Part shown: positions 1 through 39,878 of the stretch, one piece after another
How positions within the stretch are numbered: the first letter of the stretch is position 1
Layout of the letters: every line of letters begins with the position of its first letter
Notes under the pieces: model-generated
Told to the model about the DNA's origin: nothing
The model's input: the letters and a program-made list of their open reading frames with translations, nothing else
The model's database searches: none
Made by a program: the position numbers and the translations under genes
NCBI GenBank assembly: GCA_947593655.1
Contig: CANQDS010000013.1
Location: 1 to 39,878 of the forward strand
DNA length: 39,878 bases
Direction of reading: 5' to 3'
Origin: an uncultured Lachnospiraceae bacterium
GTDB taxonomy: Bacteria > Bacillota > Clostridia > Lachnospirales > Lachnospiraceae

Positions 1-104
1 ATCAGAACCTTTTGAAAAAATAAATAATAGCAAAAAATAAGATAATGCTTGTAGAATTCGTTCTATGATGGTAAAATATTCCTTGGGAAATTGAGAACAT
101 AGCG

Positions 105-321
105 GTGTACCACCCGACGCTGCGCCAACAGCGCCGGGCAAGGCATGGTAATACGACTACCACACGATACAGAATCTTCTGTGATACACACGAGATTATT
201 ATAATGGAATCAGCCGTTATTTACAACGGCGTTCGGATAATTTTGTGCCTGTATTTCAGATGTTATCTGCATACCTTCAGATAAAGCGGGGTGTTGGGTG
301 TGGACGCATACTTACACCCCG
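105..321. other. Non-coding stretch with a cluster of hairpins
   Basis: No convincing gene is visible in bases 1-426. Several inverted repeats follow each other. CCCG plus CGCTG (113-122) pairs with CAGCG plus CGGG (129-138) with one mismatch. TGGTA (146-150) pairs with TACCA (158-162), ACAGAA (169-174) with TTCTGT (177-182), GCCGTT (213-218) with AACGGC (225-230), CAGAT (257-261) with ATCTG (265-269), and CGGGGTGT (287-294) with ACACCCCG (314-321). This could be a long structured leader of the surface-protein gene or a separate small RNA. I do not recognise it as a known riboswitch; the conserved c-di-GMP, cobalamin and SAM core motifs were not seen. Confidence 0.35.
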
Positions 322-339
322 TTCTTGATTTCTCATAGG

Positions 340-380
340 GGATTTCGATTCGGCGGTTTTTACCGCCGGATTGGAAATCC
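340..380 (+). promoter_or_regulatory. Leader hairpin upstream of the surface-protein gene
   Basis: CGGCGGT (351-357) and ACCGCCG (362-368) pair perfectly across a TTTT loop. The flanks GGATTTC and GAAATCC extend the stem to about 18 pairs. No U-run follows, so it is not an intrinsic terminator. It ends 30 bases before the ribosome site AAAGGAGG (about 410-417) and may stabilise or regulate the message. Confidence 0.4.
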
Positions 381-426
381 TTCTGTGGGAAGCAGCGAAT
401 ATTTATTTGAAAAGGAGGAGTTTACA

Positions 427-3400
427 ATGAGAAAACGGACAGCACACGGAAAATGGAAAGCACGCCTGACGGCGGGATCACTCGCGCTGCTCTTAACGAT
501 CGGGGCAGTACCGGCCGTCCATACGATTGCGGCGGATGAGAAGGAAGCGGAAGCGAACGCAGGAAACGCGGTACAGACGGAGGAAACAGAACCGTCCGGA
601 GCGAATGCGGAACAGGAGGCGGCGGAGCCGTCAGCAGCTTCTTACGATATTACGCCTCCGGTCATTGAGGGTGTGGAGTTTCAGGAAAGCGGGCAGACAT
701 TCAGCGAGAGCACGGAACTTCATTTCACGATCGACGCGTATGATGCAGACGGTGAGATTGCCGGTTGGGAGTTGGCGTTTGAAAGATACAATGAGGAAAA
801 TGATTGCTGGGAAACAGAAACAACTTATGTGACTGGAACGCTGGAACAGGAAAATGAAACATACTTGTGTCCTGTTTTTTGGAATAAAGCAGGAACATTC
901 CGGCTTTCTGCTGTTCTGGCTTATGACAGCAGTAATAATCTGAGTGAAAATTATGCAGTAAAGGATGCTGTTTTTACGTTTGAACTTCAACAGGAAGTGA
1001 AAACGGCTTCAGTTACATTATCAGAAGAGAATTTTATTCTGGATGACCAGAATGCAGATGCGGAATTGGTAATTGAAGTGGATTTGGGATCAGAAATTGC
1101 AAAGTATGACTATGGGTATGGGAATCTTTTGTATGAGGTTCAATCTCCTTCGGAGGGTACAGTAGGATTTTCTATATCCTTAGAGTATGATCCGGAAACA
1201 CGGAAGTGGACAGGAACAAAGATGCTGGATGGTAATTTTGCTGCCGGAGATTGGAAATTGAGCTCATTAGAGCTTTATGCGGATAATGAACACATCCCGG
1301 TCGAACTTCCGGAATCCAGCTTCCGGCTGGATAAGAAGTTTACCGATCAGCAGGCGCCGGTTCTTGAGGATATTACCATCATTCATTCCGGGAAAAGCTG
1401 CATCGGCGGTACGGTAGAATCCGGAACGGTGGATTTTACGGTCACAGTGTCGGATGAGGGCGGAAGCGGACTGAAGCAAACCGGTTCTTATCTGGTTATT
1501 TATTCTCCATTAAATGGTCAGATACGAGAGTCGGCGCATTGGATCAATCTGACGTATGATAAGGAAAAAAACTGTTTTTACGGGAGCATTGATGCAGAAG
1601 AACTTTATCCATGTGAGTGGTATGTCGGATATGTTGGTATTTGTGATAAGGCGGGAAATGACTTATATTCACAAGGCACTATAGGAAGGTTCGAGGACTG
1701 GGGCGATCTGCAAAAAGATTATTATTTCTATGTACAAAAAGGAGGAACGTGCACACAGAAAATTTATAAAGATGTCACAGTCAATCTTTATGCCACAGAC
1801 GGCGAATTGTTGAAGACAGTTACAAAAGATGCAGCCAGAAGATCCACATTGAAGGATATTTTCGGAAAAGATTATCCGGTTATGGAAGAGGATCCAGAAT
1901 TAGGGGCGTTTTTGGAATGGACAGGCATGGTGCCTGGATATAAGGAAAAAAACTATCAGGAAGATACTCCGTTATTGGAATTAGATGACGGTGCGGTTAT
2001 GGAATTAACGGCCAACTATGAAAATATCATGATGGATGTAATGCTTACTTATATAGATGGGCAGAAAGAGGATCCTGCGGTTGCACAAAAAAGTATAACA
2101 GTAGTTGTACCGTATGGGACGACGTATGGGCAGCTTCTGGAGAAAATAAAGAAGGAAAACACGATACCGGATGCGGGCGGCTATCAATTTCAAGGATGGG
2201 AATATTATTATGAAACCGATCTGGATTCTGTGATCTCGCCGGATGCGATGGTATGGCTTTATGCCCAGTACCAGAAATATCCGATCGATGTTATGCTTTG
2301 GTATATTAATGATCAGGGAATCGTATCATTTACCCATGTAACGAAGGAATATCAGGATGGAATGAAAGTAAAAGACATTGTAAAAGACCTTAGTTCCTAT
2401 GAACCGGAGGATGCTTCGAAGCAGTTTCCGATTACAGGGTGGAGTCTGGATAATTTTTATCCATTAGATATGCCGGAAGAAGAGGTAGGGTTATTTATTT
2501 CATCGCTGACTTTGAAAGCGCTTTATCAGGATCAGTCGGTAGTAGCCTTATGGTATTCCTGGGTTTCAGAAAATAATATTGAATACTGGATTCGGGAATA
2601 TATAGCCTGCAGCAAAGAAGAGGAAAAATCCGAGGAAAAAATGCAGAAATATTTTCCGGAAGTATCTCATAACAAAGAGCTGGATTTTGATTCCTGGGAT
2701 GCGCATTATTATAAAAATGAAGAAGGGACGATCGAGGAAATTGATCTGTATCCGGTTTATAAGAAACCTTACATTATATTGGAATATCAAGGAAACGGGG
2801 AAAGAGAAGGCACTATCTGCACATTTGTATATGCGGTAGAGCCGGGACAGACATTTACTCTGCCTGAAACAGAATCCGGTTGGCAGTGTTTCAGTTCCAC
2901 TGACGGCAGCTTGGTATCGGTTGAAACCTATACGGTTCCGGCAGACGTAACAAGCGGATGGTTCGATATGATTTGGACAGACGATGGATACCTGGGTGAT
3001 CTGGGAGAGGATACGCCGTCCGAAGAGACGAAACCGGGAGAGGATACGCCGTCCGGAGAGACGAAGCCGGGAGAGGATACGCCGTCCGGAGAGACGAAGC
3101 CGGGAGAGGATACGCCGTCCGGAGAGACGAAGCCGGGGCAGGATGCACCGTCCGGAGAGACGAAACCAGAAGAAAAACCGGCGGTTACGATGGAGAAAAG
3201 CAAAGTAGAAAATGTGCTGGCTGATATCCAGAACGCGGAAAAACAGGCCGGAGAAAGCGGAGAAACCGTCAAAGTTACCGTGGATATGGTAAATTCCGAT
3301 AAAAGCACGGCTACTGTTGTTCCGGAGGAACTGCTTGCGGAAGTGAAGGGGAAAGACGTTGATCTGGTACTGGACATGGGCGCTTATACATGGACGATCA

Positions 3401-3879
3401 ACGGCAAGGATATTAAAGCGAAGGATTTAAAGGACATCAATCTGGAAGTGGCGCTGGATACAAAAGCAATCCCTTCCAAACTGGTTTCCGATCTTGCGGG
3501 CGGACAGGAAACGCGCCAGCTTTCCCTGACCTATGAAGGGGATTTTGGCTTTTCAGCGAGTTTAACGCTTCCGCTTGGAAAAGAATATCAGGGCAGCTAC
3601 GGTAATTTATATTATTATGACAGCACCGGAAAACTGGTATTCATGAATGCCGGAAAGATCGATGAAAACGGTAATGTCAGCCTTACGTTCTCGCACGCTT
3701 CGGATTATGTCATTGTGATCGGGGAGAAGGCGGAAACGGCTGCATCAACGTCGCCGGCAGCACCGGAGGAGTCGGCAAAGACAGGGGATATTTCCTGCAC
3801 ATTGCCGCTGATTGCGCTGTTCTTCGGATTCGGATTGGTTAAAGCGGCTTTTGCAAGAAGAAAATATTTTCGTTCTTAA
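427..3879 (+). CDS. Large secreted surface protein with Ig-like and B-repeat-like domains and a sortase-type C-terminus
   Basis: This is a predicted exported, cell-wall-anchored protein of 1150 residues, probably an adhesin or matrix-binding protein; its ligand is unknown. The start at 427 is chosen because AAAGGAGG lies 10 bases upstream and a basic, hydrophobic signal peptide follows (RKR..., LALLLTIGAVPAVHTIAA). The frame stays open upstream to a GTG at 298, which lacks these marks. In order there are Ig-like stretches beginning PPVIEGV and APVLEDI, then InlB B-repeat-like segments with the VMLTYI, GYQFQGW and LYAQY pattern. A short tandem linker (3004-3168) and a beta-rich module follow. 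The C-terminus is AKTGD, a hydrophobic segment and ARRK, a Lachnospiraceae-style relaxed LPXTG signal; the canonical LP is missing. The gene stands alone and is followed by two hairpins. Confidence 0.85.
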   Translation: MRKRTAHGKWKARLTAGSLALLLTIGAVPAVHTIAADEKEAEANAGNAVQTEETEPSGANAEQEAAEPSAASYDITPPVIEGVEFQESGQTFSESTELHFTIDAYDADGEIAGWELAFERYNEENDCWETETTYVTGTLEQENETYLCPVFWNKAGTFRLSAVLAYDSSNNLSENYAVKDAVFTFELQQEVKTASVTLSEENFILDDQNADAELVIEVDLGSEIAKYDYGYGNLLYEVQSPSEGTVGFSISLEYDPETRKWTGTKMLDGNFAAGDWKLSSLELYADNEHIPVELPESSFRLDKKFTDQQAPVLEDITIIHSGKSCIGGTVESGTVDFTVTVSDEGGSGLKQTGSYLVIYSPLNGQIRESAHWINLTYDKEKNCFYGSIDAEELYPCEWYVGYVGICDKAGNDLYSQGTIGRFEDWGDLQKDYYFYVQKGGTCTQKIYKDVTVNLYATDGELLKTVTKDAARRSTLKDIFGKDYPVMEEDPELGAFLEWTGMVPGYKEKNYQEDTPLLELDDGAVMELTANYENIMMDVMLTYIDGQKEDPAVAQKSITVVVPYGTTYGQLLEKIKKENTIPDAGGYQFQGWEYYYETDLDSVISPDAMVWLYAQYQKYPIDVMLWYINDQGIVSFTHVTKEYQDGMKVKDIVKDLSSYEPEDASKQFPITGWSLDNFYPLDMPEEEVGLFISSLTLKALYQDQSVVALWYSWVSENNIEYWIREYIACSKEEEKSEEKMQKYFPEVSHNKELDFDSWDAHYYKNEEGTIEEIDLYPVYKKPYIILEYQGNGEREGTICTFVYAVEPGQTFTLPETESGWQCFSSTDGSLVSVETYTVPADVTSGWFDMIWTDDGYLGDLGEDTPSEETKPGEDTPSGETKPGEDTPSGETKPGEDTPSGETKPGQDAPSGETKPEEKPAVTMEKSKVENVLADIQNAEKQAGESGETVKVTVDMVNSDKSTATVVPEELLAEVKGKDVDLVLDMGAYTWTINGKDIKAKDLKDINLEVALDTKAIPSKLVSDLAGGQETRQLSLTYEGDFGFSASLTLPLGKEYQGSYGNLYYYDSTGKLVFMNAGKIDENGNVSLTFSHASDYVIVIGEKAETAASTSPAAPEESAKTGDISCTLPLIALFFGFGLVKAAFARRKYFRS
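3004..3168 (+). repeat. Five tandem 33-bp repeats encoding a Pro/Glu/Thr linker
   Basis: Five in-frame 11-codon units of the form GEDTPSGETKP occur. The first carries an E for G change and the last reads GQDAPSGETKP. The middle three units are identical or nearly so at DNA level. The linker probably spans the cell wall, and its copy number is likely variable between strains. Confidence 0.9.
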
Positions 3880-3931
3880 CAGGAGTATAACAGCGCTCCC
3901 ATCAATGTAACATCAAATAAAAAACAACCAG

Positions 3932-4028
3932 CGGATCTTACAATCAAACCGTAAGATCCGTCGGCTTATGCAGAAAGCCTGCCACACCGAAGGCGTACCT
4001 TGTGTAGTGGCAGGCTTTCTGTATGCTT
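3932..4028. terminator. Double hairpin between convergent genes, probable bidirectional terminator
   Basis: A 10-bp stem (CGGATCTTAC 3932-3941 with GTAAGATCCG 3951-3960) is followed by a perfect 14-bp stem (3972-3985 with 4007-4020) and then GTATGCTTTTT. The mirror strand also has a U-rich run, so the structure can serve the surface-protein gene on the plus strand and the DUF6062 gene on the minus strand. Confidence 0.75.
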
Positions 4029-4039
4029 TTTCCAGGCTC

Positions 4040-4801
4040 TTATTTTTTCAGCTGATACACCGGGAGCGAAGGATCGCTGCCGCGCAGCTTCTGCATCCCG
4101 CGCTGGATCGAATCCTTCGATTCCTTCCAGTCGGCGTCTTTATTCTTGTAGTCGTATTTCTCAATGAACCATGCAACATCTTCATAGACGCGCTCCATGT
4201 TCTTCTCCATCAGCGGGAGCACCATATCGTAGAAATCCTTGCGCTCCTGACCGGTCAGCGCTTCGTCGGCGCCCTGGCAGAGCACCTTGAAATGGGTAAG
4301 GCAGAAGCCTTTGGTTTCCGAAACCTGTTTGCGGAAATCGGCGTCCTTTTTGTACATGGAAAAAAACGTTTTCATGTAGGCGTTGAACGTGTTCTGGACG
4401 CTGGTGCAGATGAAACAGGTGGACTCCCGGCGGTCGATCCAGTCCGCGATCGAATTGCTTCCGGCTTCCTTTTTGAAAAGGCCGCCTTTTTTCCCGGCGC
4501 TTTCCGGGCGGAAATTCTTAAATTCTTTTTTCATTTCCTCGATATTGCGGCGGAAGAGCGTCTTTAGGATCCAGGCGTTGCCGAGGGAATTGCCGTAGTC
4601 GAACATTTTCTTGAAATGAGCGCGGCAGAAGCCCTCGCGGTCGGTCATGTCGCGGATATCGGATTCCATGTAGGAAGCGCCGTGGCCGATCACGAAATCC
4701 ATCATGTGTTCTTCGGTTTTCCGCTCAATGTAGCAGAACGGACATTCGCCCGCGTTTGCCATTGCGTCGGAAATCGGGATTGTGTGTAACTGTTCTTTCA
4801 T
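4040..4801 (-). CDS. DUF6062 family protein
   Basis: This is a 253-residue soluble protein recognised as DUF6062, a family common in Lachnospiraceae with no known function. It has paired cysteine and histidine motifs: CPFC (about residue 20), FCRAH (about 59), CFIC and FCLTH. They suggest one or two bound metal ions, probably zinc, in two related halves. There is no signal peptide or membrane segment. Its ATG overlaps the stop of the LysR gene by four bases (ATGA), so the two are translationally coupled. The ribosome site GGAGG lies within the LysR 3' end. The coupling suggests that it acts with, or is made alongside, that regulator. The function itself is not inferable from sequence. Confidence 0.85.
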   Translation of the reverse strand: MKEQLHTIPISDAMANAGECPFCYIERKTEEHMMDFVIGHGASYMESDIRDMTDREGFCRAHFKKMFDYGNSLGNAWILKTLFRRNIEEMKKEFKNFRPESAGKKGGLFKKEAGSNSIADWIDRRESTCFICTSVQNTFNAYMKTFFSMYKKDADFRKQVSETKGFCLTHFKVLCQGADEALTGQERKDFYDMVLPLMEKNMERVYEDVAWFIEKYDYKNKDADWKESKDSIQRGMQKLRGSDPSLPVYQLKK

Positions 4802-5706
4802 TGGGATACCTCCGGAGTATAATTTTTATAAAAATCAATAAAGGTCTGCAAAGAATGAGACGGTCTGCTGTGCATACGGTAGGCAAAACCAACCCTGCGG
4901 CTGTAGATCGGGGCGCCGAGCGGGATCTCGACCAGCGTTCCGTTTTCCAGTTCGCTGCGGACGAAATTTTTGACGACGCAGGCGACGCCGACGCCGATCT
5001 TGGCAAAATCGATCAGCAGATCCATGTTGGAAATATCGATGGAATCGGCGATCGCGATATGGTTTTCCTGCAGATAACGGTCGATGTACTGACGCGTCAT
5101 ATTGTTTTTGTCCAGAAGGATCAGCGTGGAATTGGACAGGATCGCATCTTCCGGGATTCCCCGCTTTTTCAGGTTCGTAAGGTAATCGCTTGTCGCTACG
5201 AAAATATCCTCAATGCTGCCCAGATAGGAAAAATAAAGATTTTTCTGGTTCTCCGGCTGGACGATCAGGCCGATGTCAATCTTCTGTTCATCGAGAAGCT
5301 GCAGCACTTCCTTGGTCGGCTGACAGTGAATGGAGATCCGGATATGCGGATTGCGCCGGATAAATTCCTTCAAATAGGGGAGCAGCATATATTTACAGAG
5401 TATCGTACTTACGCCGATCTGTAAATGCCCCACGCCGAGTTCGATGGAGCGTTTCAGCTTGTCTTCCCCGGTCGAAAGCGTCTCAAACGCCTCCTTGACA
5501 TGGCCGTAGAGCAGGCTGCCTTCTTCGGTCAGGACGACGCCGCGGGAGCTGCGGGAAAAAAGTTTGCAGTTTAAGCTCTCCTCCAGCTTCTGGATGGATT
5601 TGCTGATCGCAGGCTGGCTGATATAGAGCTCTTTGGCCGCGCGGGAGATATTTCCCGCATTTGCAACCGTATAAAAGATCCAATAGGACGACAGGTTCTG
5701 GTTCAT
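4798..5706 (-). CDS. LysR-family transcriptional regulator
   Basis: At 302 residues this has the usual LysR length. Residues 1-60 form the winged helix-turn-helix (YWIFYTVANAGNISRAAKEL, then QPAISKSIQKLEE), followed by a linker helix and a two-lobed periplasmic-binding-like effector domain from about residue 90. The ribosome site GGAGGG sits just upstream of the ATG. It is transcribed divergently from leuC, with 164 bases between the two starts, the classic arrangement for a LysR protein controlling its neighbour. A role in controlling leuCD, perhaps with a leucine-pathway intermediate as effector, is an inference from position. It is the first gene of a two-gene operon with the DUF6062 gene. 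Confidence 0.92.
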   Translation of the reverse strand: MNQNLSSYWIFYTVANAGNISRAAKELYISQPAISKSIQKLEESLNCKLFSRSSRGVVLTEEGSLLYGHVKEAFETLSTGEDKLKRSIELGVGHLQIGVSTILCKYMLLPYLKEFIRRNPHIRISIHCQPTKEVLQLLDEQKIDIGLIVQPENQKNLYFSYLGSIEDIFVATSDYLTNLKKRGIPEDAILSNSTLILLDKNNMTRQYIDRYLQENHIAIADSIDISNMDLLIDFAKIGVGVACVVKNFVRSELENGTLVEIPLGAPIYSRRVGFAYRMHSRPSHSLQTFIDFYKNYTPEVSQ

Positions 5707-5794
5707 GGGCTCCCTCCTGCTATCATTTTTTCGAATATCATGTTCATTATATCATAAAATAAAGTTATGGTAAATATGTACATTATGTATTTTC

Positions 5795-5828
5795 CTGATA
5801 GAATCGATTATGTTAGAATCGTTATCAG
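5795..5828. promoter_or_regulatory. Candidate LysR binding site upstream of leuC
   Basis: The stretch has CTGATA (5795-5800) and its inverted partner TATCAG (5823-5828). Inside is a direct repeat of TAGAATCG followed by TTAT-like bases, 15 bases apart. It lies about 45 bases before the leuC start in the divergent region, where LysR proteins usually bind. The assignment is by position and symmetry only. Confidence 0.4.
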
Positions 5829-5870
5829 AAATCATTGTAAAAATGAGAAAAGATGAGGGAGGAAAACTGT

Positions 5871-7133
5871 ATGGGAATGACAATGACTCAGAAGATACTT
5901 GCGGCGCACGCGGGATTGGAGTCAGTAAGCGCAGGACAGCTGATCGAAGCCGACCTGGATCTTGTGCTGGGGAATGATATTACTTCGCCGGTTGCGATCC
6001 ACGAGATTGAGAAGATGAAAACGGACGGCGTTTTTCATAAGGATAAGATCGCTCTGGTTATGGATCATTTTGTGCCGAACAAGGATATTAAATCCGCGCA
6101 GCATTGCAAGTGCGTGCGGGAATTTGCATGTAAGCACGAGATCAGCAACTATTTTGATGTCGGGGAAATGGGGATCGAACATGCGCTTCTGCCGGAAAAA
6201 GGCTTAACCGTTGCCGGGGACGTGATCATCGGCGCGGATTCCCACACCTGTACATACGGCGCGCTGGGCGCATTTTCGACCGGAGTGGGCAGCACGGATA
6301 TGGCGGCCGGAATGGCGACCGGCAAGGCATGGTTTAAAGTGCCGTCCGCGATCCGGTTCAACATCACCGGGAAACCGGCGAAGTGGATCAGCGGAAAAGA
6401 TGTGATCCTGCATATCATCGGAATGATCGGCGTAGACGGCGCCCTGTATCAATCGATGGAATTTACCGGGGACGGGATCGCCTATCTGACGATGGACGAC
6501 CGTTTCACGATCGCAAACATGGCGATCGAAGCAGGCGGAAAGAACGGGATCTTCCCGGTGGACGATCTGACGCGGGAGTATCTGAAAGAGCACTCCGCGC
6601 GCGCATTTGTGGAATATGAGGCGGACGAAGACGCCGTATACGACGCGGAATATACGATCGATCTTGGCGCGTTAAAGCCGACCGTTGCTTTCCCGCATCT
6701 GCCGGAAAATACGAAAACGATCGACGAAGTCGGGGAAATCCCGATCGATCAGGTGGTGATCGGCTCCTGCACGAACGGTCGGATGGACGATCTGCGCATC
6801 GCCGCTTCGATCCTTAAGGGCAAAAAGACGGCAAAAGGCGTCCGCGTGATCGTGATCCCGGCAACGCAGCAAATCTATCTGGATGCGATGGAAGAGGGGC
6901 TGCTGCGCACCTTTATCGAGGCGGGCGCGATCGTCAGCACACCGACCTGCGGCCCGTGCCTGGGCGGCTACATGGGCGTTCTGGCGGAAGGCGAGCGCTG
7001 CGTATCCACGACGAACCGCAATTTCGTAGGGCGCATGGGACATACCGAATCGGAAATCTATCTGGCGAGCCCGGCCGTTGCGGCCGCAAGCGCGATCACC
7101 GGCCGGCTTTCCGGACCGGATGAAGTAATGTAG
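5871..7133 (+). CDS. leuC: 3-isopropylmalate dehydratase, large subunit
   Basis: This is the catalytic, iron-sulfur subunit of isopropylmalate isomerase, which interconverts 2- and 3-isopropylmalate in leucine synthesis. It has 420 residues, the length of the shorter bacterial/archaeal LeuC type within the aconitase superfamily. The [4Fe-4S] ligands are visible as C300 (GSCTNGR), C360 and C363 (TCGPCLGG). The start at 5871 is preferred over an in-frame ATG at 5853 because AGGGAGG at 5856-5862 is correctly spaced only for 5871. leuD follows after 16 bases. leuA and leuB are not in the window. Homoaconitase and other aconitase-like hydrolyases share these motifs, so the substrate is assigned with slightly less certainty than the family. 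Confidence 0.93.
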
Positions 7134-7149
7134 GATTGGAGGAGAGAAA

Positions 7150-7653
7150 ATGAAAGCAGCACATGGTCTTGTTTTTAAATATGGGGATAATGTTGATACG
7201 GATGTGATCATTCCGGCAAGATATCTGAATTCTTCCGATCCCAAAGAGCTGGCGGCTCACTGTATGGAAGATATTGACCGGGATTTTGTAAAAAACGTCC
7301 ATGAGGGCGATATCATCGTGGCTGATAAGAATTTCGGGTGCGGCTCATCGAGGGAGCACGCGCCGCTTGCGATCAAGGCGGCCGGGGTAAGCTGCGTCAT
7401 AGCAGAAACGTTTGCGCGTATTTTTTTCCGTAACGCGATCAATATTGGGCTTCCGATCATCGAATGTCCGCAGGCGGCCGCAGCGATCGCCGCGAGCGAT
7501 CGGGTAACGGTGGACTTTGAGTCCGGCGTGATCACGGATGAAACGACCGGGCAGAGCTTCCAGGGGCAGGCGTTCCCGCCGTTCATGCAGAAGATCATCG
7601 ACTGCGGCGGGCTGGTCAATTACATCAACAGCGAAGCGTTTTCAGGTAATTGA
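7150..7653 (+). CDS. leuD: 3-isopropylmalate dehydratase, small subunit
   Basis: This 167-residue swivel-domain subunit pairs with LeuC to complete the isomerase active site. Diagnostic motifs are [14 protein letters not shown] near the N-terminus, the substrate-binding [11 protein letters not shown] (about residues 59-69) and NIGLPI. The flexible loop after RYL reads NSSD, common in clostridial LeuD and different from the YLRT loop of archaeal isopropylmalate isomerase, so a related substrate is conceivable. The ribosome site is GGAGGAG. Its last 29 bases overlap the 3' end of the convergent AP2-like gene; no terminator is visible between them. Confidence 0.93.
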
Positions 7654-8458
7654 GAAATTTCGGGGCGATCTTTAACCGGGTGTAAATATCGGCATACTCT
7701 TTGGCGGAGAGTGTGTCGATATAATTCTCCGGGTAATTTCTGGAAATCCCGGCTTTTTTCGCAAGATCCACCGCTTTATTGTAGGCGACGGCCGCTTTTT
7801 CCGCCGAGGAATAGGTGCCGATCGTATAATTTCCGTTGATGTGGAGCTTGACGCGGTAACGCGTCTGCCCGTTTTTCCGGAAAGCCGTCACGCCGTAAAA
7901 CGGGTTGATCACAATGATATTGGAATAGCGCAGATCGCTTGGATCGCCATTGGCAAATTCATAGTCCCGGTGGCAGACCGCATGGCTTTTCAGCCCGTAG
8001 CGGCCGAGCAGCGTGACCTGCATCCCGTAATCATTGATGAAAAGATGCCCCTGACGGCGCAGGATCTTGTGGCGCGTGTAGTAAAACAGGTCGTCGATAT
8101 CGAATTTCAGTTCTTCCGCCGGAGAAAGATAATAACTGAAATAATTTTTCCGCAGATAGATCGGATTGGCGATATAGAGCCGGTTGTCGCGGAAATTTAA
8201 CAAAGAGATGCATTTCTCAAACGGCAGGCGGGAAAATTTCTGCAGCCGAACGGGATCGTTTTCCGTGGAAAACAGCGACAGAAGCTCCTCGAGGGAATCG
8301 TTTCCCGAAAGCAGGGCGTCAGCCTCCAGATAGGCGCGGTGGGCGTCTTCTTCAGCCGGAAAGCTCCCGAGGCTGATATGCTTGCTTCGATAGGTAATGC
8401 TGGAGCGGTAGCTGGCGGTACCGTCTTTTCTTGCGGTCTGATAAACTCCCGGAAGCAT
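7625..8458 (-). CDS. Protein with two AP2-like domains flanking a degenerate HNH-like segment
   Basis: This is a 277-residue predicted DNA-binding protein. The start at 8458 has AAAGGAGG directly upstream; the frame runs on to 8551 without such a site. Residues about 4-50 ([10 protein letters not shown]..., then [18 protein letters not shown]) and about 215-265 ([17 protein letters not shown], then [17 protein letters not shown]) both follow the AP2 pattern of three strands and an AYxxA helix. Between them, CHRDYEF and [12 protein letters not shown] resemble the HNH core of phage homing endonucleases of the HNH-AP2 type, but the catalytic residues look eroded. It may be a domesticated nuclease now acting as a regulator, or a still active HNH enzyme. 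It overlaps the leuD end tail to tail. Two palindromic operators precede it. Confidence 0.8.
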
Positions 8459-8486
8459 GGTTCCTCCTTTGTAAAAATGTGTGCGT

Positions 8487-8512
8487 GCTATTATGACTAT
8501 CGTCATGATAGC
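8487..8512. promoter_or_regulatory. Palindromic operator 1, ATGAC-N4-GTCAT core
   Basis: GCTATTATGAC (8487-8497) and GTCATGATAGC (8502-8512) form an 11-bp inverted repeat with one wobble position. The core is ATGACTATCGTCAT. It lies 29 bases upstream of the AP2-like gene start. On the minus strand it contains a TATCAT -10-like hexamer. The ATGAC/GTCAT type is typical of TetR-family operators. A second perfect stem, GCATGTCC/GGACATGC (8511-8529), abuts it. Confidence 0.6.
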
Positions 8513-8565
8513 ATGTCCTTTGGACATGCTCCCGCCGGGGGATGCACACACGCGCAGATCGGCGC

Positions 8566-8593
8566 TGATATAATGACTACCGTCATTATATCA
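8566..8593. promoter_or_regulatory. Palindromic operator 2, same ATGAC-N4-GTCAT core
   Basis: TGATATAATGAC (8566-8577) and GTCATTATATCA (8582-8593) are a perfect 12-bp inverted repeat. The core ATGACTACCGTCAT differs from operator 1 by one base, and the cores are 80 bases apart. On both strands the palindrome holds a TATAAT-like hexamer, so binding would block a promoter. The protein that binds is not encoded nearby in any recognisable form. Confidence 0.6.
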
Positions 8594-8692
8594 TATTTCC
8601 TTCGGAGCCGCATAGCGTTTTTTGCGGGGCGCGCAGTAACCGTTCAGCCTGGAACTTTGCAGTCCGTAAGAACGTGTAAATTTTGCCGGATT

Positions 8693-8728
8693 CCGTAACT
8701 GTGAAGCCGGAAGGCTGAACTGTTACGG
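8693..8728 (+). repeat. 36-bp dispersed palindromic element, copy 1
   Basis: This imperfect palindrome begins CCGTAAC and ends GTTACGG, with AGCCGGAAGGCT at its centre. It is the reverse complement of 13991-14026 with one mismatch in 36. A more degraded related stretch starts at 8636 (GTAACCGTTCAGCC). It sits just before the thrC promoter; a GCGCGGC/GCCGCGC hairpin (8731-8748) follows. Confidence 0.75.
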
Positions 8729-8754
8729 TCGCGCGGCTACGGCCGCGCAGAAGG

Positions 8755-8783
8755 TTGACATGGAAAAAAAACTTTTCTATAAT
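8755..8783 (+). promoter_or_regulatory. Sigma-A promoter of thrC
   Basis: A consensus TTGACA (8755-8760) is separated by exactly 17 bases from a consensus TATAAT (8778-8783). The thrC start is 38 bases further on. It should be a strong housekeeping promoter. Confidence 0.9.
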
Positions 8784-8821
8784 GAAAACGAAGAAATAGA
8801 AAGAATGATGAGGTCAGAACA

Positions 8822-10312
8822 ATGGGCGTAATGTATTCAAGTACCAGAAATCAAAAGGAGAAGCTGACGGCTTCTCAGGCAATTTTAAAGGGGCTGGCGG
8901 ACGACGGCGGCTTGTTTGTGCCGGATTCGATCCCGGCGCTGGATGTTTCCATCGATGCGCTTGCAAAGATGTCGTATCAGGAGACGGCTTATGAGGTCAT
9001 GAAGCTGTTTCTCTCTGATTTTACGGAGGCGGAATTAAAGGACTGCATCCGCCGTGCCTATGACAGCAAGTTTGATACGGAAGAGATCGCGCCGCTGGTA
9101 CAGGCGGACGGAGCCTATTATCTGGAATTATTCCACGGCGCTACGATCGCGTTTAAGGATATGGCGCTTTCCATTCTGCCTCATCTTCTGACGACGGCGG
9201 CGAAGAAAAACCAGGTAGAGAATGACATCGTTATCCTCACTGCGACTTCCGGCGATACGGGAAAAGCGGCGCTTGCCGGTTTCGCTGGGGTAGAAGGCAC
9301 GAAGATCATCGTTTTTTATCCGAAGAACGGCGTCAGCCCGATTCAGGAGAAGCAGATGGTTACGCAGAAGGGCAGCAATACGTTTGTGGTCGGCATTAAT
9401 GGGAATTTTGACGAAGCGCAGACCGGGGTTAAGCAGATGTTTTCCGATAAGGAGCTGGCGAAAGAGCTGGCACAGGCGGGCTATCAGTTTTCTTCCGCCA
9501 ATTCCATCAACATCGGCAGACTGGTTCCGCAGATCGTCTATTATGTCTATGCTTATGCGAAACTGTATGAAAACGGCGCAATCGGCAGGGATGAGAAGAT
9601 CAATGTCGTTGTTCCGACCGGGAATTTCGGAAATATTCTGGCCGCATTTTATGCAAAAAACATGGGACTTCCGATCGGGAAGCTGATCTGCGCCTCCAAC
9701 GAGAACAAGGTTTTATTTGATTTCTTCCGGACAGGCGCGTATGACAGAAACCGTGCGTTTATCCTGACCAGTTCCCCGTCGATGGATATTCTGATCTCCT
9801 CCAATCTGGAGCGGCTGATCTACTGGATTTCCGGAAATGACGCGGAAAAGAACGCACAGCTGATGAAAGCGCTTTCCGAAACCGGAAAATACGAGATCAC
9901 CGGAGAGATGCGGGCGCAGCTGGACGGTTTTTACGGAAATTATGCCGATGAGGCGGAAACGGCACAGGAGATCGCAAGGCTTTATGCGGACACGGGATAT
10001 GTGATCGATACGCATACGGCCGTGGCTTCCGGCGTTTACCGGAAGTACCGGAAGGAAACCGGCGACGAAGAGACGAAAACGGTGATTGCTTCCACCGCAA
10101 GCCCATTTAAATTTACGCGAAGCGTGTTAAACGCGATCGATCCGAAGTACGATTCCATGACTGATTTTGAACTGGCGGACGAACTGAGCCGGATCGGAAA
10201 TGTCGCGGTGCCGCGGGCTATCGAAGAGATCCGGAATGCCCCAGTGGTTCACGATACGGTCTGCGAAGCGGGGGAGATGCAGGCCACGGTGAAACGGTTT
10301 CTTGGAATATAA
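8822..10312 (+). CDS. thrC: Threonine synthase
   Basis: This PLP enzyme converts O-phospho-homoserine to threonine and phosphate in the cytoplasm, the last step of threonine synthesis. It has 496 residues and is of the longer class with its own N-terminal domain (MYSSTRN, then GLADDGGLFVP). The PLP lysine lies in GATIAFKDMA at about residue 112. The phosphate and cofactor-binding loop TATSGDTGKAAL and the VVPTGNFGN motif are intact. An in-frame ATG nine bases later is an alternative start; AGG at 8811-8813 fits the first better. The gene is alone behind its own promoter. No threonine leader peptide or T-box was seen in the upstream region. Confidence 0.95.
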   Translation: MGVMYSSTRNQKEKLTASQAILKGLADDGGLFVPDSIPALDVSIDALAKMSYQETAYEVMKLFLSDFTEAELKDCIRRAYDSKFDTEEIAPLVQADGAYYLELFHGATIAFKDMALSILPHLLTTAAKKNQVENDIVILTATSGDTGKAALAGFAGVEGTKIIVFYPKNGVSPIQEKQMVTQKGSNTFVVGINGNFDEAQTGVKQMFSDKELAKELAQAGYQFSSANSINIGRLVPQIVYYVYAYAKLYENGAIGRDEKINVVVPTGNFGNILAAFYAKNMGLPIGKLICASNENKVLFDFFRTGAYDRNRAFILTSSPSMDILISSNLERLIYWISGNDAEKNAQLMKALSETGKYEITGEMRAQLDGFYGNYADEAETAQEIARLYADTGYVIDTHTAVASGVYRKYRKETGDEETKTVIASTASPFKFTRSVLNAIDPKYDSMTDFELADELSRIGNVAVPRAIEEIRNAPVVHDTVCEAGEMQATVKRFLGI

Positions 10313-10464
10313 ATGTTTTTTACATATTTCTGAATAAAACTGTTTTTCCGAAAAAATTGTCAGATTTTTCCAGGATAAGTATTCAGAATAGTCTTAAACT
10401 TTCCGATATAAAAATATGAAAGTGTAGTTAGGCTGGTTTTTACTGGTTATGGGGGGAATGCAGA

Positions 10465-12011
10465 ATGGTTGTTTCACACAATATCAGCGCGATGAACGCG
10501 CAGAGACAGCTGGGCGGAACGGAAATGAAAAAGGGAAAAGACGCGGAGAAGCTCTCATCCGGCTATAAAGTTAATGGGGGGGAGACGACGCTGCAGGGTT
10601 AGCAATCTCTGAGAAGATGCGCAAACAGGTCAAGGGCCTGAACCGGGCTTCCACGAATGCACAGGACGGGATTTCTATGGTTCAGATCGCGGACGGCGCT
10701 ATGGCTGAGGTCAACGATATGTTAAACCGGTGCGTGGAACTGGCGGTACATGCTGCGAACGGAACGCTGTCTTCTTCGGACAGGCTGGCGATCCAGAATG
10801 AGGTCGACCAGATCAAGACGGAGATCGACGGGATCAGCGAGCGGACGAAATTCAATGAGATCAAGGTTTTGAAATCAGATGCGTCATCGTTTGAAGTTTA
10901 TAAGGCAGGCGATGATGTCGTGTATCATGGCGGACTGCCGAAGTGCGTTACAGTGCAGGAAATCGATAACGGAACTAATTATATGTCAAGCACCTGGAAA
11001 ACGACGGAAACGGTATTGTTGAATTATACGGATACTTCCGGAGTAGCAAAGACGACGGACTGGTCTGCTAAAGTTACTCATGCGGCAGCTTTTGTAGATT
11101 TCAGCAGATTTACGGGAACTCAGGATCAGATAGCGGATTTGATCGGAAAAGGCTTCTACTTTACTTGCTGTACCTGTGATAATCATTACAGCATCGAGTT
11201 TGCGGATTCCGATACAAACACAATGGAACGAAGCGGCAGTCATTATATTTATAAAGTCGGCGTGCGCGGAGCAAAGACGGCGGAGGATTTGATCAACCGG
11301 ATTCTGGATGCGACCAAAAATTCCTCAAACAAACCGGGAAATCCTCAGAATCATTATACGAAGCTGATGCAGGATCCCGATAATCCAAGTACATTGGTTA
11401 TTTACGATGACCGGAGACTTAGGAATACAGACTTTACAGATTGGCAGAGCTCGCTCCCGTCTGACGCTGATCCTTCGTCGGCGCAAGTAAGAGCACAAAA
11501 CTTAACCAATGCAAACTCCGTGGTAGGACCGGATCCGTGGTCAAGGCGGGGAATTATCGGACCGGGCGTTGCGCGGGCGAATCAGGTCTATGACCATACC
11601 GAATACGCAAATTTCCGCGATCAGGTTGCTTTGCAGATCGGAGCGGACACGGGAAATCAAATGATAATTAAACTTCCGGCTATTTCCGCAAAGATTTTGG
11701 GGATTGCAGATGTCAGCCTTATGACAGAAGATAAGGCGACGAATGCCATTGAAATTTTTAAAGACGCGGGAACCTATGTGAGCGCGGAACGCAGCCGCAT
11801 GGGCGCGTATCAGAACGGCCTGGAACACACGATCAAGAATCTGGATAATACTGTCGAAAATACGACGGCTGCGGAGTCGCGCATCCGGGATACGGATATG
11901 GCGGAGATGATCATGAAGTATTTAAAAGACAGTATTCTGTCGCAGTCCGGAGAGGCTATGCTGGCACAGGCCAATAGCAGTACGGAGAGCGTGCTTACTT
12001 TCCTGCGGTAG
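10465..12011 (+). pseudogene. Flagellin gene interrupted by a frameshift at a G7 run (possibly phase-variable, off state)
   Basis: Translation from ATG 10465 gives a flagellin N-terminus (VVSHNISAMNAQRQLGG, then EKLSSGYKVN). The frame shifts at seven G (10576-10582) and stops at 10602 after 45 codons. The next frame continues with DDAAGLAISEKMRKQVKG and stays open to 12011. It includes the conserved STNAQDGISMVQ region, a variable central part of about 230 residues, and the conserved end AESRIRDTDMAEM, then LAQANSSTESVLTFLR. Eight G would join both parts as NGGGDDAAGLA, giving a 515-residue flagellin. The usual residues at this site are NRAGDD or NRAADD, so the conserved Arg is already lost. 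The ribosome site is also a G run (G6, 10451-10456). Alternatives are a fixed pseudogene or a sequencing error. Confidence 0.85.
10576..10582 (+). repeat. G7 homopolymer at the flagellin frameshift
   Basis: Seven consecutive G follow AAT (Asn37) and precede AGACGACGCT. One more G restores the flagellin frame exactly. Runs of this kind are mutation hot spots through slipped-strand pairing and are used elsewhere as on/off switches of surface genes. Confidence 0.85.
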
Positions 12012-12101
12012 GCAAATAAATTTCCCTCAGGCCTCTGCGGAAACGCATGCACACTTGAGGACGTTTTGTTAAAAAGAGAATTGACTAGGGAACAGAAAAA
12101 A

Positions 12102-12147
12102 CTGCCGCTTCACGAATTTTCATTCAATGAAGCGGCAGCCTCTTTTT
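12102..12147. terminator. Bidirectional terminator between flagellin and cheX-like genes
   Basis: A perfect 11-bp stem, CTGCCGCTTCA (12102-12112) with TGAAGCGGCAG (12128-12138), is flanked by AAAAA on the left and CCTCTTTTT on the right. It fits both convergent transcripts. Confidence 0.85.
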
Positions 12148-12158
12148 GATAAAAACGT

Positions 12159-13055
12159 CTATTCACACGTTTTCACGACTTCATATAAAAAGTGTACGAT
12201 TCCGAAAGAATAGAGCATCGGGAAATGGTAAGTCCTGTGTTCAAATTCCACGATCGGATCGTCAATGGCTTCCGGGGCGGAAATCTTAAGCTCGAGGGAA
12301 GAATCGTTGGAAACATTCACAATGAAAAGGCCGTTGTGAAGATTCAGGAAATCTTCCATGGAAGCGCGTACATATTCATCATATTCGGTAAAGGTATCGC
12401 CGACATAACGCGAAGCAAATGCGATCGCCGTCTCTTCGTCCATATTGATATAAGATGCGATCTCGTACTCGCCGATCACGCGCTGGCGGATACAGCACTC
12501 CACCGGAAACGCATCGCATTCCTCGGAGGTAAGAGGAGTAAAGTCCTCGCCCACGAAACGGATGAAATTGTTGAACAAAAGCTCCAGATACATGTGGCCG
12601 TAGTGGGAGAGCGGCGTCTCGGACATAATAAAGAAGTTATCCAGCAGCTTCATGATATTATCATGGCTGTCCTGCGTCATATCCAGATCGATCAGCTCAT
12701 TCTGGGAACGATAATCCGCGATGATGTTTTCCAGATCAGAATTGGTAAGGATCCCCTCATCCACAAGAACCTGTCCCAGAAGCAGGAAATCCGGGCTCTG
12801 CGAGCGCAAAAGCTCCAGCACCTGATCATTGGTCAGGTAGCCCATATCGATGGCCAGCTCCCCGAACTTCTTATCTTCATGAGTCTGCTGGATGATCGTC
12901 TGGTCAACCTCGGATGCGGTCATATAGCCTGCGTGGATCGCAAGCGTGCCGAGCCTCATATGTTCATTCGACTGTTTCTGCATGGCAGAAAACAACTGCT
13001 CATTGGTAACATAACCTTTTGAGAGCAGATAATTCCCGAAAAATTGCGTATACAT
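12159..13055 (-). CDS. CheX-like chemotaxis protein with four N-terminal MshEN-like repeats
   Basis: This is a 298-residue cytoplasmic protein. Residues 1-115 contain four repeats of the xLGxxLxxxGxxTxxxLxxxxxxQ type. Their first glycines are at 7, 36, 65 and 94, exactly 29 residues apart, and the second at 14, 43, 72 and 101. This matches the MshEN motif of GspE/PilB N-domains, which in some proteins binds c-di-GMP. The repeat with RLG is at 34-36. The C-terminal part resembles CheX/CheC: D235-F-L-N238-L-H-N-G242 fits the (D/E)xxNxxxG phosphatase signature. CheX removes phosphate from CheY-P. It follows the receiver gene after three bases and shares its message, so the receiver is the likely partner. 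Ligand binding and activity are inferred. Confidence 0.8.
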   Translation of the reverse strand: MYTQFFGNYLLSKGYVTNEQLFSAMQKQSNEHMRLGTLAIHAGYMTASEVDQTIIQQTHEDKKFGELAIDMGYLTNDQVLELLRSQSPDFLLLGQVLVDEGILTNSDLENIIADYRSQNELIDLDMTQDSHDNIMKLLDNFFIMSETPLSHYGHMYLELLFNNFIRFVGEDFTPLTSEECDAFPVECCIRQRVIGEYEIASYINMDEETAIAFASRYVGDTFTEYDEYVRASMEDFLNLHNGLFIVNVSNDSSLELKISAPEAIDDPIVEFEHRTYHFPMLYSFGIVHFLYEVVKTCE

Positions 13056-13058
13056 AGT

Positions 13059-13436
13059 TTATCTCCTCTCTAGAAATGCCGTTACAACCTTGATTACCTG
13101 ATCTTTGTCAATTGGTTTCTGGATGAAATCCTTAGCGCCCGCCTCCAATGCACATTTCAGCTGGGACTGTGTGCCGACAGAAGATGCGATGATGATCTCT
13201 GCCTTCGGATCGTATGCCATGATCTCCTGAATTGCGATATTGCCGTCCTTCTCCGGCATAACGATGTCAAGAAATACAAGATCTGGTTTCTCTTCTTTAT
13301 ATTTATCAATTGCCGCCTGTCCATTGGAAGCCTCCACAAAAGTTGGCGTTCCCAGTGATGAAATGATGTCCTTCAGCTGTTTTCTAGCCAAAATGGAATC
13401 GTCACTGATTAAAATTTTTGCCTCGTCGATCTTCAT
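13059..13436 (-). CDS. CheY-like stand-alone response regulator receiver
   Basis: This is a 125-residue single receiver domain with no output domain. The acidic pocket is D12 and D13, the phospho-acceptor is D57 (FLDIVMP), the switch residue is S85 or S86 (IIASS), and the conserved lysine is K107 (IQKPI). All are intact, so it should be phosphorylated by a histidine kinase such as CheA, which is not in the window. AAGGAG precedes the ATG. It is the first gene of the operon with the CheX-like protein, whose ribosome site lies in its 3' end. Position opposite a flagellin gene suggests a role in motility, but it could also serve another signalling pathway. Confidence 0.93.
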   Translation of the reverse strand: MKIDEAKILISDDSILARKQLKDIISSLGTPTFVEASNGQAAIDKYKEEKPDLVFLDIVMPEKDGNIAIQEIMAYDPKAEIIIASSVGTQSQLKCALEAGAKDFIQKPIDKDQVIKVVTAFLERR

Positions 13437-13545
13437 TATGGTAACTCCTTCATTTAATAGATAATTTTATCTTACACTAAATCAGAATTGAAATCAATCT
13501 TTTGTTTTGAAAAAATGCCATTTTTATTATGAAAGATGATTTTTC

Positions 13546-13573
13546 TTGCCAAAAGACGGTATAAGGGTATACA
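13546..13573 (+). promoter_or_regulatory. Probable sigma-A promoter upstream of a small membrane protein gene
   Basis: TTGCCA (13546-13551) is followed after 16 bases by TATACA (13568-13573), or after 17 by ATACAA. The rest of 13437-13660 shows no gene or clear structure. Confidence 0.5.
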
Positions 13574-13660
13574 ATAGTACAATTAAGCGGGCACACCCTG
13601 CATCGGGCGGATCCGCTCTGCACCGAAAACGGGAAAAACTAGTAGGAGGGATCCGGGAAA

Positions 13661-13990
13661 ATGATACTGTTTATGGATATCGCGATCGCGCTTCTGGGGA
13701 TTTACATGGATGTTACGGCCGTCTGGATGATGGCGTCGAAGAAGGTCAGCCGCATGGTGCTGGCGGAGGAAGAGTGGAAAAAATGCAGGGATCCGGAAGG
13801 ATTTTCCGCGTATTTTGCCCCGCGGATGCTCATTTTTTCCCTTGTCATCACGGCGGTCGGGGGCGTGCGGATCCTCTGCGATACCGTGCTTTCGATCGGG
13901 AATTGGAGCCTACTGGTGCTGGCGGTGTTTCTGGCGGCGTTTTTTCTCTTTGTCGAGCAGCTGCGCAGGGCGAAGGAGAAGTTCTGCTGA
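13661..13990 (+). CDS. Small membrane protein of unknown function
   Basis: This 109-residue protein has three predicted membrane segments, at about 1-24, 54-77 and 80-101, joined by a short charged loop (EEEWKKCRDPEG). It ends in a basic tail (RRAKEKFC). The arrangement resembles the small three-helix DUF3784/SdpI-like proteins of Firmicutes, but I cannot place it firmly. AGGAGG at 13644-13649 supports the ATG. A copy of the 36-bp palindromic element starts immediately after its stop codon and may act as its 3' end. Confidence 0.75.
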   Translation: MILFMDIAIALLGIYMDVTAVWMMASKKVSRMVLAEEEWKKCRDPEGFSAYFAPRMLIFSLVITAVGGVRILCDTVLSIGNWSLLVLAVFLAAFFLFVEQLRRAKEKFC

Positions 13991-14026
13991 CGGTAACAGT
14001 TCAGCCTTCCGGCTTCACAGTTACGG
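13991..14026 (-). repeat. 36-bp dispersed palindromic element, copy 2 (inverted)
   Basis: This is the reverse complement of 8693-8728 with 35 of 36 bases identical. It starts one base after the stop of the small membrane protein gene and precedes the pckA promoter. The two copies are 5.3 kb apart, both shortly before a consensus TTGACA promoter. Confidence 0.8.
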
Positions 14027-14049
14027 ACGATACTTTTTTGCAAAAAAGA

Positions 14050-14077
14050 TTGACAAAAACGCTACTTAGTGTATGAT
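14050..14077 (+). promoter_or_regulatory. Sigma-A promoter of pckA
   Basis: TTGACA (14050-14055) and TATGAT (14072-14077) are separated by 16 bases. The pckA ATG is 55 bases downstream, with AAGGAGG at 14119-14125. Confidence 0.8.
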
Positions 14078-14132
14078 TATGGAGTATATGTTTTTGGTAT
14101 AAGCAACAATAATTATAGAAGGAGGTTTTTTT

Positions 14133-15848
14133 ATGGCAACAAAGGCATATTATCCGCTCAATGAGATCGGAGCGGGAAAAGTCGGTTTTTCCAAGACGCG
14201 CTCGATCATTGAAGCGCCGTTTTACGGAAACAATGTTGTGAAAGTCAATACGTTGAAGGAGGCATACGAACTGGCGAAGAATTCGCCGGGCACGATCGTA
14301 ACCGATATGCCGATCAAAGACGGAGAGACATTTGGATTAGAGAAAGATGCAAAGGTTCTGCTGTTCAACGACGGCGCAGTTACCGGACGTTATGCGGCGG
14401 CGCGCCGGATCAAGGGCGAGCCGGGCGTAGATTCCGCGAAGCTGGATAAGGTGATCATGGATGCGGTTTACGAGACGCGCTGGAAGACCATGTACCATGC
14501 GGAGTGCTTTATCGGCCTGGATCCGGAATTTATGGTAAAAGCGCATCTTTTGATTCCGGAAGGCGAGGAGAATATCCTTTACAACTGGATGCTGAACTTC
14601 CAGTATATGTCCGATGAATATGTGAAGATGTATAAGAATTCCAAGATGATCGGCGACGGAAACGAGCCGGATATCTACATCTTTTCCGATCCTCAGTGGG
14701 CTCCGCACGATGCGCCGGACGTTGATTACAGCTGCTTAAGCGATCCGCTGACGCTCTGCTATTTTGACACCGACCAGAACTGCGCGGCGATCCTCGGAAT
14801 GAGATATTTCGGAGAGCATAAGAAGGGAACGCTGACTATGGCGTGGGCGCTGGCGAACAGAAACGGCTATGCAGCCTGCCACGGCGGACAGAAGGAATAT
14901 ACGCTGGACGACGGCTCCAAGTTCGTAGCTTCCGTTTACGGACTGTCCGGATCCGGCAAGTCCACCCTGACTCATGCAAAGCACGGCGGCAAATATCCTT
15001 CCATCAAGGTGCTTCATGATGATGCGTTCATCATCAATACCGATACCTGCGCATCCATCGCTTTAGAGCCGACTTATTTTGACAAGACGGCGGATTATCC
15101 GACCGGCTGCCCGGACAATGAATATCTGCTGACCGCCCAGAACTGTTCCGCAACGATGGACAGCGAAGGCAAGATCCAGCTGGTAACGGAAGATATCCGC
15201 AATGGAAACGGCCGTGCGATCAAGTCCAAACTGTGGTCGCCGAACCGCGTAGACAAGATCGAGGCTCCGGTCAATGCGATCTTCTGGATCATGAAGGATC
15301 CGACCATTCCGCCGGTTGTGAAGTTGAAAGGCGCGGCGCTTGCTTCCGTCATGGGCGCAACGCTTGCAACCAAGACTTCTACCGCAGAGCGCGTAGCGGC
15401 TGGAACCGACTTAAACGCACTCCGCATCGTGCCGTATGCGAATCCGTTCCGTACCTATCCGCTGGCAAACGACTACAAGAAGTTTAAGAAGCTGGTAGAG
15501 GAAAAGAATGTAGACTGCTACATCGTAAACACCGGCGACTTTATGGGAACGAAGTGCCAGAAGGAAGATACGCTCGGAATCCTCGAGACGATTGTCGAAG
15601 GCAAGGCGAAGTTCGAGAAGTGGGGACCGTTTGAGGATATCGAGATCATGACAGACTGGTCCGGAAAGACCGCGGATTTCACGCCGGACTTAAACAACAA
15701 GGAATATGTGGCAGCGTTAAAGAGTGCAATGGAGAACCGTATGAATGCGGTGGAAGGCTTTGCAGAGAAGAAGGAAGGCTATGATAAGCTTCCGGATGAA
15801 GCGCTGGACGCGATCAAGAAGTTAGTAGACGAGATTTCGTCGCTTTAA
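14133..15848 (+). CDS. pckA: Phosphoenolpyruvate carboxykinase (ATP)
   Basis: The enzyme interconverts oxaloacetate plus ATP with PEP, CO2 and ADP in the cytoplasm. In gut anaerobes it often runs towards oxaloacetate and conserves energy. At 571 residues it is somewhat longer than the usual 520-540 of the ATP family. The nucleotide-binding P-loop is GLSGSGKST at about residues 269-277. A metal- and substrate-binding region with HDDAFIIN follows, and NEYLLTAQNCSAT is visible further on. Codon use is highly biased, consistent with strong expression. It is a single gene between its own promoter and a terminator. Confidence 0.94.
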   Translation: MATKAYYPLNEIGAGKVGFSKTRSIIEAPFYGNNVVKVNTLKEAYELAKNSPGTIVTDMPIKDGETFGLEKDAKVLLFNDGAVTGRYAAARRIKGEPGVDSAKLDKVIMDAVYETRWKTMYHAECFIGLDPEFMVKAHLLIPEGEENILYNWMLNFQYMSDEYVKMYKNSKMIGDGNEPDIYIFSDPQWAPHDAPDVDYSCLSDPLTLCYFDTDQNCAAILGMRYFGEHKKGTLTMAWALANRNGYAACHGGQKEYTLDDGSKFVASVYGLSGSGKSTLTHAKHGGKYPSIKVLHDDAFIINTDTCASIALEPTYFDKTADYPTGCPDNEYLLTAQNCSATMDSEGKIQLVTEDIRNGNGRAIKSKLWSPNRVDKIEAPVNAIFWIMKDPTIPPVVKLKGAALASVMGATLATKTSTAERVAAGTDLNALRIVPYANPFRTYPLANDYKKFKKLVEEKNVDCYIVNTGDFMGTKCQKEDTLGILETIVEGKAKFEKWGPFEDIEIMTDWSGKTADFTPDLNNKEYVAALKSAMENRMNAVEGFAEKKEGYDKLPDEALDAIKKLVDEISSL

Positions 15849-15856
15849 TCAAATGG

Positions 15857-15894
15857 AAAGCAGACACCGGTTTTGCCGGCGGTCTGCTTTTCGA
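15857..15894 (+). terminator. Intrinsic terminator of pckA
   Basis: AAAGCAGAC-A-CCGG pairs with CCGG-CG-GTCTGCTTT around a TTTTG loop and ends in a short T run. It lies eight bases after the pckA stop. Confidence 0.85.
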
Positions 15895-16021
15895 TTTAAC
15901 CTGAGTGGTGAAACATATAGAAACGGCAGTTGCCAATGCGCTGGATGCGAAAAAAGCATGGCTGGAAGCGGCACTCGAGACAGAAATTTAGAAAATAATT
16001 GAAAAAATTTACAAAAAGGAC

Positions 16022-16050
16022 TTGCTTTTTTATAAATCTCATGGTATAGT
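16022..16050 (+). promoter_or_regulatory. Promoter of the tRNA-Glu gene
   Basis: TTGCTT (16022-16027) and TATAGT (16045-16050) are 17 bases apart. The mature tRNA starts eight bases later, the normal transcription start distance. Confidence 0.75.
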
Positions 16051-16057
16051 AATAAAC

Positions 16058-16129
16058 GGTTCGTTGGTCAAGCGGTCAAGACGCCGCCCTCTCACGGCGG
16101 AAACACGGGTTCGATTCCCGTACGAACTG
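16058..16129 (+). tRNA. tRNA-Glu, anticodon CUC
   Basis: The acceptor stem is GGTTCGT with ACGAACT (first pair G-U), followed by discriminator G. The anticodon stem CCGCC/GGCGG holds the loop CTCTCAC, giving anticodon CUC for GAG codons. The T arm is ACGGG-TTCGATT-CCCGT. No CCA is encoded. It is a single tRNA with its own promoter and terminator. Confidence 0.93.
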
Positions 16130-16164
16130 CTGACTGTTTATTATATAACAGCCCAACCCGAAAG

Positions 16165-16197
16165 TCGTTTTCCTAAGTCAGGAAAGCGATTTTTTTA
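16165..16197 (+). terminator. Terminator of the tRNA-Glu transcript
   Basis: TCGTTTTCCT pairs with AGGAAAGCGA (one G-U pair) around a five-base loop and is followed by seven T. Confidence 0.85.
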
Positions 16198-16272
16198 TCC
16201 GAAAAACAGGAGTATATATTTTTATTTTGGAATCAATTGTTAACATGAAAGTTTTGTGAAAGGAGAAAGGAT

Positions 16273-16527
16273 ATGCCTCATATTTTACCAGTATCAGATT
16301 TGCGAAACTATAATGAAGTGTTAAAGAAATGTCAAGTCGGAGAGCCGGTATTTTTGACACAGAACGGCCGGGGGAAATTTGTTGTTCTTGATATTGAAGA
16401 TTATGAGAAAGACAGGGCTGAAAAAAAGCTTCTACAAAAGCTTCAGGAGGCGGAAGAAGCGGTACAGGAAGGGGAAGGCTGGCTTAGTTTCGATGAACTG
16501 AAAGCGGCTATGGGAAAAAGCATATGA
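16273..16527 (+). CDS. Phd/YefM-type antitoxin
   Basis: This 84-residue protein has the Phd/YefM fold signature: an N-terminal HILPVSDLRNYNEVL stretch and PVFLTQNGRGKFVVLDIEDYE, followed by a charged, probably flexible C-terminal helix that would wrap the toxin. It should bind both its toxin and its own promoter and repress the operon. AAAGGAG lies eight bases before the ATG. Its stop overlaps the toxin start by four bases (ATGA), the usual coupling that keeps antitoxin in excess. Confidence 0.9.
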   Translation: MPHILPVSDLRNYNEVLKKCQVGEPVFLTQNGRGKFVVLDIEDYEKDRAEKKLLQKLQEAEEAVQEGEGWLSFDELKAAMGKSI

Positions 16528-16823
16528 TGAAACTTCGGATTAATCCTCTCGTTGCTTCGGACTTAAAAGAAATACGGGACTATATTGCAGAAGACAATGC
16601 AGATTATGCAGCTGGAGTCATCGAGGAAATCTATGAAAAATTTAAGAATCTGCAATTATTTCCTAATATGGGAACTGACCTTTCAAAACGTGTGAGTTTT
16701 TATACAGATTATAAATATGTTGTTTGGAAGGAATATGTAATTATTTATAAGATCGGAAAAGAATTTGTAGAAATATATAGAGTATTAAATCATTATCAAG
16801 ACATTACCGGAATTTTTGAATAA
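16524..16823 (+). CDS. RelE/ParE-family toxin
   Basis: This 99-residue protein has the RelE/ParE pattern: LRINPLVASDLKEIRDYI at the start, a helix pair with GVIEEIYEKFKNL and FPNMGT, then the beta-strands YKYVVWKEYVIIYKI and VEIYRVLNHYQDI. Members either cut mRNA in the ribosome (RelE) or block gyrase (ParE). The RVLNHYQDI ending does not decide between them. A second ATG three bases in is an equally good start. The pair sits between a tRNA gene and the rimP operon, a common landing place for acquired genes. Confidence 0.9.
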   Translation: MMKLRINPLVASDLKEIRDYIAEDNADYAAGVIEEIYEKFKNLQLFPNMGTDLSKRVSFYTDYKYVVWKEYVIIYKIGKEFVEIYRVLNHYQDITGIFE

Positions 16824-16862
16824 ATAATCCATACGAATAGAACAAAACTGGGAAAAAAGTTC

Positions 16863-16944
16863 TTGCATTTTCCCGTTAAGAGTGCTATCCTTTAGAAGAT
16901 AACATAGAGACTAAGGTTGAGAGAGGGCAAAGGTCCTCTCTCAA
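16863..16944 (+). promoter_or_regulatory. Promoter and leader hairpin of the rimP-nusA-infB operon
   Basis: TTGCAT (16863-16868) and TATCCT (16886-16891) are 17 bases apart. A perfect 10-bp stem follows in the leader, TTGAGAGAGG (16917-16926) with CCTCTCTCAA (16935-16944), without a U run. GTTATCC (from 16950) and GGATAAC downstream can pair across the next 35 bases. The leader of about 140 bases may host NusA or other autoregulation, as known for the nusA operon elsewhere. Confidence 0.6.
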
Positions 16945-17033
16945 TTCATGTTATCCGGGGAAGGAGAAAGCAATCCGCTGGATAACGTTCCGCAGAAATG
17001 CGGGAAGCCTGCATGAGAAAAGAGGTGTGTGGC

Positions 17034-17501
17034 ATGTCAAAGGCAGGGGAATATGAGGCAAAGACCGAAGCACTGATCCTGCCGGTCTTAGAACAGATGA
17101 ATTTTGAACTTGTGGATGTCGAATATGTCAAAGAAGGCGGTACGTGGTATCTCCGGGCGTATATTGACAAAGAAGGCGGCATTACCATCGACGATTGTGA
17201 AGTGGTTGCCAGAGAAATGAACGTCCTGCTGGATCAGGAGGACTTCATTCCGGACTCGTATATGTTTGAAGTAAGCTCTCCGGGGCTCGGACGCCCGCTG
17301 AAAAAAGAGAAGGACTACATCCGCAATCTGGGAAACGAGGTAGAGATCCGTACCTACCGGGCGATCCAGCGGACAAAGGAATTTTACGGGACGCTGAAAG
17401 CCTATGACAAGGATACGGTTACGATTCAGACAGGGGACGAAGAGGAACTGGTCTTTCAGAGAGCGGATATCGCACTGATCCGCCAGGCAGTTGATTTCTA
17501 A
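17034..17501 (+). CDS. rimP: Ribosome maturation factor RimP
   Basis: RimP helps assemble the 30S ribosomal subunit. At 155 residues it has the usual length. The N-terminal domain has FELVDVEYVKEGGTWYLRAYID and CEVVAREMNVLLD; the Sm-like C-terminal domain contains FEVSSPGLGRPLKKEKDY. The start at 17034 is chosen because AGAGGTG (17021-17027) is seven bases upstream and MSKAGEYE aligns with the family. The frame runs back to 16998 with a cysteine-rich extension that looks spurious. It is the first gene of the long operon; nusA follows after 35 bases. Confidence 0.94.
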   Translation: MSKAGEYEAKTEALILPVLEQMNFELVDVEYVKEGGTWYLRAYIDKEGGITIDDCEVVAREMNVLLDQEDFIPDSYMFEVSSPGLGRPLKKEKDYIRNLGNEVEIRTYRAIQRTKEFYGTLKAYDKDTVTIQTGDEEELVFQRADIALIRQAVDF

Positions 17502-17536
17502 TTACGCGCAAATAACAAAAGTAGGAGGAAAAAAAC

Positions 17537-19048
17537 ATGAACAGTGAGTTGTTAGAAGCGTTAAATATACTGGAACAGGAGAAGAACATCAGCAAAGAAA
17601 CGCTGTTGGAAGCAATTGAAAATTCCCTGATCACCGCATGTAAGAACCATTTCGGCAAATCAGACAACATCAAAGTGGTGATCGATCCGGATACCTGTGA
17701 ATTTCATTGCTATCAGGAAAAGACCGTAGTCGAAGAAGTACAGGATCCGGTCGAGGAGATTTCGCTTCCGAACGCGCAGATGATCGACGGCAAATACGAA
17801 CTGGGCGACATCGTTCAGATCGAAGTGGAATCCAAAGGCTTCGGGCGCATCGCCACCCAGAATGCCAAGAACGTCATTCTGCAGAAGATCCGCGAAGAAG
17901 AGCGGAAAGTGATCTATGACGAGTACAACAGCAAGGAAAAAGATGTCGTAACGGGCGTTGTACAGCGTTACGTCGGAAGGAATGTCAGCATCAATCTGGG
18001 AAAAGCGGATGCGCTTTTAACGGAAAACGAGCAGATCCGCGGAGAAGTGTTCAAACCGACCGAACGGATCAAGGTATATATATTAGAAGTAAAAGCTACG
18101 TCCAAAGGGCCGAAGATTTTGGTATCCAGAACCCATCCGGAACTGGTAAAGCGGTTGTTTGAATCGGAAGTAACGGAAGTCCGGGAAGGCATCGTAGAGA
18201 TCAAATCCATTTCCCGCGAAGCAGGAAGCCGTACCAAGATCGCCGTCTGGTCCAATGATCCGGACGTAGATCCGGTGGGCGCATGTGTCGGCATGAACGG
18301 CGCGCGCGTCAACGCCATTGTCAACGAGTTGCGCGGAGAAAAGATCGATATCATTACATGGGATGAAAACCCTGCGATCCTGATCCAGAATTCCTTAAGC
18401 CCGGCAAAAGTTATTTCCGTTATTGCGGACGCCGATGAAAAGACGGCGAAAGTCGTAGTCCCGGATTACCAGTTGTCGCTTGCAATCGGAAAAGAAGGGC
18501 AGAATGCAAGGCTTGCCGCCCGTCTGACCGGATTCAAGATCGATATTAAGAGCGAAACGCAGGCGCGCGAAGCCGGAGACTTCCTGGATTATGAAAATGA
18601 TTACGAAGATGAGTACTACGATGACGAATATTCCGACGAGGAATATTATGAAGATGGCGAGTACGCTGACGGCGAATATGAAGAGAACGGCGAATACGCC
18701 GACGGAGAATATGAAGAGAACGGCGAATATGCTGACAGCGAGAACTACGAAGAAGACCGTGAATACGCTGACGGAGAGGGCTACGAAGAAGATCGCGAAT
18801 ACGCTGATGGAGAGGGCTACGAAGAAGATCGCGAATACGCTGACGGAGAGGCCTACGAAGAAGACCGCGAATATGATGCCGACGGAGAATATGAAGAAAA
18901 CGGCGAATATGCTGACGGAGAGGGCTGCGAAGAGGAGCGCGAATACGACGGCGACGGAGCATACGAAGAGAATAGTGAGTATGCCGACGAGGACAGCGGG
19001 TACGACGCCGACGGTGATTATGAAGAAAGTGACGATGATCGGGAATAG
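17537..19048 (+). CDS. nusA: Transcription factor NusA with a long acidic tyrosine-rich repeat tail
   Basis: NusA binds RNA polymerase and RNA to control pausing, termination and antitermination. Residues 1-130 form the polymerase-binding domain, about 135-200 an S1 domain (DVVTGVVQRYVGRNVSINLG), and about 205-345 the two KH domains (VGACVGMNGARVNAIVNEL, LAIGKEGQNARLA). The family core ends near residue 350, typical for Firmicutes. Here a further 150 residues of nearly pure Asp, Glu, Tyr and Gly follow as about ten 11-12-residue units such as EYADGEGYEEDR. These have no counterpart in the core family and resemble acidic tails that mimic nucleic acid. AGGAGG precedes the ATG. ylxR follows 14 bases after the stop. 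Confidence 0.93.
   Translation: MNSELLEALNILEQEKNISKETLLEAIENSLITACKNHFGKSDNIKVVIDPDTCEFHCYQEKTVVEEVQDPVEEISLPNAQMIDGKYELGDIVQIEVESKGFGRIATQNAKNVILQKIREEERKVIYDEYNSKEKDVVTGVVQRYVGRNVSINLGKADALLTENEQIRGEVFKPTERIKVYILEVKATSKGPKILVSRTHPELVKRLFESEVTEVREGIVEIKSISREAGSRTKIAVWSNDPDVDPVGACVGMNGARVNAIVNELRGEKIDIITWDENPAILIQNSLSPAKVISVIADADEKTAKVVVPDYQLSLAIGKEGQNARLAARLTGFKIDIKSETQAREAGDFLDYENDYEDEYYDDEYSDEEYYEDGEYADGEYEENGEYADGEYEENGEYADSENYEEDREYADGEGYEEDREYADGEGYEEDREYADGEAYEEDREYDADGEYEENGEYADGEGCEEEREYDGDGAYEENSEYADEDSGYDADGDYEESDDDRE
18655..19045 (+). repeat. About ten in-frame 33-39-bp repeats in the nusA 3' end
   Basis: Units begin GAATACGCTGAC or a close variant and encode EYADGE followed by YEENG or GYEEDR. 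Adjacent units at about 18760-18870 are almost identical at DNA level, so expansion looks recent. Confidence 0.88.
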
Positions 19049-19062
19049 GACGGAGATCAGCT

Positions 19063-19335
19063 ATGGCGAATAAAAAAGTTCCGGTAAGACAGTGCGTAGG
19101 CTGCCGCGAGATGAAAAGCAAAAAGGAATTGATCCGTGTCATCCGGACGCCGGAAGAAGAAGTGCTTTTGGACGCGGCGGGCAGGAAGAACGGAAGAGGC
19201 GCGTATCTCTGTCCGGATCCGGAGTGTCTGAGGAAGGCCATCCGTTCCAAAGGACTGGAACGTTCCTTAAAGATCGCCATTCCGCAGGAAATTTATGAAA
19301 AACTGGAAAAGGAGATGGAAGCTCTTGCAAAATAA
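19063..19335 (+). CDS. ylxR: YlxR (DUF448) nucleic-acid-binding protein
   Basis: This 90-residue basic protein carries the signature RQCVGCREMKSKKELIRVIR and GRKNGRGAYLCPDPECLRKA. The cysteines are placed as in DUF448, whose structures suggest RNA or nucleoid binding. It always lies between nusA and infB in Firmicutes, as here. A GGAG site precedes the ATG. Its last 11 bases overlap the next gene. Confidence 0.93.
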   Translation: MANKKVPVRQCVGCREMKSKKELIRVIRTPEEEVLLDAAGRKNGRGAYLCPDPECLRKAIRSKGLERSLKIAIPQEIYEKLEKEMEALAK

Positions 19336-19639
19336 GGTACTTTCCATGATCGGGATTGCCGCGAAAGCAGGAAAAGTGGTCAGCGGCGAATTTTCCGTGG
19401 AAAAAGCGATACAGACCGGGAATGCCTTTGTTGTGATCCTTTCCGAGGAAGCTTCGGCCAATACGGTAAAGAAGTTTACCAACAAGACCGATTATTACGG
19501 AGTGGCCTGTTATCAATTTGGAACGAAAGAAGAACTTGGCAGATATACCGGAAAAGATTTTCGGGCATCCCTGGCAGTTACGGACGAAAATCTGGCAAAG
19601 GCAATTGAGGAAAAACTGCTTATGTATAAAACTGAATAA
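19325..19639 (+). CDS. ylxQ: YlxQ, L7Ae-family RNA-binding protein
   Basis: This 104-residue protein of the ribosomal L7Ae/L30e family probably binds kink-turn RNA. The signature runs [20 protein letters not shown], then [17 protein letters not shown]. The start is taken as TTG at 19325, giving [10 protein letters not shown], which matches the family start and has AAAGGAGA about ten bases upstream. An upstream in-frame ATG at 19295 would add ten unfamiliar residues encoded inside ylxR. The gene overlaps ylxR by 11 bases and its stop overlaps an ATG before infB. Confidence 0.88.
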
Positions 19640-19656
19640 TGGAGGAAACAAAATAT

Positions 19657-22600
19657 ATGGCAAAAATGAGAGTTCATGAACTTGCAAAAGAATTGGAGAT
19701 AAAATCACAGGACGTAATCAATTTACTCAGCACAACTGAATACGCGGTAAAGAGCGCCTCCAGCGGGCTGGAAGAAGCCGCGCAGGCAATTGTGCGCAGT
19801 AAATACCAGAAATCTGCCGGTGCGCAGGCGTCCGCCGTTTCAAAAGCCGCGGCCGCTCCGGAGAAAGCGTCCCACGCAGCAGAGAAATCGGCAGCGGAAC
19901 ATGCATCGTCAGAAAGAGCGTCCCGCGCAGCAGAGAAGATCGCAGCGGAACACTCTCCGGCGGAGAAAGCAACCCGCGCGGCGGAACAGCCGTCCGCGGA
20001 AAGAGCGGCTCACGCACCGGAGAAGGTGGCAGCGGAACACACTCCGTCAGAGAGAGCAACCCGCGCAGCAGAGAAGCCAGTAGCGGAACATGCTCCGTCA
20101 GAGAGGCCGTCCGCGGAAAGAGCGGCTCATGCACCGGAGAAGGTGGCAGCGGAACATGTTCCGTCAGAGAGAGCAACCCGCGCAGCAGAGAAGCCTGCAG
20201 CGGAACATGCATCGTCAGAAAGACCGGCTCACGCACCGGAGAGACCGTCCGCAGAAAGAGCGGCCCACGCACCGGCAAAGACTGGAGCTGGAACCGGAAC
20301 AGGAGCTTCCGCGGAACGCAGACCGGCCGCACAGGCCCGTCCGCAGCATCCGGGAACCGCACCGTCCGCCGCAGCGGCAAAAGAGAAAAGACCGGACCGC
20401 CCGAAGAAGAAATCCAGCATTTCGGCGGTATTTAACGCACAGTACAGCAAACAGCAGCAGAGACGTCCGGGGCAGGGCAGCGGAGCCCAGCAGAAAAACG
20501 GCGCCAATTCCAGAAACGGAGAGAGAACGCCGAAAAAGAACGGAATGACAGTCTCCCGTCCGGAAAACCACATCATCCGTCCGCGCCCGATCGGGGAACG
20601 TGCAATGCGTCCAATCAGCGAAAGAACGGCAAACAACCACGACGAGGAGAGGGAGAGCCGGCCATTACGCGCACAGCAGGCAGATCGTGTGCAGACAGAA
20701 GGAGCAGGAAATGAACGTGGACAGCGTTCAACATCCGAACGCTCCGGCGGAGAACGCACGATGCGCCCGCAGAACGACCGTCCAAACGGCGAACGCGGCG
20801 GGCAGCGTCCGCACGGCGAGCGTTCCGGCCGTCCGCAGAAACCGCAGGGCGATCGTCCGAACGGTAATCAGCGCGGCGGAAACGGGAATAATAACAACGG
20901 CGGAAGAAATAAATCGCGTTTCGACCGCGAGATCGATAAATTTAATAAGGAAGCGGCAGCTCCTTCCGACGAGGTAAGGGGCAAGGAAAGCCGCGAGCGC
21001 GGCGGTGCGGACCGCAAGAATAATAACCGCCGCAAGGATCATGATAAGCTCGGCAGCAAGCGTCAGGAGAATTACATCAATCTGGAGAAGCACGGCGGCA
21101 AGAAGAAACCGCAGCCGCAGCAGCCGAAAGCGGCGGAAGAAGATGTGATCAAGACCATCACCCTGCCGGAGAAGCTGACGATCCGCGAACTGGCGGAGCA
21201 CATGAAACTCCAGCCGTCCATCATCGTAAAGAAACTGTTCTTAAAAGGACAGATGGTTACGGTCAATCAGGAAGTGGATTTTGCAACGGCGGAAGAAATC
21301 GCGCTGGAATTTAATTATATCTGCGAACAGGAAGAAAAGATCGACGTCATCGCGGAACTTCTGAAAGAAGAAGAAGAGGATGAAAAAGATATGGTCGGCC
21401 GTCCGCCGGTTGTCTGCGTCATGGGACACGTTGACCACGGAAAAACCTCTCTTCTGGATGCGATCCGTTCCACGCGCGTAACCGACCGGGAAGCCGGAGG
21501 GATCACGCAGCATATCGGAGCGTCCGTGGTTTCGATCAACAACCAGAACATCACGTTTCTGGATACGCCGGGACACGAAGCGTTTACCGCGATGCGGATG
21601 CGCGGAGCCAATTCCACGGATATTGCGATCCTTGTCGTAGCAGCGGACGACGGCGTCATGCCGCAGACCGTAGAAGCGATCAACCACGCGAAAGCCGCCG
21701 GAGTCGAGATCATCGTTGCGGTCAACAAGATCGATAAGCCGAGCGCGAACGTGGAAAAAGTAAAGCAGGAGCTTTCCGAATACGAGCTGATCCCGGAAGA
21801 CTGGGGCGGCAGCACGATCTTCTGTCCGGTCAGCGCCCATACGAAAGAAGGGATCGACAATCTTTTAGAGATGATTCTTCTGACGGCGGAAGTTCTGGAG
21901 TTGAAAGCCAACCCGAAGCGGAACGCAAGAGGGCTTGTCATCGAAGCGCAGCTTGACAAAGGGCGCGGCGCGGTAGCGACCGTGCTGGTGCAGAAAGGAA
22001 CGCTGCACGTCGGGGATCCGATCGCGTGCGGAAGCAGCTACGGAAAAGTGCGCGCCATGATCGACGATAAGGGACGCCGCGTGAAAGAAGCGATCCCGTC
22101 CACCCCGGTGGAGATCCTCGGATTAAACAGCGTACCGTCCGCGGGCGAAACGTTTGTATGCACCAATTCCGAAAAAGAAGCAAAATCCTTTGCGGATACC
22201 TATATTTCGGAAGAAAAGAATAAGCTGATCGAAGATACGAAGGCAAAGATGTCACTGGACGATCTGTTTTCACAGATCCAGTCCGGAAACATGAAAGAAC
22301 TGGATATCATTGTCAAAGCCGATGTGCAGGGTTCCGTGGAAGCGGTACGCCAGAGCCTTGTAAAGCTTTCCAACGACGAAGTGGTAGTCAAAGTCATTCA
22401 TGGAGGCGTCGGCGCGATCAACGAATCCGACGTGATCCTGGCGTCCGCATCGAATGCCATCATCATTGGATTTAACGTCCGTCCGGATCCGATCGCGAAA
22501 GTCACGGCGGAGCGCGAAGGCGTGGACGTCCGCCTGTACAAAGTCATCTACAACGCGATTGAGGATGTGGAAGCCGCGATGAAGGGAATGCTCGATCCGG

Positions 22601-22899
22601 TATTCGAAGAGAAGGTGCTCGGCCACGCCGAGATCCGCCAGATCTTTAAGGCTTCCGGAATCGGAAATATCGCAGGCTCCTATGTGTTGGACGGAATCAT
22701 GGAGCGCGGCTGCAAAGTGCGCATTTCCCGCGAAGGAAACCAGATCTTCGAAGGCGCGCTGGCATCCTTAAAGCGTTTCAAGGACGACGTCAAGGAAGTA
22801 AAGACCGGCTACGAATGCGGTCTTGTCTTCGAAGGCTTTAATGATATTCAGGAGCTTGATATCGTAGAAGCGTATAAAATGGTAGAAGTTCCGAGATAA
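19657..22899 (+). CDS. infB: Translation initiation factor IF-2 with an expanded repeat-rich N-terminus
   Basis: IF-2 is the GTPase that brings initiator tRNA to the 30S subunit. It has 1080 residues, against about 720 in Bacillus. [13 protein letters not shown] starts the conserved N-terminal helix domain. Residues about 60-440 are low-complexity, first Ala/Glu/Arg/Pro repeats ([15 protein letters not shown] type), then Arg/Asn/Gly-rich. The GTPase core has GHVDHGKT (about 590), DTPGHE and NKIDK, followed by the C-terminal fMet-tRNA-binding domains. The start at 19657 is chosen for its GGAGG site and the MAKMRVHEL match. An ATG at 19639 overlapping the ylxQ stop would add six residues. No sign of damage is seen in the GTPase core. 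Confidence 0.95.
19857..20290 (+). repeat. Degenerate tandem repeats in the infB N-terminal region
   Basis: Units encode [14 protein letters not shown] and [16 protein letters not shown] variants. A block of about 100 bases around 19990-20090 recurs at about 20105-20200 with few changes, so local duplication is recent. Confidence 0.85.
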
Positions 22900-22993
22900 T
22901 ACACCGGAAGGGGCGAACCCCGGACGGGAACACTCGGAAATCGTATGATATGGAAATCATATTATAACATATTATAATAGGAAGCAAAAAGTC

Positions 22994-23356
22994 ATGAGAA
23001 AGAACAGTATCAAGAATATCCGCATCAACGAAGAAGTCATGCGGGAACTATCCAACATCATCCGCGGGGAGATCAAGGACCCGCGGATCAACCCGATGAC
23101 CAGCGTAGTCGCGGTGGAAGTCGCGCCGGATCTTAAGACGGCGAAAGCGTATATCAGCGTACTTGGCGATGAAGAGTCGTTAAAGGATACGATCAAAGGA
23201 TTAAAGTCGGCGGAAGGCTTTATCCGCACCCGGCTTGCAAAATCCGTCAACCTCCGCAATACGCCGGAGATCCGTTTTATCCCGGATCAGTCCATCGAAT
23301 ACGGAGTGCGGATGTCGAAGATGATCGACGAGGTCATCGAAAAACAGAAAGAGTGA
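22994..23356 (+). CDS. rbfA: Ribosome-binding factor A
   Basis: RbfA is a 30S maturation factor acting on the 5' helix of 16S rRNA and is important in the cold. It has 120 residues with a KH-like fold. Visible motifs are RINEEVMRELSNII, DPRINPMTSVVAVEV and the helical end PEIRFIPDQSIEYGVRMSKMID. AGGAAG lies upstream of the ATG. The 94 bases after infB hold a small TATGAT/ATCATA inverted repeat but no terminator, so it stays in the operon. Confidence 0.95.
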   Translation: MRKNSIKNIRINEEVMRELSNIIRGEIKDPRINPMTSVVAVEVAPDLKTAKAYISVLGDEESLKDTIKGLKSAEGFIRTRLAKSVNLRNTPEIRFIPDQSIEYGVRMSKMIDEVIEKQKE

Positions 23357-23360
23357 GCAG

Positions 23361-24554
23361 ATGATGAGATTAGATTCGATCGTGGAAGGGAAAAAGCAGA
23401 TCGGGATCGCGGGGCATGTCCGTCCGGACGGGGACTGCGTCGGTTCCACGCTTGCCGTGTATAATTATTTGCGAACATATTATCCACAAGCGGATGTGCG
23501 CCTGTATTTAGAGCCGATCCCGAATATCTTCCGGTTTCTCCACAATGCGGACGAGATCCGGAATACCTATATGGACAGTGTTCATTTTGACCTTTTTATC
23601 GCATTGGACTGCGGAGATACCGGAAGGATGGGAGAAGCGGCGAAATTTTTTGAAGAAGCCGACCATACCTTGTGCATCGACCACCATATCAGCAATCAGG
23701 CGTTCGCGGAGTTCAACTACATCGATCCGGACGCCAGTTCGACCTGCGAGCTGGTCTTTGAACTGATCGATGAGGACCGGATCACGAAGGAGATCGCGGA
23801 GTGCATCTATACGGGCATGGTTCACGATACCGGCGTGTTCCAGTATTCCTGCACTTCCGCAAAGACGATGAATATTGCGGGGATCCTGATGGAGAAAGGC
23901 ATCGACTATCCAAAGATCGTGGATGAGACGTTTTACACCAAGACCTACCCGCAGATCCGGATCCTGGGGCAGGCGCTGCTGAACAGCCGCCTGTATCTGG
24001 ACGGGGCGTGCATCGTAAGCGTCCTGACGCAGGAAGAGATGAAAAGCTACGGCGTGCTGCCGAAGCATCTCGAAGGGATCGTCAACCAGCTGCGCGTAAC
24101 GAAGGGTGTACAGATCGCCGTGTTCCTCTACGAGAACATTGACCACACGTTTAAAGCGAGCCTGCGCGTCAACGACGCGGTCAACGCGGCCGAGATCGCC
24201 GTTTCCTTCGGAGGCGGCGGCCACATCAAGGCGGCGGGCTGCACGATGGAAGGCACGAAAGAATCCGTTGTGGAACAGATGGTTGCGGCGGTTGCGGCCC
24301 AGCTGGCGAAGGGTGCAGAGCCAAAGACCGCAGAGCCGGAAGCGGCAGAGCCAAAGACTGCAGAGCCGAAAGACACAGAGCCGAAGACCGCAAAGCCGGA
24401 AGCGGCAGAGCCAAAGACCGCAGAGCCGAAAGACACAGAGCCAAAGACCGCAGAGCCGGAAGCGGCAGAGCCAAAGGTTACTGAGCCGAAAGGCACAGAG
24501 TCAAAGACGGTAGAACCGGAAGAAGGATCGAAAGAAGAATTGGGAAAAGAATGA
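23361..24554 (+). CDS. nrnA: DHH/DHHA1 phosphoesterase of the NrnA type (nanoRNase / pAp phosphatase)
   Basis: It probably degrades 2-5-base RNAs and removes the 3' phosphate of pAp in the cytoplasm; related proteins cleave linear di-nucleotides from c-di-AMP or c-di-GMP. The DHH domain has GHVRPDGDCVGS (about 15-26), ALDCGDTG and DHHISN. The DHHA1 domain ends in the GGGGHIKAAGC substrate-binding motif at about residue 290. The family core of about 310 residues is followed by a 75-residue tail of EPKTA/EPEAA repeats with no known role. The ATG at 23361 is followed by a second ATG; both are usable. Its stop overlaps the truB start by four bases. Confidence 0.92.
   Translation: MMRLDSIVEGKKQIGIAGHVRPDGDCVGSTLAVYNYLRTYYPQADVRLYLEPIPNIFRFLHNADEIRNTYMDSVHFDLFIALDCGDTGRMGEAAKFFEEADHTLCIDHHISNQAFAEFNYIDPDASSTCELVFELIDEDRITKEIAECIYTGMVHDTGVFQYSCTSAKTMNIAGILMEKGIDYPKIVDETFYTKTYPQIRILGQALLNSRLYLDGACIVSVLTQEEMKSYGVLPKHLEGIVNQLRVTKGVQIAVFLYENIDHTFKASLRVNDAVNAAEIAVSFGGGGHIKAAGCTMEGTKESVVEQMVAAVAAQLAKGAEPKTAEPEAAEPKTAEPKDTEPKTAKPEAAEPKTAEPKDTEPKTAEPEAAEPKVTEPKGTESKTVEPEEGSKEELGKE
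24315..24495 (+). repeat. Three 60-bp repeats in the nrnA 3' end
   Basis: Each 20-residue unit is four five-residue blocks: EPKTA, EPEAA, EPKTA, EPKDT. The third unit is more diverged (EPKVT, EPKGT). The near-identical DNA of the first two units points to recent duplication. Confidence 0.85.
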
Positions 24555-25450
24555 TAAACGGAATCATAAATGTCTACAAAGAAAAAGGCTATACGTCGTT
24601 TGACGTCGTAGCGAAAATGCGGGGCATTTTCCGTCAAAAAAAGATCGGACATACCGGAACGCTCGACCCGGACGCGGAGGGAGTGCTTCCGGTATGTTTG
24701 GGAAAAGCCACAAAAGTCTGCGGTCTTTTGACGGACAAGGACAAAGAGTACGAAGCGGTGCTGCTTTTAGGCGTGGAAACCGATACGCAGGATATCGGCG
24801 GAACGGTGCTCCGTACGGCCGAGGTCCGCGCGGGAGAAGAAGAAGTGCAGAAAGCGATCGCCTCTTTTGCGGGGCAGTACGAACAGGTGCCGCCGATGTA
24901 TTCCGCCCTGAAAGTGCAGGGAAAGCGGCTTTACGAGCTGGCCAGACAGGGCGTTACGGTCGAACGGGAAGCCAGAAGCGTGCAGATCCACGAGATCGAG
25001 GTACTCGGGATCCGGCTTCCCGAAGTGCAGATCCGCGTCCGCTGTTCCAAGGGAACCTACATCCGGACACTGTGCCGGGACATCGGCGCCCGGCTCGGCT
25101 GCGGCGGCTGCATGAAATCGCTCCTCAGGACGCGCGTCGCGGAATTTACGCTGGAACAGGCGCACCGGCTTTCCGAGATCGAAGCGATGGATCCCGCAGA
25201 GCGGGAGGGCGTGCTGTTTCCGGTGGACAGCGTCTTTTCCCATCTGCCGAAAGCGTTTGCCCGAAAAGAAGCGGACAGGCTTCTGGCAAACGGCAACCGG
25301 ATCCCGCAGCAGATGATCGTCGGCCTGCAGCCGGAACTCTGCAGCGGGCAGATCCGGATCTACAACGATAACGGGGACTTTATTGGGCTTTATGCCTATC
25401 AGCCGGAGGCAGAGGACTTTCAACCAGTAAAGATTTTTATAGAGCCATGA
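24551..25450 (+). CDS. truB: tRNA pseudouridine-55 synthase
   Basis: TruB makes pseudouridine 55 in the T loop of almost all tRNAs. It has 299 residues. GHTGTLDPDAEG holds the catalytic D39. KDKEYEAVLLLG, PPMYSALKVQGKRLYELAR and the CSKGTYIRTLCRDIG motif follow in normal order, and a PUA-like C-terminal part closes the protein. It overlaps nrnA and ribF by four bases each (ATGA), so all three are translationally coupled. Confidence 0.96.
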   Translation: MINGIINVYKEKGYTSFDVVAKMRGIFRQKKIGHTGTLDPDAEGVLPVCLGKATKVCGLLTDKDKEYEAVLLLGVETDTQDIGGTVLRTAEVRAGEEEVQKAIASFAGQYEQVPPMYSALKVQGKRLYELARQGVTVEREARSVQIHEIEVLGIRLPEVQIRVRCSKGTYIRTLCRDIGARLGCGGCMKSLLRTRVAEFTLEQAHRLSEIEAMDPAEREGVLFPVDSVFSHLPKAFARKEADRLLANGNRIPQQMIVGLQPELCSGQIRIYNDNGDFIGLYAYQPEAEDFQPVKIFIEP

Positions 25451-26382
25451 AATATATCAACAACACACTTGATTTTCGGATCGAAGAGCCGACGGTGGTC
25501 ACGCTTGGAAAATTTGACGGGCTGCACCGGGGGCACGAACTTTTGATGGAAAAACTGATCGAACAGGGGAACCTCCACGGCTATCAGACCGTGGTATTTA
25601 CGTTTGACATTCCGCCCCGCAGGAAGCTGGGGGAACCGGCGGCGAAGGTGCTGACCACCAACGAGGAAAAGCGCCTGCTCTTTGAAGCGGCCGGGGTGGA
25701 TGCGCTGATCGAATGTCCGTTTACCGGGGAGATGATGCAGATGGAGCCGGAGGATTTTATCGTCTGGCTCACGGAGCGGCTGAATGTGAAATGCATCGTA
25801 ACCGGAGACGATTTTCATTTCGGGCACCGCCGCGCCGGCGACTACCGCCTGTTAAAGGCGCGGGAAAAAACCTACGGCTACGAAACCATCGTGCTGCCGA
25901 AAGTGCAGGAAGACGGACGCGACATCAGCAGCACGTTTGTGCGGGAGGAGATCCAGAACGGCAATCTGAAAAAAGCAAACCGCCTTCTGGGATACGAGTA
26001 TTTTGTCCGGAGCCGGATCGTCCACGGACGCAGGCTGGGGAGAAAACTCGGGATCCCGACCATCAACATGATCCTTCCGGAAGAGAAGCTGCTTCCGCCG
26101 AACGGCGTCTACGTCACGCGCGTGACGGTCGGGGACCGCTGGTACAAAGGCGTTTCCAATGTCGGGAAAAAACCGACCGTGTCGAATGAAAACCGGATCG
26201 GCGTGGAAACCTATATCATGGACTTCTGTCAGGATGTATACGGACAGACGGCGGCCGTGCAGTTTCTGGATTTTATCCGCCCGGAACAGAAGTTTTCCGG
26301 GGTGGAGGAACTGAAACACCAGATGATCTGCGACTGCCGGACAGCGGAGAGATATTACGAAAGTATTACAAATTCATGTTGA
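25447..26382 (+). CDS. ribF: Bifunctional riboflavin kinase / FAD synthetase
   Basis: The enzyme converts riboflavin to FMN and then FAD. It has 311 residues. The N-terminal adenylyltransferase domain carries TLGKFDGLHRGHELL and the ISSTFVREEI motif. The C-terminal flavokinase domain carries GRRLGRKLGIPTINM, PPNGVYVTRV and ETYIMDF. A four-base overlap couples it to truB. It ends the long operon: the TGA stop overlaps the -35 box of the next promoter, and no terminator is visible before it. Confidence 0.96.
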   Translation: MKYINNTLDFRIEEPTVVTLGKFDGLHRGHELLMEKLIEQGNLHGYQTVVFTFDIPPRRKLGEPAAKVLTTNEEKRLLFEAAGVDALIECPFTGEMMQMEPEDFIVWLTERLNVKCIVTGDDFHFGHRRAGDYRLLKAREKTYGYETIVLPKVQEDGRDISSTFVREEIQNGNLKKANRLLGYEYFVRSRIVHGRRLGRKLGIPTINMILPEEKLLPPNGVYVTRVTVGDRWYKGVSNVGKKPTVSNENRIGVETYIMDFCQDVYGQTAAVQFLDFIRPEQKFSGVEELKHQMICDCRTAERYYESITNSC

Positions 26383-26407
26383 CAATGTCAAATTTGCTTG
26401 CTATACT
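26379..26407 (+). promoter_or_regulatory. Sigma-A promoter of the NlpC/P60 gene
   Basis: TTGACA (26379-26384) and TATACT (26402-26407) are 17 bases apart. The -35 box overlaps the ribF stop codon. No gene-sized frame lies in the remaining leader. Confidence 0.85.
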
Positions 26408-26472
26408 CTTGTCCATACCACCAAAAATTTTTAACGGGCAGAAAAAATGGAACGGTTCGGGAGGAGCACAAG

Positions 26473-27630
26473 ATGATCAGTCAGAAGATGAAACTGGAAA
26501 TTGCAGCCGTGATGGCGTTTACCACGGTATTATCGGGAGTCTGCGTCTACGGAGGACAGAAAGAGAACGCGCAGGAGGAGCCCGGTGCGGTGCAGACTGC
26601 GGATCTGACTGCGGGGATCAGGACCGTGCTCAATACGGAGAACCAGCAGACGGCTTCCGTGACGTCCGGCGTTACGGATCTTTTGAATGATTTCAGCTAT
26701 GTGGGCGTTGTGGATACGGATACGAGCCTTGTGGCGGCCGCAAAGAACGAAGGAGCGGAAGGGCAGTCCGATGAGGAGGCGCTTCCGGAAGAACTCTGCG
26801 GCTACTCCAATATCGGTGTCGCCGTGCTCTCGGACGGGAAACTGAATGTCCGTGCGAATCCTTCCACCGACAGCGAGATCGTTGGGAAGATGGCGGACGG
26901 CGATGTCTGCGAGATCCTTTCCACGGACGGGGAATGGAGCAGCATTTCTTCGGGAAACGTGGAAGGTTATGTGAAAAATGAATACTTAATGAGCGGGAAA
27001 GAGGCATTGGAACGGGCCAAAGGCGAACTGCGGACCGTTGCGGAAGTGCAGACGGATTCCCTGCGCGTCCGCGCCGCGGCTTCGACGGAATCGGAGATCC
27101 TTTCGGTTGTACAGACGGGACAGGATCTGGCTTTTGTCGCGGATCACGGCGACTGGATCGAAGTGGAGGCCGACGGCGGAAGCGGCTATGTTTCCGCGGA
27201 ATATGTTTCGGTTTCCGACAAGCTTCCGACCGCGAAAACCATTTCGGAGCTGCGTTTCGGCGACGGCGTTTCGGATGTGAGATCTTCTCTGGTTTCCTAC
27301 GCCTGCCAGTTTATCGGCAACCGTTATGTCTGGGGCGGAACCAGCCTGACGAACGGCGTGGACTGCTCCGGGTTTACCATGCAGATCTATGCAAGATACG
27401 GGGTTTATCTGCCTCATTCTTCGAGGGCGCAGCCGGGCTACGGAACGAAGATCAGCGCCTCGGAAGCACAGCCGGGCGATCTGTTCTTCTACGGCAGCGG
27501 AAGATATATCAGCCATGTCGCGATCTACATCGGCAACGGCCAGATCGTACATGCCAGCGACGAGCGGGGCGGAATTAAGATTTCCAACGCGTATTACAGC
27601 AGACCGATCTGCGTTGTCAGATATTTATAA
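26473..27630 (+). CDS. Secreted NlpC/P60 cell-wall hydrolase with two SH3 domains
   Basis: This is a predicted exported peptidoglycan endopeptidase cutting the peptide stem. It has 385 residues. The start at 26473 follows GGGAGGAG and gives a short basic start and hydrophobic signal (LEIAAVMAFTTVLSGVCVYG). SH3b domains at about 115-172 and 188-248 (KLNVRANPSTDSEIVG, SLRVRAAASTESEIL) should bind the wall. The NlpC/P60 domain has the catalytic C298 (DCSGF), H348 (SHVAIYIG) and H360 (IVHAS). All three are intact. It is a single gene between the ribF stop and the rpsO promoter. Cell separation or wall turnover is the likely role. Confidence 0.93.
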   Translation: MISQKMKLEIAAVMAFTTVLSGVCVYGGQKENAQEEPGAVQTADLTAGIRTVLNTENQQTASVTSGVTDLLNDFSYVGVVDTDTSLVAAAKNEGAEGQSDEEALPEELCGYSNIGVAVLSDGKLNVRANPSTDSEIVGKMADGDVCEILSTDGEWSSISSGNVEGYVKNEYLMSGKEALERAKGELRTVAEVQTDSLRVRAAASTESEILSVVQTGQDLAFVADHGDWIEVEADGGSGYVSAEYVSVSDKLPTAKTISELRFGDGVSDVRSSLVSYACQFIGNRYVWGGTSLTNGVDCSGFTMQIYARYGVYLPHSSRAQPGYGTKISASEAQPGDLFFYGSGRYISHVAIYIGNGQIVHASDERGGIKISNAYYSRPICVVRYL

Positions 27631-27637
27631 TTTTTTG

Positions 27638-27666
27638 TTTACAATGCGACCGAACTGTGTTATATT
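27638..27666 (+). promoter_or_regulatory. Sigma-A promoter of rpsO
   Basis: TTTACA (27638-27643) and TATATT (27661-27666) are 17 bases apart, eight bases after the preceding stop. Confidence 0.8.
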
Positions 27667-27675
27667 GTCTTAGTA

Positions 27676-27727
27676 TGAGTCAGCCCATATTCGGTGGATG
27701 GACACTCCGACCTTCTGCTGAGTATCA
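27676..27727 (+). promoter_or_regulatory. Candidate S15 autoregulatory leader
   Basis: TCAGC (27680-27684) can pair with GCTGA (27717-27721), with outer ATGA and TCAT. Inside, GGTGGA pairs with TCCGACC with one bulged base. S15 is known to bind its own leader in several bacterial lineages with unrelated structures. The assignment here is by position and foldability. Confidence 0.45.
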
Positions 27728-27764
27728 TGTTTACCGGGCGTAAAAAATAAAGGAGGGTCATTAC

Positions 27765-28031
27765 ATGATCGCAAAAGAAAAGAAACAGGCAATCATTGCC
27801 GAATACGGCAGAACGCCGAACGACACGGGTTCTCCGGAGGTTCAGATCGCAATTCTGACCGCGAGGATTCAGGAGCTTACCGAGCATTTGAAGGTGAATC
27901 CGAAGGATCATCACTCCAGAAGAGGAATGCTTAAGATGATCGGACAGAGAAGAGGACTGCTTGCTTACCTGAAGAATGTGGACATTGAGAGATACCGTTC
28001 TCTGATCGAGCGTTTAGGACTTAGAAAATAA
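27765..28031 (+). CDS. rpsO: 30S ribosomal protein S15
   Basis: S15 binds the central domain of 16S rRNA early in 30S assembly and forms a bridge to the 50S subunit. It is 88 residues, the standard length. The family signature runs from [11 protein letters not shown] through [19 protein letters not shown] to [18 protein letters not shown] lies eight bases before the ATG. A promoter, foldable leader and terminator enclose it. pnp follows, the same rpsO-pnp order as in most bacteria. Confidence 0.97.
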
Positions 28032-28040
28032 GCATGGAAA

Positions 28041-28071
28041 AGAGCGGAGTTTTATATTCCGTTCTTTTTTT
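28041..28071 (+). terminator. Terminator between rpsO and pnp
   Basis: AGAGCGGA (28041-28048) pairs with TCCGTTCT (28058-28065, one G-U pair) and runs into seven T. Read-through probably feeds pnp, as no strong separate pnp promoter is visible. Confidence 0.8.
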
Positions 28072-28106
28072 CTATGCCGGGAGAGAGAAATAGAAGGAGA
28101 AAACAT

Positions 28107-30200
28107 ATGTACAAAACTTATTCAATGGAACTGGCCGGAAGAACCTTATCGGTTGACATCGGCCGGGTATGTGCACAGGCGAACGGAGCCGCTCTGTTAC
28201 AGTACGGAGATACCACTGTTTTATCTACGGCGACTGCTTCGGATAAGCCGCGCGACGGGATCGATTTTTTCCCGTTAAGCGTAGAGTATGAGGAGAAGAT
28301 GTATGCGGTCGGGAAGATTCCTGGCGGATTCAATAAGCGGGAGGGAAAGCCGTCTGAGAATGCGATCCTGACCTCGCGCGTGATCGACCGCCCGATGCGT
28401 CCGCTGTTCCCGAAGGATTACCGGAATGACGTGACGTTGAACAACATGGTCATGTCCGTAGACCCGAAATGCCGCCCGGAATTGGTTGCGATGATCGGCG
28501 CGGCGCTTGCAGCCACGATTTCGGATATTCCGTTCGACGGGCCGTGCGCGATGACGCAGATGGGAATGATCGATGGGAAATTCATCGTCAACCCGTCCCA
28601 GAAGGAATGGGACGAGGGTGATCTGATGTTGACCGTTGCCTCCACGAAAGAGAAAGTCATCATGATCGAGGCCGGCGCAAACGAGATCCCGGAAGATAAG
28701 ATGATCGAAGCAATCTATCAGTGCCACGAAGTCAACCAGACGGTGATCGCTTTTATCGAGCAGATCTGCGCGGAGGTCGGGAAGCCGAAGCACGAATATG
28801 TCAGCTGCGCGGTTCCGGAGGAGATGTTTGCGGCGATCCGTGAGATCGTTTCGCCGGAGCAGATGGAAGAGGCTGTCTTCACGGACGAGAAACAGAAACG
28901 GGAAGAGAATATCAAAGAGATCACGGCAAAACTCGAAGAAGCGTTTGCAGAGAACGAAGAATGGCTGGCGCTTTTAGACGAAGCCGTTTACCAGTACCAG
29001 AAGAAGACCGTGCGCAAGATGATCTTAAAAGACCACAAGCGCCCGGACGGACGCGCGATCGAACAGATCCGCCCGCTTTCGGCGGAAGTGGATCTGATCC
29101 CGAGAGTGCATGGTTCCGCCATGTTCACCCGCGGACAGACGCAGATCTGCGACGTCGTTACCCTTGCACCGCTTTCCGAAGTACAGAAGATCGACGGTCT
29201 GGATGCCAATATCACGACGAAGCGCTATCTGCACCAGTACAATTTCCCGTCCTACTCGGTCGGCGAAACGAAAGTTTCCCGCGGCCCGGGACGCCGCGAG
29301 ATCGGACACGGCGCTCTGGCGGAACGCGCTTTGATCCCGGTGCTTCCGAGCGTGGAAGAGTTCCCGTATGCGATCCGTGCCGTATCGGAAACGTTTGAAT
29401 CCAACGGCTCTACGTCGATGGCGTCTACCTGCGCGTCCTGCATGTCGCTGATGGCGGCCGGAGTACCGATCAAGAAGATGGTTGCGGGAATCTCCTGCGG
29501 ACTGGTTACGGGAGATACCGACGATGATTACGTCGTACTGACGGATATCCAGGGACTCGAGGATTTCTTCGGGGATATGGACTTTAAAGTAACCGGAACG
29601 CATGACGGGATCACCGCGATCCAGATGGATATCAAGATCCACGGACTAACCCGCCCGATCGTGGAAGAGGCGATCGCACGGACGAGGGAAGCGCGTCTTT
29701 ACATCATGGACGAGGTTATGAGCAAGGCCATCGCGGAACCGCGCAAGGAAGTAAGCCCGTGGGCTCCGAAGATCGAGCAGATCGTCATTGATCCGAACAA
29801 GATCGGCGATGTTGTCGGCCAGAAGGGCAAGACCATCAACGAGATCATTGCGCGGACAGATGTCAAGATCGATATTTCCGAGGACGGTTCGGTATCCGTC
29901 TGCGGAACGGATAAGGCGATGATCCGCAAGGCCATCGAGATGATCGAAACGATCGTTACGGATTTTGAAGAAGGACAGATCTTCACCGGAACGGTTGTAA
30001 GCATCAAAGAATTCGGGGCGTTTATCGAATTTGCTCCGGGCAAAGAAGGAATGGTGCATATTTCCAAGATTGCCAGAGAGCGCATTAACCGCGTGGAAGA
30101 TGTGCTCACGCTGGGCGATAAGGTGAAAGTCGTCTGCCTCGGCAAGGACAAGATGGGAAGGATCAGCTTCTCCATCAAGGATGTACCGGCGGATAAATAA
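28107..30200 (+). CDS. pnp: Polynucleotide phosphorylase
   Basis: PNPase degrades RNA 3' to 5' with phosphate and works in the mRNA decay complex. It has 697 residues. The start at 28107 follows AGAAGGAG; the frame runs back to 28074 with a basic stretch lacking a ribosome site. Two RNase PH domains are present, the first with NKREGKPSENAILTSRVIDRP and the second with FNFPSYSVGE-like YNFPSYSVGETK, GRREIGHGALAERAL and SNGSTSMAS. A KH domain (GDVVGQKGKTINEI) and an S1 domain (FTGTVVSIKEFGAFIEFAPGKEGMVHIS spans it) complete the usual order. A strong terminator follows. Confidence 0.96.
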   Translation: MYKTYSMELAGRTLSVDIGRVCAQANGAALLQYGDTTVLSTATASDKPRDGIDFFPLSVEYEEKMYAVGKIPGGFNKREGKPSENAILTSRVIDRPMRPLFPKDYRNDVTLNNMVMSVDPKCRPELVAMIGAALAATISDIPFDGPCAMTQMGMIDGKFIVNPSQKEWDEGDLMLTVASTKEKVIMIEAGANEIPEDKMIEAIYQCHEVNQTVIAFIEQICAEVGKPKHEYVSCAVPEEMFAAIREIVSPEQMEEAVFTDEKQKREENIKEITAKLEEAFAENEEWLALLDEAVYQYQKKTVRKMILKDHKRPDGRAIEQIRPLSAEVDLIPRVHGSAMFTRGQTQICDVVTLAPLSEVQKIDGLDANITTKRYLHQYNFPSYSVGETKVSRGPGRREIGHGALAERALIPVLPSVEEFPYAIRAVSETFESNGSTSMASTCASCMSLMAAGVPIKKMVAGISCGLVTGDTDDDYVVLTDIQGLEDFFGDMDFKVTGTHDGITAIQMDIKIHGLTRPIVEEAIARTREARLYIMDEVMSKAIAEPRKEVSPWAPKIEQIVIDPNKIGDVVGQKGKTINEIIARTDVKIDISEDGSVSVCGTDKAMIRKAIEMIETIVTDFEEGQIFTGTVVSIKEFGAFIEFAPGKEGMVHISKIARERINRVEDVLTLGDKVKVVCLGKDKMGRISFSIKDVPADK

Positions 30201-30213
30201 CAGATCAATAGTC

Positions 30214-30242
30214 AAAGCGCTGCCCTCGGGCGGCGCTTTTTT
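30214..30242 (+). terminator. Intrinsic terminator of pnp
   Basis: AAGCGC-T-GCC pairs with GGC-G-GCGCTT around a CTCG tetraloop and is followed by six T. Confidence 0.9.
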
Positions 30243-30246
30243 CTGC

Positions 30247-30434
30247 TTTGCAGCCGCGCCGGGCACGCAATTTTGCCGGGTGCGAAGAATCCAAGCTTGC
30301 CGGATTCTTTGCGTTACAAATGACGCTCAAGGCCGCCGTGGCTGCACACGAGCGCGCATAGAAAATCGGCTGTTTTGCAGCCGCGCCGGGCGCGAGGAAT
30401 CCGCGGTAATATCCCCCGTGGGGGCTTGCGCCCC
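30247..30434. repeat. Intergenic repeats and hairpins between pnp and cbiM
   Basis: The 250 bases hold no gene. TTTGCAGCCGCGCCGGGC occurs twice (30247-30264 and 30374-30391). AAGAATCC (30285-30292) pairs with GGATTCTT (30302-30309) and extends to 11 pairs. GGGGC-TTGC-GCCCC (30421-30434) forms a short hairpin. A weak promoter, TTGCGC with TAAAGT 16 bases on (30426-30453), is possible. No cobalamin or nickel/cobalt riboswitch core was recognised. Confidence 0.55.
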
Positions 30435-30493
30435 GGCCGGAATATGGTAAAGTAGTAAGAAGATTAAAGAAAAAAGTCCTAGGGGGAATTGTT

Positions 30494-31516
30494 ATGCATA
30501 TGGCGGATGCGCTGGTCACTCCGGCCGTGGCGGGGGCGATGTATGCCTGTTCCGCGGTTGCGGCGGCTTATTCCATCAGACAGGTGCGTCTGGAAGAAGA
30601 CGCAAAAAAGGTTCCGGTGATGGGCGTGATGGGAGCCTTTGTTTTTGCGGCGCAAATGATCAATTTCACGATTCCGGGAACCGGTTCGAGCGGGCATTTG
30701 TGCGGAGGCATGATGCTGTCTGCGGTTCTCGGGCCGTATGCCGGTTTTCTGACGCTGATCGGCGTGCTACTCGTCCAGTGTCTGCTGTTTGCGGACGGCG
30801 GTCTGCTCGCGCTCGGGTGCAATATCTGGAACATGGCGTTCTACGGCTGTATGATCGGGGCGCTTCTGATCTGGAAACCGATGATGAAAAAGGGGATTAC
30901 CAAAGGCAGGATCGCTGCAGCATCGATCCTCGGGTGCGTCCTGACGCTGCAGCTCGGGGCGTTTTCCGTCGTGCTGGAAACGACGGCGTCCCATATCACG
31001 GAACTGCCGTTTGCCGCGTTTGCGGCGGTCATGCAGCCGATCCATCTGCTGATCGGGCTGGTGGAAGGGCTGATCACGGCGGCGGTTCTCATCTTTGTCC
31101 ATGAGGCGCGGCCGGAGCTTTTGTTCTGCAGCCGGAAAGAGGATCGGACGGCGGGGCGGTTTTCTTTTGGGACGACGCTTAAGTTTCTGGGGGCGGCCGC
31201 GCTCGTAACCGGCGGGCTTCTTTCGCTTGCGGCGTCCTCGAACCCGGACGGACTGGAGTGGTCCGTGGAAAAGATCGCAGGCACCGCGGAACCGGGCGGC
31301 GGAGCGCAGAACGCCGTACAGGAGAAGATCGCGCTGCTTCCGGATTATGCGTTCCGCGGTTCGGAGTCGGCGTTCGGAACGGTTGTTTCGGGAATCGCCG
31401 GAGTTCTGGCCGTTGCCGGGCTCTGCGCCGGGATCTGCTATTTTTTTAAATTTTTACAAAAACACAGGTGGGCGGAAGTAAAAGAAAATGGGGCAGACAG
31501 GAAAGGCAGTTCATGA
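30494..31516 (+). CDS. cbiM: Cobalt/nickel ECF transporter substrate-binding component CbiM with fused CbiN-like part
   Basis: This is the membrane S component that captures Co2+ or Ni2+. It has 340 residues with about eight membrane segments. The N-terminal MHMADAL provides the invariant Met1-His2 that coordinates the metal, which fixes the start; AGGGGGA lies seven bases upstream. The core has GAFVFAAQMINF, GTGSSGHLCGG and GCNIWNMAFYG. The C-terminal third (SNPDGLEWSVEK followed by a membrane segment) matches the CbiN/PDGLE type, so a separate cbiN is not needed. It overlaps cbiQ by 29 bases. Cobalt against nickel cannot be decided from sequence. Confidence 0.9.
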   Translation: MHMADALVTPAVAGAMYACSAVAAAYSIRQVRLEEDAKKVPVMGVMGAFVFAAQMINFTIPGTGSSGHLCGGMMLSAVLGPYAGFLTLIGVLLVQCLLFADGGLLALGCNIWNMAFYGCMIGALLIWKPMMKKGITKGRIAAASILGCVLTLQLGAFSVVLETTASHITELPFAAFAAVMQPIHLLIGLVEGLITAAVLIFVHEARPELLFCSRKEDRTAGRFSFGTTLKFLGAAALVTGGLLSLAASSNPDGLEWSVEKIAGTAEPGGGAQNAVQEKIALLPDYAFRGSESAFGTVVSGIAGVLAVAGLCAGICYFFKFLQKHRWAEVKENGADRKGSS

Positions 31517-32300
31517 AGTTCATCGTTTGGAGCAGCTGGCGGCAAGGGATCAGTGGGTGAACCGGATCCATCCGCTGGTGAAGTTTTTTCTGACGGTCGG
31601 CTATCTTGCCGTAACGGTTTCGTTTCCCGCTTACGACCTCGCCGGGACGGCGGGAATGGCGGTCTATCCATTGGCGCTTTTGATTCTTGCCGACCTTTCG
31701 TTCCGGGATACGGGAAAACGCCTGCGGCTGGTGCTTCCGTTTGTTCTGCTGATCGGGCTCGGAAATCTCTTCTTTGACAGAAACCTCGTGCAGATCGGCG
31801 GCTTTACGATCCGCGCGGGCGTTGTTTCGATGGCGGTGCTCTTTGTCAAGGGAACGCTCTGCGTTCTGGCGTCCTATCTGCTGATCGCGACGACTTCCAT
31901 GGAAAAACTCTGCTATGCATTCGGAATCCTGCATTTTCCCAAAGCGGTCATCACCCAGTTCCTTCTGACATGGCGTTATCTGACATTGCTTTTGGAGGAA
32001 GTGAACCGGATGACGGATGCCTATGCGCTGCGCGCGCCGGGGCAGAAAGGGATCCGCATGAAAGCGTGGGGTTCCCTCGCCGGGCAGCTTCTGCTAAGGA
32101 GCATGGATCGGGCGGACGGCGTATACGAAAGTATGCTGCTCCGCGGCTACCGGGGCGACTACGCCTATATCCGGGAAACGGCGCCGCTTCGGGGACGGGA
32201 TGCGGCATGGCTGCTGTTCTGGGGAGCATTGTTTGTCCTGTTCCGCAGATTCCCGGTTCTGTATCTTGCCGGAGCCGGTATCGGAGGGCTGTTATCATGA
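31488..32300 (+). CDS. cbiQ: ECF transporter transmembrane component CbiQ
   Basis: This T component links substrate capture by CbiM with ATP hydrolysis by CbiO. It has 270 residues, several membrane segments, and the two cytoplasmic coupling motifs with short Ala-Arg-Gly-type signatures around DAYALRAPG and ESMLLRGYRG. The ATG lies inside the cbiM 3' end (29-base overlap), and the stop overlaps the cbiO start by four bases, so the three genes form one tightly coupled unit. Confidence 0.9.
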   Translation: MGQTGKAVHEVHRLEQLAARDQWVNRIHPLVKFFLTVGYLAVTVSFPAYDLAGTAGMAVYPLALLILADLSFRDTGKRLRLVLPFVLLIGLGNLFFDRNLVQIGGFTIRAGVVSMAVLFVKGTLCVLASYLLIATTSMEKLCYAFGILHFPKAVITQFLLTWRYLTLLLEEVNRMTDAYALRAPGQKGIRMKAWGSLAGQLLLRSMDRADGVYESMLLRGYRGDYAYIRETAPLRGRDAAWLLFWGALFVLFRRFPVLYLAGAGIGGLLS

Positions 32301-33046
32301 GTGATCTGCAGATCGAAGTAAAAAACATATCGTTTGCCTATGAAAAAGGCCGGGAAGTGTTATCCGGCGTTTCGTTTACTGTCGCAAAAGGCGAGTCGGT
32401 CGGGCTGATCGGCGCCAACGGAGCGGGAAAATCCACCCTTTTAAAACTGCTGGTCGGTCTGAATCCGGGCTTTTCGGGCGAAGCCTGCCTGTTCGGGCTT
32501 CCGCTGGAAAAACAAAACCTGGCAGAGATCCGTTCGCGCACCGGCTATGTTTTTCAGGATTCGGACAGCCAGCTTTTCTTAAATACCGTCTATGAGGATG
32601 TGGCGTTTGCACCGAGAAATTACAAAATGACGGAGGCAGAAACGAAAGAGCGGGTGCTTCATGCCCTGGAACTTACCGGGATTCCCCATCTTAGCAGCCG
32701 GCAGATTTATAAGCTCTCCGGCGGGGAAAAGAAGCTGGTTTCGATCGCGACCGTCTTATCGATGACGCCGGAGCTGATCCTTTTCGACGAGCCGTCGATC
32801 GCGCTGGATCCGAAAAACCGCCGGAATCTGATCCGGATCCTAAACTCTATGGATCAGACGAAAGTCATCGCTTCGCACGATCTGGATCTGATCCTCGATA
32901 CCTGCGGGCGGACGATCCTTTTATCAGATCAGACTGTGGTCTGCGACGGGCGGACGGAGGAGATCTTAACGGACCGCGGGCTTTTAGAGGCGCACGGGCT
33001 GGAACTGCCGCTCGGCCTCCAGCGCACAGCGCACAGACCGGAATGA
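32297..33046 (+). CDS. cbiO: ECF transporter ATP-binding protein CbiO
   Basis: This 249-residue ABC ATPase powers the metal transporter. Walker A is GANGAGKST (about 39-47), the Q-loop is VFQDSDSQLF, the ABC signature is LSGGEKK, Walker B is LILFDEPS, and the switch histidine is in IASHDLD. The VFQDSD form is typical of ECF-type ATPases. The start ATG overlaps the cbiQ stop (ATGA). A longer reading frame extends upstream inside cbiQ but is only a shadow. Confidence 0.94.
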   Translation: MSDLQIEVKNISFAYEKGREVLSGVSFTVAKGESVGLIGANGAGKSTLLKLLVGLNPGFSGEACLFGLPLEKQNLAEIRSRTGYVFQDSDSQLFLNTVYEDVAFAPRNYKMTEAETKERVLHALELTGIPHLSSRQIYKLSGGEKKLVSIATVLSMTPELILFDEPSIALDPKNRRNLIRILNSMDQTKVIASHDLDLILDTCGRTILLSDQTVVCDGRTEEILTDRGLLEAHGLELPLGLQRTAHRPE

Positions 33047-33101
33047 CCGATTCGCCTTCAGGGAACGGGGAACTGCCGCGGGGCATATCATAAAATAAAA
33101 A

Positions 33102-33995
33102 ATGAATCGTGTCAAAAAACTGGTACATGCGGAGAAAGTATACGAAGAGGGCTATACCGGAAAGAACGGAACCATCGTGCTTTTGGATACGGGGATCGCG
33201 GCGTCGCATCCGGATCTGAATAACCGCAGGATCTATTTCAAAGATTTTGTGCATGGAAAAAGCGGCGCCTACGACGACAACGGGCACGGCACCCATATCG
33301 CCGGGATCCTGTGCGGGAGCGGGCGGATGAGCCGCGGTGAAACGTCGGGCATGGCGCCGGGCGCGGGACTTGTCGTGCTGAAAGTGCTGGATGAAAAGGG
33401 AAACGGGGATACGCAGGATGTGCTGCGCGCGCTGGACTGGGTGAAGAAAAACCACCGTCTTTACCGGATCCGGCTTTTGAATTTTTCCGTCGGATTTCTG
33501 CCTGGCGCGGATTTTAAAGAGCAGAAAGAGCTGCTGGAGGCCATTGAAGACCTGTGGGACGACGGCATCTTAATCGTCGCCGCGGCGGGCAACAACGGGC
33601 CGCGGCGGCAGTCGGTCACAGTGCCGGGAATTTCCCGGAAAGTCGTCACGGTCGGGGCGAGCGACGATGCGGCTTATCCGTTTTCGGATCTTCCGGCCGG
33701 CTACAGCGGGAAAGGGCCGACCGGCTGCTGCATCGTAAAACCGGAGATCCTCGCGCCGGGAACGCGCATTTTAAGCCTGAGCCATACGGATTCTGGCTAC
33801 GTCAGAAAAAGCGGCACATCGATGGCCGCGCCGATCGTCTGCGGCGCGCTTGCGCTGGCTTATGAGAAAGCGCCGGATATTTCGCCCGCCGGGTTAAAGC
33901 TCCGGCTTTATGAAACGGTCCAGCCTGTCCCGAAAGACCGTTTTATGAAATCATGGGGCATACTGCATGTTGATAATCTCATGGAAATGCTATAG
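33102..33995 (+). CDS. Intracellular subtilisin-like serine protease (S8)
   Basis: This 297-residue S8 protease has the complete triad: D29 (LLDTGIA), H62 (DNGHGTHIAG) and the serine in SGTSMAAP at about residue 245. The oxyanion Asn region AAAGNNGP is also present. No signal peptide or pro-domain is seen, so it probably works in the cytoplasm like Bacillus intracellular subtilases. A short N-terminal lead (MNRVKKLVHAEKVY) could act as an inhibitory segment. No good ribosome site precedes the ATG, which suggests low or coupled translation after cbiO (55 bases upstream). Substrate unknown. Confidence 0.9.
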   Translation: MNRVKKLVHAEKVYEEGYTGKNGTIVLLDTGIAASHPDLNNRRIYFKDFVHGKSGAYDDNGHGTHIAGILCGSGRMSRGETSGMAPGAGLVVLKVLDEKGNGDTQDVLRALDWVKKNHRLYRIRLLNFSVGFLPGADFKEQKELLEAIEDLWDDGILIVAAAGNNGPRRQSVTVPGISRKVVTVGASDDAAYPFSDLPAGYSGKGPTGCCIVKPEILAPGTRILSLSHTDSGYVRKSGTSMAAPIVCGALALAYEKAPDISPAGLKLRLYETVQPVPKDRFMKSWGILHVDNLMEML

Positions 33996-34069
33996 AATAG
34001 GCAGGAGGGATCCTGTTCCCGCGCCGGTGCGGCAGAGAGATGCCGGACCGGGAGAAAAGGAGGCACGTT

Positions 34070-35608
34070 ATGAAACGGATCGCCAATCTTTTGTTCAGCA
34101 AACTGGTGCTTTCCAGCCTCATTATCCTGCTGCAGTTCGGCTGGATCGTCTATATCACTTATTATACGACCACGCGCAATTCCGCGGTCAATGCGGCTTT
34201 CCATGTGCTGGCAATCGTACTTGCGGTTTATGTGGCAAATAAAGAGATGCGCCCTTACGCGAAGCTGTCCTGGATCTTTGCCATTCTGCTGCTTCCGGTC
34301 TGCGGCTGCCCGGCCTATGTGATGTTCGGGCGTTCCGGTCTGACCGGAAAGACCAGAAAAGGCATGGAAGCGATGGCAAGGGAGCTTGCGCCGTTCCGGA
34401 AGGACAGCCGGGAAACGGAAGAGGAGCTTAAGGAAAAAGACCGCGATGCGCACAAGCTGGCGCACTATATTTCCGGCTGCGCGGGGTTTCCTTTGTACCA
34501 TGAAGACGACGCCCGCTATTTTTCCAGCGGGGAGGAAATGTTTCCGCAGCTTTTGAAGGATCTCGAAAGCGCCAGACAGTTTATTTTTCTGGAGTTTTTC
34601 ATCCTGCAGCCGGGGGAGATGTTCGATTCCGTGGTGGAGATCCTCTCACGGAAAGCGAAAGAAGGCGTCTGCGTCCGCCTGATCTATGACGACGTCGGCT
34701 GCATCAGTACGCTAAAGCCGCGTTATTACCGGATTTTACAGGCAAAAGGGATCCACTGTGCCAGCTTTAATCCGTTCCGTCCGTTTCTTTCGATCGTGAT
34801 GAATAACCGCGACCACCGGAAAATCCTGATCGTGGACGGAAAGATCGCCTATACGGGCGGCGTGAATCTTGCGGACGAATATATCAACGTCCGCCCGCGT
34901 TTCGGCTACTGGAAAGACGCCGCGATCCGGATCACCGGGGCGGCTGTGTGGAATTTTACCTCCATGTTCTTGGAAATGTGGAATTATATCGTCAAAGGAA
35001 CCGAGGATTACGGGAAATACCGGATGGATCTTCCGGAGCCGGAAAAAGCGCCGGAAGGAAAAGGGTTTGTGCAGCCTTACGGCGATACGCCGTTAGACCG
35101 GGAGAACACGGGCGAGAACGTTTATCTGAACATCATCACGCAGGCGAAAGAATATGTGTATATTTTTACACCGTACCTGATTATCGGGCCGGAGATGGAG
35201 AGCGCGCTGATCAACGCCGCCAAGTGCGGCGTGGACGTGCGCATCGTAACGCCGGGGATCCCGGACAAGAAGATGATCTATCTTTTAACGCAGTCCCACT
35301 ACGAACCGCTGATCCGCGGCGGAGTGAAGATCTATCAGTATACGCCGGGCTTTATCCATTCCAAATGCTTTGTTTCGGATGATAAATATGCGGTCGTCGG
35401 TTCAATTAATCTGGATTTCCGCAGCCTTTATCTGCATTTTGAGTGCGGAACGGTTTTGTATTATTCCGGCGCGGTCATGGACGTCAAGCGGGATGCGCTG
35501 GAAACGTTTGCGGACAGCCGGCCGGTTTCTCTGGAATTCTGTCATAACCGGAAACTTCCGGTCCGGCTGATGCAGAGCGTGCTGCGTTTGTTTGCGCCGC
35601 TTCTGTAG
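34070..35608 (+). CDS. cls: Cardiolipin synthase (phospholipase D family)
   Basis: The enzyme makes cardiolipin from phosphatidylglycerol at the membrane. It has 512 residues. AAGGAGG fixes the start at 34070, ten codons inside a longer open frame. Two N-terminal membrane helices (LVLSSLIILLQFGWIVYITY and the next) form the PLDNc domain. Two PLD domains follow with intact HKD motifs, HRKILIVDGKIAYTGG (about residue 249) and HSKCFVSDDKYAVVGSINLD (about 430). The last codons and stop lie inside the first unit of the 34-bp tandem array. Confidence 0.94.
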   Translation: MKRIANLLFSKLVLSSLIILLQFGWIVYITYYTTTRNSAVNAAFHVLAIVLAVYVANKEMRPYAKLSWIFAILLLPVCGCPAYVMFGRSGLTGKTRKGMEAMARELAPFRKDSRETEEELKEKDRDAHKLAHYISGCAGFPLYHEDDARYFSSGEEMFPQLLKDLESARQFIFLEFFILQPGEMFDSVVEILSRKAKEGVCVRLIYDDVGCISTLKPRYYRILQAKGIHCASFNPFRPFLSIVMNNRDHRKILIVDGKIAYTGGVNLADEYINVRPRFGYWKDAAIRITGAAVWNFTSMFLEMWNYIVKGTEDYGKYRMDLPEPEKAPEGKGFVQPYGDTPLDRENTGENVYLNIITQAKEYVYIFTPYLIIGPEMESALINAAKCGVDVRIVTPGIPDKKMIYLLTQSHYEPLIRGGVKIYQYTPGFIHSKCFVSDDKYAVVGSINLDFRSLYLHFECGTVLYYSGAVMDVKRDALETFADSRPVSLEFCHNRKLPVRLMQSVLRLFAPLL

Positions 35609-35750
35609 AGCCGGGACGGTAGAGTTTGCGCGGTTTCCGCAGAACAGGAACTGCTGCGTTTGCGTCGTTTCTGCAAAGTCGGAACTGCTGCGTTTGCGTT
35701 GCTTCTGCAGCATCGGAATCATATCATGTTTGCGCTGCGTCAGCGCAGCA
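35579..35750. repeat. 34-bp tandem array between cls and a carboxypeptidase gene
   Basis: The anchor GTTTGCG starts at 35590, 35624, 35658, 35692 and 35728, spacings of 34, 34, 34 and 36. The units at 35647-35680 and 35681-35714 share 29 of 34 bases; the outer ones are more diverged. The first unit includes the cls stop codon and the last touches the 3' end of the opposite gene. No spacer-and-repeat pattern of a CRISPR array is present. Confidence 0.8.
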
Positions 35751-37200
35751 GAAGCAGCTTTAAACTGCGCATCAGGCAGTCCGGGAGCGAAGCGGCGGGC
35801 ACGGGAGACATGCAGACGATCTCCACGGAGCCGATTTCTTTCCCGTCTGCGGAATAGACCGCCCTTCCGACGGCGCTTCCCTCTGACAGCGGAGCCGTGG
35901 CTTCTTCGGGAAGTTCGATCGTTTTTTTGATCTGATCCGGGGAAGTGCCGTCGGTCAGCACGTAGGAAAACGGGTTTTTGTAGCGGATCGGTACCGTTTC
36001 TTTCGTCCCTTTCCTGACCGGAAGATCCGGAAGCGCCTGCGTATTGGCGTCGGTAAAGATGCTGCAATGCGCAAATCCGTAGTCGAGGAGCGATACGGCG
36101 TCTTTGTTCCGGACGGTCGGACTTTCTTCCGCCATTACCACGGAGATCAGATCGACTTCGTTTTTGGATGCGGTGGCGGAGAGGCAGTATTTAGCCTGCC
36201 CGGTGTAGCCCGTTTTCAGGCCGGTCGCATAGGAATAATAACGGATCAGCTTGTTGGTGTTCGTCAGCCCGAATTCGGAAGAACCTTTCTTCGTGGTGTG
36301 CGTGATCGTATCCATCCAGATTGTACAGTAGTCGTGGATCTCGGGATGTTTTACGGAAAGCTCGCGCGACATCAGCGCCACGTCGTAGGCGCTGGTCAGA
36401 TGGCCTTCCGCCTCGAGTCCACAGGCGTTTTGGAACGAGGTATCGTTCATTCCCAGTTCTTTTGCTTTTTCATTCATCTTTTCCACGAAAGCATCTTCGG
36501 AACCCTCCACAAATTCCGCCATTGCGACACAGGCGTCGTTTGCGCTGGCGATGCTGATGCACTTGATCATATCGTCTACCGTCTGCGTTTCGCCCGGTTC
36601 GAGATAGACCTGCGAGCCGCCCATTCCGGCCGCGTGCTCAGATACCGTCACCGGATCCGATTTTGTAAACCGGCCTTCTTCGAGCGCCTCAAAGATCAGG
36701 ATCAGTGTCATGATCTTGGTGATGCTGGCCGGGCGCAGTTTTTCGTGGGAATTTTTCTCGTAGAGCACCGTTCCGGTCGAGGCTTCCATTAAGACGGCGG
36801 AAGGAGCGGAAATTTCCGGGCCGGATGCGTCCGCGTCCGCCGCTGCGTTGTCATCCGAATCGGCAGGTGCGCCCGTTGTTGCGCTATTATCGGAATTTGC
36901 AGCCGCGTTCGCTGTTGCACCATCGCCCGACTCTGCGTCCGCGGCGTTATCCGCCTCTGCGCCATTGTCTGATCTTGCAGCCGCGTTCGCTGCCGCACCA
37001 TCGCCCATCTTTGCGTCCGCGTCCGCCGCCGCATCGTCATTGACGGAAGCTGCGTCCGCCGCGGCACTATCGCCCGACTCTGCGTCCGCGTCCGCCGCAG
37101 CTTCGAAAATAGAAAACGGCAGCCGCTCCGGCCGGACGCCGGAAAAGACCGAACCGAACAAAATACATATGGCAAGCGTTATGGGATAGAAAGATTTCAT
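35740..37200 (-). CDS. D-alanyl-D-alanine carboxypeptidase with an Ala/Asp/Asn-rich insert
   Basis: This low-molecular-mass penicillin-binding protein trims the terminal D-Ala of peptidoglycan. It has 486 residues. A signal peptide (FYPITLAICILFGSVFSG) leads into a low-complexity region at 34-126 made of Ala, Asp, Asn, Ser and Glu repeats, then the peptidase S11 domain with S159-I-T-K162, S219-A-N221 and K329-T-G331. All three motifs are intact. A C-terminal beta domain and a final hydrophobic end (SLKLLLLR) follow, a possible but short membrane anchor. AGGAGG precedes the ATG. The gene faces cls tail to tail across the tandem array. Confidence 0.93.
   Translation of the reverse strand: MKSFYPITLAICILFGSVFSGVRPERLPFSIFEAAADADAESGDSAAADAASVNDDAAADADAKMGDGAAANAAARSDNGAEADNAADAESGDGATANAAANSDNSATTGAPADSDDNAAADADASGPEISAPSAVLMEASTGTVLYEKNSHEKLRPASITKIMTLILIFEALEEGRFTKSDPVTVSEHAAGMGGSQVYLEPGETQTVDDMIKCISIASANDACVAMAEFVEGSEDAFVEKMNEKAKELGMNDTSFQNACGLEAEGHLTSAYDVALMSRELSVKHPEIHDYCTIWMDTITHTTKKGSSEFGLTNTNKLIRYYSYATGLKTGYTGQAKYCLSATASKNEVDLISVVMAEESPTVRNKDAVSLLDYGFAHCSIFTDANTQALPDLPVRKGTKETVPIRYKNPFSYVLTDGTSPDQIKKTIELPEEATAPLSEGSAVGRAVYSADGKEIGSVEIVCMSPVPAASLPDCLMRSLKLLLLR
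36823..37101 (-). repeat. Low-complexity repeats in the carboxypeptidase gene
   Basis: The stretch encodes residues 34-126. Units such as ADADAESGD, GDGAAANAAA and GDGATANAAA recur, with DNA blocks repeated at about 36900 and 36970. Such a spacer after the signal peptide is not normal in S11 enzymes. Confidence 0.8.
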
Positions 37201-37320
37201 GTTCCACCTCCTGAAGTGGTATATTATATTGCGGCCGGAGGAAAAGTATGACGGGAATCCGAAGAAAACTAAATCTGGTAGTACATGTGTTCGCTATCCA
37301 CTAAATGTTGTAATTTGCAC

Positions 37321-37349
37321 TTGAATTTTGGAAGTAAGCGTGGCATAAT
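37321..37349 (+). promoter_or_regulatory. Probable promoter of scpAB
   Basis: TTGAAT (37321-37326) and CATAAT (37344-37349) are 17 bases apart, 18 bases before the scpA ATG. Confidence 0.65.
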
Positions 37350-37367
37350 AACCAGAGAGGTAGAGGC

Positions 37368-38117
37368 ATGGAACTGAACGTGAAACTGCAGGTGTTTGAA
37401 GGTCCGCTGGATCTGCTTTTGCACCTGTTAGAGAAAAATAAAGTGAATATTTACGACATTCCGATCGTGGAGATCACCGGCCAGTATCTGGAATATATCG
37501 CGGAAATGCAGCGTCAGGACTTAAACGTCTTAAGCGAGTTTCTGGTTATGGCGGCGACGCTTGTCGATATCAAGTCCCGGATGCTGCTTCCGTCCGATCC
37601 GGACAGCGAAGAAGAGGAGGAGGATCCGCGGGCCGAGCTTGTCCAGCAGCTTCTGGAATACAAGATGTACAAATGCATGGCGTATGAGTTAAAGGACCGC
37701 CAGATGGATGCGGAGCGCGTCATGTTCAAACCGCCGACGATTCCCGAAGAGGTTGCGGCGTATGAAGAACCGCTGGATCTGGACGAACTGGTGTCGGATA
37801 TCACGCTGGCCCGGCTGAACGCCATTTTCCAGAGCATCATGAAAAAACAGGCGGACAAGGTCGATCCGGTGCGTTCCAAGTTCGGCAAGATTGAGAAAGA
37901 AGAGGTTTCTCTGGAGGAGAAGATCTCCTATCTGGAAGAATATGCGAAAGAGCACCGTCATTTTTCCTTCCGAAGCCTTTTGGAGTCGCAGGCGGGAAAG
38001 ATCGAGATCATCGTGACGTTTCTGGCCATACTGGAGCTGATGAAGATCGGGAAGATCTTTATTTCCCAGGAGCATATTTTTGACGATATCCAGATTGATT
38101 CAAAGATTGCGGCCTAG
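37368..38117 (+). CDS. scpA: Segregation and condensation protein A
   Basis: ScpA is the kleisin that joins SMC heads and compacts the chromosome. It has 249 residues. The N-terminal FEGPLDLLLHLLEKNKVNIYDIPI is diagnostic (positions about 9-33), with MAATLVDIKSRMLLP after it. An acidic linker and the C-terminal winged helix (VTFLAILELMKIGKI) complete the protein. scpB follows 32 bases later, as in nearly all Firmicutes. Confidence 0.96.
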   Translation: MELNVKLQVFEGPLDLLLHLLEKNKVNIYDIPIVEITGQYLEYIAEMQRQDLNVLSEFLVMAATLVDIKSRMLLPSDPDSEEEEEDPRAELVQQLLEYKMYKCMAYELKDRQMDAERVMFKPPTIPEEVAAYEEPLDLDELVSDITLARLNAIFQSIMKKQADKVDPVRSKFGKIEKEEVSLEEKISYLEEYAKEHRHFSFRSLLESQAGKIEIIVTFLAILELMKIGKIFISQEHIFDDIQIDSKIAA

Positions 38118-38149
38118 GGCGTGTTTCAAGGCGCAGACGGGAGAGTGTT

Positions 38150-38719
38150 ATGGAAGAGAAAAACTACGAGGCGATCATCGAAGCGATCCTTTTTACGATG
38201 GGCGAATCGGTCGAACTGGAGAAGATCGCGGCGGCGATCGAACTGGATAAGAAAGAAACGAAAGCGATCATCGAGCATATGATGCAGTTTTACGAAGATG
38301 ATTCTACGGGAATCCAGATCATCGAACTGGACGGAGCCTATCAGATGTGCACGAAACCGGCCATGTACGAATATCTGATCCGCGTGGCGGGGCAGCCGAA
38401 AAAGCGCGTGCTGACAGACGTTCTGCTGGAAACGCTTTCCATCATCGCATACAAGCAGCCGGTGACAAAAGCGGAGATCGAGAAGATCCGCGGGGTTTCA
38501 AGCGACCATGCGGTCAACAAGCTGGTCGAGTACAATCTGGTCTGCGAGCTGGGAAGACTGGATGCGCCGGGGCGTCCGCTGCTGTTCGGGACGACCGAGG
38601 ATTTCCTGCGCAGCTTCGGCGTCCAGTCGATCGACGAACTTCCGGTGTTAAGCCCGGTGCAGATCGAGGAATTTAAGCAGGAAGCGGAAGCCGAGATGCA
38701 GGTGCAGCTGGATATTTAA
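38150..38719 (+). CDS. scpB: Segregation and condensation protein B
   Basis: ScpB binds ScpA as a dimer and completes the SMC complex. It has 189 residues with two winged-helix domains. Signatures are EAILFTMGESVELEKIA at the start, and IAYKQPVTKAEIEKIRGV and LGRLDAPGRPLLFGTT in the second domain. GGGAG precedes the ATG. A strong terminator hairpin lies 38 bases after the stop. Confidence 0.95.
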   Translation: MEEKNYEAIIEAILFTMGESVELEKIAAAIELDKKETKAIIEHMMQFYEDDSTGIQIIELDGAYQMCTKPAMYEYLIRVAGQPKKRVLTDVLLETLSIIAYKQPVTKAEIEKIRGVSSDHAVNKLVEYNLVCELGRLDAPGRPLLFGTTEDFLRSFGVQSIDELPVLSPVQIEEFKQEAEAEMQVQLDI

Positions 38720-38757
38720 GGCCGCGTCCGGATTCCGGTAATTATGACAAGCAGCAT

Positions 38758-38802
38758 AATCATATACATTACAAAAAAACGGTAATGTATATGGTTATTT
38801 TT
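38758..38802 (+). terminator. Terminator of scpAB, overlapping the next gene start
   Basis: A 15-bp stem, bases 38758-38772 with 38782-38796 (one G-U pair), has a nine-base A-rich loop and is followed by a TTATTTTTT run. The proposed ATG of the next gene at 38791 lies inside its right arm. Confidence 0.85.
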
Positions 38803-39878
38803 TATGGCTTCTGCAGAAAAAAACAAACGCACAGACGGCGCAGACGCATAGCGGGCCTGCCTGTCCTGACAGCACTGTGCCTTAGCCTGATGCTTTTTGC
38901 GCACCCGGCGGCAGTCCGGGGCGCAGCACAAAGCGAAGAGCAGAGCGGTGAGCCGACCGGCCTCTACTCTCGCTCCTGTGCGCTGATGGACGGGGATTCG
39001 GGGCGGATCCTGTTCGGCAAAGACGCCCAGAACCCGATGGCAAACGCCAGCACGACCAAGATCATGACCTGCATTCTGGCGCTGGAAAACGGGAAAATGG
39101 ACGATGTGGCGTGCGCGTCCGCAAAGGCGGCCGCCCAGCCGAAAGTGCATCTGGGAATGCAGGAAGGCGAGCAGTTCTATCTTCAGGATCTTTTATACGC
39201 CCTGATGCTGGAATCGTTTAACGACTGCGCCGTCGCGGTAGCGGAGCAGATTGCCGGCTCCGTCGAGGAATTTGCCGCCCTGATGAATGAAAAAGCAAAG
39301 GAATTAGGCTGCACCGATACGTATTTTATCACCCCGAACGGGCTGGATGCGCAGGATGCGTCCGGTTTCCATCATACGACGGCGCAGGATCTGTGCCGGA
39401 TCATGAAATACTGTGCGTGGGAATCGCCGGAATCGGCGCAGTTCCTTGCGATCACGCAGACGCCGTCCCACAGCTTCCAGAGCCTGTCGGGGCGCAGCTT
39501 TTCCGTGGCCAACCACAATGCATTTTTAAACATGATGGACGGGGTTCTGACCGGAAAAACCGGATTTACGGCCGATGCGGGCTACTGCTACGTCGCGGCG
39601 CTGGAATCGGAAGGGCGGAAATTCTGCATCGCCCTGCTGGCGTGCGGCTGGCCGGACAACAAAAACTATAAATGGTCGGACGCGAAAGCCCTGTTTTCCT
39701 ATGGAATCGAACAGTTCCATTACCGGGCACCCGAACTGCCGGAAGCGCTTCCCGAGGTTCTGGTCGCAAACGGCCGGCCGGAAGAGAGCAGTCTGATCGA
39801 CTGGGGAAAAAAGCTCTCCATCCAGCCGGAATTTGACGCCGGGGGCTTGCTGCAGGACAAATATTTACTAAAAGATTC
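38791..39878 (+). CDS. D-alanyl-D-alanine carboxypeptidase, 3' end outside the window
   Basis: This is a second S11 penicillin-binding protein; 362 codons are visible and the frame is open at the window end. A very basic start (RKKQTHRRRRR) and a hydrophobic segment (LPVLTALCLSLMLFAHPAAVRG) form a signal peptide. The catalytic motifs are S87-T-T-K90, S142-F-N144 and K256-T-G258. The start is uncertain. ATG 38791 (or 38785) is in frame but lies in the terminator hairpin and lacks a ribosome site. ATG 38804 is one base out of frame, and an A8 instead of A7 at 38817-38823 would bring it in. Neighbouring scpAB is probably unrelated in function. Confidence 0.88.
   Translation, partial: MVIFYGFCRKKQTHRRRRRIAGLPVLTALCLSLMLFAHPAAVRGAAQSEEQSGEPTGLYSRSCALMDGDSGRILFGKDAQNPMANASTTKIMTCILALENGKMDDVACASAKAAAQPKVHLGMQEGEQFYLQDLLYALMLESFNDCAVAVAEQIAGSVEEFAALMNEKAKELGCTDTYFITPNGLDAQDASGFHHTTAQDLCRIMKYCAWESPESAQFLAITQTPSHSFQSLSGRSFSVANHNAFLNMMDGVLTGKTGFTADAGYCYVAALESEGRKFCIALLACGWPDNKNYKWSDAKALFSYGIEQFHYRAPELPEALPEVLVANGRPEESSLIDWGKKLSIQPEFDAGGLLQDKYLLKD

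What the first reader, a model, noticed from the sequence alone, without database searches (positions are those of the whole stretch)
10465..12011. Flagellin gene switched off by one missing G in a G7 run: possible phase variation
The N-terminal 37 codons and the downstream 464 codons are both intact flagellin. They are out of frame only at seven G (10576-10582), and eight G would restore a 515-residue protein reading NGGGDDAAGLA. No other damage is visible over 1.5 kb, unlike an old pseudogene. The site lies in the conserved D0/D1 region where NRAGDD is expected, so a G run has replaced the usual codons. Slipped-strand switching at homopolymers is well known for surface genes in other bacteria; its use here is inference.
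Basis: partly seen in the sequence, partly recalled or inferred. Interest (0 to 1): 0.75.

Follow-up and report, generated by a model that had tools for sequence, protein, structure and literature searches.

The report
Flagellin gene broken at a G-run
In the assembled genome of an uncultured gut bacterium, a flagellum protein gene is cut in two at a run of seven Gs, and about a dozen genes of the same genome, many for surface structures, appear cut in the same way, which looks like a set of random on/off switches but still needs proof from raw reads.

Summary
In detail: the frame from ATG 10465 is lost at G7 (10576-10582), and the rest of an otherwise intact flagellin stays open to 12011. The window is a contig of a draft Lachnospiraceae genome (87% complete). 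The break is not isolated. The genome holds 72 G runs of 7 or more and has the highest G7/G6 ratio of 62 genomes of its genus (0.40; median 0.065). I count 12 genes interrupted at such runs, including a second flagellin, acyltransferases, a UbiA-type enzyme and a sensor kinase. Poly-A/T runs in the same loci are rarely at breaks. In the ten genes tested, all G7 breaks share one frame offset and all G8 breaks the other, which fits exchange between 7 and 8. So slipped-strand phase variation is a reasonable reading of the set. For this flagellin it is only plausible: the one close orthologue is intact without a G run, the run replaces a conserved motif, the sigma-28-like -35 box is altered, the run is short and MutL is present. 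A recent pseudogene is close behind; a miscounted run is not excluded. Raw reads were not available.

The parts
10382..10386 (+). -35 position of a sigma-28-like promoter; reads TTCAG where most genus flagellins read TTAAG or TAAAG
   Evidence: 24 of 46 flagellin upstream regions hold a CCGATA box; 21 of these 24 have TTAAG or TAAAG before it; the window gene is one of the 3 exceptions
10403..10410 (+). -10 box CCGATATA of the sigma-28-like promoter
10451..10456 (+). G6 run in the likely ribosome-binding region
   Evidence: role inferred from position
10465..10575 (+). first 37 codons of the flagellin; this frame then stops at 10600-10602
   Evidence: Flagellin_N 1-38
10576..10582 (+). G7 run at which the frame is lost
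10584..12011 (+). rest of the flagellin in another frame (the open frame begins at 10575), with Flagellin_N 37-135 and Flagellin_C 2-86 of 86
12102..12147 (+). terminator-like inverted repeat (12102-12112 and 12128-12138) followed by T5
   Evidence: read; not scanned with a tool
8822..10312 (+). upstream neighbour, threonine synthase
12159..13055 (-). downstream neighbour with a weak CheX match, below Pfam's cut-off
13059..13436 (-). response regulator receiver domain protein

Best explanation
The flagellin is OFF in the assembled cell type because a G7 run at codon 38 puts its two parts in different frames. Most likely it belongs to a genome-wide set of G7 and G8 runs that behave as simple-sequence contingency loci: slippage during replication adds or removes a G, moves a gene in or out of frame, and so varies which flagellins and surface structures single cells make. 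Shown: the run, the frame loss, the intact rest of the gene, the excess of such runs in this genome, and other genes interrupted at them. Inferred: that run length varies between cells, that the switch is reversible, and that the in-frame form makes a working flagellin.
For: No excess decay next to the intact orthologue; dN/dS 0.084 over 226 codons of the conserved ends. 72 G runs of 7 or more in the genome; exact G7/G6 ratio 0.40, next highest of 62 genomes 0.16, median 0.065. 12 genes read as interrupted at G runs, 7 of them with complementary or adjoining Pfam matches on the two sides, among them a second flagellin. Refined screen: 10 of 68 G runs at frame changes against 3 of 198 A/T runs (3 of the 10 I do not count as breaks). 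Uniform offset: 5 of 5 G7 genes one way, 5 of 5 G8 genes the other. At least 18 of 40 scanned proteins at G runs are envelope, glycan, secreted or chemoreceptor families by my reading.
Against: The only close orthologue is intact and has no run. None of 43 other flagellin frames has a G run of 6 or more, and none has GG at the motif (the pattern missed the C40 flagellin, L004 and L006). The run is followed by AGA, not TA as in 35 of the 72 runs. Altered -35 box. dN/dS of 0.35 in the first 37 codons, on 7.5 nonsynonymous differences. Seven is short: Campylobacter tracts peak at 9 and 10 (passages of PMC6321876). MutL is present. No background was computed for the surface-gene fraction. No reads.
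Confidence: 0.45

Rival explanations
1. Recent pseudogene: one of several redundant flagellins lost its frame in this lineage; the G run is only where the indel happened, and the gene will not come back at a useful rate.
For: Orthologue intact without a run; conserved motif replaced at the run; altered -35 box; higher dN/dS in the first 37 codons; six Flagellin_N matches in the genome, so loss is affordable; MutL present.
Against: No excess decay in the rest of the gene; the same kind of break in other genes of the genome, including a second flagellin.
Confidence: 0.35
2. The run length is wrong in the assembly and the gene is intact in the cell.
For: Draft assembly of 186 contigs; platform unknown. 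In draft Roseburia genomes frameshifts in flagellar genes were judged to be technical (passage of PMC3720852). The SDR gene is out of frame at the same G7 in two species, which a shared artefact could give.
Against: A/T runs in the same loci are rarely at breaks. G6 (139) is about nine times as common as G8 (15), so random miscounts should mostly turn G6 into G7; the offset of the five G7 genes tested, and of the window gene, is the opposite one.
Confidence: 0.13
3. Recoding: the out-of-frame run is the normal state, and ribosomal or transcriptional slippage on it makes some full-length protein.
For: The SDR gene keeps an out-of-frame G7 in two species at 82% DNA identity, and two acyltransferase paralogues at 88% do the same; the offset is uniform within each run length in the ten genes tested.
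Against: Two secreted proteins with homologous signal-peptide regions (81% over 115 bases) differ at the run: G7 in frame in L116, G8 out of frame in L123. The window flagellin run is not conserved. I did not search for a stimulatory structure.
Confidence: 0.06

Closest known systems
Poly-G contingency loci of Campylobacter (phasome; PMC6321876, passages read)
   Same: G runs of 7 or more inside coding sequence, in and out of frame in one genome; the PhasomeIt cut-off is 7 or more G or C; 5 to 81 phase-variable genes per strain there
   Different: Lachnospiraceae; most runs here are 7 (56 of 72), not 9 or 10; MutL present; frequent TA after the run; no length variation shown yet
Simple-sequence contingency genes of Neisseria meningitidis (PMC5084427, passages read)
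   Same: Tracts in coding sequence and near promoters; longer tracts more variable
   Different: Confirmed there by deep sequencing of colonies, not here; homopolymers of 8 or more were the ones predominantly variable there
Flagellar switch of Clostridioides difficile (PMC8890394, abstract start seen in the listing)
   Same: Phase variation of motility in a gut Clostridia member
   Different: Site-specific DNA inversion by RecV upstream of flgB, not a homopolymer
Localised frameshifts in flagellar genes, such as flhA of Campylobacter coli and fliP of Helicobacter pylori (seen only as reference titles in PMC2831843)
   Same: Motility switched by length change of a short homopolymer
   Different: Export or basal-body genes there; here the flagellin structural gene itself

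Membership tests
Simple-sequence contingency locus (phase variation) | Homopolymer tract long enough to slip (7 or more G or C in PhasomeIt) | tested here: met
   G7 at 10576-10582; cut-off from passages of PMC6321876. At the lower limit.
Simple-sequence contingency locus (phase variation) | Tract placed so that a length change switches the gene, with the gene otherwise intact | tested here: met
   Two parts in different frames at the run; no excess decay
Simple-sequence contingency locus (phase variation) | Tract length varies among cells or strains | not testable with these tools
   No reads and no second genome of the species; the close relative G074 has no tract here
Simple-sequence contingency locus (phase variation) | Reversible change of expression | not testable with these tools
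   Needs culture, reads or proteomics
Simple-sequence contingency locus (phase variation) | Supporting, not defining: other tracts in the genome sit in surface genes | tested here: inconclusive
   At least 18 of 40 scanned proteins by my reading of family names; no genomic background computed
Flagellin | N- and C-terminal helical regions present | tested here: met
   Flagellin_N 1-38 and 37-135 of 139 in the two parts, Flagellin_C 2-86 of 86

The most novel reading that the evidence does not exclude
Lachnospiraceae carry an undescribed, family-wide repertoire of poly-G contingency loci. The tracts sit in coding sequence, before promoter -10 boxes and in ribosome-binding regions, are often followed by TA, and randomly vary flagellins, surface glycans and secreted enzymes of dominant gut commensals; the window flagellin is a young member.
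Probability: 0.35. Interest if true: 0.8.

Novelty: new member of a known kind. Interest (0 to 1): 0.58.

Why it matters
Lachnospiraceae are major gut commensals, and their flagellins are prominent immune targets (general knowledge, not from a call). If their flagellins and surface structures switch by G-run slippage, consensus genomes hide on/off mixtures, and genes called pseudogenes may only be off for a time. Existing metagenome reads could test this at once.

Tried and rejected
General homopolymer error: tested with A/T runs of 7 or more in the same loci, which are rarely at breaks; not favoured. Old pseudogene: not supported by the conserved-column count. DNA inversion around the gene: one imperfect 24-base inverted pair was found, both arms inside the gene. 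Mobile copy: no plasmid match and no relative in viral contigs. Loss of mismatch repair as the driver: MutL_C is found in G000 and in 20 of 21 genomes searched, G000 included.

Rows dropped before the count of 12 interrupted genes: of the 18 mechanical frame changes I kept 11 and dropped 7. L042 was dropped because its upstream frame holds a complete TupA domain; L040, L100, L102, L124 and L125 as gene boundaries or ribosome-binding positions by my reading; L106 because its upstream frame runs on across the run to its own stop. One kept gene, L101, was called spanned and was read as interrupted. L065 was taken as intact because I recalled the closing motif of dUTPase in it.

One search used a wrong offset for the orthologue; its numbers are discarded and one search replaces it. 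The genus could not be named; Roseburia was a guess from the sizes of closed relatives and is not claimed.

Full report
WHERE IT IS. The window is contig C13 of a draft genome, G000: 3,088,598 bases, 186 contigs, 87.4% complete, 3.05% contamination. The only close orthologue found lies in G074 of the same genus. Its locus L032 is identical in sequence to L027, which is record CANQCX010000055.1, titled uncultured Lachnospiraceae bacterium isolate Lapin-002__bin74. I therefore take the organism to be a member of the Lachnospiraceae; the species is not known. The genome has six Flagellin_N matches, the window gene included, and FlhA. L006 is the weakest match and may be a hook-associated protein (recalled, not tested). 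Most window proteins that I scanned are core genes: threonine synthase, aconitase family, PEP carboxykinase, IF-2, PNPase, RimP, NusA, ScpA.

THE OBSERVATION. From ATG 10465 the frame gives 37 flagellin codons, then a shifted tail and a stop at 10600-10602. The frame open through the run gives 478 residues to the stop at 12009-12011. Pfam places the short product at Flagellin_N 1-38 and the long one at Flagellin_N 37-135 and Flagellin_C 2-86. The run is G7 at 10576-10582, the only G or C run of 7 or more in the window.

AGE OF THE BREAK. Against the orthologue, dN/dS is 0.177 over 509 codons, 0.084 over 226 codons of the conserved ends, and 0.35 in the first 37 codons on 7.5 nonsynonymous differences. 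Against 41 other flagellins the window gene departs from 20 of 95 conserved N-terminal columns and 18 of 65 C-terminal ones; the intact orthologue departs from 21 and 16. So the coding sequence shows no excess decay. Three things speak for relaxed constraint. The orthologue has no G run there. The two residues at the run are RA in 39, RS in 2 and HA in 2 of 43 other flagellin frames, and none of the 43 has a G run of 6 or more (the pattern missed the C40 flagellin, L004, which reads KA, and L006). Of 46 flagellin upstream regions 24 hold a CCGATA box, and 21 of those have TTAAG or TAAAG before it; the window gene has TTCAG.

THE GENOME-WIDE SET. G000 holds 72 distinct G runs of 7 or more: 56 G7, 15 G8, 1 G9. 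Exact G7 over exact G6 is 56/139 = 0.40. In the other 61 genomes of the genus search the pooled ratio is 695/9681; the next highest single value is 0.16 (G074, the closest relative found) and the median of all 62 is 0.065. A mechanical frame call over the 72 gives 40 spanned by one frame, 18 with a frame change and 14 without coding frames. I keep 11 of the 18 and add L101, so 12 interrupted genes; the dropped rows are in Tried and rejected. Seven have complementary or adjoining Pfam matches on the two sides: the window flagellin; the C40 flagellin (Flagellin_N 1-138 of 139 before the run, Flagellin_C 2-86 of 86 after it); UbiA L045 (24-89 and 93-231 of 250); Acyl_transf_3 L113 (2-23 and 36-323 of 326) and L135 (1-106 and 125-318 of 326); adh_short L130 (1-45 and 50-193 of 195); FIST L142 (4-127 and 133-189 of 189). 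Five rest on one side or on a paralogue: L043 (Acyl_transf_3 2-196 of 326 upstream, nothing downstream), L101 (CDP-OH_P_transf 6-119 of 152 upstream, nothing downstream), L119 (not scanned; 88% identical in DNA to L135), L122 (dCache from 139 of 240 and histidine kinase downstream, nothing upstream) and L123 (GH53 downstream; a 62-aa upstream frame that reads like a signal peptide). In the refined screen 10 of 68 G runs and 3 of 198 A/T runs show a frame change (Fisher p = 1e-4). That screen asks for long upstream parts, so it misses the window gene; 3 of its 10 (L042, L100, L102) are not breaks by my reading, and I did not follow up the 3 A/T cases, which are short frames. The looser flags 24 of 238 A/T runs.

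REAL OR ARTEFACT. In the ten interrupted genes tested, all 5 G7 cases share one frame offset between the parts and all 5 G8 cases share the other; L123 was not in that test. The window gene (10465 and 10575) falls with the G7 group. This fits exchange between lengths 7 and 8. Random miscounts should mostly act on G6 (139), about nine times as common as G8 (15), and give the other offset in G7 genes. I did not model the effect of stop codons on which offsets can be seen. Genus relatives: in 40 stretches chosen for a G-run-TA match, 45 G runs of 7 or more have lengths 7 to 13, with 16 spanned, 11 mechanical frame changes and 18 without call. For ten of the 11 I took coordinates and offsets: 5 of 5 G7 cases have the same offset as in G000; of 2 G8 cases one agrees and one (L157) does not. 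Of the five pairs scanned or half-scanned with Pfam plus two single sides, only the SDR orthologue L179 shows complementary matches; L154, L157 and L171 match secreted or binding domains on the downstream side, L166 a hexapeptide transferase upstream, L155 nothing. L179 keeps the same out-of-frame G7 as L130 at 82% DNA identity, which can mean switching, recoding or a shared artefact.

WHAT THE GENES ARE. I scanned 40 proteins spanning or adjoining G runs. By my reading of family names at least 18 of 40 are envelope, glycan, secreted or chemoreceptor proteins: Polysacc_synt_3, Acyl_transf_3, Sulfatase, two FkbM, GH16, CBM_4_9, LRR_5, two solute-binding proteins, MCP, Core-2/I-branching enzyme, two Hexapep, LicD, two pullulanase-like and DUF5013. 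Sixteen match other families, among them citrate lyase ligase, HipA, LuxC and an OPT transporter, and 6 match none. I computed no genomic background. Three noncoding runs stand directly before TATAAT (L056, L104, L129).

THE TA FLANK. Long G runs are followed by TA more often than preceded by AT: 35 against 7 in G000. In the fetched loci the bias is reversed for short runs (G3 152 against 312, G4 16 against 54, G5 7 against 14) and appears at G7 (24 against 8) and G8 (14 against 0). In 397 genomes sampled from the family, G8TA occurs 805 times against 222 for ATG8, and 679 against 178 without G000 and the outlier G223. In the 118 other genomes of the phylum sample it is 163 against 151. In the other 61 genomes of the genus, G7TA is 141 against 99. 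I have no mechanism for it. The window flagellin run is followed by AGA and is not of this type.

LITERATURE. Eight searches of the held open-access library listed no paper that by title or abstract start describes G-run phase variation in Lachnospiraceae. Searches listed only 15 of 69, 20 of 443 and 15 of 50 papers; (slipped-strand mispairing with Roseburia) found none; the one paper (PMC6437147) is, by its abstract start, on AB5 toxins and Campylobacter, and I did not read it. I read passages of PMC6321876, PMC5084427, PMC2831843 and PMC3720852. PMC3720852 corrected frameshifts in flagellar genes of Roseburia drafts and judged them technical, a warning for the present case. Preprints and most subscription papers were not searched.

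VERDICT. Switching is a reasonable reading of the genome's G-run set and plausible but unproven for this flagellin, with a recent pseudogene close behind and a miscounted run still open. It would be a new member of a known kind. Its interest lies mainly in the breadth of the set in this genome and in the unexplained TA flank across the family.

Noticed in passing
L103 (G000 contig C40), run at locus position 1501: A second flagellin of the genome is interrupted at a G7 run in its middle region, with Flagellin_N before and Flagellin_C after the run in another frame.
   Followed up: yes
family sample of 397 genomes: G runs of 8 or more are followed by TA far more often than preceded by AT in this family (805 against 222) but not in the phylum sample (163 against 151). 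No mechanism is known to me.
   Followed up: partly
G223: A 1.6 Mb, 68% complete genome of the same family has 115 G8TA matches against 44 for the mirror pattern, far more than any other genome of the sample.
   Followed up: no
L129, L104, L056 in G000; L182 in closed genome G042: G runs directly before TATAAT or TACAAT (G8, G7, G8 and G13); at L129 a TTGACA stands upstream, so the run may set promoter spacing.
   Followed up: no
L130 in G000 and L179 in G074: The same short-chain dehydrogenase gene is out of frame at the same G7 in two species at 82% DNA identity.
   Followed up: partly
window 298-3879: A 1193-residue open frame starting with GTG has no Pfam match at E 0.01.
   Followed up: no
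L040 (G000 contig C1), locus position 1501, minus strand: A G7 run stands just before the start of a protein that looks like FlgK (recalled, not tested), on the same contig as two flagellin-family genes.
   Followed up: no
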